A stretch of DNA of 64,000 bases from an uncultured Pseudomonadales bacterium (GTDB lineage Bacteria; Pseudomonadota; Gammaproteobacteria; Pseudomonadales; Azotimanducaceae). The notes beneath the pieces were generated by a model. It saw only the letters and a list, made by a program, of their open reading frames with translations. It did not search any database and was not told the DNA's origin. Shown piece by piece: positions 1-64,000 of the stretch (position 1 is its first letter; every line of letters begins with the position of its first letter). Both the position numbers and the translations under genes were made by a program. The stretch covers positions 3,084,132 to 3,148,131 of the forward strand of contig OY282519.1 of NCBI GenBank assembly GCA_958296405.1, given 5' to 3'.

Positions 1-658
1 CGAACTCCTTCGAGCAGAATGCTTGAAATCGTAGAGTCGTCTCCCCGAGCTGGATCTCGGCGCCGGCTTGGATCTCCACCACATCCACTACAAGGTCGCC
101 GTTCAAGTAGGTGAGATTGGTGCCGTCGCCGTGGCCCAACAACCAACGCCGCTGTCGCGGCTCGTATATCAGCCGGGCATGATTTTGTCTGGACACGTTT
201 TCGTCGCCGAAGTCCAAACGCACGCGGGAGCTCGCGCTTCGTCCGATGGTGTTCATGCCATTGCCGAGCGTCAGCACGCGCCCTTTGCCCGGCCCTCCAA
301 CGACAACCAACCACCCTACCGGCGGATCGGCCATCGGGTCATCTTGGCGAGCCGCCACATCAGCATCGCCAGGTCGCGGACGACGGTTGGCCTTGAAGAC
401 GCGGGTCTTGCCTTCGTCGGCTTCCGGCGCGCGCTCTCCCGGTGCTCTTATGGGTTCCGTCGGCGAATCCCAATCGCGACCCTGATCGTCGCCGAACAAC
501 GACTCGCGGGCTGGTACTCCGCCGATTCGATAGGTTGGTTCCGTGTCACGATCTGCCCCGGGTGCCGGCGTGGTCGGGCCATCTTCGTGTTCCCGACCGC
601 GCACCGGCCGTGTCTCTTCATCGACGATTTTGCCGTCGCCTCGGCGCCGAATTGGCAT
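1..658 (-). CDS. FHA-domain protein, C-terminus cut by window edge
   Basis: The minus strand is open from an ATG at 658 to the left edge, giving 219 residues and no stop. A strong ribosome binding site (AGGAGG) lies just upstream of the ATG. Residues 1-110 are a charged, low-complexity linker with threonine motifs (a KTRVF segment near residue 84 and TEP segments near 39 and 67) that could be phosphorylation sites. Residues about 115-215 form a forkhead-associated domain: GR at 139-140, SRQNH at 156-160, and GTN followed by YLNG at 179-187. FHA domains bind phosphothreonine and usually act with Ser/Thr kinases or in type VI secretion control. No kinase or secretion gene is visible here, so the pathway is unknown. 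It lies downstream of, and in the same direction as, the membrane coiled-coil gene at 910-1533. Confidence 0.85.
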   Translation of the reverse strand, partial: MPIRRRGDGKIVDEETRPVRGREHEDGPTTPAPGADRDTEPTYRIGGVPARESLFGDDQGRDWDSPTEPIRAPGERAPEADEGKTRVFKANRRPRPGDADVAARQDDPMADPPVGWLVVVGGPGKGRVLTLGNGMNTIGRSASSRVRLDFGDENVSRQNHARLIYEPRQRRWLLGHGDGTNLTYLNGDLVVDVVEIQAGAEIQLGETTLRFQAFCSKEF

Positions 659-909
659 AAGCCCTCCTTTCGCCAGTCAGGCGGTTGTCTCGCGCGAGAA
701 CCCAGATGCATGAGTGGATTTGGTGATTGGGATGGGGGCCGCGCATGTGGGGAGGGTGAGTGCCCAACCGAGAGGCGGGCTTCGTTCGGCCGCCGCGGTC
801 ACCGAACCTTCTCCGGCAGCGAGACTAAGTGCCGGTGTTGTGGCGCAATCACCTTTCATGGCTACCAACGCCTCCGAGCTCGCAGCTACTGACCATTCGG
901 GGTTCGGCT

Positions 910-1533
910 TCAGCCGCTCTCATTGGGCGACTGCCCATCTTCAAATAGCGCTGCTAGGTGCTTGTATGTATCCGCCTTTGTGCCGTCGCCGTTGTCTCGC
1001 GCTGCGGTCGCCTCGGCCTTAGCTCTGTTCCGCAGCTCGACAAAACGATCTTGGATTCGGCGCTCGACACTCTTGGACATCTCATCGAGGCGACACTTGG
1101 CTTGCCTTAGCTCCTCGTCAACTCTCGCGATCGATTCGCTAGCCTCCTTTTGAACCGATTTGGTGATGTCAGTCGCTTTCTTTCGAGCGACGCGCTTTGC
1201 CTTCTTCCCAGCACGTTCAGCGATGCTCTGTGCCTCACGCCTTGCGCCTCGGTCAATACGGATTGCCATGAAAACGAAGATGCCAGCCATCAGAACGCCG
1301 AACATGGCGACGATTGCGGCGAACAGCGTCATTAGCGGTTCCGCTTGGATTACGTTTCCTGCACGGACATCGACGAACCCGAACGCCGCGAACCACAAAG
1401 CGACGGGCACAGAACAAACCGCCAAGATGCCAAGACCCACGACCACTTGAAAGAACGGTCTATCAAACAACTCCGTCCCCTCCCCCATCTTGGGATCTTC
1501 GGGCGCATCCTCCCTTTTGAGTTGATCTGTCAT
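910..1533 (-). CDS. membrane-anchored coiled-coil protein, unknown function
   Basis: A 207-residue protein with no recognised family. It has two predicted membrane segments (about residues 29-52 and 66-92), followed by a long charged helix rich in Arg, Lys, Glu and Ala from about 95 to 190 that should form a cytoplasmic coiled coil. The start is supported by AAAGGAG seven bases upstream of the ATG. It lies 251 bases upstream of the FHA-domain gene in the same direction, so the two may be cotranscribed. The architecture (short N-terminus, two membrane helices, coiled coil) resembles the smaller protein at 11186-11542, though sequence similarity is not obvious. A scaffold or signalling-partner role is only a guess. 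Confidence 0.7.
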   Translation of the reverse strand: MTDQLKREDAPEDPKMGEGTELFDRPFFQVVVGLGILAVCSVPVALWFAAFGFVDVRAGNVIQAEPLMTLFAAIVAMFGVLMAGIFVFMAIRIDRGARREAQSIAERAGKKAKRVARKKATDITKSVQKEASESIARVDEELRQAKCRLDEMSKSVERRIQDRFVELRNRAKAEATAARDNGDGTKADTYKHLAALFEDGQSPNESG

Positions 1534-1589
1534 TTCTTCACTCCTTTACAGTAGTTCGGCGAACGTGTGCGTTGCGAGTCGGATGACCA

Positions 1590-1610
1590 CGTGACTCATA
1601 AAGAGTCACG
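1590..1610. promoter_or_regulatory. inverted repeat upstream of membrane coiled-coil gene
   Basis: A perfect 8-bp inverted repeat, CGTGACTC and GAGTCACG, is separated by ATAAA. It lies 57 bases upstream of the start at 1533. The symmetry and position fit an operator; it could also be a short hairpin in the leader. No T-run follows on either strand, so a terminator is unlikely. Confidence 0.35.
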
Positions 1611-1798
1611 CAGCGGCGAAACCCCGGCCTGATGCCAAGTGCATGTGAATCAGTAGATTGCCCAGCGGTGCCCTTCGGTGCGGGATGCGGAAGTCGGCTA
1701 GCCGCGGGCCGTATGGATGCGCGCCGACGGTCCCGCCGGCTACAGCGCAATGAATCTAGGCGGGAAGCCGCTCCGCTAGCTTCTGGAAAGAGCCAACA

Positions 1799-1865
<67 letters not shown>

Positions 1866-2239
1866 ACCGTGCCATCTTGGAAATTTGGAGCCGGAGCGCG
1901 CCGCCGTCCGCTTGCCCAAGGGCGAAATCACCCCGCAGGAAGGCCCGCGCCGCTATGCGCAGGCGCTCCGAGCGTTGAGCGCGTCCGTCAGACGACATTC
2001 CCGCAAACTTCAATTCAACCCCCCATTGACCGTCACTTTAGACGCCATTCGAGGTATGTCAACCCCATTGTGCGGAGTCCAGCGTCAAGGCTGCCCCTTG
2101 GGAGAGTCTGGCCGGCACGGTGAGCCGCCACTCCATGCAGCGCCAAGGTGCCGTGGGCGGAGGGCCGGCCTCGCGGCTTGCGCCCGCAGGCATCAGCCTC
2201 TCCTATACTAAGCGCTGCCCTTCCGCTGCTGGAGAAGAC

Positions 2240-3355
2240 GTGAGCGAGCCTGCTGCGACGCATGTGCGCTTCCAAGGCGTCTGCAAGAGCTACGACGGCA
2301 CGACGCAGATCGTCCAGAACCTCGACCTCGCGGTGCTTGAGGGCGAGTTCCTGACGTTGCTTGGCCCCTCTGGGTCTGGCAAGACCACCTGCCTCATGCT
2401 GCTCGCCGGCTTCGAGCAGCCGGGCGGCGGCCACATCGAGATCAGCGGCCGCGCCGTCGATGACCTGCCGCCGCGCGAGCGCAACATCGGCATCGTGTTC
2501 CAGAACTATGCGCTGTTCCCGAACATGACCGTGGGCGGCAACCTCGCGTTCCCGTTGGAGGTGCGCGGGTTGGCATCGGACGAAGCCGCCGAGCGGGTGC
2601 GCCGGGCGCTTCAGCTGGTGCGCCTCGAAGGCTTTGAAGACCGGCGGCCCGCAGAGCTCTCCGGCGGCCAACAGCAGCGCGTGGCCATCGCCCGGGCGCT
2701 GGTCTTCGAGCCACGCCTCGTGTTGATGGATGAACCCTTGGGCGCGTTGGATCGGCGCCTGCGCGAGGAAATGCAGTACGAAATCCGCCGCATCCAGCGC
2801 GAGTTGGCGGTGACGGTGGTGTACGTCACCCACGATCAGACCGAGGCGATGGCCATGTCAGATCGGGTGGCGGTGTTCAATCGCGGCCGCATCGAGCAGA
2901 TCGCCCCGCCGGAGGCGCTCTATGAGGAGCCGGAGCGCGAGTTCGTCGCCGGCTTCATCGGCGAGAACAACCTGCTTCGGGGGCGTGTCAGCGCCATCAC
3001 CGGCGATCTCTGCACGGTGGATTTCCGCGGCTTGGCGGTGCAAGCGTTCGCCGTCGCCGGGCGGTCGGTCGGCGAGGAGGTCATCCTCGCCATCCGTCCA
3101 GAGCGGGTGGCGTTGACGCCCAAGCCGGGCGAGTACACCAACGAGTTCGACGCCAAGGTGGAAGACTTGGTGTTCCTAGGCGATCACCTGCGCGTGCGCC
3201 TCAACCTAGGCGGCTACGAGAGCTTCGTGGCGAAAATCCCCAACATCGTGGGGCACGGCGCCGTGCTGAAGGGCGACAGCGTGCGCATCGGCTGGACGCC
3301 GACGGATTGTCGAGCGCTGCCGGCCGACGACGCCGACGCGGGGATGGCCGCGTGA
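2240..3355 (+). CDS. potA: spermidine/putrescine-type ABC transporter ATPase
   Basis: A 371-residue ATPase that powers import through the permease encoded downstream. Walker A is GPSGSGKT at 42-49, the ABC signature LSGGQQQR at 140-147, Walker B VLMDEP at 161-166, and the switch histidine is in THDQ near 198. The C-terminal third is a TOBE-type domain. I chose the GTG at 2240 because GGAGAA precedes it at good spacing and homology starts at once; an in-frame ATG at 2120 would add 40 residues of non-conserved sequence. The stop overlaps the next gene's GTG by four bases (GTGA). The family imports polyamines, opines, thiamine or phosphonates, so polyamine specificity is an inference from overall resemblance. 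Confidence 0.9.
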   Translation: MSEPAATHVRFQGVCKSYDGTTQIVQNLDLAVLEGEFLTLLGPSGSGKTTCLMLLAGFEQPGGGHIEISGRAVDDLPPRERNIGIVFQNYALFPNMTVGGNLAFPLEVRGLASDEAAERVRRALQLVRLEGFEDRRPAELSGGQQQRVAIARALVFEPRLVLMDEPLGALDRRLREEMQYEIRRIQRELAVTVVYVTHDQTEAMAMSDRVAVFNRGRIEQIAPPEALYEEPEREFVAGFIGENNLLRGRVSAITGDLCTVDFRGLAVQAFAVAGRSVGEEVILAIRPERVALTPKPGEYTNEFDAKVEDLVFLGDHLRVRLNLGGYESFVAKIPNIVGHGAVLKGDSVRIGWTPTDCRALPADDADAGMAA

Positions 3356-4458
3356 CTGCGAGCCGCCAGCCAAGGCCACTGCGCGGACGGCTGCGGTTGG
3401 CCGTCGCGTTCCTGTGCGCGGCCGCAACCCAGAGCAGCGCCGCCGCGCCCCTCACCGTCGTTTCTTGGGGCGGTTCGTACCAACGCGCCAGCGAGGCAGC
3501 GGTGATCCATCCCTTCGCCGCCGCCACCGGCATCGAGGTGCGCGTGGACACCTACAGCGGCGACTTGGCACAGGTTCGCGCCCAAGTGGAGCTGGACGAC
3601 GTGTACTGGGATGTCGTGGACTTGGACTTCGACCGGATGGTGCGCGGCTGCGACGAGGGGCTGTTCGAGCTGGCGGCGGAAGATTCGCTGCCACCGGCTG
3701 CGGACGGGACGCCGGCGCGGGACGACTACCCGCCCGGCGCCATCAACGACTGCGGCCCCGCCACCCTGTTCGCGTCCACCATCTATGCCTACCACCCAGA
3801 CGCCTTCCCAGGGGAGAAACCGACAAACATTGCGGACTATTTCGACCTTGAGCGGTTTCCGGGCCGCCGCGGCATGCGCCGCACGGCAGCGGCGAACTTG
3901 GAGTTCGCGCTCATGGCCGACGGGGTGCCGAAGGACGCCGTGTACGCCACGCTCAGCAGCGCCGGGGGCATCGACCGCGCCCTGAACAAGCTCGATGCCA
4001 TCAAGAGCTCCATCGTCTGGTGGGAGGCGGGCGCGCAGCCGCCGCAGTTGCTTGCCGATTTGGAGGTGGCGATGACGACCGCCTACAACGGCCGCATCTT
4101 CAATGCGCAGGTGCTGGAAGATCAGCCGTTCGTGGTGGTGTGGGATGGCGCCGTGACCTACCCCGGCGGCTTCGCGATCGTGCGCGGCACGCAGAATGTC
4201 GAGGCGGCGCGCCAGTTCATCGCCTTCGCGGCGCAACCAAAGGTCATGGCCCGCTTGACCCAGCACATCGCTTACAGCCCAGCGCGCCTCTCCGCCGCGC
4301 GGCTCGTCACCACGCACCTCGCCACCGGCGTCCAGATGGCGCCGCACATGCCCACCAAACCAGAGCATCTCGCCGTCGCCCTGCGCCAAGACCCGCAGTG
4401 GTGGAGCGACTACGGCGACGAAGCGGAAGAGCGTTTCGCGGCGTGGCTGGCGCGATGA
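3352..4458 (+). CDS. periplasmic solute-binding protein of the PotD type
   Basis: A 368-residue extracellular binding protein that delivers substrate to the permease. It has an N-terminal signal peptide (basic start, hydrophobic stretch to about residue 25, cleavage near Ala-Ala-Ala-Pro at 30-33). The mature protein opens with the LTVVSWGG pattern typical of polyamine/iron/thiamine binding proteins and has the SIVWWEAGAQ and AYNGR segments seen in PotD relatives. The GTG start at 3352 overlaps the ATPase stop, and the stop overlaps the permease ATG (ATGA), so the three genes are translationally coupled. The substrate cannot be fixed from sequence alone. Confidence 0.88.
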   Translation: MTASRQPRPLRGRLRLAVAFLCAAATQSSAAAPLTVVSWGGSYQRASEAAVIHPFAAATGIEVRVDTYSGDLAQVRAQVELDDVYWDVVDLDFDRMVRGCDEGLFELAAEDSLPPAADGTPARDDYPPGAINDCGPATLFASTIYAYHPDAFPGEKPTNIADYFDLERFPGRRGMRRTAAANLEFALMADGVPKDAVYATLSSAGGIDRALNKLDAIKSSIVWWEAGAQPPQLLADLEVAMTTAYNGRIFNAQVLEDQPFVVVWDGAVTYPGGFAIVRGTQNVEAARQFIAFAAQPKVMARLTQHIAYSPARLSAARLVTTHLATGVQMAPHMPTKPEHLAVALRQDPQWWSDYGDEAEERFAAWLAR

Positions 4459-5699
4459 CCGAGCGTGTGGCCAGCGATGGCGCAAGCCCCCCGCGCCGGG
4501 CCCGGGCGGCCCGTTGGCGAGCCGCCGGCCTGACTTTGCCCCTGCTCGCGTTCGTCGGCATCACCTTCATCGCGCCCCTTGGCGCCATGCTGACGCGCAG
4601 CGTCTACGATCCAACGGTGGCCGACGCGCTGCCGCGCACAATGGCATTGCTTGCCGAATGGGATGGCGAAGGCCTGCCGGAAGACGGGGCATTCGCCGCC
4701 GCCGCGCAAGAACTGGTGAGCGCCCGCGCCGCGCGCTCGGTCGGGCAGTTGGCAAGCCGCGTGAACCGCATCGAAGGCGGCACGCGCAGCGTCATCACGC
4801 GCAGCGCCCGGCGGCTGGCGACCCGGGACGCGCCCGCCAGAGACACGGCGGGCTGGCGGGCAGCGCTCATCGAGGCGGATCCAGCGTGGGCCGAGCCCTT
4901 CATTTGGCGCGCCATCCGCCGCGCCGGCGAGCGCGTCACGCCGCAACACTATCTGCAGGCGCTGGATTTAGACCGGGATGTGGGCGGCGCCGTGGTGGCG
5001 CGCCCGGAAGAGCAGCGCATCTACCTCAAGCTCTTCGCGCGCACCTTGGCGGTGAGCTTGGGCGTCACGCTGCTGTGCTTGGCGCTCGGCTATCCCTTGG
5101 CCTACCTCATCGCCCAAGCGCCAGCGCATCGGGCGCGGTGGCTGTTGCTGCTGGTGCTGGTGCCCTTCTGGACCTCGCTGTTGGTGCGCACGACGTCTTG
5201 GATCGTGCTGCTGCAGTCCCAGGGCGTGTTGAACGAGGCGTTGGTGCAGTTGGGCGTCATCGCGGACAACAAACGCTTGGCCATGATTTACAACATGACC
5301 GGCTCGTTCGTCGCCATGACCCATGTGTTGTTGCCGTTCATGGTGCTGCCGCTGTATTCCGTGATGCGTGGCGTGCCCCCGTCGCACATGCGCGCCGCCA
5401 CCTCGCTGGGCGCCACCTTCCCGCAGGCCTTTCGGCGCGTGTATTGGCCACAGACGTTGCCCGGCGTCGGCGCCGGCTCGCTGTTGGTGTTCATCTTGGC
5501 GGTGGGCTACTACATCACCCCAGCCTTGGTGGGCGGGCGCACCGGGCAGCTCATCTCCAACTTCATCGCCTACCACATGCAGCAATCGCTCAACTGGGGG
5601 CTGGCCGCGGCCCTCGGCGGCATCCTGCTGGTGGGCGTTGGCGCGCTGTACTTCGTTTACGACCGGCTGGTTGGCATCGAGCGCATGCGGCTGGGATGA
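4455..5699 (+). CDS. potB: ABC transporter permease, PotB type, with large periplasmic insert
   Basis: A 414-residue inner-membrane permease. The first membrane helix (about 24-46) is followed by an insert of roughly 150 residues, rich in Arg and Ala, before the remaining helices begin near residue 195 (KLFARTLAVSLG). The cytoplasmic EAA loop that contacts the ATPase is visible as the AATSLGATFPQAF segment. The start overlaps the binding-protein stop. Importers of this group usually have two permeases (PotB and PotC), but here the next gene is on the opposite strand. The channel must therefore be a homodimer, or use a permease encoded elsewhere. Confidence 0.88.
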   Translation: MTERVASDGASPPRRARAARWRAAGLTLPLLAFVGITFIAPLGAMLTRSVYDPTVADALPRTMALLAEWDGEGLPEDGAFAAAAQELVSARAARSVGQLASRVNRIEGGTRSVITRSARRLATRDAPARDTAGWRAALIEADPAWAEPFIWRAIRRAGERVTPQHYLQALDLDRDVGGAVVARPEEQRIYLKLFARTLAVSLGVTLLCLALGYPLAYLIAQAPAHRARWLLLLVLVPFWTSLLVRTTSWIVLLQSQGVLNEALVQLGVIADNKRLAMIYNMTGSFVAMTHVLLPFMVLPLYSVMRGVPPSHMRAATSLGATFPQAFRRVYWPQTLPGVGAGSLLVFILAVGYYITPALVGGRTGQLISNFIAYHMQQSLNWGLAAALGGILLVGVGALYFVYDRLVGIERMRLG

Positions 5700-5712
5700 G
5701 TTGAGCCAGCCC

Positions 5713-6765
5713 TCAAGCGTCGTTCACGCTGCGCACGAGGTCCATCACGCGCCCAAGCGTCTGCAGCCGCTCCTCCAGCGTGGCGCCGGCCGGTTGCACC
5801 CGCAGCGTGTTCACGCCGACATCCCGATAGGCTGCGATGCGCGCCTTGACACCCGCTTCATCGCCCAGCAGGTTCGCTTCGAGGACCATCTGGTTCGGCA
5901 CCGCGGCCACCGCTTGCTCGCGCTGCCCCGATACCCAGAGCCGCTGCACTTCCTGCGCGGCATCCGCCCAGCCGCCGCGGCGGTAGGCATCGTTGTAGAA
6001 GTTCGTCCGCGCCGAGCCCATGGCACCGAGGGTGAACGCCATGCCCGGCTTGAGTGGCGCCGCCAGCGCCGCGGCATCGTCGCCAAACGCCACCAAGCCG
6101 CCGGCTTGAAGGTCTATGTCGGCGAGGGTGCGCCCGGCCGAGGCGGCGCCGCGGCGGATGTGGGCGAAGTGCGCGTCGGCATGTTCCGGCGTGAACGAGG
6201 TGCCGAGCCAACCGTCCGCCGCGGCGCCGGTGTATTCCAGCGCCTTCGGCGCGAGCGTGGCCAGATAGATGGGAATGTTCGGGTTGCCCGGCTGCGCCAA
6301 ACGCAGCGCCTTGCCTTCCCCGCCGGGCAGGGGCAGCTGATGATGCACCCCGTCGTAGGCCAGTTTCTCGCCGGCGAACGCGAGGCGCAGGATGTCCACC
6401 GTCTCGCGCATGCGCCCCAGCGGCGCCTTGAAGGGCCGCCCCTGCAGCCCCTCCACCACTTGCGGGCCGCTCGCTCCCAAGCCGAGCAGAAAGCGGTTGC
6501 CGGATACCGTGGCCATGGTCAATGCGGTCATCGCCGTCATCGACGGCGTGCGGGCGCTGATCTGCATGATGCCGGTGCCAAGGCGCACGCGCTCGGTGCG
6601 CGCCGCCAAGTAGGCAAGCGGCACGATGGCGTCCTGCCCCCAGGCTTCCGCGGACCACACGGCGTCCACCCCAAGCCGCTCCGCCTGCACCGCGAACTCC
6701 ACCTGCTCCTCGAAATCCCCGCGGCGGCCCGATGCGGCGCCACCAATGCCCACGCTCACCTTCAT
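5713..6765 (-). CDS. LLM-class (luciferase-like) flavin-dependent oxidoreductase
   Basis: A 350-residue TIM-barrel protein of the bacterial luciferase superfamily, which uses FMN or coenzyme F420 for monooxygenation or hydride transfer. Family features include the AERLGVDAVWSAE segment near the N-terminus, ERVRLGTGIMQISAR (second and third strands), and the GNRFLLGLGASGPQVVEG stretch at the cofactor phosphate site. Length is normal for the family. It is convergent with the permease gene (14 bases apart) and divergent from the cyclopropane synthase gene. The substrate is unknown, and sequence alone cannot separate the FMN and F420 subgroups. Confidence 0.85.
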   Translation of the reverse strand: MKVSVGIGGAASGRRGDFEEQVEFAVQAERLGVDAVWSAEAWGQDAIVPLAYLAARTERVRLGTGIMQISARTPSMTAMTALTMATVSGNRFLLGLGASGPQVVEGLQGRPFKAPLGRMRETVDILRLAFAGEKLAYDGVHHQLPLPGGEGKALRLAQPGNPNIPIYLATLAPKALEYTGAAADGWLGTSFTPEHADAHFAHIRRGAASAGRTLADIDLQAGGLVAFGDDAAALAAPLKPGMAFTLGAMGSARTNFYNDAYRRGGWADAAQEVQRLWVSGQREQAVAAVPNQMVLEANLLGDEAGVKARIAAYRDVGVNTLRVQPAGATLEERLQTLGRVMDLVRSVNDA

Positions 6766-6860
6766 GCGCGTTCTCCCAATGCGTTGACGGCGAGTATAAG
6801 CCGGCGCCCCCGCAGCGCCGTTGCTGCGCCAAGTGTGCCGGTTGGACTATCCTTGCCGCG

Positions 6861-8087
6861 ATGTTCTTGAAGCTCTTGGCGAGCCATGTCCGCCGCGGCA
6901 CGCTCACCGTCGTGCTGCCGGACGGCGCCAGCCACACATTCGGCGCCGGCGAGCCCCAAGCCACTTGGGCGCTGCGGCGCGCCTCGGCGTTGCCGCGCAT
7001 CGCCCTCAACCCGGCGTCGGCCCTCGGCGAAACCTACTTGGCCGGAGACTGGGACGTGGCCAGCGGCGAACTCATCGATCTGTTGACCATCCTGCGCGTC
7101 AACTTGGAACAGCCGCTGTCCGACAGCGGCGCCAAGCGGCTCTTGCAGCCGCTCGCCTCGCTGCTCACCTCTTGGAACAACGTGCGCAGCAGCCTTTCGA
7201 ACGTGAGCCGCCACTACGACCTGGATGAAACGCTGTTTCGCGCCTTCCTAGATTCAGACATGCACTACTCGTGCGCTTACTTCCGCGATCCGGACGCGAC
7301 GCTGGAGGCCGCGCAGGCGGCGAAGTGCGACCACATCCGGCGCAAGCTCTGCCTAACGCCCGGCCAGCGCGTGTTGGACATCGGCAGCGGTTGGGGCAGC
7401 CTCGCCATGCATCTCGCGCAGCGCACCGGCGTGGAAGTGGTCGGCCTCACGCTGTCCAAGGAGCAATTGCGCGTCGCCACTGCCGAAGCGCAACGCCGCG
7501 GCTTGGCGGACCGCGTCGAGTTCCGGCTGGAGGATTATCGGCACCATCGCGAGCAATACGATGGCGTTGTGTCCGTGGGCATGTTCGAGCATGTCGGGCG
7601 GCGCAATTTCCGGCGCTATTTCAACCAAGTGCGGCAGTGTCTGAAGCCCGACGGCTTGGCCTTGGTACATACCATCGGCCAGTACACGCCGCCCTCCCCC
7701 ACCAACCCGTGGATCCGCCGCCACATCTTTCCCGGCGGCTACATTCCCGCGGCTTCCGAGACGATTCGCGCGGTAGAGGCGAGCGGGCTTGTGCTGAGCG
7801 ACCTAGAGGTTTGGCGCCGCCACTACGCGCACACGCTGCGCGAGTGGAATCGCCGCTTTCAGGCACGGCGTGACGAGCTGCGACGGGCCAAGGGCGAACG
7901 CTTCTGCCGCATGTGGGAGTTTTATCTCGTCGCTTGCGCCACCGCGTTCGAAGTGTCGGACTTGGTGGTCTTCCAAATGCAGCTGGCAACGCGCAACGAC
8001 GCGGCGCCCCTCACGCGGGATTATCTCTACTCCGCTGCCCCGGACGCGCCGGCGGCCGTGGCCGCGGCGCCCGGCCAGCAGGCCTAG
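6861..8087 (+). CDS. cfa: cyclopropane-fatty-acyl-phospholipid synthase
   Basis: A 408-residue SAM-dependent enzyme that adds a methylene bridge across double bonds of phospholipid acyl chains at the inner membrane, typically in stationary phase or under acid stress. The N-terminal domain is followed by the MHYSCAYF segment (134-141, containing the family cysteine) and the SAM-binding VLDIGSGWGS motif (171-180). The EHVGRRNF and FPGGYIP segments are also family hallmarks. I chose the ATG at 6861; longer in-frame starts would run into the upstream divergent gene. The stop codon shares the CTAG at 8084-8087 with the stop of the convergent CoA-transferase gene. Confidence 0.92.
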   Translation: MFLKLLASHVRRGTLTVVLPDGASHTFGAGEPQATWALRRASALPRIALNPASALGETYLAGDWDVASGELIDLLTILRVNLEQPLSDSGAKRLLQPLASLLTSWNNVRSSLSNVSRHYDLDETLFRAFLDSDMHYSCAYFRDPDATLEAAQAAKCDHIRRKLCLTPGQRVLDIGSGWGSLAMHLAQRTGVEVVGLTLSKEQLRVATAEAQRRGLADRVEFRLEDYRHHREQYDGVVSVGMFEHVGRRNFRRYFNQVRQCLKPDGLALVHTIGQYTPPSPTNPWIRRHIFPGGYIPAASETIRAVEASGLVLSDLEVWRRHYAHTLREWNRRFQARRDELRRAKGERFCRMWEFYLVACATAFEVSDLVVFQMQLATRNDAAPLTRDYLYSAAPDAPAAVAAAPGQQA

Positions 8088-9265
8088 ATCACGCCTTCGC
8101 CCTTGAGCGCATCGATGGCGGCGTCGTCGTAGCCGAGTTCGAGCATGATCTCCCGCGTGTGCTCACCCAACGTGGGCGCCCGCCGGCGGATGGAAGTGTC
8201 CACCTTTGCCAACTCCACCGGCATGCGCACGAGCGGCGCCGGCGACTCAAGCCCTGGGTAATCCGTTGGCGCCAAGAAGCCGCCTTGCACCACCTGCTCG
8301 TTGACGAGGGTTTGCGCCGGCGTCAACACCTCCCCGCAAGGGATGCGCGCCGCATCGAGTTCGCGCATCGCCTCGGCGGTGGTGCGGCCTTGGGTCCACT
8401 CGGCCATGCGCTCACTGATGTCGGCGGCATTGTCGCCCCGCGCTTCGTCCGTCGCATAGCGCGCATCGGTGAGCCAGCGCTCCTCGCCCATCAGCTTGGC
8501 CCAACGCTCGTAGAGCGGCTGGCCAACCACCTGCACCAGAATCCAGCCGTCGCTGGTTTGGAAGGCATCCGACGGGGCGGAGGTTTGGCCGCGATTGCCG
8601 GTGGCGACGCGGTTCTTGTTCAGCGCGGCTTGCTCGATGAGCGTGCCGTTGGCGATGGTGAGCGCGGAGGCCAACAGACAGCCTTGCACATGCTGCCCGG
8701 CGCCGGTTTGCATGCGGTGGACGATGGCGGAGAGCGTCGCCACGGTGTTCAGGGCGCCAGTGGTGTAGTCCACATAGGGGTAGTAGTTCTTCATCGGCGC
8801 ATCCGCCTCGCCCGTCAAGTGCATGTTGCCGGACATGGCTTGGGCGACGCCGTCGAAGCCGACGCGCCGGCCATAGGGGCCACTGGCGCCGAAGGCTGTG
8901 CTGGTGGTGAGGATGATGTCTGGCTTGACGGCCGAGAGGCTGGCGTAGTCCAAGCCCATGGACGCCAGCGTGTCTGGCGGCAGGTTGGCGATCACCACGT
9001 CTGCGGTGGCCACCAGCTTGCGGACCACTTCCTGCCCTTGCGGCGTGCGCGGGTTCAGCGTGAATCCGCGCTTGTTGCGGTTCAAGGCGAGGAAGCCGCC
9101 GCTCTCGCCATCTTCCGTCACCGGGGCGACGTAGCGGTCTTCGCTGCCATGCACCTTCTCTACCCGAATGACGTCGGCACCGAGGTCGGCCAGCAACGCG
9201 CCACAGAACGGCCCGGCGATGTAGCGGCCAAAATCGAGCACCCGAATGCCATCTAGAACCGTCAC
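8084..9265 (-). CDS. family III CoA-transferase (CaiB/BaiF type)
   Basis: A 393-residue enzyme of the formyl-CoA/carnitine CoA-transferase family, which moves CoA between organic acids through aspartyl-anhydride chemistry. The N-terminal VLDFGRYIAGPFCG and LGADVIRVEK segments are signatures, and the candidate catalytic aspartate is D166 in YVDYTTG. It is a single-gene unit, convergent with cfa, sharing stop-codon bases. The acyl donor and acceptor are not predictable, but the several acyl-CoA dehydrogenase genes nearby make a role in acyl-CoA catabolism plausible. Confidence 0.9.
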   Translation of the reverse strand: MTVLDGIRVLDFGRYIAGPFCGALLADLGADVIRVEKVHGSEDRYVAPVTEDGESGGFLALNRNKRGFTLNPRTPQGQEVVRKLVATADVVIANLPPDTLASMGLDYASLSAVKPDIILTTSTAFGASGPYGRRVGFDGVAQAMSGNMHLTGEADAPMKNYYPYVDYTTGALNTVATLSAIVHRMQTGAGQHVQGCLLASALTIANGTLIEQAALNKNRVATGNRGQTSAPSDAFQTSDGWILVQVVGQPLYERWAKLMGEERWLTDARYATDEARGDNAADISERMAEWTQGRTTAEAMRELDAARIPCGEVLTPAQTLVNEQVVQGGFLAPTDYPGLESPAPLVRMPVELAKVDTSIRRRAPTLGEHTREIMLELGYDDAAIDALKGEGVI

Positions 9266-9381
9266 GCAACCTCCCCATTTGCGGCGCTGAACGCGCCATT
9301 ATCCGCGGTTTTGGCCGCGTTCTCTAACTCGGCCGCCGCGAGGGTTCGTGAGTGAGTGGTTTGCGCCGGCGCCGCGGTGGC

Positions 9382-10320
9382 TTATGGCGCGCTGCCTGCC
9401 AACAGCCGCCCCGCCCAACGCGCCGCGCCGGCAGCGCCGGCCATCTCATCCATGATGATGGTGGTGGCGATGTCGCGCGCGTAGTCGCTCATGGCGCCGC
9501 GCTCCTCGAAGCGGCGGCGAAACGAGCTGGCGGCGATGAAATCTGCAATGCGTGGCGCGATGCCGCCGCCCAAGTAGATGCCGCCGTGGGCGCACGCAGT
9601 GACGGCGAGGGCCCCGGCGGCATTGCCCAACAAGCCACACCATGTGTCCAACGTCTGATGACACACTGGATCTTCCATGGTGACCGCGCGCGCGGTCACC
9701 TGCGATGGCGTCAGCGCCGCCGGGACGTTGCCCCAGACATGGCACATGGCGCGGTACAGATTGACCAAGCCAGACCCCGACAACGCGCCTTCCCACGAGA
9801 CATAGCCGAGTTCGTCGGACAAGGTGCCCAGCAGCTCGCGCTCCAACGCATCCGCCGGGGCAAGCGGCGCGTGGCCGCCCTCCGAAGGCCAAACGCGCCC
9901 GTCGGCATCGATGAAGGCCATGCCGAGGCCCGTGCCCGGCGCCAACACCGCGCGCGAGCCGCTGTCCGGGGCGCCCCCCAACGGCATGAGCCGCGCGGCG
10001 CCGAGATGCGGCGCCTCGGTTGCGAGGGCTTCCAAATCATTCACCAACGTCAACGCCGGCACCGCCAAAGCGTTTTGCAGCGCCGCGCCGTCAAAGGCGA
10101 GGTGGCCGTTGGTGAGCCGCGCGGCGCCGTCCACCACCGGGCCAGCCACCGCCACGCACACGGCCTGTGGCGTTGCCTCGCCCAAGGCCGCCTGCAGCAG
10201 GCCAAGCGCCGTTGAGCAATCCGCAGTGGGAAACGGCTCGCGAGCGATGCGGCGGCTGCCCTGCACGATCAGGGCACGGGTGTGGGTGGCGCCGACGTCC
10301 ACCCCTGCAACGATGCTCAC
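9382..10320 (-). CDS. glk: glucokinase
   Basis: A 312-residue hexokinase of the bacterial Glk family, phosphorylating glucose with ATP in the cytoplasm. The N-terminal phosphate loop reads GVDVGATHTRAL. LVNDLEALA carries the catalytic Asp, APGTGLGMA is the adenosine loop, and SEGGHAPLAP contains the sugar-binding Glu and His. Two starts are possible: GTG at 10320 (chosen) and TTG at 10326, two codons earlier; neither has a clear ribosome binding site. It is a single gene with no sugar transporter beside it. Confidence 0.88.
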   Translation of the reverse strand: MSIVAGVDVGATHTRALIVQGSRRIAREPFPTADCSTALGLLQAALGEATPQAVCVAVAGPVVDGAARLTNGHLAFDGAALQNALAVPALTLVNDLEALATEAPHLGAARLMPLGGAPDSGSRAVLAPGTGLGMAFIDADGRVWPSEGGHAPLAPADALERELLGTLSDELGYVSWEGALSGSGLVNLYRAMCHVWGNVPAALTPSQVTARAVTMEDPVCHQTLDTWCGLLGNAAGALAVTACAHGGIYLGGGIAPRIADFIAASSFRRRFEERGAMSDYARDIATTIIMDEMAGAAGAARWAGRLLAGSAP

Positions 10321-11185
10321 GGCCAAGCCCGAGTGACGCTCAGCACCTGCGGGCGTTGGCAGCGCTCAAGAGGCGGCCCCGCGGACGCGCCGCTCGCATG
10401 ATGGATGGACACTGGCATTACCGCATTGTCTTAAACCGGCCGCGCGATTGCGAACGGCAGGCGATGCCACGCTTCGAGTCCGGCGGTGCGCCCGGGACTA
10501 GAGCGTATCGGTCGCGCCGTTGCGGGGATCAGTGACCATCTGGACGTTCGAGGTCAGGCCGCCGCCGCCATCATCCCAGCGAACTCGGCGGGGCCGGATG
10601 GCCACGCGAGCGGCGGCGGCGCGGAACCAGTGCCGCCACGCCTCCGTTCCCCACGGGCCGACGGCCGCACATAGCAGATCGTCCGTGATACGCCGAACGC
10701 CCTCCAGCCACAGCCACACAGAGGCCCTCCCGCTCCGACCCCATCCCGCGGCGCCGTCCGCTGTGTCGCGCCAGCAATGCCTCTGTGCCGCAAGCGAAAT
10801 CCGCAATCTTCAAGCCCCTGATGGCTTGCGCATCGCTCCAACCAAGTCGATCAACAGTCAATTCCGACAACAAGGCGGCAGATGTTTGCGGCGGTCGCGC
10901 CACCAGTGCAGCCAGACGCCACCAGCCAAGCCCGTGGTCACAGCGAGCAGAGTGTCCTGACGGCCTCCATCTTCTGCTCTAATCCTACCCTGCCGCGTGC
11001 TCGACATCGCTTAGATCGCAGACACCGGCGCTCTCGAGTTCAATGAACACCGACCGGTTCAGAGCCTGCAGATTCGTCCCAAGTTGAGAGCCATCGGGAT
11101 ATGGGCGACGTATTCTATTGAAGGAAAGACCACTTATAACCCTTCGTCGCTTGGGATGGCCCATCACACTCGCTGCGCCGCATGG
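10321..11185. other. intergenic stretch with a decayed gene
   Basis: About 860 bases contain no intact gene that I recognise. The minus strand from about 10990 down to 10498 reads as protein-like pieces in alternating frames, including the methylase motif at 10764-10903, which suggests a decayed gene. The part from 10321 to 10497 and from 10991 to 11185 shows nothing assignable. Confidence 0.5.
10764..10903 (-). pseudogene. fragment of an N6-type DNA methylase (motif I region)
   Basis: One minus-strand frame reads DRLGWSDAQAIRGLKIAD followed directly by FACGTEALLA. The IADFACGTxALL pattern is the SAM-binding motif I of large adenine-N6 DNA methylases found in type I-like and phage-defence systems, preceded here by the usual helix. 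The frame degenerates after about 15 further residues, and the second motif glycine has become Glu (CGTE for CGTG). A different frame continues to a stop at 10498 as a smooth sequence I cannot place. Nothing resembling motif IV (NPPF or similar) follows, so this is probably a relic. Confidence 0.45.
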
Positions 11186-11542
11186 CTAGCTCTTCTGGTT
11201 GAGCAAGTGCATCAGGAGCTTGTCAATGCGCTCGTTGGACTTGTCGAATTGATCAGCCATGCGTTCATTGGTCTCTTTCATGGCGTTTTGCCACGCCTTG
11301 TGTTCCTCAGTCCCCGCCGCCACTGCCTCCTTGATGGACGAAAGTTGCTCGCCCACAATCGTTTCGTGAGCGTCCATGCGAGCGGTCAGCTTCGCGACGA
11401 TCTCGTTCACGCCGCTCATGATGGCATCACCCCGAGCATTGAGCGCGTTGAACAACGCATTGATGGTCATGGCGACAGCCGCGACGGCAAGCACAACCAC
11501 GGCCACGATGATGGCGACCACAGCGCCTTCGTTGAATTCCAT
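11186..11542 (-). CDS. small single-pass membrane protein with coiled coil
   Basis: A 118-residue protein of no recognised family. One membrane helix (about residues 7-29, rich in Ala and Val) is followed by a hydrophilic, heptad-like helix (about 35-115) with repeated DEIVAK/ERMADQ-type patterns, predicting a coiled coil. The ATG at 11542 has GGGGAGA upstream at good spacing. Size and architecture resemble small DUF1640- or phage-type membrane coiled-coil proteins, but I do not assign it. It is divergent from the DUF2235 gene. Confidence 0.65.
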   Translation of the reverse strand: MEFNEGAVVAIIVAVVVLAVAAVAMTINALFNALNARGDAIMSGVNEIVAKLTARMDAHETIVGEQLSSIKEAVAAGTEEHKAWQNAMKETNERMADQFDKSNERIDKLLMHLLNQKS

Positions 11543-11920
11543 TGGTCTCTCCCCTCACGCAGTGATACAACGTGACACAACGCAATGTCAAATGCATTTG
11601 ACGAACATCGAGGGATTTGGCCTCCCTCAAGGCCGTGGCCGGCTCGGCGCAGCCGGCGTCCAGCTCGGGATCGTGGTCGGGGCGTTCGGAGCAGCGCGCG
11701 CCGCGGGCGGTTCAGGAGTGCCGCAACCGTCCGACCGGGACGCTCCCAGCGTCGTTGAAGTCGCGCGTCTACCGCGTGCTGTCGGAGCTCGACTCCGACC
11801 GAGAACCGCGTCCACCGCGTCCGCGACTTCTCCTCCAACGATGGACGCACCCACATCCGCGCCGGCGCAAAGGCACAGCCATTTGTGGGCAACACACCGC
11901 ACCGCATAGACTAGCTAGAC
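11543..11920. other. intergenic, no gene seen
   Basis: A 378-base divergent region between the small membrane protein and the DUF2235 hydrolase. Open frames on both strands have compositions typical of antisense or random high-GC sequence. It must contain the promoters of both genes, but I could not identify convincing -35/-10 elements. Confidence 0.5.
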
Positions 11921-13123
11921 ATGACCAAGGCCAGCCAAACCCTCATCTTCTGCTTCGACGGCACCGGTAACGAACCGAGCGACGCTGGGGAATTCAAGGA
12001 AGACGAGAGCATCAGCAACATCCTGAAGCTGCATGTGATGCTTGGCGGCGGGCTGACAGACGGCGTCGCGTCCGTGACCACGCCTTCGGGGCGACGACAG
12101 CGGGCCTTCTACTACAACGGCATCGGCACCTTGGAGGCGGGCCGCAGCATTCCCTTGCTGGGCCGTCTTTACCAAGCCGGTCGCGCCTGGGTGAACATGA
12201 CCTTGGCACCTACGTGGGGCGATGCTCAACGCATTCTGGACGAAGCCAAAGCGGACTTCGCGAAAGCTGACTATCGCGCCGGCGACAAACTCGTCATCTT
12301 CGGCTACAGCCGCGGCGCCGCTCTCGCACGCAAGTTCGCAAGCCGCATCCTCGCCAAGCACCGAGACTGTGTTGTCGCATTCCTCGGCGTGTTCGACACG
12401 GTTGCGGCAATGAACGGCATCCACCGTAAGGGCGACCGCATCAGCAGCGATGTCGTGTTCGAGAATGGCACCTTGAACGACCGCGTCAAACGGGCTGTGC
12501 ATCTCCTCGCGCTGGACGAGGACCGAGTGCCGTTCACGCCAACGCTCATGAACAAGGACGCAGACGAGCCGCGCCGCATCCTGGAGGTGTGGTTCCCAGG
12601 CGTTCACGGGGATGTCGGCGGCGGCTATTGGCAGGACGGGCTCTCGGATGTTGCCCTTGAGTTCATGATCGAAAAATGCCGCAACGCCCTAGATGGTGAT
12701 GTGCATATCGAAGAGGACGACAGAGAAATAACCGACCACCTCGGCCGCCAGGATCCGGACGACGCTTTAGCCAACCTCGATGTGGACGACGTTGCGCTGC
12801 ACCCGCTCTCCGATGGCCCGTTGCATGCCCACACCGGCGCCGCAGCCGCGCTCATGGACCAAGAGGTGCGTTCAGTGCATGTGAGCGACCACGACCGTCC
12901 CAGCCGCCCTGAGGACGATCTGCCCCTCGTCCACGCGTCCGTCGCCGAACGCTTCGCGAGCGTGCCAGACTACCGCCCGCCGGCGCTTCGGGGCTTAACG
13001 TTCCGGCTCATCAATGCCGCTGGCGTCGTGACCGATCCGCTGCGGGGCATCGCCGGCCTCCGAAAGGCTCAAAAGTGGGTCAAGAACGGCAAGATAACGC
13101 TGGTGCCGCGATCAGGGCCTTAA
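11921..13123 (+). CDS. DUF2235 alpha/beta hydrolase, Tle1-like phospholipase candidate
   Basis: A 400-residue protein with the DUF2235 hallmarks: FDGTGN near the N-terminus (12-17), nucleophile elbow GYSRG (128-132, Ser130), Asp159 in GVFDTVA, and His229 in PGVHGDVGGGY. These form a plausible Ser-Asp-His triad. The family includes Tle1 phospholipase effectors of type VI secretion as well as housekeeping hydrolases. Residues about 245-345 are acidic and unlike the rest, possibly a recognition or regulatory region. No VgrG, PAAR or immunity gene is adjacent, so effector function is unproven. An FHA-domain gene 11 kb away could fit such a system but is weak evidence. Confidence 0.85.
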   Translation: MTKASQTLIFCFDGTGNEPSDAGEFKEDESISNILKLHVMLGGGLTDGVASVTTPSGRRQRAFYYNGIGTLEAGRSIPLLGRLYQAGRAWVNMTLAPTWGDAQRILDEAKADFAKADYRAGDKLVIFGYSRGAALARKFASRILAKHRDCVVAFLGVFDTVAAMNGIHRKGDRISSDVVFENGTLNDRVKRAVHLLALDEDRVPFTPTLMNKDADEPRRILEVWFPGVHGDVGGGYWQDGLSDVALEFMIEKCRNALDGDVHIEEDDREITDHLGRQDPDDALANLDVDDVALHPLSDGPLHAHTGAAAALMDQEVRSVHVSDHDRPSRPEDDLPLVHASVAERFASVPDYRPPALRGLTFRLINAAGVVTDPLRGIAGLRKAQKWVKNGKITLVPRSGP

Positions 13124-13156
13124 GCCGCCCCAGCCAGCTACCGCCCTTCCAGACGC

Positions 13157-14080
13157 TCAGCGTTCCACCGCTGTCAGAAACGCCCACACCCCATCCGCGC
13201 CCTGCCCGGCGATGGCGGCGCCGAGCCGGGCTTGCCATTCGCTCTCAGCGCCGTGCTCGTCTCGCCACGCCCAGAGGCGGCGGGTGAAGTGATGCAGCGT
13301 GTGCTCGTGGGTGAAGCCCATCGCGCCATGCACTTGATGCGCCATCTCCGCGACGACGCCAGCGGCTTCGCCGACCCGCGCCTTGGCCGCGGCAACTTGG
13401 AACGGAAAGTCCGGCGCGGCAACGGCTTCGACGGCACCATCGGTGGCGCGTTGCGCGGCTGCCGCCTCCGAGGCGAGCACAGCCAAGCCCTGCTGCACCG
13501 CCTGAAAGCCGGCGATGGGCCGCCCGAATTGCCGCCGCTCGCCGGCGTAAGCCACCGACAGCTCCAAGAGCCGCGCCATCGCCCCAGCCATGAGCGCGGC
13601 GCGGGACAGCGCGAGGAGCTCCTCAAGCCCGGACACATCGACTGTCTCAACCGTTCGGTCGCCGCCGATGATGCGGTCGCGCGGTTCGCCGGCAAGGTTG
13701 GCGCGTTCCTCCACCTCGAACCCCGTCACCACATGGCCGCTCTCGCCCAAGACGACCCGCGTAGCGCGGCGCCCCCAAGGCGCAATGCCGCCGATGGCGA
13801 TGGTGGTGAGGCCCGCCCCGGCCTCGCCGATGAGCCGGTTCGCCAGCAGCGTTTCGGCCAGCGGCAGCGGCGCGGCGTGACGCCCGGCGAGCGCCAGCAG
13901 GCCGAACAAGTCACCTAAGCCAGAACCGGAAGCGACGCTGCCAGTTTCATGCAGCCCGGCGCCTGCCAACGCCTCCCAAAGCTCGGCTGGGAACTGGCCC
14001 GCCTCGGCGGCGTCCAGCGTCGCCTTGTCGCAGTGGTCGCGCAGGATGCGTTCCGCGACATCCGCGATGAGCGCGTCCAT
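13157..14080 (-). CDS. acyl-CoA dehydrogenase, short partner subunit
   Basis: A 307-residue protein of the acyl-CoA dehydrogenase superfamily, shorter than the usual 380. It keeps the C-terminal four-helix domain (QFGRPIAGFQAVQQGLA and HQVHGAMGFTHEHTLHHFTR) but has a reduced N-terminal and beta domain. The ATG at 14080 overlaps the stop of the larger dehydrogenase upstream (TGATG). This large-plus-small pairing is known from heteromeric alpha2beta2 enzymes of sterol side-chain oxidation (FadE28-FadE29 type). I infer the same assembly here, with FAD and active site shared between subunits. The substrate is unknown. Confidence 0.85.
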   Translation of the reverse strand: MDALIADVAERILRDHCDKATLDAAEAGQFPAELWEALAGAGLHETGSVASGSGLGDLFGLLALAGRHAAPLPLAETLLANRLIGEAGAGLTTIAIGGIAPWGRRATRVVLGESGHVVTGFEVEERANLAGEPRDRIIGGDRTVETVDVSGLEELLALSRAALMAGAMARLLELSVAYAGERRQFGRPIAGFQAVQQGLAVLASEAAAAQRATDGAVEAVAAPDFPFQVAAAKARVGEAAGVVAEMAHQVHGAMGFTHEHTLHHFTRRLWAWRDEHGAESEWQARLGAAIAGQGADGVWAFLTAVER

Positions 14081-15228
14081 CAGCGCAGCCCAAGCCCACG
14101 GGCGATGACGCCGCGCAGGATCTCCCGGGTGCCGCCGCGCAGGGTGAACGATGGCGCGGCGAGGAGCGTTTGCTGAAACGAACTCTGCAAGCGCTCGTCC
14201 TGCGCCGACGCGCCCAGCGCCGGCCCAGCCAAGCGCAGCCACTCCGGCACCAGCTTCTCGAAGTCGTTGCCCAACGCTTTCACCAACGCCGCCTCAAGGG
14301 CCGGGTTCTTGCCTTCCTGCAACATGCCGGCCACAGACATGGACATCTTCCGGAGCGTCATGATGTGGCTCGCGATGCGTCCAATCAGCGCCGCCGTCGC
14401 CCGGTCTGGCCGCGGCCCAGCGGCGCGGACGAACTCCACGAACAGCCGAAAGGCGGACAGAAACCGCTCTGGGCCGCTGCGTTCGTAGGCGAGTTCGCTC
14501 GTCACCTGCTGCCAGCCGTTGCCGGCGACGCCAACCAAGTTCTCGCGTGGCACGGGGCAATCCTGAAAGACGACCTCGTTGAAGTCCTCGCCGCCGGCAA
14601 TGTTGCGGATGGGGCGCACGGCGACGCCGGGGCCGCGCAGGTCGATGATGAATTGCGAGAGCCCGGCGTGGCGGTTGTCGCTGGGCGGGGCTGTGCGCGC
14701 CAGCACGATGATGTAGTGGTTGCGGTGCGCATCGGTCGTCCACACCTTGACGCCGTTCACCAGCCAACCGTCCCCCGTCTCCTCCGCGCGGGTGCGCACG
14801 GAGGCAAGGTCTGAACCCGTGTCTGGCTCGCTCATGCCGATGGAGAAGTACGTCTCGCCACGCGTCACGCCCGGCAGATAGCGTCGCCGTTGCGCATCGC
14901 TGCCATAGCGCAGCAGCAACGGGCCGCTTTGCCGGTCTGCAATCCAATGCGCGCTCACCGGCGCCCCGGCAGCGAGCAGCTCTTCCGTGACGACGTAGCG
15001 CTCGAAGAATGACCGCGCCTTGCCGCCGTACTCCACCGGCCACGTCATGCCGATCCAGCCGCGTTCGCCAAGTTTGCGCGAGAACTCTGGGCTATGGCCT
15101 TGGTTGAAGTCTGAGTTCGGCAGGTATCCCGCCGGCAGATGCTCGGCGACGAACGCCCGCACGGCGTCGCGCAGGCCTTCGGCGGCTTCCGGCAGCCGCA
15201 CCGGATCGAATGTCAGCCCTTGGAACAT
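14080..15228 (-). CDS. acyl-CoA dehydrogenase, large subunit
   Basis: A full-length 382-residue acyl-CoA dehydrogenase, which introduces the alpha,beta double bond in acyl-CoAs with FAD. The substrate and flavin loop is visible as SIGMSEPDTGSDLAS, followed by GVKVWTTDAHRNHYIIV. The C-terminus carries the GGTREILRGVIARGLGL element that normally covers the adenine of FAD. It is translationally coupled to the shorter dehydrogenase downstream, which argues for a heteromeric complex. The 212 bases upstream are the likely promoter region shared with the divergent gene at 15441. Confidence 0.9.
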   Translation of the reverse strand: MFQGLTFDPVRLPEAAEGLRDAVRAFVAEHLPAGYLPNSDFNQGHSPEFSRKLGERGWIGMTWPVEYGGKARSFFERYVVTEELLAAGAPVSAHWIADRQSGPLLLRYGSDAQRRRYLPGVTRGETYFSIGMSEPDTGSDLASVRTRAEETGDGWLVNGVKVWTTDAHRNHYIIVLARTAPPSDNRHAGLSQFIIDLRGPGVAVRPIRNIAGGEDFNEVVFQDCPVPRENLVGVAGNGWQQVTSELAYERSGPERFLSAFRLFVEFVRAAGPRPDRATAALIGRIASHIMTLRKMSMSVAGMLQEGKNPALEAALVKALGNDFEKLVPEWLRLAGPALGASAQDERLQSSFQQTLLAAPSFTLRGGTREILRGVIARGLGLR

Positions 15229-15440
15229 GGCTCAAGCCTCTCAACAGCCCACAGCGCGCACCACGCCGGCAAACCGGCGACGGCGCGCGTTGGATTCGGG
15301 AGTGTGCCGGGATTGCGAGTGGCCGACGGCATGGCGGCATTGTGCCATACACGCTGTGGCTCATCCGGCAGCGCCCGCTGCATGAGGTTCGACAAGCGCC
15401 GCCGCGCCCGCCGCCTCCGCCCTTCCAGTAAGATGCGGGC

Positions 15441-15848
15441 ATGGAGGCAGCCAGCGCGGCCCGCCTGCAAGCGCGGTTCGCGCCAATTCTCGACGAGGTG
15501 GAGCGCCGCGCCGGCGTCGCTGGCGCGTTCGTGGACAAGGACGCCTACCGCATCCTGCTCGCCACCGTGTGGGCGAACATCGTGATGCACCCAGACGAGG
15601 CTGGCATTGCGGAAAGTGACTTGGAGGCGGCGCACAACATTCTCAATGAACGCGCCACAGGCATCCTTGGCACGGAGGACGCCATCAAGGATTGCTTTCG
15701 CTTCGTGAACAGCAACGCCGGCCAAGTGGCTATGGAGCGCACCCGCATCAACCAAACGCACAAAGACCTGTTGCTCTATTTCGCGTCGATGATCCTAGAT
15801 CCAACACGCCACCAGAAGATGATGCAGGCAGTGCGGGAGCAGCGATGA
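15441..15848 (+). CDS. conserved-looking hypothetical protein
   Basis: A 135-residue, mostly helical soluble protein with no recognised domain. It has no signal peptide or membrane segment. Features include VDKDAYRILLATVWANIVMH and a C-terminal DLLLYFASMILDP helix, suggesting a compact helical bundle. The gene is divergent from the acyl-CoA dehydrogenase pair and convergent with the BepA-like gene. Codon use matches its neighbours. Function unknown. Confidence 0.7.
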   Translation: MEAASAARLQARFAPILDEVERRAGVAGAFVDKDAYRILLATVWANIVMHPDEAGIAESDLEAAHNILNERATGILGTEDAIKDCFRFVNSNAGQVAMERTRINQTHKDLLLYFASMILDPTRHQKMMQAVREQR

Positions 15849-15885
15849 CCTAGCTTGGGCCTAGGCCCTCTCGACCAGCGCCTGC

Positions 15886-17313
15886 TCAACTCTTCAGCCC
15901 CTCCAACTCCGTTCGCAAGTCCAGAATGCGTTGCGTGAGCCGCACCATCAGGGCACCCTCGCTCCCGCCCTCTGCCACCAAACCGCGGGCATATTCAAGG
16001 TGCTGAATGGCCTTCTGATAGGCGCCGTGCAGCGCGAAATACTCGGCGCGGGCGCGGTGGACGCCCACGATGTCCCCTGCAAGCCCCGCAATCTCTGCCA
16101 GTTCGCGCCAGATGTCCGTGTCGTCTGGATGCACTCGGCTCTGCCGCAAGAGCACGTCTTGAGCGGCGCTGTTCCGTCCGGCGCCGGCCAACGCCCGCGC
16201 ATAGAGCATGGCCAGCGGTTGATTGTCTGGATTGATCACCAACTGGTGCGAGAGCAGCCCGATGGCGCGCTCGTGCTGTTCGCCCTCGATCAACGCTTCC
16301 GCGTAAGAGGCGGTTACCAAAATGCTGCGTGGGTTCGCCTCGTGCAGCGCCCGCATGTCGATGATCGCCTCCAAGTGCTCGCCGGCGCGGGAGCGGGCGA
16401 GCGCCAGCCGATACGCTCCCACCGCGCCGCCAGCGTCCGCATGGCGGGCTTCCGTCAAGGCCCGATTAGGCGTCGGCGCAAAGTGAACCAGCGCCCGCGC
16501 GCGCATCAACTGATAGTCCCGCGAGCCAGCCGCGGCCCCCACCCCGTACTCGGCGGCCTGATTGCGGGCGTCGGCGATGCGCGTCTCCGTCACTGGATGC
16601 GTGAGGAGGAACTCCGGCGGCCGCTCGGTGAAGCGGAAGGCGCGCTGCATGCGCTCGAACATGCGCGCCATGCCGTCTGGGTCATGCCCGGCGCGCGCCA
16701 GCGTGTTGAGGCCAATGCGGTCTGCCTCTTGCTCGCGGGTGCGGCTGTAGCGCAACTGGCTTTGCATCGCCGCCGCCTGTGTGCCCATGATGGCGGCCAT
16801 CCCGGCATCGCTGCCCCCCGCCGCGGCCAGCGCGACGCCGGCGATCATCCCCAGCAGCATCGGCAGCGTCGTGCGCCGCTGCGCCTCGATGCCACGCGCA
16901 AAGTGCCGTTGGCTCAGGTGGGCGAGCTCGTGCGCGATGACCGAGGCGTATTCGTGAATGTCCGCCGCATGCACCAAGAGACCGAGATTGATGCCAACCA
17001 CTCCGCCCGGCGCCGCGAATGCGTTGATCTCCTCACTGTCGATGAGCAGCGGCGACACCACCGCTTCCTTGAGCTCCGAGTGCTGCGCAATCTGGAAGAG
17101 CTGCGTCGCAACGTAATACTTGAGCACCTCGTCTGCGACGGTGGGCACCTGCGAACGTAGCTGCTTGAGGAACATCTCGCCCAAGCGCTTCTCCGTTTCC
17201 GGGGAAACGATGGCGGAGGACGCGTCACCGAGCTCCGGCAGCGCCTCTGGCTCGGCACCCCAAACCGCCCCAGCCGTGAGGGCGAACGCCAAAACGAAAG
17301 CCGCGTTGCGCAT
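15886..17313 (-). CDS. bepA: M48 periplasmic metalloprotease/chaperone, BepA-like
   Basis: A 475-residue zinc protease with TPR repeats, matching BepA (YfgC), which monitors assembly of outer-membrane proteins such as LptD in the periplasm. It has a signal peptide (cleavage near Ala20), the zinc motif HELAH at 128-132, and a third ligand Glu near 196 in the REQEADRIG segment. A TPR-rich half from about 270 to the end is visible as repeated AYRLALARSRAGEHLEAI-type helices. Length matches E. coli BepA. The TusA-family gene lies divergently upstream, as it does in several gammaproteobacteria. Confidence 0.88.
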   Translation of the reverse strand: MRNAAFVLAFALTAGAVWGAEPEALPELGDASSAIVSPETEKRLGEMFLKQLRSQVPTVADEVLKYYVATQLFQIAQHSELKEAVVSPLLIDSEEINAFAAPGGVVGINLGLLVHAADIHEYASVIAHELAHLSQRHFARGIEAQRRTTLPMLLGMIAGVALAAAGGSDAGMAAIMGTQAAAMQSQLRYSRTREQEADRIGLNTLARAGHDPDGMARMFERMQRAFRFTERPPEFLLTHPVTETRIADARNQAAEYGVGAAAGSRDYQLMRARALVHFAPTPNRALTEARHADAGGAVGAYRLALARSRAGEHLEAIIDMRALHEANPRSILVTASYAEALIEGEQHERAIGLLSHQLVINPDNQPLAMLYARALAGAGRNSAAQDVLLRQSRVHPDDTDIWRELAEIAGLAGDIVGVHRARAEYFALHGAYQKAIQHLEYARGLVAEGGSEGALMVRLTQRILDLRTELEGLKS

Positions 17314-17443
17314 GGCTTGGCATCATAACGGAAAGCCGCAGCCCATCGCCCTCCCCCCTCTCTCCTTTCCTCTCCGCCAAAACGCCCCGGCCCCTTCCCC
17401 CGATACGCCTCGGCCTAGCCCAAGCTGCTATCCTGCCGCCTTG

Positions 17444-17677
17444 ATGGAGGAAGAAACTGTCGTCGACGCCAGCGGCCTCAACTGCCCGATGCCGCTGCTC
17501 AAGGCAAAGCAGGCGCTCAACGGGTTGCCCGGCGGCGCGCTGTTGCGCGTACATGCCACAGACCCAGGCTCCGTGCGGGATTTCGAGACCTTCGCCCGGC
17601 AGAGCGGCAACACCCTGCTGGAATCGCAGCAGGGCGAGGGCACCTACTCCTACCTGCTGCGAAAACGGCAAGACTGA
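17444..17677 (+). CDS. tusA: TusA-family sulfurtransferase
   Basis: A 77-residue sulfur-carrier protein. The CPMP motif (C14-P15-M16-P17) holds the persulfide-bearing cysteine. TusA relatives relay sulfur to tRNA thiolation, molybdenum cofactor synthesis or sulfur oxidation; this copy is linked to the BepA-like gene, a common gammaproteobacterial arrangement whose physiological meaning is unclear. The ATG at 17444 fits the family length; longer in-frame starts add no conserved sequence. Five bases separate its stop from the next gene's GTG, so the two form an operon. Confidence 0.85.
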   Translation: MEEETVVDASGLNCPMPLLKAKQALNGLPGGALLRVHATDPGSVRDFETFARQSGNTLLESQQGEGTYSYLLRKRQD

Positions 17678-17682
17678 CGCCG

Positions 17683-18762
17683 GTGCGTTTCCTTGAAATC
17701 ATCGGCGGCTGGATCAACGACTACTTCTCCAACGAGGAGGCCATCTATCTAGTCGTCCTGCTCGCCGTTGCCTTCGGGGTGCTCATCGCCTTCGGCGCAG
17801 TGTTGGCGCCCATCCTCGCCGGCCTCGTGCTGGCGTTCCTGCTGCAAGCCATCGTCGCCCGCTTGGAGCGTTGGCGCATGCCGCACTTGGTGGCCGTGTG
17901 GCTCGTCTTCCTGTTCTTCATCGGCAGCGCCATCACCGTCGTGGTGGTGGTGGCGCCGCTCTTGTGGCGGCAACTGTCAGACTCGCTGGCGGCGATGCCC
18001 GATCTCATCGAACGGCTGCGGGCGGCCCTTGCGGATTTCGCCGGGGGGCAGCCAGGGCTTTTCTCGCCAGCCGTGGTGGATAGTTGGCTCATCACGTTGA
18101 ACGCGCAATTGACGGATTTGGGCGGGACGGCGCTGCAGGGGTTGGTGGCCCAGGTGCCCAACGTGTTTGCCGTGGTCATCTATCTGATCTTGCTGCCAAT
18201 ATCCGTGTTCTTCTTCCTGAAGGATCGGCATCGGCTGATCGCTTGGGTGGTCGCCTTGCTGCCAGACCGGCGCCCGCTGTTGAACCGGGTGGGGCGGGAG
18301 ATGAACGTGCAGATCGCCAACTACGTGCGCGGCAAGTTCATGGAAATCCTCATCGTTGGCAGCGCGAGCTTCATCGTCTTTGCCCTCTTGGGGCTCAACT
18401 ACGCGGCGCTGCTGGGGCTGTTGGTGGGCATTTCCGTGCTGGTGCCGTTCCTTGGCGCCGCGGTGGTCACCGTGCCGGTCGCCGCAGTCGCGTTCCTGCA
18501 GTGGGGCTGGTCGTGGGACTTCGCTTGGCTGATGGCCGCCTACGGCCTCATCCAAGCCTTGGACGGCAACGTGCTGGTGCCAGTGCTATTTTCCGAAGCA
18601 AATGACCTGCACCCCATCGTCATCATCATCGCCGTGCTTGCCTTCGGCGGTTTGTGGGGCTTCTGGGGCGTGTTCTTCGCGATCCCCCTCGCCACGCTCG
18701 TCAAAGCCATCTTCGCCGCTTGGCCAAGCCGCGCCACCACGCTGCCACAGCCAGAGACTTGA
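17683..18762 (+). CDS. AI-2E family transporter (PerM-like permease)
   Basis: A 359-residue inner-membrane protein with about eight hydrophobic segments, of the AI-2E/PerM family (UPF0118). Family features include the LLPISVFFFLKDRH segment and the C-terminal ALDGNVLVPVLF and LHPIVIIIAVLAFGGLWGFWG stretch. Members export or exchange small molecules or ions, so autoinducer-2 export should not be assumed. The GTG start at 17683 is five bases after tusA. The linkage BepA/TusA/PerM recurs in gammaproteobacteria. Confidence 0.88.
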   Translation: MRFLEIIGGWINDYFSNEEAIYLVVLLAVAFGVLIAFGAVLAPILAGLVLAFLLQAIVARLERWRMPHLVAVWLVFLFFIGSAITVVVVVAPLLWRQLSDSLAAMPDLIERLRAALADFAGGQPGLFSPAVVDSWLITLNAQLTDLGGTALQGLVAQVPNVFAVVIYLILLPISVFFFLKDRHRLIAWVVALLPDRRPLLNRVGREMNVQIANYVRGKFMEILIVGSASFIVFALLGLNYAALLGLLVGISVLVPFLGAAVVTVPVAAVAFLQWGWSWDFAWLMAAYGLIQALDGNVLVPVLFSEANDLHPIVIIIAVLAFGGLWGFWGVFFAIPLATLVKAIFAAWPSRATTLPQPET

Positions 18763-18780
18763 GGCCAATCCAGTTCGCGA

Positions 18781-19497
18781 ATGACGCGGCGCAGCGTCGA
18801 TTCCCAACAACGGACGCTGCGCTTGGCTAGCGCCGACAAAGACGGCAGAGCACCCCGCGTGGCAACCGATGGCGAGCCGCCGCGTTGGCCTGCGTCGCCC
18901 CTCACCGAGCCGCATCGGGCGGCGGGGCAGCTCGGCACGCGCATCCACATTGTCGGCATGAGCTCGTCCGGCAAGACAACGCTCGCCGCTCGCTTGGCCA
19001 AGGCCAAGGGCTTGACCGTCGTGGACTTGGACGCGCTCAACTGGCTCCCCGGTTGGGTGGGGCTCAACGAAACAGACCCGCCGGCGTTGGAGCGCCGTTT
19101 CCGCGCCGCCACTAGCGGCGAACGTTGGGTGACCGCGGGTTCATACAGCGCGATCGCGCAGCGCGCCTTTTGGGGGCGCGTGGAGACGCTCATCTGGCTG
19201 GACCTGCCGGTGAGCCTCTGCATGTGGCGGATGCTGCGGCGCTCTTGGCATCGCTGGCGCACCGGCGAGCTGCTTTGGGGCACCAACCGGGAGCGTTTCT
19301 GGCCGCAGCTTTTGGTATGGCGCCAAGCGGATTCCCTGCTCTGGTGGATCGTCACCCAGCATCGCCGCCGCCGTCGGCAGACCCTCGCGGCCACGGCGAA
19401 CCCGCGTTGGGCGCACATTCGCTTCGTGCGCCTGCTCAGCAGCCGAGACGTCGAGGCGTTCGCGCAAGGCGTGGAGCGCTTGGAAGACATTGAGTGA
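18781..19497 (+). CDS. P-loop kinase resembling topology-modulation/adenylate kinase-like proteins
   Basis: A 238-residue protein whose recognisable domain begins near residue 54. The Walker A loop GMSSSGKT (59-66) follows a strand (RIHIVG). The VVDLDALNWLPGW segment and the late WILVS-like strand (LIWLDLPVSLCMWR) match the group of small nucleoside-kinase-like P-loop proteins called DNA topology modulation proteins (FlaR-like). Residues 1-50 look non-conserved, so the true start may be later (GTG near 18862), but no internal start has a good ribosome site. It lies 18 bases after the PerM-like gene. Confidence 0.7.
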   Translation: MTRRSVDSQQRTLRLASADKDGRAPRVATDGEPPRWPASPLTEPHRAAGQLGTRIHIVGMSSSGKTTLAARLAKAKGLTVVDLDALNWLPGWVGLNETDPPALERRFRAATSGERWVTAGSYSAIAQRAFWGRVETLIWLDLPVSLCMWRMLRRSWHRWRTGELLWGTNRERFWPQLLVWRQADSLLWWIVTQHRRRRRQTLAATANPRWAHIRFVRLLSSRDVEAFAQGVERLEDIE

Positions 19498-19570
19498 GAT
19501 GGCATCGGCAAGTGCGGCGCCTCCGGCGGGCCTTGCGCCTCAACGGCGGCTAGGTGCCCGTCACAGAGCG

Positions 19571-19608
19571 CTGCCGTGGCAGGGCACGTGGAGTCTCGAT
19601 GCCTGCCG
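19571..19608. repeat. imperfect direct repeat, left copy
   Basis: This 38-base segment matches 20570-20607 at 33 of 38 positions; the shared core is CGTGGAGTCTCG. The two copies flank the HhH-GPD-like gene. A shorter related piece (CTGCCGTGGCA) occurs near 29031. Confidence 0.7.
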
Positions 19609-19681
19609 GCGGCGCCCGCACCGCGGTGGTGCCAACTGTCCAGTCGGCGGCGCTTTTCGGCACCGAACTACGACTGCTGGG

Positions 19682-20287
19682 CTAGTCTGTCGGAGGGGTG
19701 TGGCCAGATTGGCGACAGTACTCCCACAGGATACAGTCCACTTCCCACTGCCTGAGGCTGAACTCAGTAGCAAGGAACTCGACAAGAGCATCGACGTCGG
19801 TGGAGCATTCGTTGGCGCAACGCACTAGCCACACATCATCCTTAGAGATGTCTGCGACACCCGTAATCATTGCCAAGTGCCTCACGGTCACCTTGCCGAT
19901 ATAGGGTAGTTCCATGAGGACGTCCTTGCCGCCTTCCTGAACGCGAACCTTGAAATTCTCGTAGCCTTCCTTTGCAATTGCTTTGGCACCTTTCAAGAAA
20001 CCGTTGATCTTTCGTAGGTTCTTGATTGGAAAGCTGCTTAAGTCGCCGGCGTTGACAACTCTCATTTCTGCAACATCTGACAACTCGAAGCCCTTGAACG
20101 ATTTGGCTAAGGCTCTGTCGTGACTCCAGACCACAGTGGTCCTGAAGCCACTGGCAAACACCACATGGCAGTATTCGCCAAGAAAAGAAGTCGCCTCAAG
20201 CGAGTCGAAGTCGTGCGGCGTGTATGTGGGTTTGGCGACGACTTCCCTAGCCGCCCGGAACATTCGCTTGGCTTTCTCTCTATCCAC
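19682..20287 (-). CDS. HhH-GPD-like protein, possible DNA glycosylase
   Basis: A 201-residue protein ending in a helix-hairpin-helix region (LPYIGKVTVRHLA at 127-139), followed by ITGVADISKDDVWLVR, where Asp150 or Asp151 sits where DNA glycosylases of the endonuclease III superfamily carry the catalytic Asp. The terminal VDCILWEYC helix also fits. Residues 1-120 are unlike classical glycosylases. No iron-sulfur cysteine cluster is evident. I chose the GTG at 20287 because AAGGA lies upstream; a longer reading reaches 20455 but passes through the poly-G tract. Flanking direct repeats and a more A+T-rich sequence than the neighbours suggest acquisition by transfer. Confidence 0.65.
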   Translation of the reverse strand: MDREKAKRMFRAAREVVAKPTYTPHDFDSLEATSFLGEYCHVVFASGFRTTVVWSHDRALAKSFKGFELSDVAEMRVVNAGDLSSFPIKNLRKINGFLKGAKAIAKEGYENFKVRVQEGGKDVLMELPYIGKVTVRHLAMITGVADISKDDVWLVRCANECSTDVDALVEFLATEFSLRQWEVDCILWEYCRQSGHTPPTD

Positions 20288-20335
20288 CGTTTTGGTCCTT
20301 CGATCGCGGGAAAGGGTTAATGGCGCCCAGCATAA

Positions 20336-20351
20336 GGGGGGGGGGGGGGGG
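20336..20351. repeat. poly-G tract, 16 G
   Basis: Sixteen consecutive G residues lie 49 bases upstream of the GTG start of the HhH-GPD-like gene (read as C on its coding strand). Long homopolymers of this kind change length by slippage and can switch expression or the reading frame of an alternative longer start. Confidence 0.95.
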
Positions 20352-20569
20352 TCAAGCGTTTGGTGAGCGGAACTCGCATGGCGCTGTTGGAACCACGCTT
20401 TGATGCGGCGTAATGTCGTGCTGCCTCGATCCCCTCTAAGATCCGCAGCCGTCACAGCGCCTCCATGTCCTCCGTCCCCTCCACCTGCATCTCAGGTGGA
20501 ACGCCCTGTCTTGCGCGAACATCCGCATCGTTCGATCGTCCATGACTGTTCAACTCATAGGCTGCCGAA

Positions 20570-20607
20570 CTGCCGCGGCATGGCGCGTGGAGTCTCGGTG
20601 CCCGCCG
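20570..20607. repeat. imperfect direct repeat, right copy
   Basis: Second copy of the 38-base repeat described at 19571-19608, same orientation, 33 of 38 identical. It lies 105 bases upstream of dapA. Confidence 0.7.
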
Positions 20608-20712
20608 CCAGCTCGCGCGCCGCGGCCCGCGCTGCACATCAGCTTGAGAGCAGCGCGCTGCGGCCTTACCATAGCCGGCGTTCTCGACGCGCACTCTAGC
20701 TAGGGGGCCGCC

Positions 20713-21591
20713 ATGCTTTGGGGAAGCATCGTCGCGCTGATCACGCCAATGCGGGCGAGCGGCTCGGTGGATTGGGCCGCCCTCGACGCGCTCATCGATT
20801 GGCAGATTGAGTCTGGCACGCACGGCATCGTGTCGGTCGGCACCACCGGGGAGTCTGCAACGCTGGACGCCGAAGAGCACAAGCAGGTGGTGCGGCGCAC
20901 CATCGAGCGCGCCGCCGGGCGCGTTCCCGTCATCGCCGGCACCGGCGCCAACTCCACCGCCGAGGCCATTGAGCTGACTGCCGCCGCGGCCGAGGCCGGC
21001 GCGGATGCCTGCCTGCTCGTCACGCCGTACTACAACAAGCCGCCGCCCGAGGGGTTGTATCAACACTACAAGGCCATCGCCGAAGCGGTGGATGTGCCGA
21101 TCGTGCTCTACAACGTGCCGCCGCGCACAGCCTGCGACATGCAGCCCGACACGGTGGCGCGCTGCGCTGCGCTGCCCAACGTCATCGGCCTGAAGGAAGC
21201 CTGCGGCGACGCAGAGCGCGTGGCGGCGGTGTTGGACGCGGTAGCGGACGACAGCTTTCGCGTGGTCTCTGGCGAAGACGCCCAAACTTTGGAGATGATG
21301 GAGTTGGGTGCCACCGGCGCCATCTCCGTCACCGCCAACGTGTTGCCGAAGGAGATGTCCGAGTTCTGCACAGCCTTCTTGGAAGGGGATGCAGGGCGCG
21401 CCCGGGAGCTAGACGCGCGGCTGCAGCCCATTCACGACATCCTGTTCGTTGAGACGAGCCCCATTCCCACGAAGTGGGCGCTGCACATGCTCGGCAAGGT
21501 GGACGTCGGCATCCGGCTGCCCTTGGTGCCGCTGTCCGCAGCGCATGTCGGCGAATTGCGCGCGAGGCTCGCCAACATCGGCGCGCTGTGA
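20713..21591 (+). CDS. dapA: 4-hydroxy-tetrahydrodipicolinate synthase
   Basis: A 292-residue aldolase condensing pyruvate with aspartate semialdehyde, the first committed step of diaminopimelate and lysine synthesis. Key residues are in place: Thr44-Thr45 in SVGTTGES, Tyr133 in VLYNVPPRT, Arg138 in that segment, and the Schiff-base Lys161 in GLKEACGD. Length equals E. coli DapA. The stop overlaps the GTG of the next gene, bamC, an arrangement conserved in gammaproteobacteria. Confidence 0.95.
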   Translation: MLWGSIVALITPMRASGSVDWAALDALIDWQIESGTHGIVSVGTTGESATLDAEEHKQVVRRTIERAAGRVPVIAGTGANSTAEAIELTAAAAEAGADACLLVTPYYNKPPPEGLYQHYKAIAEAVDVPIVLYNVPPRTACDMQPDTVARCAALPNVIGLKEACGDAERVAAVLDAVADDSFRVVSGEDAQTLEMMELGATGAISVTANVLPKEMSEFCTAFLEGDAGRARELDARLQPIHDILFVETSPIPTKWALHMLGKVDVGIRLPLVPLSAAHVGELRARLANIGAL

Positions 21592-22676
21592 GCGTTCCAA
21601 GGCTGCTCGCGCCGGCGACGCTGGTCGGCTTGCTTGCCGGCTGCGCTTGGCTGAGTGACGACTCTGGGCTCGTCCGCGACGCCTCCGACGACTATGTGAA
21701 GGCGCGCCAAGCGCCGCCGCTAGTCATCCCCGAAGACATCGAAGCCTCGCCGGTGCAGGACACTTGGGTCATTCCCAACATCGACGAGCGGCCCTTGGCG
21801 CGGCTGTTTCCAGACCGAGCGCCGCGGCCCGACGCGATTTTCGGCGCCAACGACGACGCGGTGAAGATTCAGAAGCTGGGCGGTCGGCAATGGCTGGTGA
21901 TGGCCAGCGAACCGCCCAAGGTGTGGCCAGTGGTGAAGCAGTTCCTCGCCGACAATGGCGTCGCGGCGGCCGCCGAGTTTCCCGAAGCCGGACGCATTGA
22001 TGGCGAATGGCTCGCCATCGGCAACGGAGAGCAGCGCGACGTGGTGCGCGCTGCGCTGCGTGAAGACACCGACAGCGGGCCGGGGCGCAAGCGCGTGCGC
22101 TTCAAGCTGGAGCATGGCATTCGCCAAGGCTCTTCCGAGTTGCACGCGCGCTACGAGAATGAGGCCTTGGACGCGCCCGCCGAAGGTTGGCCGGAAGCAT
22201 CGCCATCCGCGCTTGTCGAGGAACAGCTGCTGCACGAGTTCGGCGCCTACTACGGCGCCGGCATGGCGACCGAATCGGTCTCGATGGTGGCGCTCGACAT
22301 CGCCAGCGAACGCAAGGCCATCGTGGAGCGCGATGCCGAGGGCTACCCGTTGCTGCGCCTCAACGTGGACTTCGAGCGCGCTTGGGCGGTGATCGGCCAA
22401 GCCTTGCAGCGCGCCGAAATGACGGTGAAGGAACTGGAGCGCGATGCGGGGCTCTTCCATGTGGAAGTGGATTCGCGCCAATTGCGCGGCAAGGGGCCGT
22501 CGCTGTTCGCGCGCATCCTGCCGGGAGACAGCGGCGCCAAGATGCAGCCGTTCCATATTCGCATCGCCACCAGCCCCACTGCGCAGCTCGTGCAAGTGTT
22601 CGAGCCCGAGGGGCGGCCGGCGTCGCAAGAGGTGAGCCAACAGATTCTGGTCATGCTGCGTGAGTTCGCCACCTGA
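21588..22676 (+). CDS. bamC: outer membrane assembly lipoprotein BamC
   Basis: A 362-residue lipoprotein with a short signal and lipobox LLAGC (Cys19), followed by the unstructured BamC N-terminal region. Two helix-grip domains are recognisable (residues about 95-205, with QWLVMASEPPKVWPVVKQFL, and about 245-355, with PLLRLNVDFERAWAVIGQAL). BamC (NlpB) is a non-essential subunit of the BAM complex that folds beta-barrel proteins. The GTG at 21588 overlaps the dapA stop (GTGA), so translation is coupled. Confidence 0.9.
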   Translation: MSVPRLLAPATLVGLLAGCAWLSDDSGLVRDASDDYVKARQAPPLVIPEDIEASPVQDTWVIPNIDERPLARLFPDRAPRPDAIFGANDDAVKIQKLGGRQWLVMASEPPKVWPVVKQFLADNGVAAAAEFPEAGRIDGEWLAIGNGEQRDVVRAALREDTDSGPGRKRVRFKLEHGIRQGSSELHARYENEALDAPAEGWPEASPSALVEEQLLHEFGAYYGAGMATESVSMVALDIASERKAIVERDAEGYPLLRLNVDFERAWAVIGQALQRAEMTVKELERDAGLFHVEVDSRQLRGKGPSLFARILPGDSGAKMQPFHIRIATSPTAQLVQVFEPEGRPASQEVSQQILVMLREFAT

Positions 22677-23460
22677 CGCGGGAGGCGTGGGCAGCAGCAC
22701 CCTACGCATCGCTTCCCTAGGCTCCGGCAGCGGCGGCAACGGCACCCTCGTCGCCGGCGGCGACGCCATCATCCTGATCGACTGCGGCTTCAGCCTGAAG
22801 AACGCATGGGCGCGGCTGTTGCGCCGCGGCGTGTCGCCGGAGCAATTGACCGCCATTTTGGTGACCCACGAACACACGGACCACATCAGTGGCGTCACCG
22901 CGCTGGCGCACCGCTTCCGCAAGCCGGTGCATCTTTCTCGCGGCACCCTGCGGGCGCTGCCGAAACTCGACGCCGCCCTTGCCCGCCCGTTCAACAGCGG
23001 CGCGACGTTTGCTTTGGGGGCGCTGAGCGTGCGCTCGGTCACCGTGCCCCATGATGCCCGCGAGCCCACGCAGTTCGTGTTTCGCCACGGCGACGCGCAG
23101 CTAGGCGTGCTGACGGACACCGGCGCCATCACGCCCCATGTGCGCGCCGGCTTCCAAGGCTCGACGGCGCTGTTTCTTGAAAGCAACCACGACCGCGGCA
23201 TGCTTTTGCGAGGAGGCTACCCGCCACACCTCAAGCGCCGCATCGCTAGCGACCACGGCCACCTCTCAAACGACCAAGCGGCCGAGTTCCTGAGCGACGT
23301 GATGCACGACGGCCTGACGCATGTGATCGTCGGCCACGTCAGCGAGCAGAACAACAGCGCAGCGTGCCTTGAGGCGACGTTCGCCCCCTTCCGGGAACAA
23401 TTGCGCGCGTTGCGCTTTGCCACCCAAGATGACGGCTTGGACTGGTTGGAGGTGGGGTGA
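22660..23460 (+). CDS. MBL-fold metallo-hydrolase, YycJ/WalJ-like
   Basis: A 266-residue metallo-beta-lactamase-fold hydrolase with the dinuclear metal motif THEHTDH (69-75), preceded by the IILIDCGFSLKN segment. This type (YycJ/WalJ-like, double-strand DNA exonuclease or phosphodiesterase) often follows bamC in gammaproteobacteria. The start GTG at 22660 lies inside the end of bamC; a GTG at 22687 would also give a complete domain. Remaining metal ligands include His219-type residues in LTHVIVGHVSEQNN. Confidence 0.87.
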   Translation: MSSPPDAGGVGSSTLRIASLGSGSGGNGTLVAGGDAIILIDCGFSLKNAWARLLRRGVSPEQLTAILVTHEHTDHISGVTALAHRFRKPVHLSRGTLRALPKLDAALARPFNSGATFALGALSVRSVTVPHDAREPTQFVFRHGDAQLGVLTDTGAITPHVRAGFQGSTALFLESNHDRGMLLRGGYPPHLKRRIASDHGHLSNDQAAEFLSDVMHDGLTHVIVGHVSEQNNSAACLEATFAPFREQLRALRFATQDDGLDWLEVG

Positions 23461-23564
23461 GCGCTGGCTGCCCAATGCCGGAGCGGCTGTCGCCGGCCAT
23501 TTCCGGGCCGAATAGCGCCACACCGCGGCGGGCACGTTTCCCGTCGTTGCATTGGAGGGCTGTC

Positions 23565-24161
23565 TTGCAAGTTGGAAAACGTATCTACTGCATCGAAGGA
23601 CACTGGAACTACGGCTCGGGTAAGACCGAGCCGTCGGTCGAACCAATCCTGCAGATGCTAGCTGGTTTGGGGCACTGGCCGTACGCTCGACGTGACTGCG
23701 CGACTGTGGAAGAGATGCAGTATTGGATCCGTCAGGAATGGAACCTGCTCGATGAAGGCTCGGTGCTCTATTTCGCAACGCACGGAGAAAGGGGACGGAT
23801 ATGGTTATCCGACGAATACTCCGTGGATGTGGCGGGAATCAATGCGAATTGCACCAACTGCTGGGTTCATTTCGGCGGTTGCAATGTCCTCTCCGTTCAC
23901 GAGGACAGCGTCCGAGACCTCATGTCCAAGTCGGGAGCCACCGTGGTGTCCGGCTACGCAGCCGAGGCTGGATGGGCAGACATCACACGGCCGCCCGCCC
24001 TCGCTCTCGAAATGATGCTTTTCTCCTCAGCAGCTGCCAGCAACGTCCGCGTTGATGACGGTCGCTCACGTCCCAGGTTGAAGAACATCGCCGACAAACT
24101 CATTAGTCGGTTTCCAGACTGCGGGTTTCGATTGCATACGAAAGAGAGTATGGGATTATAG
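23565..24161 (+). CDS. small protein with caspase-like His/Cys pair
   Basis: A 198-residue protein. The TTG at 23565 has an excellent site (GGAGGG, five-base spacing); a longer reading from 23457 has none. A strand ending in LYFATHG places His73, and WVHFGGCNVLS places Cys106, the order and setting of the catalytic dyad in caspase-like (C14/CHAT) peptidases. Later, the ATVVSGYAAEAGWADITRPPALALEMML region fits a strand-helix pair of that fold. It could also be a member of an uncharacterised DUF with the same fold. It follows the metallo-hydrolase gene, with 104 bases between. No signal peptide. Confidence 0.6.
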   Translation: MQVGKRIYCIEGHWNYGSGKTEPSVEPILQMLAGLGHWPYARRDCATVEEMQYWIRQEWNLLDEGSVLYFATHGERGRIWLSDEYSVDVAGINANCTNCWVHFGGCNVLSVHEDSVRDLMSKSGATVVSGYAAEAGWADITRPPALALEMMLFSSAAASNVRVDDGRSRPRLKNIADKLISRFPDCGFRLHTKESMGL

Positions 24162-24197
24162 CGCTCTCTTACAACAAACACCCGCAACAGCGAAACA

Positions 24198-24222
24198 GGC
24201 GCTGTCCCGTGTGAGCAGCGCC
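24198..24222. other. stem-loop between caspase-like and SPOR genes
   Basis: A 7-bp perfect stem (GGCGCTG and CAGCGCC) with an 11-base loop lies 37 bases after the stop at 24161. No T-run follows on either strand, so it is not a standard terminator; it may mark a Rho-dependent end or be chance. Confidence 0.3.
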
Positions 24223-24302
24223 TCCCATAGCGTTGGACAGTCCCGCTCCGGCATCCCGCCCCGTTTCAAGCTAGAATCCACCTTCGCCTCATCGGAACCT
24301 CC

Positions 24303-25022
24303 ATGCTCGGTTCACAGCGCCTTGCCCTTGCCTTGCTGTTCGCCGCCACCGTGCCTGCGGCGGCGCAAGAGGTGGATTTTTGGGTCTCCATCGGGAGCTT
24401 CAAGTCCTTCGAGGCTGCGCAGCGCTTGCAGGTCGAGGCCGCGCAGACGTTGGCCGAGCCGGTGCAGACGCTCGCGGCCGAAGTGGCCGGGCGGGCAGTG
24501 TTCCGCGTTGTCGGCGGGCCTTATGGCAGCCGCGCCGCGGCGGACGAACGCGCCCGCCGGGCGCAAACGAGCGGCTACCCGGACGCTTGGGTGTTGCGGG
24601 CGCAAGGGCTGGCCACCGCTGGCGCCGAGATCACGCCCGCCGCGCAAGGGTTGATGGTGGATGCCCCGCCCCTCAGTGCAGGGTTTGGGGAGGACGCGGC
24701 CCTCGATCTCGACTTGGCGGACTTGGCCGATTTCGACGAGTTTGCGGACCTCGCGAGCCGCGCCGCGCTTGACGACCCAGACGCACTGCAGAGCTTGGCG
24801 GCGACGCCACCGGCGCGGCCGGAAGGCTCGTTCATCGAACCCACGGAAGAGCCGGCATGGGAGGCGCCACCCGGCTTCAAGCTGCATCGCCTGCACCGCG
24901 CCGGTGACGGCCCCGCCGCGGCGCCGCTCCCTGCTGACGCGGACGAGCCAAGCCGAACGCATGGGGTGATGTGCAAACTCACCGGCTGGCTGCCATTCGT
25001 CAAGTCCTGCGGCAACACCTGA
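24303..25022 (+). CDS. SPOR-domain periplasmic protein
   Basis: A 239-residue exported protein with a signal peptide ending near residue 21 (Ala-Ala-Ala-Gln). A SPOR domain (about 25-100) follows, with VDFWVSIGSFKSFEAAQRLQ at its start and the GGPYGSRAAADERA segment later. SPOR domains bind glycan strands denuded of peptides at division sites or cell poles. The rest is an acidic, Ala/Asp-rich, probably disordered tail with two late cysteines. The stop is directly followed by the GTG of the DUF5916 gene, so the two are cotranscribed. Confidence 0.78.
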   Translation: MLGSQRLALALLFAATVPAAAQEVDFWVSIGSFKSFEAAQRLQVEAAQTLAEPVQTLAAEVAGRAVFRVVGGPYGSRAAADERARRAQTSGYPDAWVLRAQGLATAGAEITPAAQGLMVDAPPLSAGFGEDAALDLDLADLADFDEFADLASRAALDDPDALQSLAATPPARPEGSFIEPTEEPAWEAPPGFKLHRLHRAGDGPAAAPLPADADEPSRTHGVMCKLTGWLPFVKSCGNT

Positions 25023-25023
25023 C

Positions 25024-27387
25024 GTGTTCGCGCTGTCGGCGCTCATCCTCGCCGCCTCGGCTACCGCGTCAACCCTGCCGGCCGATGCGGCGCTGTTACT
25101 CGAGCGCTTGCCGGACACGGTGCAGGTGAGCGTCGATGGGCACTTGGACGAAGCCGTTTGGCGGCGTCTGCCGGCGCAGGGCGCCTTCCGCACCGTAAGC
25201 CCCACTACCTTGGCGCCGGTCTCCCTGGCCACCCAAGTGCGCTTCTTCTACACGGACGAAGGCCTCTACTTGGGCGCCACGATGGAACAGGACCCGGCCA
25301 CCATGGTCGAGCGCTTGAGTTCGCGGGACCAAGGCCATCTGAACCGGGATTACTTCTCCTTCACCTTGGACACTTCCGGCGAGGGGCGTTACGGCTTCTG
25401 GTTCCAACTCAGCTTGGGCGACAGCGTCTCCGACGGCACCATCCTCCCCGAGCGCGAGTACAGCCGCAGTTGGGATGGCGCTTGGCATGGCGCCACCGCG
25501 CGCTCCGAACGCGGTTGGACGGCGGAGTTCTTCATTCCGTGGGCTTTGATGGCGATGCCGGAAGCATCGGGGCAGCGCGCCCTCGGCTTCTATGCATCGC
25601 GCCATGTGGCGCACTTGGACGAGCGCTGGGCATGGCCGCCGTTGACTTGGAGCAACCCCAAGTTCCTCTCGGAGTTTCAACCGCTCACGGTGGAAGCCGT
25701 GAACCCGCGCCAAGGGTACAGCGTGTTTCCTTACGCATCGAGCACGTTCGATGGCATTGCCGGCGACACTTCGGGCAAGGTCGGCGCGGATGTGTTCTGG
25801 CGCCCTTCGAGCGATTTCCAGCTCACAGCCACCATCAACCCAGACTTCGGCAACGTTGAGGTGGACGACGTCATCGTCAACCTCTCGGCGTTCGAGACGT
25901 TCTATCCCGAGAAGCGCTTGTTCTTCCAAGAGAGGCAGGAAGTGTTCGTGACCAGCCCGCGCGCCAGTGGCTGGCGCCGCGCTGGCCCATTGACGCTGCT
26001 GCACACGCGTCGCATCGGTGGCCGCCCGGATGTGCCGAATTTGCCCGCCGACCTCAGCGTCTCGAGCATAGAGCTGGGCCGCCCATCAAAGCTCCTAGCC
26101 GCGGCGAAGGCGACGGGCCAATCTGGGCGGCTGCGCTACGGTGCGCTCGGCGCCTTCGAAGGGGAAAGCGCCCTGCACGGCGTGATGCCCGACGGCGGGC
26201 GCGTCAAGTTTCACCAGGATGGGCGAGATTTCGGCGCCCTGCGCCTACTCTACGAAGACAGCAACGCGGGCTATCGGGCGCTCGGCTGGATGTCCACCGC
26301 AACGTGGCACGAATACGGGGCGGCGCGCGTCCACGCCGTGGACGGGCACTTGTTCAGCGACGATGGCAAGTGGAAGGCGGATGGGCAACTCATGTCCTCC
26401 GAAACGCCCCACAGCGCGACTGGCTATGGCGGTTTCGTGGACATCAATTGGACGCCGCGCCACGGCTTGACACACTCGCTGGCCCTCGATCGGTTCGACG
26501 ACGCGCTCGACATCAATGACTTGGGCTACCTGCGACGCAACGATCTCACCCGCTACGCCTATCGCATGCGGATGCGCCGCACCGACCTTGAGTGGGCCCG
26601 CGACAGCTTCACTGGGTTCTCCGCCCGCCGGGGATACAACGGCACCAACGAGTTGGTGGATGCGCAAATCGACATGTGGCAGGAGTTCCGCTTGCCTAAT
26701 CTCTCCGAGGTGGAGCTTTGGGGTGGTTTCCGCCCCGCCGCGTTTGACGATCGCAACGGCTATGACGCGGGGAGTTTCCGCATCGACAGCGGCTGGGCCG
26801 CCGGCGTTGAGTACGAATCCGATCACTCGCGGCGCTTCGCCTATGAAGTGGGGCTGAGCTGGAACGAAGAGGCGTTGCGCGGCGCGCAGTTGGGCTACGC
26901 CGGCGAAGTGACGTGGCGGCCCACCGATCGCGTCACCATGCAAGCATCGCTGGATTATGTGGTGCGCGACGGTTGGCTGCTCCATCAGGGCGACCGGTCG
27001 TTCACTGCCTTCGAGACCGAAGAGTGGCTGCCGAGCGTCAACGTGGATTACTTCATCAACGCCAAGCACCAATTCCGCATGGCGCTGCAATGGGTGGGCA
27101 TTGCCGCCACCGGCGCAGCGCTTTACGAACTGCCGCAGGGCCGCCGAGAGCTTGCCGCCATCGCCGGCGCACCGGATGACGACGACTTCACCATTTCGGA
27201 GCTCAACTTCCAGCTACGCTACCGTTGGGAACTGGCGCCGATGTCTGATCTCTTCGTCGTCTACACCAAGAACGCGCGGCTGCCGAGTGCCGCCGGCGCG
27301 AGCTTCTCAGACCTCTTTGCCGACGCCTTCAGCGACCCGCTGGCGGAGCACTTGGTGGTGAAGCTGCGCTATCGGCTCGGTTCTTGA
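25024..27387 (+). CDS. DUF5916 outer-membrane barrel with CBM9-like N-domain
   Basis: A 787-residue exported protein. After a signal peptide (about 1-16) comes a CBM9-like beta-sandwich (about 30-225; VDGHLDEAVWRRLP and YFSFTLDTSGEGRYGF). A long C-terminal region of alternating strands ends in an aromatic-bracketed LVVKLRYRLGS, predicting an outer-membrane beta-barrel. NPDFGNVEVDD and FETFYPEKRLFF are DUF5916 hallmarks. Role unknown; similar proteins are common in marine bacteria and may bind oligosaccharides or take up organic compounds. GTG start, one base after the SPOR gene stop. Confidence 0.85.
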   Translation: MFALSALILAASATASTLPADAALLLERLPDTVQVSVDGHLDEAVWRRLPAQGAFRTVSPTTLAPVSLATQVRFFYTDEGLYLGATMEQDPATMVERLSSRDQGHLNRDYFSFTLDTSGEGRYGFWFQLSLGDSVSDGTILPEREYSRSWDGAWHGATARSERGWTAEFFIPWALMAMPEASGQRALGFYASRHVAHLDERWAWPPLTWSNPKFLSEFQPLTVEAVNPRQGYSVFPYASSTFDGIAGDTSGKVGADVFWRPSSDFQLTATINPDFGNVEVDDVIVNLSAFETFYPEKRLFFQERQEVFVTSPRASGWRRAGPLTLLHTRRIGGRPDVPNLPADLSVSSIELGRPSKLLAAAKATGQSGRLRYGALGAFEGESALHGVMPDGGRVKFHQDGRDFGALRLLYEDSNAGYRALGWMSTATWHEYGAARVHAVDGHLFSDDGKWKADGQLMSSETPHSATGYGGFVDINWTPRHGLTHSLALDRFDDALDINDLGYLRRNDLTRYAYRMRMRRTDLEWARDSFTGFSARRGYNGTNELVDAQIDMWQEFRLPNLSEVELWGGFRPAAFDDRNGYDAGSFRIDSGWAAGVEYESDHSRRFAYEVGLSWNEEALRGAQLGYAGEVTWRPTDRVTMQASLDYVVRDGWLLHQGDRSFTAFETEEWLPSVNVDYFINAKHQFRMALQWVGIAATGAALYELPQGRRELAAIAGAPDDDDFTISELNFQLRYRWELAPMSDLFVVYTKNARLPSAAGASFSDLFADAFSDPLAEHLVVKLRYRLGS

Positions 27388-27397
27388 ACGCCATGCC

Positions 27398-27850
27398 ATG
27401 CTGTTAGCGCCGGGCAAGTGGACGGGCAAGGGTTCGTACCGCCCGGTGGACGTGTCGAGCGGCACCAGCTTTGCGGTGGACTTCACTCTCTCCGAAGACG
27501 ACGGCGCACTCATCGAAGCCGAGCTGACGACGCCGGCGCGCGACCCCTTGCAACTCACCGTGTGGATCGTGGCGGACGACTGCGGCGGCTACACCCTCTC
27601 CGTGCGCGGCGCCGGCATCGCGTATGACGGCACCGCGAAACTGGACAGCGAGCCCAACGCGGGATTGCTGCGCAACGCGGACGGCGCGAGCGCGGCGTTT
27701 GCGCTGTTCGCGCTGCGGGATGCCTACGGGCTGCGCGGCTTCGCGCAAGACGGCGAGGGCATGCTCACTTGGGAACTGGCGCTGCGTCCGCTCGCCGAAG
27801 CGGCCTTGGGCGGGAATGTGGTGGCGTTCGAGCCGCCGCGGCGTCGATAG
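27398..27850 (+). CDS. hypothetical beta-rich protein
   Basis: A 150-residue soluble protein following the DUF5916 gene after 10 bases. It is beta-strand rich, with no signal peptide, membrane segment or known domain. Repeated segments such as KWTGKGSYRP and GGYTLSVRGAGIAYDGTA suggest a lipocalin- or heme-binding-like barrel, but that is a guess. The tail is Arg-rich. Codon use equals its neighbours, so it is likely a real gene in the same transcription unit. Confidence 0.65.
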   Translation: MLLAPGKWTGKGSYRPVDVSSGTSFAVDFTLSEDDGALIEAELTTPARDPLQLTVWIVADDCGGYTLSVRGAGIAYDGTAKLDSEPNAGLLRNADGASAAFALFALRDAYGLRGFAQDGEGMLTWELALRPLAEAALGGNVVAFEPPRRR

Positions 27851-27968
27851 CGAGCGCACCCGCTGCGTCCGCCAGCCCCCTGCCGCTTGGGAGGCGCTGC
27901 TCCACATTCGCGGGGCAGCGCAGCGGCACATCGACCTCCGCCGCTGGATCACGCAGCGTCGGCCGGAA

Positions 27969-28934
27969 TCAATCGTTGACGACGATGACCTTGCCGATGA
28001 CGCGGCGCTCGGCGATGAGCTTCAATGCATCCGCCGCTTGGCTCAACGGCACCCGATGGGAGAAGTATGGGCGGATGCGACCGGCCGCCAACCAGCCCAT
28101 CAGAATGTCCTGATTGCGCCGCGCCCAATCCGGCCGCCGCGCGCTCAATGCGCCGAGGGTGAAACCGATGGCTTCCGCATCTTTGATGAGCAGGTGATTC
28201 GTCTTGGCGAGGGCCGGGCGCCCCGCAGTGAAGCCGACGATGAGGATGCGTCCAAACGGCGCGACGCAGCGCATCGATTCGTCGAAGACATCGCCGCCGA
28301 CGGGATCGTAGATGACGTCCGCGCCGCGTCCACCCGTGAGTTCCTTGACGCGCTCCCGGAAGCCGTTGCTGTAGTCGATGACGTGATCCGCGCCTAACTC
28401 GCTGGCGACAGCCAGCTTCTCCTCGCTGCCGGCCGTGGCGATGACGGTGGCGCCCATCAACTTGCCCACATCCACCGCGGCGAGCCCGACACCGCCGCCG
28501 GCGCCATGTACGAGCAAGGTCTCCCCGGCCTGCAGCCGCCCGCGCTGCATGCCATACAAGGCCGTGGAATAGTTGTAGCGAAACGCGGCGGCCGCTTCCA
28601 GATCGACATGGGGTGGCAGCTTCGTCACGTCCGCAGCGGGCTTCACCACCTGCTCCACGCAGCCGCCGCCAGTCAACACCGCATCGCCGACGGCCAAACC
28701 CTCGACCTCTGCGCCGACCGCGATGACGCGGCCGGTGGCCTCGCTGCCGATGACGAACGGCAGGTCCGGACGCACTTGGTACTGCCCCGCGATCAACAAG
28801 AGATCTGTGTAGGCGATGCCACGCGCCTCAAGCGCCACCGTGACTTCCCCAGCACCCGGCGCTGCCGGCTCCGGCACATCACGCACCACGAGATCGTCCG
28901 GCCCGCCCAGCTTTTCGCAAAATACTGCTTTCAT
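27969..28934 (-). CDS. zinc-less NADPH:quinone oxidoreductase-like enzyme
   Basis: A 321-residue medium-chain dehydrogenase/reductase of the quinone oxidoreductase (Qor) type, using NADPH to reduce quinones or enones. The Rossmann motif is VHGAGGGVGLAA (about 142-153); the typical GSEATGRVIAVG segment and AAAFRYNYSTALYG substrate region precede it. The zinc-ligand cysteines and histidines of alcohol dehydrogenases are absent. Single gene, convergent with 27398-27850. Confidence 0.88.
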   Translation of the reverse strand: MKAVFCEKLGGPDDLVVRDVPEPAAPGAGEVTVALEARGIAYTDLLLIAGQYQVRPDLPFVIGSEATGRVIAVGAEVEGLAVGDAVLTGGGCVEQVVKPAADVTKLPPHVDLEAAAAFRYNYSTALYGMQRGRLQAGETLLVHGAGGGVGLAAVDVGKLMGATVIATAGSEEKLAVASELGADHVIDYSNGFRERVKELTGGRGADVIYDPVGGDVFDESMRCVAPFGRILIVGFTAGRPALAKTNHLLIKDAEAIGFTLGALSARRPDWARRNQDILMGWLAAGRIRPYFSHRVPLSQAADALKLIAERRVIGKVIVVND

Positions 28935-28978
28935 GCACTCCCCATCGTCTTGCTCTGCGCGGTGTCCGCGCTTGACTC

Positions 28979-29003
28979 GGCGCCGGCCGCGGTGGCCGGC
29001 ACC
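28979..29003. other. GC-rich stem-loop before methyltransferase gene
   Basis: A 7-bp stem (GCCGGCC and GGCCGGC) with GCGGT in the loop, extendable past one mismatch. It lies between two minus-strand genes, after the methyltransferase stop (29108). No U-run is seen on the minus strand. Possibly a transcript end; otherwise unexplained. Confidence 0.3.
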
Positions 29004-29107
29004 CTATGCACTATAGACAAGCGCCGTCTGCCGTGGCAAGGCTCGCTTGGCTGCCGAGCGAGCGCCTTCATTGGACGCGCAAACGCCGCGCCCGCAGGCG
29101 CCGCCAA

Positions 29108-30274
29108 TCAGCGCGCGGGTTGCGCCGACCGCCCGTATTGGGCGAGACGCGGCACCGCGCTCACCGCCATGCGGTAGTAACGCTCATCCTTTTCCACACC
29201 CACGCTTGGGTAGCCCACGGCCTCGGCGGCAGCCACGGTGGACCCGGAACCGCAGAACGTGTCCAAGACCACGCCCTCGCCAAGCGGCAGCGCTCCGAAG
29301 ACGACCTGACGCAGGAAATCCTGCGGCTTCAGGCTGGGGTGGGGCGCCAGCGCGCGCTCTTCCTTGCGAGTTGGCGCGGAGCGGATGACGTCTCCGAAGG
29401 GTTGGCCGCGAGTTGGGCGGCGGAAGCCACCAGTGCGCCACCGGCGCAGATTCTCCCGCACCGTGCCGGCAAGCGGCTTGCGGAACACCAGCCACGGCTC
29501 CCACATCGAACGCGGCATCACGCTCACTTCCGGAAACTCCCGGTGTGCGCCCTTCGGCCGGTCTCCACCGCGCATGGTGGTGACGAGGCGAACGATCTCA
29601 CCGCGTCGCTCCAAGCCCGCCTGCGCCAGCGCCCCGGACACCACATAGGAGAGCAAGGGATTCGCTGCCACCACGACGTTGGCACCGGGCACCAGCGTTG
29701 GCATGAGCAGCGCACCCCAGTGAAAGAAGAACTCCGCAAGCGCCTCGCGATCTTGCGGCCTCAACACGGTGAACCTAGGCACCGGCGACCGCTCGACGCC
29801 ATCGAACGCCGGCGGCAACCGCCACACGCCGCCCTTGCCTTGGCGCAGCTTGCCCTGCTCCTTGGACGTGTACTCGACAAGGCCATAGGGCGGATCAGTG
29901 ACCACGGCATGAAACGTGTTCGGCGCTTGGCGTGTCAGCCACGCCATGCAATCCGCATGGAACAACTTTGCTTGGCCAACGGTTGCCGCGCAGCCCTCGC
30001 CGGCTTCAGCCTCAGTCGCCACCACTGCCGCGCCCGCCAAACGGTAGTGGCCACGCCGGATGCGCGTACACAGCCGAGGCGTGTTGAGCCGGAGATAGGA
30101 ACGGATGCTGGATTCCGACACGTCGCCCAACACGCGCCGCGCATCGTCCACGATCTGGCGCACCGAAGCGCCAGCCGGGCGTGCCCTCAAGGACGCAAGC
30201 ACAGCATCACGCACGGCACCGGGCTGCTTTCTGTTCACCGCCGGCGTCTGCAACTGCCACCTCGTGTACGGCAC
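29108..30274 (-). CDS. DNA methyltransferase of a type II restriction-modification system
   Basis: A 388-residue SAM-dependent DNA methyltransferase. Residues 12-80 form a winged-helix-like domain (RKQPGAVRDAVLASLR and SSIRSYLRLNTPR). Motif IV, TDPPYG, is at 126-131, and motif I (LDTFCGSGSTVAAAE) comes near residue 345, so the motif order is the permuted beta class. That motif IV fits N6-adenine or N4-cytosine methylation; the base cannot be decided. GTG start at 30274. The restriction gene at 30453 is divergent, with a palindrome between them. Target site unknown. Confidence 0.85.
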   Translation of the reverse strand: MPYTRWQLQTPAVNRKQPGAVRDAVLASLRARPAGASVRQIVDDARRVLGDVSESSIRSYLRLNTPRLCTRIRRGHYRLAGAAVVATEAEAGEGCAATVGQAKLFHADCMAWLTRQAPNTFHAVVTDPPYGLVEYTSKEQGKLRQGKGGVWRLPPAFDGVERSPVPRFTVLRPQDREALAEFFFHWGALLMPTLVPGANVVVAANPLLSYVVSGALAQAGLERRGEIVRLVTTMRGGDRPKGAHREFPEVSVMPRSMWEPWLVFRKPLAGTVRENLRRWRTGGFRRPTRGQPFGDVIRSAPTRKEERALAPHPSLKPQDFLRQVVFGALPLGEGVVLDTFCGSGSTVAAAEAVGYPSVGVEKDERYYRMAVSAVPRLAQYGRSAQPAR

Positions 30275-30322
30275 CGCTCACAAGCCGAGCGCGTTGGCAG
30301 CCTAGCCTACCAAGCACACTCT

Positions 30323-30340
30323 AAGACGTCTAGACGTCTT
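30323..30340. promoter_or_regulatory. 18-bp palindrome between divergent R and M genes
   Basis: AAGACGTCTAGACGTCTT is a perfect palindrome and also two tandem copies of AGACGTCT. It lies in the 178-base region between the divergent methyltransferase and endonuclease genes. It could be an operator bound by the winged-helix domain of the methyltransferase or by another regulator, or a pair of the system's own sites. Each half contains GACGTC. Confidence 0.55.
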
Positions 30341-30452
30341 GCCTTCGGTCACCATTGTCGAGCCCTAGCAACCGAGTTCGCAGCAAGTCGCCGCACAGAG
30401 CGGTGGCTCGCGTTGTGCTACGGTTTGCGAGCCTGAGCAGCGAGAGGCAATC

Positions 30453-31061
30453 GTGCCGGGGCAGTCCAAGAATCACGTCGCCAGCAATCGCTTCAATCCG
30501 GACGCAGACTTGCCGTACTCCCTTCGGCTCGTCGATTTTGAAGTTGCCATGCAGGATGTTTACGATCTCTTTTTTGACATCAACACGCTGCTCATCAACC
30601 GCGGGCTGCATCGGCTCGAAGAGATGCTGCGACCGGCCGCTATGTCAGGGCTGCTCTCTGACTTGCTGACCGCCAGTCTGGCGAAGCACTCGCGGGGGCT
30701 CACCGAGAACAAGTACCCCAACGGCCATCCAGACTTGATAGTCAAGGGCGTCTATCCGCACGACAGCGTCCAGTCCGGATCGGAGGGCGTTGAGATCAAG
30801 TCGACGAGGAAAAGGGGCGGCGGCGTCGACACGCACGGGGCACGGGACCAGTGGATATGTGTGTTTGTCCACGCCGTCGACAATGTCACTGAACCTGCAC
30901 ACGATCGATCGCCGATGTCGTTCAAGGAGGTATATCTGGCACAGGTCGAGGTTCGCGACTTCCGCCGCAATGAGCGTGGTGAGCTAGGCACGCGAACGGC
31001 AACTCTGCACAGGGCTGGACTCGCCAAACTTCGGGAGCACTGGATTTACAGAGCCGGCTGA
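30453..31061 (+). CDS. type II restriction endonuclease, PD-(D/E)XK
   Basis: A 202-residue protein. GHPDLIV (92-98) and VEIKST (113-118) supply the PD...(E)xK catalytic motif of restriction enzymes, with Glu114 and Lys116. Residues 1-85 are helical and may bind DNA or the dimer partner. Size and position divergent from a DNA methyltransferase support an endonuclease of a complete type II system. GTG start at 30453 with GAGAGG upstream. No homologous specificity can be named. It faces the selenoprotein gene convergently. Confidence 0.75.
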   Translation: MPGQSKNHVASNRFNPDADLPYSLRLVDFEVAMQDVYDLFFDINTLLINRGLHRLEEMLRPAAMSGLLSDLLTASLAKHSRGLTENKYPNGHPDLIVKGVYPHDSVQSGSEGVEIKSTRKRGGGVDTHGARDQWICVFVHAVDNVTEPAHDRSPMSFKEVYLAQVEVRDFRRNERGELGTRTATLHRAGLAKLREHWIYRAG

Positions 31062-31191
31062 GACCACCTTCCGGCCGGCAGATCAGCCGTCGGACCAAGG
31101 CATGGTGCCGGCAGGTTCCACTCGGCATGGAGCGGACAATAGAGGCCGCGGGCGTGGAGCGAGGCGCTACCGTGTACGCAAGCAACCCGTG

Positions 31192-32337
31192 CTACGAATC
31201 CAGCGGCATCAAGAACCGCCACATCGGTTCCTGCACGCCCGCTTCGCGCATGGCGTCCCGAGCCTTGCGGATGACTTCGCCAGTTCTCGTTTGGTCGCGG
31301 AACCAACGGTAGCCGGCCCACGCGGCCGGCGTGTGGTCCGCGATGGCCAATGCAGCCGTTTCGTAGTAGCCGCGGATGTCTTGCGACACGCGGGCAGGAA
31401 TGCCGGGGATGCCGGCCTGCTTCCACGGCTCGCCTTCGGCGACTCGAATGAACGCCTCGATGGCGGCGGGGACGGCATCGGCGTCCAGCAATCGCACGGC
31501 GCCGGCGCGCTTGCCGAACTTTGCCACGGCGCGTTCGTAAGCCGGGCGCAGGCCCTTGGCTTCGTCAACCGCCGGATGCGCGTCTGGATCCATACGCGCC
31601 GGCAATGGGCACGCCAGCGTTTGCGAATCGTCCTCTTCGATCACCACATCATAGTCTTCAAGGGCTGGCTCGGTGCGCTCAAGCAGCCCGAAGGCGCGTT
31701 CGATGACGCGACGCTGGAAGGACGCATCGTTCGGCACGCCAAGCGGCCGCCCGAGCGGGAAGTCGCAAAACAGGCCGCGTGGCGGCGCGGTGCCGTAGAG
31801 CTGTTCGCGGATCGAACCGATGGCGACGGTGGCGATGCCAGCGGCCTCAAAGACATGCGCGAGCGTACAGACCGTACGCGTGCAGAGGGGTCAGACCGGG
31901 GTGAGGAGCACCACGTCCACGCCGTGCTCGGCGAGGTGCTTGGCGCCGGCAGGGCCACCGTCCATGCGTATCGCCGCCAGATCGAACTGGTTGCCGGCGA
32001 ACGCCATGTGGATGTCTGAGACGCTGCCGATGGCGCCGTCCGCCGCCATCTCCTCCAGGCGGTCGATGGGGAACACCACGTTGAGATCGGCGGTGACGCC
32101 GCTGGCGTCGAAATTGGGGCTCCAATGGCCGACCACGATGTCGCGGCGGTGGCGGTGGAGCACACGGTAGCCGGCGTCAGACACGCCGAAGTCGTCATCG
32201 TCCTCATGGTGCAGCGACGCCGACGACACGAGGGCCACTTTCGCTTCCGACAACGGCTTCGGCGTGGTGAAAGCCGTCGCATCGAACGTTGGGCACGGGA
32301 CCCGTGACGCCCCCTGCTTGATGGAACGATCGCTCAT
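31192..32337 (-). CDS. selenoprotein, glycine/sarcosine/betaine/D-proline reductase B family
   Basis: A 381-residue reading frame containing one in-frame TGA at 31893-31891, codon 149, read here as selenocysteine. Around it the protein reads VVLLTPV-U-PLCTRTVC, a U-x-x-C redox motif of the GrdB/PrdB-type family, and homology continues on both sides: VFEAAGIATVAIG and FCDFPLGRPLG follow. A hairpin with the bacterial SECIS loop GGTCT starts 11 bases after the TGA. The ATG at 32337 has AAGGA upstream; another in-frame start at 32382 lacks support. Clostridial relatives reduce glycine or proline; proteobacterial ones have no assigned substrate. Without Sec decoding the product would stop at residue 148. 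Confidence 0.88.
31863..31879 (-). promoter_or_regulatory. SECIS-like hairpin for selenocysteine insertion
   Basis: On the minus strand, GCGTAC, loop GGTCT, and GTACGC form a perfect 6-bp hairpin. The loop starts 17 bases after the TGA codon. In E. coli formate dehydrogenase mRNAs, the SelB-binding SECIS has the same GGUCU loop at 18 bases. The match in loop sequence and spacing is strong evidence of function. Confidence 0.85.
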
Positions 32338-32588
32338 GGGACGATCCTTGAACTGCGCATCACGCCAGAAATCATAGCGCAACTCGCTACGTCGGGCCGT
32401 GCGCTGGCGGCAGCACGCATGGCCCTATTGGCCGGCGATGCGGCCAGCGAATCGCGTCATTCAGGGCAGAACCTCGTGTGCAAGTCCACTTAGGAACGAG
32501 GCTGCTCAGAACAAATCGCAAAGGAAGTGTGGCGCCGCCAGCCAACTCCTGCTTAACATTTGGGCGTCACATCAAGGCCGCTGAACAG

Positions 32589-33773
32589 ATGTTCGCCGAG
32601 CAAGACCTGCAGTCGTTCTTCAAAGACCCTTACGGCGCCTATGCCTTCGCCCGCCAAACGCGCCTCTTCAAACGCGATGGCGCTTGGTACGCCGCCCGCT
32701 ACAACGACATCGACTTCATCCTGAAGGATCGCCGCTTCGGCAAGCAGCCGCCGCCGGGCACCGAACATCGGCTGCCGCCGCGCCCAGATGGCGACGAAGA
32801 GCCGCGCAACATGCTGAACCTCGACCCGCCTGACCACACGCGGCTGCGCGGCCTCGTTGCCAAGGCATTCAACGCCAAGCGCGTGGCCGCCATGCGGCCT
32901 GCCGTGCAGGGGTTGGTCAATCGCCTGCTGGACGCGCTTGAGCCGCGAGGCACCATGGATGTCTCGCGCGACTTTGCCTATCCGATTCCCGCCACGGTCA
33001 TCGCCGACATGCTGGGCATCCCAGATGCAGACCGGGAGCACTTCGGGTTCCTTTCCAACGAGATCATCCGCTGGGGCACGGGCATCGATCCTTCCTTGGA
33101 TCAGAAAGCCCGGCACATTAAAGCCGCCGCGGCGCGACACAAGTTCGATGCGTATCTGCGCGAACTGGCAGAGGTGAAGCGCAACGCCCCGGCGGACGAC
33201 CTGACCACGGACTTGGTGCGCGCCGAGGATGAGCACGGCGCACTCGATGATGAAGAGCTCACGCAGAACGTGCGCCTCTTGTTCATGGCTGGCCATGAGA
33301 CGACCGTGAACCTCATCGGCAACGCCTTGGTCGCCTTGCATCGCCATCCAACCCAACTCGCTCGCCTCACGGCTGATCCGGCGCTGATGCCGAAAGCCGT
33401 TGAGGAGTTTCTGCGCTTCGACTCATCAGTGCAGCAACTGCCACGCGTCGTGCAGGAACCCGTGGAGGTGGCGGGGCAATGGCTTGAGCCGGGCGAAATG
33501 GTGATTTGCCTGTTGGGCGCCGCGAATCGAGACCCAGACATCTACGACGATGCCGAGTCCCTCGACATCGAACGCCCCTTCGTGCGCTCAAAGTCCTTAG
33601 GCGGGGGCATCCACTTCTGCCTCGGCGCTCAATTGGCCCGGCTCGAAACCGAAGTCGCCCTTGGCACACTCTTGCAACGCCTGCCGAATCTCGAACTCAC
33701 CGAGCTGGACGACTTGGAGTACCCATTCAACCCGTTCTTCCGCGGGCCGGCGCGGCTGCTGGCGCGGTGGTGA
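32589..33773 (+). CDS. cytochrome P450
   Basis: A 394-residue soluble bacterial P450 monooxygenase. Visible elements: the I-helix oxygen motif AGHETT (234-239), the K-helix ExxR (Glu273-Arg276), and the heme loop LGGGIHFCLGAQLAR with the thiolate ligand Cys344. The usual first Phe of the loop is Leu here. I chose the ATG at 32589, where homology begins; an earlier start at 32478 adds 37 unlike residues. No ferredoxin or reductase gene is adjacent, so its redox partners are elsewhere. Divergent from the selenoprotein gene; the substrate is unknown. Confidence 0.9.
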   Translation: MFAEQDLQSFFKDPYGAYAFARQTRLFKRDGAWYAARYNDIDFILKDRRFGKQPPPGTEHRLPPRPDGDEEPRNMLNLDPPDHTRLRGLVAKAFNAKRVAAMRPAVQGLVNRLLDALEPRGTMDVSRDFAYPIPATVIADMLGIPDADREHFGFLSNEIIRWGTGIDPSLDQKARHIKAAAARHKFDAYLRELAEVKRNAPADDLTTDLVRAEDEHGALDDEELTQNVRLLFMAGHETTVNLIGNALVALHRHPTQLARLTADPALMPKAVEEFLRFDSSVQQLPRVVQEPVEVAGQWLEPGEMVICLLGAANRDPDIYDDAESLDIERPFVRSKSLGGGIHFCLGAQLARLETEVALGTLLQRLPNLELTELDDLEYPFNPFFRGPARLLARW

Positions 33774-33954
33774 GGGGACGCTAGCGGGACCCTCATCCCC
33801 GCCGAGAGCGCCACGCATCGGCGCTTGACGGACGCGCAACCAGCGGCTCCACTAGTCGGCTGCAGCCCGTTGTCGTCTGGCTGATAGCCACGAACCGGGG
33901 CACTTGCACGGGCGAGGCCGCTGCCGTTGACCCCAAGGCGCCAGCCGCGCCAAG

Positions 33955-35277
33955 ATGACACCGCCGGCCCGGCAGGTTTGGTTCATGCCCCCAATGCGTC
34001 AGAGTTCACTGTTCCCCGAACCTGCGCCGCCCCGGTACGCGGAGCACACCGCCGGCAGCTTTGTCGGCAACATGGACGCCCCGGTGCATCGGTGGTTCCG
34101 CTACAGCGCCGGGTTCAGCGGCGCTTGGGCTGCGGACCTCATCGCCAGCGAAGCCGAGGAGCGGCCAGTGCGCGTTCTCGACCCCTTCGCGGGCAGCGCC
34201 ACCACGCTCATCGCCGCCGAACAATGTGGCGCCGAGTCCTGCGGCCTAGATTCCCACCCCTTCGTCGCGCGTGTTGCGCACGCCAAGCTCGCGTACCGTT
34301 CCTCGCCGAGCGACTACCGGCGCACAGCGGCCCGAGTGCTTGCGCGCGCCAAGCGCATCGAGCCGGACCTGGCCTCCTATGCCCCACTCATCCGCCGGTG
34401 CTACTCGGACGATGCGTTGCGGCAACTGGACTGCCTGCGGCGGGCCGTGGAGAGTGTTGACGGCGACTCCGCGCCCGGCCGCCTAGCTTGGCTGACTCTG
34501 GCCGCCATTTTGCGCCCGACTTCCCATGTGGGCACGGCAAACTGGCAGTACCTGTTGCCGGACCGGCGCAAAGCGCGAGTCGCGGTGCCGTTCGCGGCGT
34601 TCCAAGCGATGGCCCAAGTCATCCAAGACGACATGGAGGCAATCGGCGGCGTCACGGGGCCGCGGGCTGATTTCGGCTTGGGCGATGCCCGCACCTGCGC
34701 GGGTTTGCCGGACCGGCGGTTCAACCTCGTGGTCACCTCTCCGCCCTATCCCAACAACTACGACTATGCAGACGCCACGCGCCTAGAGCTCACCTTCTTC
34801 GGCGAGGTGCGCGGTTGGGGAGATTTGCAGCAACACATCAGACAGCATCTGCTGCGCTCCTGCACACAACACGTCCCAAACAGCGCCGTCGATCTCGACG
34901 AAGTGCTGAGCAGCCCAGAACTCGCGCCAATCGCCACACAAATGCGAAGCACATGTACGCGGTTGGGGGAGATTCGATTGGTCCGCGGCGGCAAGAAGAC
35001 CTACCACAACATGGTGGCTTGCTACTTCTTGGATCTCGCCCAAGTCTGGCGGGCATTGCGGCGCGTGTGCCAGTCGCCATGCCGGGTGTGCTTCGTCATC
35101 GGGGATTCGGCGCCGTACGGCGTCTACGTTCCGGTGGTGGAGTGGCTGAGCGAACTCGCGCTGGCGGCCGGGTTCCGGTCCACGTCCTTCGAGAAGACGC
35201 GCGACCGCAATACGAAGTGGAAGAACCGCAAGCACCGCGTTCCCCTCTGCGAGGGGCGGATGTGGGCACTGGGTTAG
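33955..35277 (+). CDS. DNA methyltransferase (SPPY type, probably N4-cytosine)
   Basis: A 440-residue SAM-dependent DNA methyltransferase. Motif I is VLDPFAGSATT (74-84) and motif IV is TSPPYPNNYDY (261-271). SPPY is typical of N4-cytosine methyltransferases, and the order I-then-IV differs from the enzyme at 29108. A long helical region (about 110-240) between the motifs may recognise the target. The start could be ATG 33955 or internal ATGs 33985 and 33994; the first conserved residues are near 30. It lies just before a restriction endonuclease gene on the same strand, forming a tandem restriction-modification unit. Confidence 0.83.
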   Translation: MTPPARQVWFMPPMRQSSLFPEPAPPRYAEHTAGSFVGNMDAPVHRWFRYSAGFSGAWAADLIASEAEERPVRVLDPFAGSATTLIAAEQCGAESCGLDSHPFVARVAHAKLAYRSSPSDYRRTAARVLARAKRIEPDLASYAPLIRRCYSDDALRQLDCLRRAVESVDGDSAPGRLAWLTLAAILRPTSHVGTANWQYLLPDRRKARVAVPFAAFQAMAQVIQDDMEAIGGVTGPRADFGLGDARTCAGLPDRRFNLVVTSPPYPNNYDYADATRLELTFFGEVRGWGDLQQHIRQHLLRSCTQHVPNSAVDLDEVLSSPELAPIATQMRSTCTRLGEIRLVRGGKKTYHNMVACYFLDLAQVWRALRRVCQSPCRVCFVIGDSAPYGVYVPVVEWLSELALAAGFRSTSFEKTRDRNTKWKNRKHRVPLCEGRMWALG

Positions 35278-35359
35278 CGTAGCTAAGTCGCCGGCGCACA
35301 AACTCGGTCAAATCATCGGGGATGAGGTCGAAGCGGCGATTGGCAGCCGACTTCGAGCG

Positions 35360-36151
35360 ATGGCGCACGAGTTCGGCCCGTACTTGGACCACCAGCATCC
35401 GCGGCCGGTGCGGGGCGGCAAGACGAAGGTGAAGTGGCAAGATTCCTACGGCAACAGCCACGATTTGGACTATGTGTTGGAGGACGGCGGCACCGAAGAG
35501 AGGCTAGGACATCCGCGAGCCTTCATCGAGATCGCATGGCGCAAGTATACGAAACACTCTAGGAACAAGGTGCAGGAAATCCAAAGCGCCGTCTTGCCAC
35601 TGGCTGAGACTCACCGGCACACGGCGCCGTTCCTAGGCGCCGTGCTGGCCGGCGACTTCACGGAGAGCGCACGGGATCAGTTGCGCTCACACGGCTTCCA
35701 TGTCGCCTACGCCAGCTACGGGATGATCTTGCAGGCGTTCCGCAATGTCGGTGTCGACGTCTCCTCGGATGAGGCCACGCCCGTGGCGGAGTTACGCCGC
35801 AAGGTCAGGTCATACGAGGCACTCCCGGCCCATGACCGGCAGACGATCAGCGCCGAGATCGCCAGCGTGTGCGCCAGCGAGTTCGATCCCTTCTTCCAAT
35901 CGCTGCGGAGTTGCCTGGAACGGCGTGTCACACAGGTTGCGGTGCTGGCCTTGTCGGGCACATCAGTCCGCTTCGAAGCCATCGACGGCGCCATCCACTT
36001 CATTGAGGGCTACGATGAAGCGACGCCTGCAAGCCGCTTCGATCACTACGAGCTAACTGTTCGCTACTCGAATGGTCGGGAAGTGCGAGGATCGTTCCCG
36101 GACAAACAGGATTGCGTCAGTTTCTTGCGTTTGCTGGGGCGAGCGGGATGA
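35360..36151 (+). CDS. restriction endonuclease partner of the SPPY methyltransferase
   Basis: A 263-residue protein from ATG 35360. DLDYVLE (35-41) followed by AFIEIAWRKYTKHSRNK (54-70) has the acidic and basic residues of a PD-(D/E)XK nuclease core, in the form common to small type II endonucleases paired with SPPY methyltransferases. In-frame sequence upstream of this ATG (KLGQIIGDEVEAAIGSRLRA) looks like the family N-terminus, but contains no ATG, GTG or TTG before reaching the methyltransferase. The real start may therefore be non-standard, or translation may come by frameshift from the upstream gene. Function inferred from motif and position. Confidence 0.7.
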   Translation: MAHEFGPYLDHQHPRPVRGGKTKVKWQDSYGNSHDLDYVLEDGGTEERLGHPRAFIEIAWRKYTKHSRNKVQEIQSAVLPLAETHRHTAPFLGAVLAGDFTESARDQLRSHGFHVAYASYGMILQAFRNVGVDVSSDEATPVAELRRKVRSYEALPAHDRQTISAEIASVCASEFDPFFQSLRSCLERRVTQVAVLALSGTSVRFEAIDGAIHFIEGYDEATPASRFDHYELTVRYSNGREVRGSFPDKQDCVSFLRLLGRAG

Positions 36152-36239
36152 CGCGCTCTTGATCGGCCGCTGAAGACCGAGCGCGCCTTGCCCTACATCG
36201 TCGCCGCGCTCACCGCCAACTCCTAGCCACCGCGCTCAG

Positions 36240-36252
36240 CCCCCCCCCCCCC
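36240..36252. repeat. poly-C tract, 13 C
   Basis: Thirteen consecutive C residues lie 57 bases upstream of the MFS transporter start. Together with the 16-G tract at 20336 this is a second slippage-prone homopolymer in a promoter region. Confidence 0.95.
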
Positions 36253-36308
36253 GCCATCGCCCTTCCCCCAAGTCTGCGATACTGCTTGGTTTTGGCCGGG
36301 CTTCGCCG

Positions 36309-37664
36309 ATGCTCTCCCTTGGCGCTTTGCGCCAGCGTGCGGACGCCGTCATCCGCCCCGGCGGGGCGATCTTCTATGGTTGGTGGATCGTCGGCTCGTC
36401 GAGTGGCATCCAGATGCTCGCCGGCATGCTCTGGATGCAGTCCTACAGCGCCTACGTCGTGCTGCTGCAGGAAGAGTTCGATTGGAGCAAGGCGGTGATC
36501 GCCGGCGCGTTCGCGCTCACCAGGATCGAGAGTGGCATCCTGGGGCCCTTGCAGGGCTGGCTGGTGGATCGGTTCGGGCCGCGTCCCATCCTGCGCATCG
36601 GCACCGTCATCTTCGGCCTCGGCTTCATCTTGTTTAGCTACGTCGAGTCCATCCTCGCCTTCTATATCACGTTTGCGCTAGTCGCCGTGGGTTCCAGCTT
36701 AGGCGGCTTCCACACCTTGATGATCGCCATCGTCCACTGGTTCCAGCAACGTCGCGCCAAAGCTGTGGCACTCGCCCAAGTCGGCTACTCGGTGGGCGGG
36801 CTGTTGGTGCCGCTGGTCGTCTTTTCCTTACAGGCGTTTGGCTGGCGCGCCACGGCGTTTGCCTCCGGCATCATCGTGATGGTCGTCGGGCTGCCGCTCA
36901 CGCAAGTGATCCGTCACCGGCCGGGGCCGGGCGAGTTTCCAGATGGCGTGGCACCAGCCCCGGAAGTCGATGCCCGCTCGACGTTGCCGCCGCGGCGCGC
37001 GGACCACACCGCCGGCGAAGCGCTGCGCACGCCGGCGTTCTGGCTCATCTCGTTCGGCCACGCGGCGTCGCTGCTCGTGGTGTCCGCGGTGATGGTCCAT
37101 CTGGCGCCTCATCTCACGGAGGGGCTGGGCTATTCCCTCACCGTGAGCGGCGCGGTGATCGCGCTGATGACGGCGAGCCAGATGGGCGGGCAGCTGATCG
37201 GCGGCTTCCTTGGAGACCGTTTCGAGAAGCGCATGATCTGCGTCGCTTGCATGCTCGCCCACGCCGTCGGCCTCATTCTCTTGGCGTTCGCAGAGAACCT
37301 CTTCATGGTGCTCGCGTTCGCGGTGACGCATGGTTTGGGCTGGGGCGTGCGCGGCCCGCAGATGGTGGCGCTCCGAGCGGATTACTTCGGCGCCGCGGCC
37401 TTCGGCACCATCATGGGCTTCTCGTCGCTCATCGTGATGCTGGGCATGTCCGCTGGCCCTATCGTCGCCGGCCTCATGGCCGACGCCTCAGGCACCTATG
37501 AGGGCGGCTTCACCACGCTCGCCATCGGAGCGCTGCTTGGCTCATTCTGCTTCTTGGCGGCCAAGCCCCCCGAAACGCCCACGCGCCGCGCTCGGCGCCA
37601 CGCCTTGCCGCAGCCGTCCGAGGAAGGACGCGGAGCAGACGCCCGGCAGCGGCGTTCAGCGTGA
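36309..37664 (+). CDS. MFS transporter
   Basis: A 451-residue major facilitator with about twelve hydrophobic segments. The GWLVDRFGPRPILRIG segment is the loop 2-3 MFS signature, and GGFLGDRFEKRMI is its second-half equivalent. A hydrophilic central loop (about 205-240) joins the halves. It resembles monocarboxylate/oxalate-formate type transporters in length and signature, but the substrate is not predictable. The poly-C tract precedes it. The final 30 residues are Arg-rich and unlike the membrane part. Confidence 0.88.
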   Translation: MLSLGALRQRADAVIRPGGAIFYGWWIVGSSSGIQMLAGMLWMQSYSAYVVLLQEEFDWSKAVIAGAFALTRIESGILGPLQGWLVDRFGPRPILRIGTVIFGLGFILFSYVESILAFYITFALVAVGSSLGGFHTLMIAIVHWFQQRRAKAVALAQVGYSVGGLLVPLVVFSLQAFGWRATAFASGIIVMVVGLPLTQVIRHRPGPGEFPDGVAPAPEVDARSTLPPRRADHTAGEALRTPAFWLISFGHAASLLVVSAVMVHLAPHLTEGLGYSLTVSGAVIALMTASQMGGQLIGGFLGDRFEKRMICVACMLAHAVGLILLAFAENLFMVLAFAVTHGLGWGVRGPQMVALRADYFGAAAFGTIMGFSSLIVMLGMSAGPIVAGLMADASGTYEGGFTTLAIGALLGSFCFLAAKPPETPTRRARRHALPQPSEEGRGADARQRRSA

Positions 37665-37961
37665 ACCGCGCAATGCCGAGGACGGCGGCGTCCGATTGGC
37701 GCACTCCGCCCGCCCTGCGCCTGCGGAGTGCTCACGTGTATCGGCCCGATGCCCAGCGTCCTCAGCCCGAGCTGCTTTGCCAAACGCACAGAAGCAATGA
37801 TCCACCTCCGATACATGCCACCAAGCGCACCGACTGCAGACATCGCCCGGCCTGACAACACGCCCGGGAGCGTCGTCGGCGCCAACCCCGCGGTCCGGCC
37901 AGCCGCAGAAACCCCTCCTGTGATATGGTCGTTGTGGAGAAGGGAGGGCCGGGACAAAGCG
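37665..37961. other. intergenic, possible relic
   Basis: About 297 bases separate the MFS gene and the small toxin-tail-like gene. Frames on both strands give partly smooth translations (minus strand about 37730-37860), but I recognise no family. No terminator was seen. Confidence 0.4.
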
Positions 37962-38252
37962 ATGGCGACAACGGTGTTGGGGTCCTACCCTAGCTACATC
38001 AGTCTTTCCGACCAAATCGGCTTTCGTCGTTTCGAGATCGATCCCAGCATTTGGTTTGCTCTATCGCTGCAGGATCAATGGGTCGCCAACCAATACTTCC
38101 TTGACAAGATGCTAGCGGCTGGAGACAAGTTTATCTTCTCCTCGGATCCTCGACTTGCCCGCCCAGGATCTTCGTTTTTCCTTGAACTCAGCTACCTTCA
38201 TGCGAACGGCATCAACGTGTTTCCGTCGCCGCAGCACATGTGGTCTGACTGA
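37962..38252 (+). CDS. free-standing Rhs/polymorphic-toxin C-terminal-type protein
   Basis: A 96-residue protein. The stretch WVANQYFLDKMLAAGDKF, then FSSDPRLARPGSSFFLEL and a tail with YLHANGINV, follows the pattern of the C-terminal extension found at the ends of Rhs and other polymorphic toxins (WAANQ-x-FLD, x-RGD, PGS-x-x-x-x-E-L). Here it stands alone with no Rhs repeats upstream, so it may be a detached tip left by recombination, or a small toxin. ATG 37962; a G-rich ribosome site lies farther upstream than ideal. Followed after 16 bases by the gene at 38269. Confidence 0.5.
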   Translation: MATTVLGSYPSYISLSDQIGFRRFEIDPSIWFALSLQDQWVANQYFLDKMLAAGDKFIFSSDPRLARPGSSFFLELSYLHANGINVFPSPQHMWSD

Positions 38253-38268
38253 TTGCAGGAGGGCTTCG

Positions 38269-38769
38269 ATGGCCGAACCTCACAACGCCGATCCCGTCCT
38301 CATTGACCGTATCCAATACCTTCGTGACGCTGGTTGGGATTGCAGATACCACACCAATGGTGAGCCGGTGATGGTCGGAGACGTGGTCTATGCCATGGCC
38401 TGCGAGGCACGCTATCTCGGTGGTCACCGTCGTCTTGTCGTCCATCTCAATGTCGACCGCGGGGCGTGCTCCATCCTCGTCGGCACCGATCGACCGGATG
38501 ACATGTATCCCTTTGAGGACTTGGCCGTTCACTATGACCAGCGCCAAATCCAAGACCTCTACGGCATGATCGACAACGAAGCGGTTGAGCCATTGATGCC
38601 GTTGTCGGAAGCACTCCACTTCCTCAGCGACAACGCCGAGGAGCTAGATGCCGACTTCGCGCCCGAGGATGATCGTCTGCGCAAAGAGCTCAGGGAGGTT
38701 GCGGATCAATTCCATCATGCCGCTTGGAAGAGAATTGAACGCCCTAGAGACAAAGGCCTTGGCAGGTAG
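38269..38769 (+). CDS. hypothetical acidic protein, possible immunity partner
   Basis: A 166-residue acidic cytoplasmic-type protein with no recognised domain, signal or membrane segment. It has an excellent ribosome site (AGGAGG) before ATG 38269. Its position 16 bases downstream of a toxin-tail-like gene, high acidity and size fit immunity proteins of polymorphic toxins, but sequence gives no direct support. Segments such as IDRIQYLRDAGWDCRYHTNG and YPFEDLAVHYDQRQI look like an alpha/beta fold. Confidence 0.6.
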   Translation: MAEPHNADPVLIDRIQYLRDAGWDCRYHTNGEPVMVGDVVYAMACEARYLGGHRRLVVHLNVDRGACSILVGTDRPDDMYPFEDLAVHYDQRQIQDLYGMIDNEAVEPLMPLSEALHFLSDNAEELDADFAPEDDRLRKELREVADQFHHAAWKRIERPRDKGLGR

Positions 38770-39017
38770 CCCCTAACCGCCCTTCTTTGTGCCGGGCGTG
38801 TTTGGACTTCGAGTGGAACTCGTTGATTCTGCAAGAGGTCTTCCTTGGTGACGCGGCTCAAGAGAGGATCAATGCCAAGCCGGGCAGAGGCGAGGTCAGC
38901 CGGCGGCAGGGCGTCACGTCCGACTAGACCATCAGGGTTCACGAGAGCCAAGCCCCGGTTGACTTGACCCGGCCGTTGGCGAATAGTGGGCACTTCCACA
39001 CCTAAGCGGAAACCGCC
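38770..39017. other. intergenic, nothing recognised
   Basis: About 250 bases precede the secreted aldo/keto reductase. A minus-strand frame gives a smooth translation through this region, but it continues antisense across two real genes and has no family match I know. Confidence 0.4.
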
Positions 39018-40076
39018 ATGACGCCGCCCGACGCCGCCCCGCAAACCGCCGCCACCAACCGCCGCGCGTTCATGCGCTACGCCGCGATGATCGGCGTCGG
39101 CAGCCAAGCGCTGTGGCACACGCGCAGCTTGCACGGCGCCATCGCCGAGGCGCAGGACGCGGCGCCCGAGGCGACGCCGTGGCCCGCGATGGCCTACCGC
39201 AAGCTCGGCCGCACGGGCTTCAACGCGAGCCGCTTGGTGTTCGGTTGTGGCGCGGCGCTGTCGCGCAAACCCAATGACCGTCTGTTGGAGCGCGCCTTGG
39301 AGCGCGGCGTCAACGTCTTCGACGTGGGCTTTCGGCGCTACTACGGCGACGCTGAGCGCAACATGGCCGGCTTCCTCAAGCGCCACCGGGACGACGTGTA
39401 CCTCATCTCGAAGGCGTTGACGTATGTGGACATCGACCCCAATGCCGAGGTGACGCCGGAACAGGCGCGGCAAGCCGCCCGCACATGGACGGAAATGCTC
39501 GATGGCAGCCTGCGGGACCTCGGCGTCGAGCACGTGGACGCTTACTACCAGATGGGCGCCAACAATCCCAGCGTGGTGGCGGCGGAAGAGCTGTATAGCG
39601 CGTTCCAGGCCGCCAAGCAGGCCGGCAAGGTGTCCCACTACGGCGTGAGCACCCACCAGAACGCCGCCAAAGTGCTGGATGCCGCCGTGGACTCGGGCTG
39701 GTATGACCTTGCCATGATCGCCATCACCCCGGCCGGCTGGTACGACTGGGAGGCGAAGGACATCCTCGCCGGCACGCCGAGCATGACGGCGCTGCGCCCG
39801 CAGCTCGACCGCGCGCGGGAGGCTGGCGTCGGTTTGGTCGGCATGAAGGTCGGGCGGCTCCTCGCCGGCAGCGGCTGGCTGGGGCGGGGCGATGCCAAGG
39901 CGTTCAACAAGCATTACGACGGCGGGTTGATGAGCGCCCCGTTCACGGATTTCCAACGCAGCTACGCCTACGTGCTGGAACACGGCCTCGACGTCGTGAA
40001 CGCGGACATCCAGAGCTACGCCATCCTGAAGGACAACTTCGCCGCGGCCGCCACCGCCCACCAATACGCCGTCTGA
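39018..40076 (+). CDS. Tat-exported aldo/keto reductase-like protein
   Basis: A 352-residue TIM-barrel aldo/keto reductase family protein preceded by a twin-arginine type signal (NRRAFMRYAAMIGVGSQ, Arg15-Arg16). The barrel starts with MAYRKLGRTGFNASRLVFGCG. Catalytic-site elements are DVGFRRYYGD (Asp and Tyr) and ISKAL (Lys), but the usual His is replaced by Gln in VDAYYQMG. Loss of His with Asp/Tyr/Lys kept may reduce or change activity. Export suggests the periplasm, where NADPH is lacking, so a catalytic role in reduction there is doubtful. It is 25 bases upstream of the esterase gene. Confidence 0.8.
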   Translation: MTPPDAAPQTAATNRRAFMRYAAMIGVGSQALWHTRSLHGAIAEAQDAAPEATPWPAMAYRKLGRTGFNASRLVFGCGAALSRKPNDRLLERALERGVNVFDVGFRRYYGDAERNMAGFLKRHRDDVYLISKALTYVDIDPNAEVTPEQARQAARTWTEMLDGSLRDLGVEHVDAYYQMGANNPSVVAAEELYSAFQAAKQAGKVSHYGVSTHQNAAKVLDAAVDSGWYDLAMIAITPAGWYDWEAKDILAGTPSMTALRPQLDRAREAGVGLVGMKVGRLLAGSGWLGRGDAKAFNKHYDGGLMSAPFTDFQRSYAYVLEHGLDVVNADIQSYAILKDNFAAAATAHQYAV

Positions 40077-40100
40077 CGCCAGCCCAAACGAGGAAACGCC

Positions 40101-41765
<1,665 letters not shown>

Positions 41766-41781
41766 AGGGCTCACCGCGCAG

Positions 41782-43200
41782 ATGGCTCGGAGCAAGAACG
41801 CCGCGCCGCAACGAGCCAAGACCGTCGGCCAGCTGCAGGCCGCCGGCTACGAAGTGCTGCCCGTGAAGGCGGAACTGCGCAAGAACCTGATCGCGAAGCT
41901 CATTGCCGGGGAAGCGCTGCTTCCGGGCGTTGTCGGCTACGACGAAACGGTTATCCCGCAAGTGCAGAACGCGCTCCTGGCCGGGCAAGACCTCATCCTG
42001 CTCGGCGAGCGCGGGCAAGCGAAATCGCGCATTTTGCGCAGCCTCACCACGCTCCTCGACGAACACACCCCCGTGCTCGCCGATGTGGACCTGCCGGAGA
42101 ACCCCTACCAACCGATCAGCGCGCAAGGCAAGGCACTCATCGCCGAGCATGGCGACGACGCCCCCATCCACTGGATGGGTCGGGATGAGCGCTACGGCGA
42201 GAAACTCGCCACGCCAGACATCACCATCGCAGACTTGATCGGCGAGGTAGACCCCATCAAGGTGGCCGAAGGGCGGTACTTGTCGGACGACCTCACCTTG
42301 CACTTCGGCCTCGTGCCCCGCGCCAACCGCGGCATTTTCGCCATCAACGAACTGCCGGATTTAACCGAGCGCATCCAAGTGGGCCTCTTGAACGTGCTGG
42401 AGGAACGCGATGTGCAGATTCGCGGCCACAAGGTGCGCCTGAACCTGGACGTGTTCCTCGCGGCCACCGCCAACCCAGAGGACTACACCAACCGCGGGCG
42501 CATCATCACGCCCCTGAAGGATCGCTACGGGGCGCAGATTCGTACTCACTACCCCGCCTCCATCGAGCAGGAAATCACCATCATGGAGCAGGAGGCGGCG
42601 CAGCTGGACACGGCGGGGCGGCGCATCACGGTGCCAGACTACATGCGCGAAATCCTCGCCGAAGTGACGCACGCCGCCCGCCGTTCGCCCGACGTCAACC
42701 AGCGTTCCGGCGTTTCCGTGCGCGCTTCCGTCGCCAATTTCGAAGCGGTGAAAGCGAACGCGCTGCGCCGCGCCCTGCGCCTTGGTGAAGCCGAGGCGGC
42801 GCCACGCATCTCGGATCTGCCGTTCATCGCGCCATCGCTGCAAGGCAAGCTGGAGTTCGAGGCGATGGAGGAAGGCCAAGAGGAGACCATCGCCCGGCGC
42901 ATCGTCAACGCTGCGGTGCGAACGGTGTTCGAGCGGCGCTTCAAGGTGGACGACTTGGAATCGGTGGCACTGGCCTTCAGTGAAGGGCTGGTCGTCGAAA
43001 CCGGCGAGGCGGCGGCAGCCGGCCAGTACGCCCACATCCTCGACCAAGTGGAGGGCCTCGGCGACGCGGTGGCGCGCATCGCCGGCGAGGCCGGCGCAGC
43101 GCACACCGCCGCGGCCATCGAGTTCATCCTTGAGGGGCTGCACCTCAACAAGCTCCTCAACAAACGCAGCCTGCCCGGCGGCGCCGCCTTCACGGCCTAG
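41782..43200 (+). CDS. AAA+ ATPase, MoxR/magnesium-chelatase-like
   Basis: A 472-residue ATPase. Walker A is the atypical GERGQAKS (75-82) and Walker B lies in GIFAINELPDL. The AAA+ core is followed by the arginine-containing lid. It resembles the BchI/MoxR group that works with a VWA-domain partner to insert metals or remodel protein complexes. The VWA partner is the next gene (four bases later). Magnesium chelation for chlorophyll is unlikely: no other chlorophyll genes are visible. ATG 41782 chosen; longer readings enter the esterase gene. Confidence 0.85.
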   Translation: MARSKNAAPQRAKTVGQLQAAGYEVLPVKAELRKNLIAKLIAGEALLPGVVGYDETVIPQVQNALLAGQDLILLGERGQAKSRILRSLTTLLDEHTPVLADVDLPENPYQPISAQGKALIAEHGDDAPIHWMGRDERYGEKLATPDITIADLIGEVDPIKVAEGRYLSDDLTLHFGLVPRANRGIFAINELPDLTERIQVGLLNVLEERDVQIRGHKVRLNLDVFLAATANPEDYTNRGRIITPLKDRYGAQIRTHYPASIEQEITIMEQEAAQLDTAGRRITVPDYMREILAEVTHAARRSPDVNQRSGVSVRASVANFEAVKANALRRALRLGEAEAAPRISDLPFIAPSLQGKLEFEAMEEGQEETIARRIVNAAVRTVFERRFKVDDLESVALAFSEGLVVETGEAAAAGQYAHILDQVEGLGDAVARIAGEAGAAHTAAAIEFILEGLHLNKLLNKRSLPGGAAFTA

Positions 43201-43204
43201 CGCC

Positions 43205-45205
43205 ATGCGCTTTCCACCATTGGGCGCGCGCTACTCGCAATGGGATGGCACCCAAGCGGGCGCAGTGGATGCTGATGCGGTGTTGGGCGCCATCGCTGAT
43301 GACCTCATGGAGCATGGGGACTTGGGCTGGGCCTTGCGCAACCTCCTCGCGCGCGGCCTGCCGAACGCCGACGGCGGGCACAGCCAAGGCTTGCGTCAGC
43401 TCCTGCAACGCCTGCGGGAGCAGAAGCGTGAACGCTTGGACCGCTTCGACCTCTCCACCGTGATGCAGGACATCGAGCGGCAGCTCAACGACATCCTGAA
43501 GCGCGAGCAGGCCACGCTGGACGAGTGGGCTGCCCGCGGCGAGGACGCCTTCTCCGACGAGATGCTGCGCAAGATCGCCGAGCGCAACCAAGCCGAGTTG
43601 GACGCCCTGCCGGAGGACACGGCCGGCCGCATCAAGGCCCTTGAACGCTACGAGTTCCTCAACCCCGACGCGCAGCGGGACTTCATCGCGCTCTTGAACC
43701 AGCTGCGCAAGGCGATGACGCAGACGTTCTTCAAAGACGTGGAGAACATGGTGCAGCGCCTCTCAGACGGCGACATCGCCCGCATGAAGGAGATGCTCAA
43801 CGCCCTGCACGACATGCTGGTGAAGAAGATCGCTGGAGAAGAGCCAGACTTCGAAGGCTTCATGGCGCGCTTCGGCGACATGTTCGGCGACAACCCGCCA
43901 GCGACGTTGGAAGCGCTGTTGGAGCAGATGCGCCAACAGATGGTTGCGGCGCAATCCATGCTTGGCTCCATGTCGCCGGATCAACGCGCGCAGTTGCTGT
44001 CGATGATGGCAGACCGATTTGCAGACCCGGAACTCGACCAAGCGCTCCGCCAGCTCACCAAGGCCATGGACTTCCTGAATCCGCGCGGCCCCCGCTACCG
44101 CTTCGGCGGCAGCGACGAGTTGGACTTGGAAGCGGCCATGCGCTTGATGCAGGAGATGCACCGCCTAGACGAGACCATGGAGCAGGTGCAGGCCGCGGCG
44201 CGTTACGGCGACTTGGACCGCATCGACCGCGACGCCATTGCCGAACTGTTGGGCGACGAGGACGCCGAGGGCCTCGACAACCTGAAGGAGTTGCTCGATG
44301 CGCTCAAGGAAGCCGGCTATCTGCGCGAGGCGGGCGACAAATGGGAGCTGACGCCGCGTGGCTCGCGGATGATCGGCCAACATGCCTTGGGCGAAATCTA
44401 CGCGCGCCTCAAGCGGCAGAACCTCGGCAACCATCCCCTGCCCGAAGCTGGACGTTTTGGCGAGCGCATGGCAGAGACGAAGCCCTACGAACACGGCGAC
44501 GCCTTCCACCTCAACATGCCGCGCACGATCCGCAACGCGATGGACCGGGAAGGCCCCGCCCTGCCCATCAAGCTGCGCGCCGACGATTTCGAGGTGGACC
44601 GTTCCGAGCGGCTCACCTCCACGGCCACGGCCATGCTGGTGGATCAATCGTGGTCCATGGCGTTGCGCGGCTCGTTCGAAGCTGCCAAAAAGGTGGCCCT
44701 CGCCCTGCATCACCTCATTACTTCACAGTATCCCCGCGACAGCTTCCACATCATTGGCTTCGCCGCCTACGCCAACGAACTCAAACCGCGTGACCTGCCG
44801 TTCTTGCAGTGGGACGAATATGTGTTGGGCACCAACATGCAGCACGCGCTGCTGCTCGCCGAGCAGCTGCTTTGCCGCGACGGCGCCGGCACCAAGCAAA
44901 TCATCTTGATCTCCGACGGCGAGCCCACGGCGCATCTGTTGCCGAACGGGCGGCATCAGTTCGCCTATCCGCCCACCCTGGAGACTTGGCGGGCGACATT
45001 TCGCGCCGTGCGGCGCTGCACGCGCAAGGGCATCGCCATCAACACCTTCATGCTCGACGCGAATGACCACTTGAAGCAGTTCATGGAACAGATGGCGCGC
45101 ATCAACGGCGGGAGGGTGTTTTACTCGACGCCCGAGCGGCTGGGCGAGTACATCTTGGTGGACTACGTGGACAACAAACGCAAGCGGCTCGGCGGCGGGC
45201 GCTGA
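43205..45205 (+). CDS. VWA-domain protein partner of the MoxR-like ATPase
   Basis: A 666-residue cytosolic protein. The N-terminal two thirds is a long helical region (coiled-coil-like, with many Glu, Leu and Arg), and residues about 470-640 form a von Willebrand A domain with the MIDAS motif DQSWS (Asp480-Ser484), followed by IILISDGEPTA. It starts four bases after the ATPase gene, so both are made together. MoxR-VWA pairs act as chaperone-like machines for metal-enzyme or complex maturation. The client here is unknown. Confidence 0.85.
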   Translation: MRFPPLGARYSQWDGTQAGAVDADAVLGAIADDLMEHGDLGWALRNLLARGLPNADGGHSQGLRQLLQRLREQKRERLDRFDLSTVMQDIERQLNDILKREQATLDEWAARGEDAFSDEMLRKIAERNQAELDALPEDTAGRIKALERYEFLNPDAQRDFIALLNQLRKAMTQTFFKDVENMVQRLSDGDIARMKEMLNALHDMLVKKIAGEEPDFEGFMARFGDMFGDNPPATLEALLEQMRQQMVAAQSMLGSMSPDQRAQLLSMMADRFADPELDQALRQLTKAMDFLNPRGPRYRFGGSDELDLEAAMRLMQEMHRLDETMEQVQAAARYGDLDRIDRDAIAELLGDEDAEGLDNLKELLDALKEAGYLREAGDKWELTPRGSRMIGQHALGEIYARLKRQNLGNHPLPEAGRFGERMAETKPYEHGDAFHLNMPRTIRNAMDREGPALPIKLRADDFEVDRSERLTSTATAMLVDQSWSMALRGSFEAAKKVALALHHLITSQYPRDSFHIIGFAAYANELKPRDLPFLQWDEYVLGTNMQHALLLAEQLLCRDGAGTKQIILISDGEPTAHLLPNGRHQFAYPPTLETWRATFRAVRRCTRKGIAINTFMLDANDHLKQFMEQMARINGGRVFYSTPERLGEYILVDYVDNKRKRLGGGR

Positions 45206-45228
45206 CGGGAGGCGACGCCCGCGGCCCT

Positions 45229-46395
45229 TCAATACGAACGCGGCAAATCGAGCACATGCTCCGTCACGAAGTTCAGCACCATCTCCTGTGAAATGGGCGC
45301 GATGCGCATGAGCCGAGCCTCGCGCCAATAGCGCTCGACGTGGTACTCCCGCGCGTAGCCGAAGCCGCCGTGGGTCTGCATGGCTTGGTCCGCAGCTTGG
45401 AACCCCGCATCCGCCGCCAGCCACTTGGCCATGTTCGCTTCCGCGCCGCAGGGCAAGCCTTGATCGATGAGCCAAGAGGCCTTGCGGATCATCAGTTCCG
45501 CGGCGTCGAGCCGCATCCGCGCCTCCCCGAGCGGAAACGACACCCCTTGGTTCATGCCGATGGGGCGCCCGAACACCACCCGTTCGCGGGCGTAGTCCGC
45601 GGCGCGCCGCAACGCCGCCCGACCGATGCCCAGCGCCTCGGCGGCGATGAGGATGCGCTCGGCGTTCAGGCCGTCGAGCAAGTAGTGAAAGCCCCTGCCC
45701 TCTTCACCCACGCGGTCCGTGATGTGAACCGGCAGGTCGTCATACACCACTTCGCAGGACGCCACGGCGTTGCGCCCCACCTTGTCGATCGGCGAGATGG
45801 TGACTTCGGGCCGCTTGAGATCGGCAAGCAGCAATGTCATGCCGGCGGAGCGCTTCGGCGCTTCGTCCGCCGGCGTGGTGCGCGTCAACAACAACACCCG
45901 CTCCGCATCTAACGCCTTGGTGGTCCACACTTTGCGGCCGCGCACGACGTAGTGGTCGCCGTCGCGGCGGGCGCTGGTCTTGATGGAGGTGGTGTCCGTG
46001 CCGGCGTCTGGCTCCGTGACGCCGAAGGCAACGTGCAAGTCGCCGTTGGCCACGCGCGGCAAGTACTTCTCCTTCATGTCCGCACTGCCGTGCTTCACCA
46101 CCGGATGCATGCCAAAGATGGAGAGGTGGATGGCGCTGGCGCCGTTCATGGCCGCGCCGCTGGCCGCCACCTCTTCCAACACGATGGAGGCTTCGGTGAT
46201 GCCGTTGCCGCTGCCGCCGTAGGCTTCCGGAATGGCGACGCCAATCCAGCCGGCGGCCGCCAAGGCGTCGTAGAACTCGCGCGGAAAGCGGTGCTCGGCA
46301 TCGCACTGCGACCAGTATTCGTCCGGGAAGTCTGCGCAGATGCGCCGGACGGATTCGCGGATGAGCTGATGTTCGTCGGTTGCCTGAAAGTCCAT
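45229..46395 (-). CDS. acyl-CoA dehydrogenase
   Basis: A 388-residue acyl-CoA dehydrogenase, oxidising acyl-CoA to enoyl-CoA with FAD. The flavin-side segment is AFGVTEPDAGTDTTSIKT; the later MQTHGGFGYAREYHVERYWREARL is the C-terminal signature. Length normal. Convergent with the VWA gene and divergent from the enoyl-CoA hydratase gene, with which it may act in consecutive steps. Substrate chain length is not predictable. Confidence 0.9.
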   Translation of the reverse strand: MDFQATDEHQLIRESVRRICADFPDEYWSQCDAEHRFPREFYDALAAAGWIGVAIPEAYGGSGNGITEASIVLEEVAASGAAMNGASAIHLSIFGMHPVVKHGSADMKEKYLPRVANGDLHVAFGVTEPDAGTDTTSIKTSARRDGDHYVVRGRKVWTTKALDAERVLLLTRTTPADEAPKRSAGMTLLLADLKRPEVTISPIDKVGRNAVASCEVVYDDLPVHITDRVGEEGRGFHYLLDGLNAERILIAAEALGIGRAALRRAADYARERVVFGRPIGMNQGVSFPLGEARMRLDAAELMIRKASWLIDQGLPCGAEANMAKWLAADAGFQAADQAMQTHGGFGYAREYHVERYWREARLMRIAPISQEMVLNFVTEHVLDLPRSY

Positions 46396-46598
46396 GCGTT
46401 GCTCGCCGGCGGAGGTGGCCGCACCTTAGCAGAATCGGCCAAGCGTTCACTGCCGCGCCGAGGCGGCCGGCGGCGAGGCGACGCCCCGCCAGCCGTCGCG
46501 AGCAAGCCGACCAGCCGGCGCCGTCGCCTTCGGTGCCAAGGCCGTGGGCGCTCGGTATAAACTGTGCCTCAACCATCGCAACGAAGACCCTGCCCGGC

Positions 46599-47399
46599 AT
46601 GGAGCTTGCCCTCAACACCGAGAAGATGCGCGCCCGCATCGACGCCGGCATCGGCTGGATGACGTTCAACAACCCAGCGCGGCACAACGCCCTGTCGCTT
46701 GAGATGTGGCAAGCCATCGGCGACATCTTGGAGCGCTTCGAGCTGGATGACGCAGTGCGCTTGGTGGTGATGCAGGGCGCCGGCGGCAAAGCGTTCGTGT
46801 CTGGCGCAGACATCAGCGAGTTCGACGCCAAGCGCTCGAGTGCGGAGCAGAAGGCCGAGTACGCGCGCACGTCGGCGCGGGGCGGTCGGGCGTTGGGCAG
46901 CTTCTCCAAGCCGCTCATCGCCAAGATCGAGGGCTATTGCATCGGCGGCGGCCTCGCCACGGCGCTCAATGCGGACATCCGCTTCGCCACGCCCGATTCC
47001 ACGTTCGGCATCCCCGCGGCACGGCTGGGCCTCGGCTACGACTATGAGGGCCTCGCCAAGTTGTCCCGGGTGGTGGGGCCAGCGAACGCGCGCGACATCC
47101 TATTCTCGGCGCGGCTGATGCCCGCGGACGAGGCGTTGCGCATGGGTTTGGTGAGTTTCATCGAGGAGCGCGACAACATCGCAGACGCCGTCATCGGCTA
47201 CGCCGAGCGGGTGGCGGCCAACGCCCCGCTGACAGTCAAGGCGGCCAAGGCCGCGGTGGACGCTTGGGAGGGCGGCGGACAGACTGCCGACCTCAACGCC
47301 GTGCGGCAACTGGTGAACGCCTGCTTTGATTCCGAGGACTACAAGGAAGGTCGGCGCGCGTTCAAGGAAAAGCGCGCACCGCAGTTCGTCGGCCGATGA
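46599..47399 (+). CDS. enoyl-CoA hydratase/isomerase family protein
   Basis: A 266-residue crotonase-fold protein, which hydrates or isomerises enoyl-CoA. Oxyanion-hole segments are KAFVSGADISEF and IEGYCIGGGL. The position of the first catalytic Glu of classical hydratases is occupied by Arg or Leu in this subfamily (PAARLGLGY), so hydratase activity is not certain. ATG 46599 chosen by homology start. Divergent from the acyl-CoA dehydrogenase at 45229; the shared promoter region is about 200 bases. Confidence 0.87.
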   Translation: MELALNTEKMRARIDAGIGWMTFNNPARHNALSLEMWQAIGDILERFELDDAVRLVVMQGAGGKAFVSGADISEFDAKRSSAEQKAEYARTSARGGRALGSFSKPLIAKIEGYCIGGGLATALNADIRFATPDSTFGIPAARLGLGYDYEGLAKLSRVVGPANARDILFSARLMPADEALRMGLVSFIEERDNIADAVIGYAERVAANAPLTVKAAKAAVDAWEGGGQTADLNAVRQLVNACFDSEDYKEGRRAFKEKRAPQFVGR

Positions 47400-47513
47400 T
47401 GGCGGTGGCATGGGCCGCCGCGGCGCAGCGGTCGGCAGAGGCGACGCCGGGAACGGGATCTTCCGCTCGGCGTGAACCACGCCACGGGCAAAAGGCAGGT
47501 CTGGTGAACAGCC

Positions 47514-48248
47514 ATGAGTGAACGCATCGTCACCGCCTGCGTCGTCATCATCGGCAACGAGATCCTCTCCGGCCGCACGCAGGACACCAACCTCGCCCAC
47601 CTCGCCAAGCAGCTCAATGAGTGGGGCGTGCAGGTGCGCGAGGCACGCGTGGTGCCAGACGTGCAAGACGTGGTGGTGGCCGCGGTGAACGCTGCGCGAA
47701 CAACATTCGACTATGTGTTCACCACCGGTGGCATCGGCCCCACCCACGACGACATCACCGCCGAGTGCATCGCCGCGGCGTTCGGCGTGCCGTTGGTGAT
47801 GAACGAGGAAATCGCCGCCGTCATCCGCCGCCGGCCGGCGCCAGACGCAGTGATGAACGCGCGGCTCAGGATGGCGCGCATCCCCGAGGGCGCGACGCTC
47901 ATCGACAACCCTTGGGGCCCGCAGGGCTTCCGCATGGGAAACGTGTTCGTGATGGCGGGCATTCCAAGGGTGATGCAGGTCATGCTTGCCTCGCTCGAGG
48001 ACCAGTTGGAGGGTGGCGCCGTCACCCGTTCGCGTTCCATCACCGCCTATGTGAGCGAGGGCGAAGTCGCCACCGCGCTCGGCGCCGTGCAGGAGCGCCA
48101 CCCAACAGTGGAGCTCGGCAGCTATCCCTTCTACCGGGATGAGCGCTACGGCACCATGCTCGTGATGCGCGGCTCGGACGAAGCGGCCCTTGAGCGCATG
48201 GCGGCAGCCGTCAAAGAGGCCGTGGCCGCCGGCGGAGAAATCGAGTGA
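47514..48248 (+). CDS. CinA/MoaB-type molybdopterin-binding domain protein
   Basis: A 244-residue protein of the MoCF-binding fold (N-terminal half of CinA). The family signature TTGGIGPTHDDIT is at about 70-82, with the IIGNEILSGRTQDTN segment before it. The deamidase domain found in full-length CinA is missing, so the name competence/damage-inducible protein is only by family. Relatives hydrolyse ADP-ribose or bind molybdopterin. It lies 115 bases after the enoyl-CoA hydratase gene and before an SDR gene on the same strand. Confidence 0.85.
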   Translation: MSERIVTACVVIIGNEILSGRTQDTNLAHLAKQLNEWGVQVREARVVPDVQDVVVAAVNAARTTFDYVFTTGGIGPTHDDITAECIAAAFGVPLVMNEEIAAVIRRRPAPDAVMNARLRMARIPEGATLIDNPWGPQGFRMGNVFVMAGIPRVMQVMLASLEDQLEGGAVTRSRSITAYVSEGEVATALGAVQERHPTVELGSYPFYRDERYGTMLVMRGSDEAALERMAAAVKEAVAAGGEIE

Positions 48249-48340
48249 CGCTGCGCACCTTGAGAGCCAAACCCGGAACGTCCGCAGCCACGCCAAACGG
48301 CGCAGCAACAACCCTTCTAAAGCACTGACGAGGCATCCAC

Positions 48341-49057
48341 ATGGACATCGCCGGCAAACGCGCCGTCGTCTTGGGCGGCACTTCTGGCATCGGGCTCGCC
48401 GCCACGCTTCAGCTGGCGGCCGGAGGCGCCGACGTCATCGCCGCCAGCCGCTCCCAAGCCAACATCGACAAGGCCGCAGCGGCAGCGCCGGCCGGGGCGT
48501 CGTTTCGCCAAGTGGACGTGCTCGACCGCGATGCCTTGAGCGCTTTGTTCGCCGAGTGCGCCCCCTTCGACATCTTGGTCGCTGCGGCCACCGGCGGGGA
48601 ACGCGCATCGGGGCCCTTCCTCGCGATGGATCTCGATGGCTTCCAAGGCTCGTTTCGCAAGCTGTGGGGATATGTGAACGCCGTGCGCTTAGGCGCCGAA
48701 CACTTGGCGGCAGACGGCGCGATCGTGCTGGTGAGCGGTTATCCGGCGCGCAAGTGCAATCCCGGCGCCATCGCCATCTCCACGGTGGGCAACGCGGTGG
48801 AGGGATTCGCGCGCGGCGTGGCGCCCGAGCTCGCGCCGCGGCGCATCAACGTGGTGTCGCCCGGCGTCATCGACACGCCGATGTTCCCCGCACAGGGGCA
48901 AGCCCGCGAGCAACTGTTGGGCGCCGCCACACGCAATCAGCCCATTGCCCGCGCTGGGCGGGCGGAAGAAGTGGCGGCCGCGATCCTGTTCGCCATCAGC
49001 AATGACTTCATGACCGGCGCCACCCTCGACGTGGACGGCGGCGCCCTGCTCCCCTAG
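48341..49057 (+). CDS. short-chain dehydrogenase-like protein with unusual active site
   Basis: A 238-residue Rossmann-fold SDR with nucleotide-binding GGTSGIG (12-18). VSGYPARKCN contains Tyr and Lys spaced as YxxxK, but directly after the active-site Ser, not ten or more residues later; where YxxxK normally sits, the sequence is AIAISTVGN. The rest, NVVSPGVIDTPMF, is typical. It could be an atypical SDR that works without the classical pair, or a binding protein. Catalysis is therefore uncertain. Confidence 0.8.
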   Translation: MDIAGKRAVVLGGTSGIGLAATLQLAAGGADVIAASRSQANIDKAAAAAPAGASFRQVDVLDRDALSALFAECAPFDILVAAATGGERASGPFLAMDLDGFQGSFRKLWGYVNAVRLGAEHLAADGAIVLVSGYPARKCNPGAIAISTVGNAVEGFARGVAPELAPRRINVVSPGVIDTPMFPAQGQAREQLLGAATRNQPIARAGRAEEVAAAILFAISNDFMTGATLDVDGGALLP

Positions 49058-49078
49058 CGCGGGTCCTTTTGGGCGGGT

Positions 49079-49297
49079 CTATTGCGGGGGACTGCGGCGC
49101 GGGTTCCGGCTGCCAGCGCACCGCTTGCGGATGAAGCCGAAGTAAACATAGGCGCCAACGAGGGCCATGGCGGCGAGCGTCGCGACGGTGCCGTAGGTCG
49201 GGCTCACCTGCAAGCCGAGGAACAAGGCGCCGCTCACCACCAAGTAAAGGCAGACGATGGCCGCCAAGTGCGCGAGCACTGTCAGCGCTTTGCGCAT
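49079..49297 (-). CDS. small two-helix membrane protein
   Basis: A 72-residue protein with two predicted membrane helices (about residues 6-29 and 37-56), a short positively charged start and an Arg/Pro-rich tail. No family recognised. ATG at 49297 follows a modest ribosome site. It lies between the SDR gene (convergent) and the DegT-type gene (same strand, upstream). It may be a real small gene in the DegT transcript. Confidence 0.5.
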   Translation of the reverse strand: MRKALTVLAHLAAIVCLYLVVSGALFLGLQVSPTYGTVATLAAMALVGAYVYFGFIRKRCAGSRNPRRSPPQ

Positions 49298-49322
49298 GCA
49301 ATCGCCCCTTCGCCACCCACCC

Positions 49323-50546
49323 TTAAGCAGCCTTGCCGCCAGCGGCGACGCTCTGACCCTCGATCAGTTGCCGTGTCAACGCGCCGAGCCGCTCAAGCTC
49401 CGCGGCCGGCATCGTTGGGTCGAACGGCAAGCATAGCGCGCCGCTGAGCTGCTGCGCTCCTGGCGTCGGCGTGACGCCGTCATCCACGACTGCCATGCGG
49501 CAGCGCATGGCGTCAAAGCCTGCCTTGCGTAAGCCGCAGCGCAAACGCTCGCTGTCCGCGGCGTACACGGGAACCATCCAATGGCCGTGCGGCGTGGCCG
49601 TTGCAGTGGGCGCAGTGGGCAAACATGGCCCTGCCCCAAGCGCGTCGAAGAGTCGCCGTGCCGCGTTCCGACGGCGCACCAGCGGCGCGTGTCCTTCATC
49701 CAAGCGGCGTTCCAACAAAGCAAGCAACGCGCCGCTTGGCCGCCGCCGAATGAAGCCGGCCAAGCGCCCGGCTGGCACGTTGCGGGTGGCGCGGTGCGTA
49801 AGTTGCTCCAAGTCTTGCCCCGCAAGCGCTGCGAGACTGTGAAGTGCGCCGAACACGCGCGGGTGCGCCAAGCACTGCAGAGCGCCCAAGACGAGTACGC
49901 GGCGGCAAAACTCGCCCGTGGGCTGCACCGGGTCGTGCCGGCTGAGTTCGCGCATCGCCGCCGCCAAGCGGGCATCGCGCACGAACGCGAGGGCACCGCC
50001 GCAAGCGGTGGCGGTTTTCATCGAGCCGAATGAGAAGAGGGATACATCTGCCTCCGGGCAGCCCCACCAGTCTGGCCCCGCATAGGCTTGCGCACAGTCT
50101 TCCACCACGGCGATGCCGCGCCGCTTGGCCACCGCGAGCGTCGCCCGCAAGTCGTTGCGGGCACCGAACAAGTGCGCGAACACCACGGCGCGGGTGCGCG
50201 GGCCGCAGCGCGCTTCAAGCTCGGCTGCATCCCAAGCGCCGGTGACCGGGTCGATGTCCAACGCCGCCACCGTCAACCCATGCTGGCGCGCCAAGGCCGG
50301 CATGTCTGGCACGGTGAGGGCGGAGAAGATCACTTCGTCGCCACGGCGCCAATGCTGCGCGCGCAGGAAGAGGTCGAACGCCGAGCGCGCCGTCAGGCAA
50401 GCCAACGCTGCCCGCTCGCCGCCGGCGTGGCGCAGAAGTCGCTCCTCAACGCTCGGCAGGGCCGGCGGCGCCACGCACGAGCGCAGGGCAAAGCGCCAAT
50501 CCGCCCAGCTGAAGTCCAACCGTTTGCACGGCCACATGGCGCGCAT
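49323..50546 (-). CDS. DegT/DnrJ/EryC1-family PLP aminotransferase-like protein
   Basis: A 407-residue PLP enzyme of the sugar aminotransferase family. VVEDCAQAYAG contains the family Asp, and SFGSMKTATACGGAL carries the PLP-binding Lys in the typical SFGxxK position. ATG 50546 chosen because of the GGGAG site; an in-frame reading to 50606 is unsupported. Members make amino sugars for polysaccharides or natural products, but no nucleotide-sugar genes are adjacent, and the N-terminus (RLDFSWADWRFALRSC) is unusual for polysaccharide enzymes. The divergent larC gene starts at 50654. Confidence 0.82.
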   Translation of the reverse strand: MRAMWPCKRLDFSWADWRFALRSCVAPPALPSVEERLLRHAGGERAALACLTARSAFDLFLRAQHWRRGDEVIFSALTVPDMPALARQHGLTVAALDIDPVTGAWDAAELEARCGPRTRAVVFAHLFGARNDLRATLAVAKRRGIAVVEDCAQAYAGPDWWGCPEADVSLFSFGSMKTATACGGALAFVRDARLAAAMRELSRHDPVQPTGEFCRRVLVLGALQCLAHPRVFGALHSLAALAGQDLEQLTHRATRNVPAGRLAGFIRRRPSGALLALLERRLDEGHAPLVRRRNAARRLFDALGAGPCLPTAPTATATPHGHWMVPVYAADSERLRCGLRKAGFDAMRCRMAVVDDGVTPTPGAQQLSGALCLPFDPTMPAAELERLGALTRQLIEGQSVAAGGKAA

Positions 50547-50653
50547 GATGGCACTCCCTCGCCGTCTTCCAAGCAACCCGCCCGGCACTGGCGCCCAAGC
50601 CGGCACCGAGCTCGGGCCTCAAGCACGAGATAAGCATCAGTTAAGATGCCACG

Positions 50654-51853
50654 ATGGTCAACGCGCTTCTGTACGACTGCTTCAGCGGCATCGCCGGCGA
50701 CATGCACATCGGCGCGTTGGTGGACGTCGGCGTGCCGGCGGCGCACTTGCGCGCGGAACTCGACAAGCTCTCACTCGCCGCCGAGTTTGAGCTGCGGCTC
50801 GAGCGCGACGTCAAGATGGGCATCGCCGGCGTCAAGGCCACCGTGGTCGTGGATGACGCGGCGCCGAAACCGCATCGGCACCTAGCCGACATCGCACATA
50901 TCATCCAAGCGGCCGGCTTTGACGCCGGCGTGGAACGCCGCGCCATCGGCATGTTCCAAGCCCTCGCTGAAGCGGAAGCGCAAGTCCACGGCATCGACAT
51001 CGAGGCCGTGCATTTCCATGAAGTGGGCGCCACGGACGCCATCGTGGACATCACCGCGGCCGCCATCGGCCTCGAATGCTTGGGCGTGGAGCGCGTCTGG
51101 TGCGGCGAGGTGGAAGTGGGCGGCGGCATGGTGCGTTGCGCGCACGGCCTGATGCCAGTGCCGGCGCCGGCCACAGCGGCGCTGCTGCGCGGGGCGCCCT
51201 GCCGTTTCGGCGGCGTCGCTGCGGAGGCCACCACGCCCACCGGCGCAGCCATCCTGAAGGGCGCGGTGGATGTGTTCGACGCGCCAACCGGCTTCATCCC
51301 ATCCCGCATCGGCTACGGCCTAGGCCAAGCGGACTTCAAGATTCCCAATGTGTTGCGCGTGATGCAGGGGCAGATGGAAGCGCCGGCCGAGCGCTCCGCC
51401 TACAACGTGGAGGCGAACGTGGAGGTGGAGTGCAACGTCGATGACATGAGCCCGGAAGCCTTCGGGCCGCTCATCGACGCGCTTATGGAAGCTGGCGCCA
51501 AGGACGTTTTCGTGGCACCCGGCCTGATGAAGAAATCACGCCCTGGCCACCGCGTTTCGGTGCTGGCGCCGCCGGCGAAGCTGCCGGCCATCGCGGAGCG
51601 CTTGCTGCGCGGCTCCACGACCTTGGGTTTGCGCCGCCACGACGTGGAAAAGTGGATGCTGCCCCGGGAGGCCGTCGAGTTCCCCAGTTCCTTCGGCGCC
51701 GTGCGGCTGAAGGTTGCCCACCTGCCCGGCGGCGCCAAGCGCTGGAAGGTGGAACACGACGACGTGGCGCGTCTCGCCAGCGAGCGCGGCGCCGACTATC
51801 TGGCCGTGAAGGCGGCGCTCGAACGCGAGGCGGCGGCATGGATGAACGGCTGA
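50654..51853 (+). CDS. larC: nickel-pincer cofactor nickel-insertion protein LarC
   Basis: A 399-residue cyclometallase that inserts nickel into the pyridinium-dithiodicarboxylate nucleotide using CTP, completing the nickel-pincer cofactor of lactate racemase-type enzymes. Family features: LLYDCFSGIAGDMHIGAL at the start, VHFHEVGATDAIVDI (about 117-131), and the ECNVDDMSPE metal-binding segment near 260. In some bacteria the protein is made by programmed frameshift between two genes; here it is one uninterrupted frame. The start of larB lies inside its last 16 bases. Confidence 0.92.
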   Translation: MVNALLYDCFSGIAGDMHIGALVDVGVPAAHLRAELDKLSLAAEFELRLERDVKMGIAGVKATVVVDDAAPKPHRHLADIAHIIQAAGFDAGVERRAIGMFQALAEAEAQVHGIDIEAVHFHEVGATDAIVDITAAAIGLECLGVERVWCGEVEVGGGMVRCAHGLMPVPAPATAALLRGAPCRFGGVAAEATTPTGAAILKGAVDVFDAPTGFIPSRIGYGLGQADFKIPNVLRVMQGQMEAPAERSAYNVEANVEVECNVDDMSPEAFGPLIDALMEAGAKDVFVAPGLMKKSRPGHRVSVLAPPAKLPAIAERLLRGSTTLGLRRHDVEKWMLPREAVEFPSSFGAVRLKVAHLPGGAKRWKVEHDDVARLASERGADYLAVKAALEREAAAWMNG

Positions 51854-52590
51854 CGCAGCTCACGGACATCCTCGCCGCCTTCAAGGCCGGCGAAGCGCCG
51901 TTGGAGCTCGCCTTGCAGCGCATCGACGCCTGCTACTTCGAGGCCGCCGGCGACGTCACCACAGACCATGATCGCCGCCGCCGCACCGGTGCCGCCGAGG
52001 TCATCTACGGCGAACACAAGACGCCGGAGCAAATCCTCACGTCTCTCCAAGCCCTGCGCGAACGCGGCGAGGACGTGCTGGCCACCCGCGTGGCGCCGGA
52101 AAAGTACGCCGCCATCAAGGGGCAAGCCGCCGACGCGGAGTACCATCCCGTGGCCCGCGCCATCACCTTGCGCCAGCGCGAGGCGCCGGCCGCCGATACC
52201 CGCATCGCCGTAGTCACCGCCGGCACCTCGGATGCGGCGGTGGCCGAGGAAGCGGCAGTCACCTGCGAGTTCTTCGGCAACCCCGTGACGCGCATCAGCG
52301 ACGTGGGGGTCGCCGGCATCCATCGCCTGCTGGCGCGGGTGGAGCACTTGCGCGCCGCCAAGGTTTCGATCGTGGTGGCCGGGATGGAGGGTGCGCTGCC
52401 CAGCGTGGTCGGCGGGCTCATTGACAAGCCCGTGATCGCCGTGCCGACGAGCGTGGGCTACGGCGCCGCGTTCGGCGGCCTCGCAGCATTGCTCGGCATG
52501 CTCAATAGCTGCGCATCCGGCGTTTGCGTGGTGAACATCGACAATGGTTTCGGGGCGGGGTTCTTGGCGAGCCGGATCAATCGCTTGTGA
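51838..52590 (+). CDS. larB: nicotinate mononucleotide adenine dinucleotide carboxylase LarB
   Basis: A 250-residue enzyme, first step of nickel-pincer cofactor synthesis: carboxylates nicotinic acid adenine dinucleotide at C5 and cleaves it. The AIR-carboxylase-like C-terminal half contains VVTAGTSDAAVAEEAA, VVAGMEGALPSVVGG, and a final VVNIDNGFGAG. ATG 51838 overlaps the end of larC by 16 bases. Residues 1-115 form the family N-domain. Confidence 0.92.
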   Translation: MDERLTQLTDILAAFKAGEAPLELALQRIDACYFEAAGDVTTDHDRRRRTGAAEVIYGEHKTPEQILTSLQALRERGEDVLATRVAPEKYAAIKGQAADAEYHPVARAITLRQREAPAADTRIAVVTAGTSDAAVAEEAAVTCEFFGNPVTRISDVGVAGIHRLLARVEHLRAAKVSIVVAGMEGALPSVVGGLIDKPVIAVPTSVGYGAAFGGLAALLGMLNSCASGVCVVNIDNGFGAGFLASRINRL

Positions 52591-52641
52591 TTGCCGCCAC
52601 CCGCTCACCCATCACCCCGCGTTGCCCTTAACATAGGCGCC

Positions 52642-53451
52642 ATGAACGTCGAGACGCAGGCGCAGTACGACGCCTTGAAATCCTTCATCGGCGGCTTCGA
52701 CTCTGCCGTGGTCGCCTACTCTGGCGGCGTGGATTCGTCGCTGGTGGCATACGTTGCCGCCCAAACCCTTGGCGCCAAGGCGCTGGCGGTGACCTCGGGT
52801 TCCGCCAGCCTGAAGCGCAGCGACTTGGACCTCTCGCAGACGCTGGCGGAGCAGTGGGGCATGGCGCACCGCGTCATCGTCACCGATGAGTTGGACAACC
52901 CCAACTATCGGGCCAATCCAGTCAACCGCTGTTTCTTCTGCAAGTCATCCCTTTACGACCAGCTCGACGGCATCGCCCGCGCGGAGGGCTTCCAAGTGGT
53001 CTTCAACGGCACCAACGTGGACGACTTGGGGGATCATCGCCCCGGCCTCGTCGCCGCCAGCGAGCATGGCGTGCGCGCCCCGCTGGCGGAAACAGGCCTG
53101 CGCAAGGCCGATGTGCGAGCGTTGGCCACCGCCTTGGGGCTAGACAACGCCGCCAAGCCTCAATCCGCCTGCCTTTCGAGCCGCGTCCCCTACGGCACGG
53201 CCATCGACGCCGGGCTGTTGCTGCAGATCGAACGCGCCGAATCCGCCCTGCTCGCGTTGGGGTTTTCCCAATTCCGCGTGCGCCACCACGGCGAAGTGGC
53301 GCGGTTGGAGGTGATGCCAGACGAGTTCGAGGCCGCCCTGGCCAAGCGCGATGTCCTCGTGGAGCGCGTCAAGGCCTGCGGCTATCGGTTCGTGGCACTC
53401 GATCTCGCCGGTTTCAAGTCTGGCTCGCTGAACCCCGCGTCGCCGGGCTGA
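52642..53451 (+). CDS. larE: nickel-pincer cofactor sulfur-insertion protein LarE
   Basis: A 269-residue PP-loop ATPase that adds sulfur to the LarB product. The PP-loop is YSGGVDSS (25-32), followed by NRCFFCKS and, near residue 177, QSACLSSRVPYG, whose Cys matches the sulfur-donating cysteine of sacrificial LarE. Whether sulfur comes from that Cys or through a cluster using additional cysteines is not decidable. ATG 52642 begins where homology begins. The larC-larB-larE block has no larA beside it. Confidence 0.92.
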   Translation: MNVETQAQYDALKSFIGGFDSAVVAYSGGVDSSLVAYVAAQTLGAKALAVTSGSASLKRSDLDLSQTLAEQWGMAHRVIVTDELDNPNYRANPVNRCFFCKSSLYDQLDGIARAEGFQVVFNGTNVDDLGDHRPGLVAASEHGVRAPLAETGLRKADVRALATALGLDNAAKPQSACLSSRVPYGTAIDAGLLLQIERAESALLALGFSQFRVRHHGEVARLEVMPDEFEAALAKRDVLVERVKACGYRFVALDLAGFKSGSLNPASPG

Positions 53452-53490
53452 AGCCGCGCCCACAGCGGCGCCCTCACGGTGGTCGACGGG

Positions 53491-55230
53491 TCAGCGGGGC
53501 GTTCTGATGCGCTCCACCAACGCCCGCGTTTCCGCCGGCGGCGGCTTCGTGGCCGCGCTCACCGCGATGGCGACGGCGAAGTTCAACATGGCGCCCACCG
53601 CGCCGATGCCTTCCGGCGAGATGCCAAACAGCCAGTTCTCCTTCACGTTGCCGCCCAATGGCTGCATGTGGAACTTGAAATACGCGATGTAGCCGACGGT
53701 GAAGACGAGCCCCGTCAACATGCCGGCAATGGCGCCTTCGCGGTTCATGCGGGCGGCGAAAATGCCGAGCAGGATGACAGGAAACAGCGACGCCGCGGCG
53801 ATGCCGAACGCGAACGCCACCACCTGCGCCACGAAGCCCGGCGGGTTGTAGCCTAGGTAGCCGGCGAGCAGCACCGCCACCGCGGCGCTGATGCGCCCGA
53901 TGGTCAACTCCTGGCGTTCCGAGATGCCTCGCGCCACCCAACTCTTCACGATGTCGTGCGACACCGCTGCCGAAATCACGAGCAACAGCCCCGCCGCGGT
54001 GGAGAGCGCCGCGGCAATGCCGCCGGCGGCCACCAGCGCCACCACCCAATCCGGCAGGCCAGCGATCTCTGGGTTGGCCAGCACGATGATGTCTTGGTCC
54101 ACGGTTAGCTCATTGCCCTGCCAACCCATGGATTCGGCGCGCTCTGCAAACGCTGCGTCGGCGTCGTTGTAGTACTGAATGCGGCCGTCGCCGTTCAAGT
54201 CCTCCACGGCCAACAGGCCGGTGTCTTCCCAAGTGCGGAACCACTGTGGACGCTCGGCATAGGCGAGGTTGCCGTCCACCGCGCCCACCGGGCCGCTCTG
54301 AATGGTGGTGGTGAGATTGAGACGCGCGAGGGCCCCCACCGCCGGCGCTGTGGTGTAGAGGATGGCGATGAAGAGCAGCGCGTAGCCAGCCGACGTGCGC
54401 GCGTCCCGGACGCGCGGCACGGTGAAGAACCGCACCAGCACATGCGGCAGCCCGGCGGTGCCAATCATCAATGCCAAGGTGATGAAGAACACATCGACGG
54501 GGCTCTTTGAGCCGCTGGTGTACTCGGCGAAGCCCAAGTCCGTCACCACCCGGTCCAGCTTGGCGAGCAGGCTCTCGCCCCCTCCTGCGCCGCTGCCGAA
54601 GGCCAGTTGCGGCACCGCGACGCCCGTCACTTGCAGGGAAATGAACACTGCCGGCACGGTGTAGGCGAAGATGAGCACGCAGTACTGCGCCACTTGGGTG
54701 TAGGTGATGCCCTTCATGCCGCCCAGCACGGCGTAGAAGAACACCACGCCCATGCCCACCAATAGGCCGGTTGCCACGTCCACGCCGAGAAAGCGCGAGA
54801 AGACGATGCCCACGCCGCGCATCTGCCCCGCCACATAGGTGAACGAAATGATGATGAGGCAGGCCACCGCCACCACCCGCGCCGTCTGCGAGTAGTACCG
54901 ATCGCCAATGAACTCTGGGATGGTGAACTTGCCAAACTTGCGCAGATACGGCGCCAGCAACAGGGCGAGGAGGACATAGCCCCCTGTCCAACCCATCAAA
55001 TAAACGGAGCCGTCATAGCCGAGGAACGCGATGAGCCCCGCCATCGAAATGAAGGACGCTGCGGACATCCAATCCGCCGCCGTCGCCATGCCGTTCGCCA
55101 CCGGGTGGACGTGCTTGCCGGCAACGTAGAAATCCCCAGTGGTGCGCGCCTTGGACCAGAACGCGATGCCGATGTAGAGGGCGAAGGTGGCGCCGACGAC
55201 GATGTAGGTGAGCGTCGCCAGGCTCATCAA
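53491..55230 (-). CDS. sodium:solute symporter, large subunit (acetate/ActP-like)
   Basis: A 579-residue SSS-family transporter with about 13 membrane helices. DFYVAGKHVHPVANGMATAADW is the family start, and GTAGLPHVLVRFFTVP (about 255-270) a core motif. It is of the type paired with a DUF4212 small subunit, in which a hydrophilic loop (residues about 320-385) includes a possible Ca-binding DLNGDGRIQYYND segment. The ATG overlaps the stop of the small-subunit gene (ATGA). Substrate probably a short carboxylate. Confidence 0.9.
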   Translation of the reverse strand: MMSLATLTYIVVGATFALYIGIAFWSKARTTGDFYVAGKHVHPVANGMATAADWMSAASFISMAGLIAFLGYDGSVYLMGWTGGYVLLALLLAPYLRKFGKFTIPEFIGDRYYSQTARVVAVACLIIISFTYVAGQMRGVGIVFSRFLGVDVATGLLVGMGVVFFYAVLGGMKGITYTQVAQYCVLIFAYTVPAVFISLQVTGVAVPQLAFGSGAGGGESLLAKLDRVVTDLGFAEYTSGSKSPVDVFFITLALMIGTAGLPHVLVRFFTVPRVRDARTSAGYALLFIAILYTTAPAVGALARLNLTTTIQSGPVGAVDGNLAYAERPQWFRTWEDTGLLAVEDLNGDGRIQYYNDADAAFAERAESMGWQGNELTVDQDIIVLANPEIAGLPDWVVALVAAGGIAAALSTAAGLLLVISAAVSHDIVKSWVARGISERQELTIGRISAAVAVLLAGYLGYNPPGFVAQVVAFAFGIAAASLFPVILLGIFAARMNREGAIAGMLTGLVFTVGYIAYFKFHMQPLGGNVKENWLFGISPEGIGAVGAMLNFAVAIAVSAATKPPPAETRALVERIRTPR

Positions 55231-55502
55231 TCTTCCTCATCCACGCCGTGCTTGCGGTCAATCTTCCCCATGCGCCATGCGTAGAAGAAGATGAGCGCGA
55301 CAAAGACGTAGATGCTGCCTTGCTGGGCGAACCAGAAGCCGAGCTCGAAGCCGCCGATGCGCACTTGGTTCAGCACGTCCACCAGCAGGATGCCGCAACC
55401 GAAGGAGACGGCGAACCAGACCGCTAGGCAGCAGCCCGCGAGCCGCAGGTTGTCGCGCCAGTAGCCGCGCCGTTGTTGGGCGCGTTCGTCCGGTGCCGTC
55501 AC
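55227..55502 (-). CDS. DUF4212 small subunit of sodium/solute symporter
   Basis: A 91-residue membrane protein with two helices, matching the DUF4212 partner of this symporter type: RDNLRLAGCCLAVWFAVSFG in the first helix and FWFAQQGSIYVFVALIFFYAW in the second. I chose GTG 55502 because the family is about 80-100 residues; an upstream reading to 55565 adds a charged, non-conserved segment. Coupled to the large subunit by ATGA overlap. Confidence 0.85.
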   Translation of the reverse strand: MTAPDERAQQRRGYWRDNLRLAGCCLAVWFAVSFGCGILLVDVLNQVRIGGFELGFWFAQQGSIYVFVALIFFYAWRMGKIDRKHGVDEED

Positions 55503-55583
55503 GTTGCTGCGCTTCCTCACCCTTCCGCTCCTCTTCCGCTCCTCACCCTGCTTCTCCGTCCCCACGCTGTGCGCTGTTCTTCC

Positions 55584-56237
55584 TCACGCTCCGCGCCGCC
55601 CCCTCACGTTTCCCACGGCGCCCCGGCGACGCAGCGCGACTCTAGCGACCCGCTCGCCAAGCAGCACGATCAGCAAGGCGCCATACAACGCCGCTTCGCC
55701 ATAGCCGCCCTTGGACAGCCACAACAAGTGTACGCAGGCGAGCGCGCCGATGGCATAGATCAGCCGATGCAAACGCCGCCAATTGCTTCCCAAGCGCCGT
55801 TGCCAGCCCCGCGTTGAAGTGACGGCCAGCGGCACGAGGCAGAGCAGGCCAGCGATGCCCACCGTGATGTACGGCCGCTCGATGAAGTCCTCCAGCACAC
55901 CGCGCAAGCTCAGCCCAGCCAACAACGCCAAGTACGCCGCGAAGTGCGTGACCGCATAGGCGAACGCGAACAGGCCGCAAACACGGCGGTACCGCACGAG
56001 GCGCGGGCGCTTGAAGAGACGCGCGGCCGGCGACACCGCCAGCGTCAGCATCAGCATCCGAATGGCCCATTCGCCAAGGTAGCGGGTCACGGCCTCGCCA
56101 GCGTCCGCGCCGAAGGCGGCGCCGGGCGATTGGAGTTCAAGCCAAAAGTCGTGGGCGAGCAGGCCAAAGGGCGTGGCCAAGGCGACGAAAAGCGCCGGCC
56201 GCGCCCAATCCACCCGGCGTGTCCGCACCGGGTTCAC
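55584..56237 (-). CDS. msrQ: MsrQ, heme subunit of periplasmic methionine sulfoxide reductase
   Basis: A 217-residue inner-membrane protein of the ferric-reductase-like fold with six helices and two hemes, passing electrons from the quinone pool or flavin reductase to MsrP. Candidate heme ligands are His in VTHFAAYL and His pair in RLHRLIYAIGALACVHLL. GTG start at 56237. It lies 122 bases downstream of msrP on the same strand. Confidence 0.88.
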   Translation of the reverse strand: MNPVRTRRVDWARPALFVALATPFGLLAHDFWLELQSPGAAFGADAGEAVTRYLGEWAIRMLMLTLAVSPAARLFKRPRLVRYRRVCGLFAFAYAVTHFAAYLALLAGLSLRGVLEDFIERPYITVGIAGLLCLVPLAVTSTRGWQRRLGSNWRRLHRLIYAIGALACVHLLWLSKGGYGEAALYGALLIVLLGERVARVALRRRGAVGNVRGRRGA

Positions 56238-56359
56238 GTTCGGGCGGCCCCTGCGCCCCGCGCCCCGCCATGTGGGGGACGGCGAAAGAGCGCCCCGTCA
56301 CGGCGACAAGGCGAGGCGTCCGCCACCAAAGCTCCGCGTCCCACCCGGCCAGCGGGCGC

Positions 56360-57295
56360 TCAGAAGTGCTTGCGCAAGTTCATCCCGGCGTAGAGGGGCG
56401 CCACTTCCTCGTAGCCATTGAATGGTTTGGTGTCGATGCGGTTGGGGGCGAACAGGCTGCTGGGCAACCGCCGCTCCGTTTTCTGGCTCCAGCGCGGATG
56501 ATCCACCGCGGGATTGACGTTGGCATAGAAGCCGTACTCGCGCGCCTGCAGCAAGTTCCAAGTGGTGGGCGGCTGGCGGCGCGTGAGCCGAATGCCGACG
56601 ATGGACTTGATGCTCTTGAAGCCATACTTCCAAGGCACCACCAAACGCAGCGGCGCGCCATTCTGATTCGGCAGCACCTTGCCGTACATGCCGACGGCGA
56701 AGATGGCAAGCGGGTGGTAGGCCTCGTCCAAGCGCAGGCCCTCCACGTAGGGCCAATCGATGCTGGAGAAGAACGAACGCTGGCCGCGCATCTCGCTTGG
56801 CCGCACCAGCGTCTCGAACGCAACGTACTGGGCGGCGCCTGTGGGCTCGAAGCGCTCGATGAGCTTCTTGACCGGGAAACCGATCCACGGGATGACCATC
56901 GACCAAGCCTCAACGCAACGCAGGCGATAGATGCGCTCCTCAAGGTCGATGCCACCCAGCAGGTCTTCAATGCCGATCTTGCCGGGCTTCGCCACCTCGC
57001 CAGACACCTCCACCGTCCACGGATCCACCGTCATTTCGTGGGCATGCCGCGATGGGTCGTCCTTGTCGCTGCCGAACTCGTAGAAGTTGTTGTAGGCCGA
57101 AGCGTATTCAAACGGGGTTTCCGCCTCGTCGGCGATGGGCGCGCCCGGCGCGAAACCCCGCTGGCCGAGCCAATCCTGCGACAGCGCGTGGCTTGGCCAC
57201 GCCGCAAGCCCAGCAACGCCGGCGCCGAGCACGGCGCGGCGCGACAGCCACACAGATTCCGGGGTGATTTCGTAGGAACGTATCCGCTCAGCCAT
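56360..57295 (-). CDS. msrP: MsrP, periplasmic methionine sulfoxide reductase catalytic subunit
   Basis: A 311-residue molybdopterin enzyme that repairs oxidised methionines in periplasmic proteins. It has a Tat signal (SRRAVLGAG, Arg19-Arg20) and the molybdenum ligand Cys in the [11 protein letters not shown] segment. The [13 protein letters not shown] region is typical of MsrP. The start ATG at 57295 overlaps the end of pssA by eight bases. In pseudomonads the same order, pssA-msrP-msrQ, occurs. Confidence 0.92.
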
Positions 57296-58121
57296 GTTTT
57301 TCCACCGCGCTGTCGCCACTGCTCCGACGCGCTTTGTTCCAAAAGTAATGCGCCGGGCCGGACAGCGCGTAGGCAGCAAAGATCACGAGCAGCACCCGAG
57401 GCGGGTCTGCCACGACGATGGCGAAGCCAAGCGCCACGGCCACCAGCGTCACGAACGGCACGCGATCCCGGAAGTTGATCACCTTGAGCGAGAAGTACTT
57501 GAAGTTCGACACCATGAGCAGCCCGGTGGCCAAGGCCACCAAAGCAATGCCAGCCCGTGCCAAGATGTTCGGATCCGCGCCGGCCGCTTCGCTCCAAACC
57601 CATGTGGCACTCGCCACCAGCCCGGCGGCGGCAGGGCTCGGCAGCCCCATGAACGCCGAGTGATCCTCGCTGGCCGCGGCATTAAAGCGCGCGAGCCGCA
57701 ACGCCGCGCACGCCATGTACACGAACGTGACCACCCACCCCACTTGGCCAAGGCCGGAAAGCGCCCAAGAGAACGTGACCAGCGCCGGCGCCACGCCAAA
57801 GGCCACCATGTCTGACAAACTGTCGTACTGGGCCCCAAACGCGCTTTCGGAACTCGTCAGCCGCGCTACCCGGCCGTCCGCGGCGTCCAAGAACATCGCC
57901 ACATAGACAGCCACGCCGGCGGCGACGTAGCGCCCGTTCATGGCGGCCACGATGGCGTAGAAGCCGGCGAACATGGCGCCGGTGGTGATGAGGTTGGGCA
58001 GCAAGGCGATGCCGCGGCGGTAGCGGTCGCGCGGGGCACGGCGCAGTTCGTCCACCGCCCGCAAGCGCGGCCGAACTGGGGTGTCGGCGGCGCCCCCCGC
58101 CTTGTCTTCCCGGCGTTTCAC
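57288..58121 (-). CDS. pssA: CDP-diacylglycerol-serine O-phosphatidyltransferase
   Basis: A 277-residue membrane enzyme making phosphatidylserine, precursor of phosphatidylethanolamine. The CDP-alcohol phosphatidyltransferase motif, DG-x2-AR-x8-G-x3-D-x3-D, is seen as DGRVAR followed by [10 protein letters not shown]. About eight hydrophobic segments are present. Starts: GTG 58121 (AAGG nearby) or TTG 58145; conserved sequence begins only after residue 30. It lies between ilvC and msrP, as in pseudomonads. Confidence 0.9.
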
Positions 58122-58178
58122 AGCCCTTGGCGCCCGTCCGGGCAATGGCGGCTGCGTTTAACCACTCCCATGTTCGTG

Positions 58179-59772
<1,594 letters not shown>

Positions 59773-59776
<4 letters not shown>

Positions 59777-61536
59777 GGTGGCGGCGCTGGCCCGCCGTTG
59801 CGGGTGAGCACCATCTCGTTCATCGCGCCCCCCTTGATGGCCATCGGATAAACATGCTCGTCCGGATCGATCCAAGCATCCAAGAAGACGAGCCGATCCT
59901 TGTACTTGTCGCTGAATATCTCGGCCACGACGGCTTCAAGCTCCGGCAATGTGTCCACGCGGAAGCCGGCGTGCCCAAAGGACGCCGCCAACGCCACGAA
60001 ATCCGGCAGCGCGTCCTTGTAGGTGCTGTGCGAATGGCGCCCGCCGTACTGCATGTCTTGCCACTGCTTCACCATGCCGAGGGCTTGGTTGTTGAGGTTG
60101 ATGATCTTGATGGGCAGCGCGTACTGCATGCAGGTGGAGAGCTCCTGCATGTTCATCATGAAGCTGCCTTCGCCAGTGACGCACACCACTTGCGCATCCG
60201 GAAACGCGAACTGCGCGCCCATGGCGGCCGGCAAGCCGAAGCCCATCGTGCCGAGGCCGCCGGAGTTGATCCAGCGCCGCGGCTCGTCGAACAAATAGTA
60301 TTGCGCCGCGAACATCTGGTGTTGGCCCACATCGGCGGTGACGTATGCCTCGCCCCGCGTGGCGCGATACACCGCCTGCACCACTTGCTGCGGCAACAGC
60401 GGCGCGTCGCCACGCGCCCGTTGATCGTGATCCAGCCCGAAGCGGCCGCGCCAGCCATCGATGCGCCGCCACCATGCGTCGATGGCATCGCGGTCGATGG
60501 CGTCCGGGTTGCGCTCAAGCTCCGTCTCCAAGCGGCCCAACATGCCCGTCAGCGCCGGCGCCGCGGCGCCGACGATGGGGATGTCCGCCGGGATGATCTT
60601 CGAGATGGAGGCCGGATCCACATCCAAGTGAATGAATTTCGCGCTGGGGCAGAACTTCGCCGGATTGTTGGTGACGCGATCATCAAAGCGGGCGCCCACG
60701 GCGAAGATCACGTCTGCATGATGCATGGCGAGATTGGCCTCGAAGGTGCCGTGCAAGCCCAACATGCCGAGGAAGCGCCGGTCTGTGCCGGGGAAACCGC
60801 CGAGGCCCATCAAGGTGTTGGTGACCGGGTAATCCAAGCGGCGCGCGATGGCGGTGAGCGCTTCCGCCGCGTCGCCCTGCACCACTCCCCCGCCGCTGTA
60901 GATCACTGGCCGCTTGGCGGCAAGCAGCAGCTTCACGGCGGCGCGGATCTGGCCGCTGTGTCCGTGCGCGACAGGATTGTAGGAGCGCATGGCCACGTCC
61001 TTCGGATAGGCGTACTCGAACTTGGCGTTCGGGTCCGTCGCGTCCTTCGGCACGTCGATGACCACCGGCCCTGGCCGCCCAGAGGCCGCAATGTAGAACG
61101 CCTTCTTCACCGCCATGGGGATTTCCGCGGCGTTGCGCACTAGGAAGCTGTGCTTCACCACCGGGCGCGAAACGCCCACCATGTCCGTTTCTTGGAAGGC
61201 GTCCGTGCCAAGCTGATCCGTCGGCACTTGGCCAGAGATGACGACGATGGGCGTCGAATCCATGTGCGCCGTGGCGATGCCGGTGATGGTATTGGTGGCA
61301 CCGGGGCCGGAGGTGACGAGCACCACGCCGGGGCGCCCCGTGGCGCGGGCGTAGCCATCGGCCATGTGGGCGGCAGCTTGCTCGTGGCGCACGAGGATGT
61401 GCTCCACCTTCTGCTGCTTGAAGATGGCGTCGTAGATATGCAGCGCGGCGCCGCCGGGATAGCCGAACAGATACTCCACGCCTTCGTCCTGGAGCGCGCG
61501 AACGAGCATGTCGGCGCCGGACAGCATCTCGGCCAT
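59773..61536 (-). CDS. ilvI: acetolactate synthase large subunit, IlvI type
   Basis: A 587-residue ThDP enzyme, first step of branched-chain amino acid synthesis. Catalytic Glu is in ILVRHEQAAAHMADG. The ThDP motif starts VTGEGSFMMNMQEL, with Glu replacing the usual Asp of GDG, as in pseudomonad IlvI. FGYPGGAALHIYDAIF marks the N-terminus. The ilvI-ilvH-ilvC run follows, then pssA. Confidence 0.94.
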
Positions 61537-61558
61537 GAAGTCTCCCGGGGATGCGCAG

Positions 61559-61587
61559 GCCCCGCGTGGCTAAACGGGGCATTTTTT
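61559..61587 (+). terminator. terminator-like hairpin in the ilvI upstream region
   Basis: GCCCCG and CGGGGC form a 6-bp stem around a 10-base loop, followed on the plus strand by ATTTTTT. It is shaped like an intrinsic terminator for plus-strand transcription, yet no plus-strand gene ends here. On the minus strand the same hairpin lies in the ilvI leader just before the GGGAG ribosome site, so it might influence ilvI expression. Confidence 0.35.
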
Positions 61588-61729
61588 CGTTTGCCGGGGC
61601 GGTTGTCAAACGCGGGCGGGTGACGGAGGACGAGAGTCAGCGGCGCTCCGCTCGACAAGCTGGATGTTGTACCGTTTGATTCACGATGGCGACCCGCTAG
61701 GAGCTCATTGCCGCGATGGTCAAGTACAG

Positions 61730-62329
61730 ATGAACGACTGCGCCGTATACACGGTCGGCCACTCCAACCACTCCTTGGCCGCTTTTCTGGCACTGCTCGA
61801 CGACGCTGGCGTCGCCGCCGTCGCCGATGTGCGCTCGGCGCCCTACAGCCGGTTCAATCGGCAGTTCAACCGTGAAACGCTCGCCGACGCCCTAAGAGAT
61901 AGGAGCTTGGACTACATCTACATGGGGCGTGAACTCGGCGGGCGCAGCGACGATCCACGTTGTTACGAGGGCGGATGCATCTGCTACGGCCGCGTGGCCG
62001 AGACCGCACGTTTCAAGGACAGCGTCGGCCGGTTGCTGCACGAGGCTGGCAAGCGTTCTATGGCGCTGATGTGCGCGGAGAAGGAACCGCTGGATTGTCA
62101 CCGTACGCTACTGGTGGCCCCAGCGTTGGTCAATCAAGGCTTGGGTGTCACCCATATCCACGCCGACGGTGTGCTAGAACCACACGGCGAAGCGATGGAC
62201 CGGCTGCTGGCCAAGTTCAATCTGCTCCAGCAGGACGACCTATTCGCTCAGCCGCGCGCGGCGTTGGTCGAAGCGGCCATCCAGCGACAGGCGGCTCGCA
62301 TCGGCCATGTGGAACGCAAGTTCATGTAG
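61730..62329 (+). CDS. DUF488 family protein
   Basis: A 199-residue protein of the DUF488 family. It opens with YTVGHSNHSLAAFLALL and VADVRSAPYSRFNRQFN. A cysteine-rich middle (GGCICYG, residues about 83-89) and CAEKEPLDCHRTLL are family hallmarks. Function in bacteria is not established; DUF488 proteins occur in DNA-modification and stress contexts. ATG 61730 chosen at the homology start. Divergent from ilvI. Confidence 0.85.
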   Translation: MNDCAVYTVGHSNHSLAAFLALLDDAGVAAVADVRSAPYSRFNRQFNRETLADALRDRSLDYIYMGRELGGRSDDPRCYEGGCICYGRVAETARFKDSVGRLLHEAGKRSMALMCAEKEPLDCHRTLLVAPALVNQGLGVTHIHADGVLEPHGEAMDRLLAKFNLLQQDDLFAQPRAALVEAAIQRQAARIGHVERKFM

Positions 62330-62424
62330 CCGGGAAAGTGCCGACGTCGCTGTTCGTGGGCCTGAACTTGGCATCGGCCAAACGGTCGGCCAATCCTTCC
62401 GCAGACGCCCCGACCACGCCCTCG

Positions 62425-63150
62425 TTAACCGATCGGTGAGTTGCCCCTCAGCAGGCGGCGCGCTCGGCTCAGCAGTTCTTCTGCGCTTGAGCAGTCGATC
62501 ACCAAGTCGCCGGCAAGCGCCAGCCGATCGGCATCCTCCTCATCCGCCAGGAGCCGGCCGAACTCGTCCCCCGCCTCAAGGCCAAAGCGCTTGGTGGCTT
62601 GGCGACGCAGCAGCGTCCTGCTTCGGGATGTGCCTTCCCTCAAGCCCTCGGTTCTGCCCTCGGTTCTACCCTCGGCAATGGCGTTTTGCCGCCATTCGGT
62701 GATTGCCTCGGCGAGCATGGTGGGCTCCTCCATGTAACGCAGCGCCTGCTGCATATGTTGATGCCGGTCGCTCTCTTCGTCTCCGGCGAAGCGGGCGATC
62801 AGCATTCCCATCAGCGCCCGAGCCAGTCTATTCGCAATAGCCTGACGCTCCGCGCCCGAACCGGCCGCCCGCAGCCCGTCGAACAGCGCCTTCGCCAGCG
62901 CCGGCACGGATTCCGCCTGCCGGCTTGCCAGCAGCCGCAGCAGCGCGGCGACCGGGTTCGAGCGTCCATCCTCCGCCGTCAAGTTCGCAGCGTCAAGGCA
63001 AAGGAACTCGAACCGCGCCTGCCAGTTGCCCCAGCCCGCCGGCGTCGGCGCGGTCAGTTCGTCGAGGGTCTCTGGCCGCCAGCGCCGGCCTCCGGTGTAG
63101 ACCACCACCGGCAACACCCGCGGCAGCAGGTCGCCGGCGCGCGGCGGACG
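62425..63150 (-). pseudogene. Rpn-family (PD-(D/E)XK) nuclease, 5' end missing
   Basis: The minus strand encodes about 240 residues matching the later part of Rpn/transposase-31-type recombination-promoting nucleases: LLPRVLPVVVYTGGRRWRP, then RFEFLCLDAANL, and a helical C-terminus with GRTEGRTEGLREG repeats. The catalytic N-terminal third (PD...ExK) is absent. Homology ends abruptly near 63130-63150, where a DUF1501 fragment begins on the other strand. Upstream sequence gives only low-complexity translation. Confidence 0.7.
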
Positions 63151-63911
63151 ACGGAAGCGGCTATCTGCTGGCGGCGGATTGGGAATTGGTCGCGCAACGG
63201 CGCGCGGAAAGGCTGGTGCGCTTGGCGTCCGCCCCCAAACTCCTGCCTCGGGCGGTGCGCAACCGCCGCTACTACCGATCGTCACTCACGCCGGCGACAG
63301 CCGAGGGCCTGCGGCGGTTCGCCGACGCCCTGCCGCCCGAGGACGAGTTCCAGCAGCCGGAGGAGTATGTCAGCCCAATGACGGGAACCTTCGGCAACGA
63401 ACTCCGGCGCCAAGCGCAGCTGGCGGTGCTGGCGTTCAAGACCAGCGCGGGGGTGAGCGCGGACCTGTGGCTCGGCGGCTTCGACACGCACCGCGCCCAC
63501 GACGCCGACCACGAGTGGCTGCTCGGTGCGCTGACGGACTCCGTGGACTTCCTGTGGGACTACGCCGAGCAGCACGGCGTAGCCGACCGGCTGGTGGTGG
63601 TGATCGGCTCGGACTTCGGGCGCACCAACCACTACAACGCCGAGGGCGGCAAGGACCACTGGCCCATCGGCAGCTACGTCGTGATGGAGAAGAACCAGCC
63701 CCGGACGAACCGCGTCGTCGGCGAGACGGACGACCTCCACTTCGCCCACAAGATCAACCCAAGCACCCTGCGCCGCGACGACGCCAACGGCACCATCATC
63801 TACCCGAAGCACTTCCACAAGGCCCTGCGCCGCTACCTGGGCATCGAGAACTCCCCCGGCGCCCAACGCTTCCCCTTCAACAACACCGAAGACTTCCGGT
63901 TCTTTGGATAG
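63147..63911 (+). pseudogene. DUF1501 protein, 5' end missing
   Basis: The plus strand from 63147 reads as the C-terminal 254 residues of a DUF1501 (sulfatase-like fold, Tat-exported) protein: GGFDTHRAHD, VIGSDFGRTNHYN (metal-binding residues) and GKDHWPIGSYVV (His). The signal peptide and first half are absent. No start codon with ribosome site lies near the junction. It is followed by another gene start at 63933, as expected for the end of an intact operon segment. Reading upstream of 63147 is low-complexity and antisense to the Rpn fragment. Confidence 0.7.
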
Positions 63912-63932
63912 CGACAGGGAAGGGAGCGCCGG

Positions 63933-64000
63933 ATGAGGGCAGGACGCCGGCTTGACGGCAAGAAGGCCAAGCTATACGGTTTCGTTGGTTGCAGCGTCCA
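63933..64000 (+). CDS. start of a hypothetical gene, cut by window edge
   Basis: ATG 63933 follows AGGGAAGGGAG after six bases. Only 22 codons are visible, basic (Arg, Lys), then a hydrophobic turn. The position right after the DUF1501 stop suggests cotranscription. No family can be named. Confidence 0.45.
   Translation, partial: MRAGRRLDGKKAKLYGFVGCSV

Follow-up and report, generated by a model that had tools for sequence, protein, structure and literature searches.

A PrdB-like selenoprotein gene with a covarying SECIS-like hairpin and a C-terminal extension in an uncultured Pseudomonadales bacterium

Analysis of a 64,000-nucleotide stretch of contig OY282519.1 from an uncultured Pseudomonadales bacterium (referred to as the window) pointed to a gene for one selenoprotein of 381 residues, in which a PrdB-like domain would be followed by a helical C-terminal domain, and which would act as a selenol reductase without partner subunits; the probability of this reading was estimated at about 0.6. 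As judged from sequence comparison, UGA 149 is almost certainly read as selenocysteine (Sec) by the SelA, SelB, SelD and tRNA-Sec of the same genome, with the hairpin at 31863–31879 serving as the SECIS element. PrdB-type selenoproteins as such are known; what is added here is an extended, partner-free variant, its spread in one lineage, and its mismatch with the proline reductase label.

The gene, its in-frame TGA and the SECIS-like hairpin

Translation gave a single frame with an ATG start, 381 codons and a terminal TAG, and the only interruption was the TGA at codon 149, as the original prediction had stated. The TGA was located in the context VVLLTPV-U-PLC, which bears out the U-x-x-C motif described there. 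It is plausible that standard annotation would split the gene into two hypothetical ones. The features are listed in Table 1.

Table 1. Features of the selenoprotein gene (positions in the window)
Feature	Position	Strand	Basis
PrdB-like selenoprotein gene, 381 residues, predicted Sec codon 149	31192–32337	−	Frame, family matches, relatives, dN/dS
TGA codon 149, predicted to be read as selenocysteine (motif U-P-L-C)	31891–31893	−	TGA at this site in 61/61 frames
SECIS-like hairpin, 6-bp stem GCGTAC/GTACGC, loop GGTCT	31863–31879	−	Covariation in 60-sequence alignment
PrdB-like domain, residues 24–220	31678–32268	−	TIGR04483, 114.6 bits, model positions 22–219 of 238
C-terminal extension, residues 221–381, mostly helical, Cys243 conserved	31195–31677	−	Alignment, AlphaFold2; absent from the PrdB compared

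The search for the decoding machinery showed that selA, selB, selD and tRNA-Sec were all present above the cut-offs in the window genome (one contig of 3.83 Mb, 98% complete), in agreement with the earlier proposal that this genome decodes Sec. On this contig, selA was found at 3032580–3033920 (514.5 bits), selB immediately behind it at 3033938–3035773 (376.4 bits), selD at 2468163 (267.7 bits), and tRNA-Sec at 3042485 (Rfam 69.7 bits; anticodon TCA by ARAGORN). Read by eye, SelD was the Cys form (RCGGCGAK), and its frame also included a pyridine-nucleotide-oxidoreductase-like part. TGA was the stop of seven of the eight flanking ORFs; the ORF ends had been set by counting TGA among the stops, and one ORF (30453–31061) was without a family match. 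General recoding is therefore unlikely and recoding looks local, and a genome-wide use of TGA as an amino acid was rejected.

The perfect 6-bp stem with a GGTCT loop 17 bases past the TGA, as first described, was recovered in the sequence (GCGTAC-GGTCT-GTACGC). Judged from the window sequence by itself, this hairpin counts as weak evidence. The check that had been suggested, folding the RNA around 31863–31893, was uninformative for a single sequence; three stretches gave z values of −0.97, −0.67, and −0.09 against shuffles, and proof of a SECIS element by this route was rejected. A perfect 6-bp stem at exactly the same spacing followed 2 of the 1509 TGA triplets that the window has on its two strands, and a TGA with a GGTCT loop at the same distance arose in 31 of 100 shuffled windows. 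An Rfam scan returned four weak matches (E up to 10), none of them over the hairpin.

The hairpin is more than chance because it is conserved across relatives. The TGA and the hairpin were in register across 60 aligned genes (56 distinct rows), and in the 42-base alignment the hairpin positions (15–20/26–31) paired in 96.7% of 336 pair cells. When the hairpin was shifted along the alignment, pairing was at most 66.7%. Five of the six stem pairs had changed on both sides, with 46 double-changed cells compared with 11.5 in shuffles, and RNAalifold recovered the same helix unaided. A downstream hairpin backed by covariation, as expected of a bacterial selenoprotein gene, was found in these 60 genes. 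The loop letters GGTCT varied among the relatives (CGTGA, CTTGT, CGTGT, and others). In the 61st gene (locus L099), which was outside this alignment, the TGA was present and only the inner four of the six pairs were formed.

Relatives, selection and distribution

Sixty loci were fetched, picked non-randomly among the better matches of the family search, and two of them carried sel genes instead. The TGA was at the same site in all 61 gene frames read, including that of the window gene, and in 60 of the 61 frames it was the sole TGA of the aligned part, located at the U-P-x-C motif. The SECIS alignment consisted of 60 frames, with L099 left out (the script took only the first HMMER segment); the protein alignment consisted of 53 of those 60, without near-duplicates and the truncated L082. 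Among the matches listed in the family search, inspection by eye found one TGA each, with the exception of G016:C81, a C-terminal piece with no TGA, and G044:C21, which had three TGA and one TAG.

The window gene was compared with six relatives that were 68–99% identical over the upstream part (gaps excluded; L051 was three residues longer), and dN/dS was 0.02–0.24 upstream and 0.04–0.16 downstream of the TGA. The low values downstream show that this part is selected in the same frame. Homologues that end or shift frame at the TGA had been named in advance as the case against a selenoprotein; in the relatives compared, the downstream part was conserved in frame. Cys replaced Sec in five homologues, the gammaproteobacterial L107, L108, and L110 and the alphaproteobacterial L119 and L120, all of the short type, and the homologues compared included no long-type form with Cys. 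At position 149, the check proposed earlier thus found Sec in those bacterial PrdB genes that were read, and the five short-type homologues had Cys.

These results bear on the reading in which translation truly ends at the TGA and the frame represents a pseudogene or a pair of neighbouring genes. Such a reading would account for a stop codon in frame and for a window hairpin that folds no better than many shuffles, but it is very improbable in view of the TGA kept in all the gene frames read, the hairpin covariation in 60 of them, the purifying selection in the same frame downstream, the Cys in place of the TGA in five homologues, and the complete Sec machinery of the genome. For a selenoprotein, coding in the same frame on both sides of the TGA, the sel machinery and a Sec/Cys pair in homologues are expected, and all of these were found.

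Twelve positions were invariant both in the 53-sequence alignment and in a 10-row alignment that included true PrdB: D84, P90, U149, C152, E164, G167, T170, P186, R187, G196, G200, and Q208. In a FastTree phylogeny of 71 sequences, for which PrdB was chosen as the root, the four PrdB were separated from the 67 others with a support of 0.97. The window gene was placed in a clade of 21 sequences (0.97) within a clade of 57 long forms (0.99), and the five Cys forms were all in the short clade.

With a single-protein query, a homologue was found in 131 of 150 genomes of its own family, the window genome included, and some genomes had six or seven matches. In the class sample (275 genomes drawn, asked for at ≥85% completeness), the window genome and 4 of the 274 others matched, the query here being the 53-sequence profile and thus different from that of the family search. 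The gene family is common, and often multicopy, in one gammaproteobacterial lineage. The nearest named records were five contigs of uncultured Pseudomonadales and Gammaproteobacteria MAGs. Of the 150 family genomes, 122 had selB at a threshold of E 1e-60; the gene and selB occurred together in 109, selB alone in 13, the gene alone in 22, and neither in 6, a co-occurrence that was non-significant (p 0.13). Several of the 22 genomes with a homologue and no selB match at this threshold were incomplete MAGs.

Partner subunits and gene neighbourhood

The PrdA/GrdE-type family PF09338 had no match in the window genome (98% complete, one contig), while four of four control plasmids were positive, and GrdA (PF04723) had no match there either, with two of two controls positive. 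Neither the PrdA of D-proline reductase nor the GrdA and GrdE of GrdB systems was therefore detected in this genome. Among the 150 family genomes, 149 were without a PF09338 match; the sole GrdE-type match was G015:C195:56878–58110 (468.8 bits), and a true reductase of the glycine/betaine type may be present in that genome.

Both neighbours of the window gene were on the opposite strand. A P450 gene began 140 bases upstream in divergent orientation, and an opposite-strand ORF ended 130 bases downstream. Among the 21 orthologous loci, several of them short contigs, any given neighbour family was present at 6 at most, and a conserved gene partner was rejected. As the gene stands alone and no PrdA/GrdE or GrdA was found, it is unlikely to belong to a D-proline or glycine reductase as known.

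The Pfam matches of 105 flanking ORFs included PhyH (6), MFS (5), glyoxalase (4), GST (3), MAPEG (2), and P450 (2). These ORFs came from a list of 182 references to flanking ORFs, out of 225 neighbours in total, and since the counts were too few and had no control, no function was drawn from them.

The selenoprotein/P450 pair was flanked by Type II DNA methyltransferase genes at 29108–30274 (−) and 33955–35277 (+), and a Type II restriction enzyme gene followed the second at 35360–36151 (+; PADLOC 156.5 bits). The ORF at 30453–31061 (+), beside the first methyltransferase, was without a match in Pfam or PADLOC and might encode the restriction enzyme belonging to it. This places the selenoprotein gene between two likely restriction-modification modules. 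A protein with a DUF5916 match was encoded near this region at 25024–27387 (+).

A further selenoprotein gene in the window genome, a short-type one, lay at G000:C1:947480–948280 (−), with the motif U-P-V-C-H-Q (L065); its downstream gene had a Beta-lactamase (PF00144) match and overlapped it by 4 bases. In a paralogous clade (L087, L089, L093, and L094), an ORF of 152–172 codons overlapped the selenoprotein gene at its end by 4–11 bases, which suggests an operon. The overlapping ORF in L087 encoded a glyoxalase/VOC-type protein.

Proposed function and comparison with known systems

The read-through protein matched Pfam GRDB (PF07355) with 29.6 bits, above the gathering threshold of 22, over residues 13–146. 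The best NCBIfam match was the PrdB equivalog TIGR04483, at 114.6 bits compared with a cut-off of 300; the GrdB subfamily TIGR01918 reached 41.5 compared with 65.45, and NF040794 (GrdF, 50.3 bits) and NF040795 (GrdH, 42.5 bits) were far under their cut-offs. The original assignment to a GrdB/PrdB-type protein therefore held at the level of the superfamily. It was refined in that the protein was PrdB-like rather than GrdB-like, that it had an extra C-terminal domain, and that the partner subunits of both known systems were not found in the genome.

Marine "PrdB" selenoproteins have been labelled as genuine PrdB subunits of D-proline reductase, and the Sargasso and GOS papers, in the parts used here, count such proteins as proline reductase. 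PrdB as the best NCBIfam match, with nearly the whole model covered, and Sec at the same aligned codon would agree with this identity for the window protein. It is improbable, however, given the score far below the cut-off, the lack of a PrdA-type match in a genome search with a positive control, the motif UPLC instead of UGTC, the 160 extra residues, and the tree split with a support of 0.97. The proline reductase label is unlikely here because the search gave no partner, whereas selection on the Sec codon is strong.

AlphaFold2 predicted the whole protein with a pLDDT of 92.3 and a pTM of 0.91. Cys243, in the extension, was conserved in at least 90% of the 53-sequence alignment and was missing from the two short-type rows printed there. 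The short clade was without the extension, and for its member in the window genome no partner was found either; the extension therefore does more than, or something other than, stand in for the partner. A true PrdB used as the structure query gave weak matches only, the best to asparaginase (E 0.01).

As U149, C152, D84, E164, R187, and Q208 were kept in both the window family and PrdB, the window family has probably retained PrdB's selenol chemistry. For PrdB and GrdB, attack of the selenium on a substrate carbon with a leaving group has been proposed. The chances that the window protein is a soluble, partner-free selenol reductase appear about even. In such an enzyme, Sec149 would attack a substrate carbon bearing a good leaving group, the leaving group would be displaced, and Cys152, perhaps with Cys243, would resolve the selenium adduct; the role of Cys243 is a guess. 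The resulting Se-S bridge would then be reduced by cellular thiols. The C-terminal domain may bind the substrate, as PrdA or GrdE does elsewhere, but the short clade without this domain argues against its being essential.

No pyruvoyl subunit was found that could form a Schiff base, which makes D-proline, glycine and sarcosine unlikely substrates, and the substrate should therefore already bear a good leaving group. A betaine-, sulfonium-, halo- or similarly activated substrate is more likely, and the protein perhaps cleaves an activated C-X bond. FarE/GrdI with FarB provides a pyruvoyl-free precedent, and selenium attack on carbon has been proposed, in part, for FarB; according to the portion of that paper used here, the betaine and fluoroacetate reductases keep a GrdE-type subunit (PMC10838667). 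The use of this subunit by FarB and GrdH speaks against a partner-free enzyme, since none was found in the window genome.

In a less probable but serious rival to the partner-free reductase, the protein has a plain redox role, as a general thiol/selenol oxidoreductase of the peroxide, disulfide or methionine-sulfoxide type with U-x-x-C as the redox motif. UxxC is described as a common redox motif in selenoproteins (PMC2398784), and the GST, MAPEG, glyoxalase, and P450 genes near family members would fit detoxification, but these neighbour counts were small and had no control. The family matches were to PrdB and GRDB and to no thioredoxin-like family. A PDB profile search gave a protein disulfide oxidoreductase as the best match (E 0.61), and Foldseek of the model against solved structures gave a best E of 0.015; neither was significant.

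Beyond the partner-free reductase itself, a wider proposal is tentative. The family might form an uncharacterised selenoenzyme class of probably marine and aerobic Gammaproteobacteria, with a PrdB-like catalytic domain and its own substrate-binding C-terminal domain, reductively cleaving activated carbon-heteroatom or carbon-halogen bonds without a pyruvoyl subunit or GrdA, and its long and short paralogues (up to seven matches per genome) might have diversified for different substrates. An aerobic life of the lineage is suggested by the P450 and dioxygenase genes that adjoin some family members. Selenoproteins are rarely retained by aerobic bacteria according to the part of a 2026 review used here (PMC13188914); a lineage carrying numerous genes of this kind would make an instructive exception. 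If such a class exists, the marine metagenome counts of "proline reductase" would largely describe something else. For testing the reaction, the present case offers aligned sequences, a SECIS hairpin with covariation, the set of invariant residues and a structure predicted with confidence.

In the portions of the literature used here, 42 PrdB-type selenoprotein sequences with UxxC were reported from the Sargasso Sea (PMC1088965), and 235 PrdB-type sequences with Sec and 110 Cys homologues from GOS (PMC2398784). D-proline reductase (TIGR04483, UxxC) is a listed family in the 2026 review, and "proline reductase" made up 6.4% of marine metagenome selenoproteins, among the commoner labels (PMC9402790). 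The literature search, mostly outside subscription papers, found no description of a partner-free, extended PrdB-like form.

Comparison with four annotated PrdB from plasmids showed 26–33% identity, the U-x-x-C motif and shared invariant residues over about 200 residues, and the four plasmid genes had TGA at the same aligned codon. The window protein differed from them in its motif (UPLC; UGTCHR in the plasmid genes), in about 160 extra C-terminal residues, and in the lack of a PrdA-type match beside the gene or in the genome, whereas three of the plasmid genes adjoined an annotated prdA and the fourth had a PF09338 match ending just upstream.

GrdB, GrdF, GrdH, and FarB belong to the same superfamily as the window protein through PF07355. 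UxxCxxC is given as the GrdB motif in the part of PMC13188914 used here, while the window protein reads UPLCTRT and is without this motif; in a GrdB-type gene of a Photobacterium plasmid, the corresponding sequence is UGTCTRC. The window genome also differed from GrdB systems in having no GrdE or GrdA match. The Photobacterium gene (sp. DA100, L121) was a frame at about 4900–5800 with an in-frame TGA; the record had two GrdA matches with one TGA each, and its displayed stretch carried no annotated features.

Homologues annotated as "Glycine/sarcosine/betaine reductase selenoprotein B family protein" were found in the Alphaproteobacteria Roseomonas (L119) and Haematobacter (L120). Like the window gene, they had no annotated prdA in the 12-kb stretches shown; unlike it, they had Cys (NCPVCHQ and NCPICHQ), were 302 and 308 residues long, and fell in the short clade.

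The "proline reductase PrdB" of marine metagenomes, assigned to pfam07355 in the part of PMC2398784 used here, shared with the window protein the UxxC motif, Sec, and marine bacteria as the source; judged by these descriptions, the two probably belong to the same broad group. The parts of the two metagenome papers used here assign these proteins no function other than proline reduction. The window gene is a variant of these PrdB-type selenoproteins and lies outside true PrdB.
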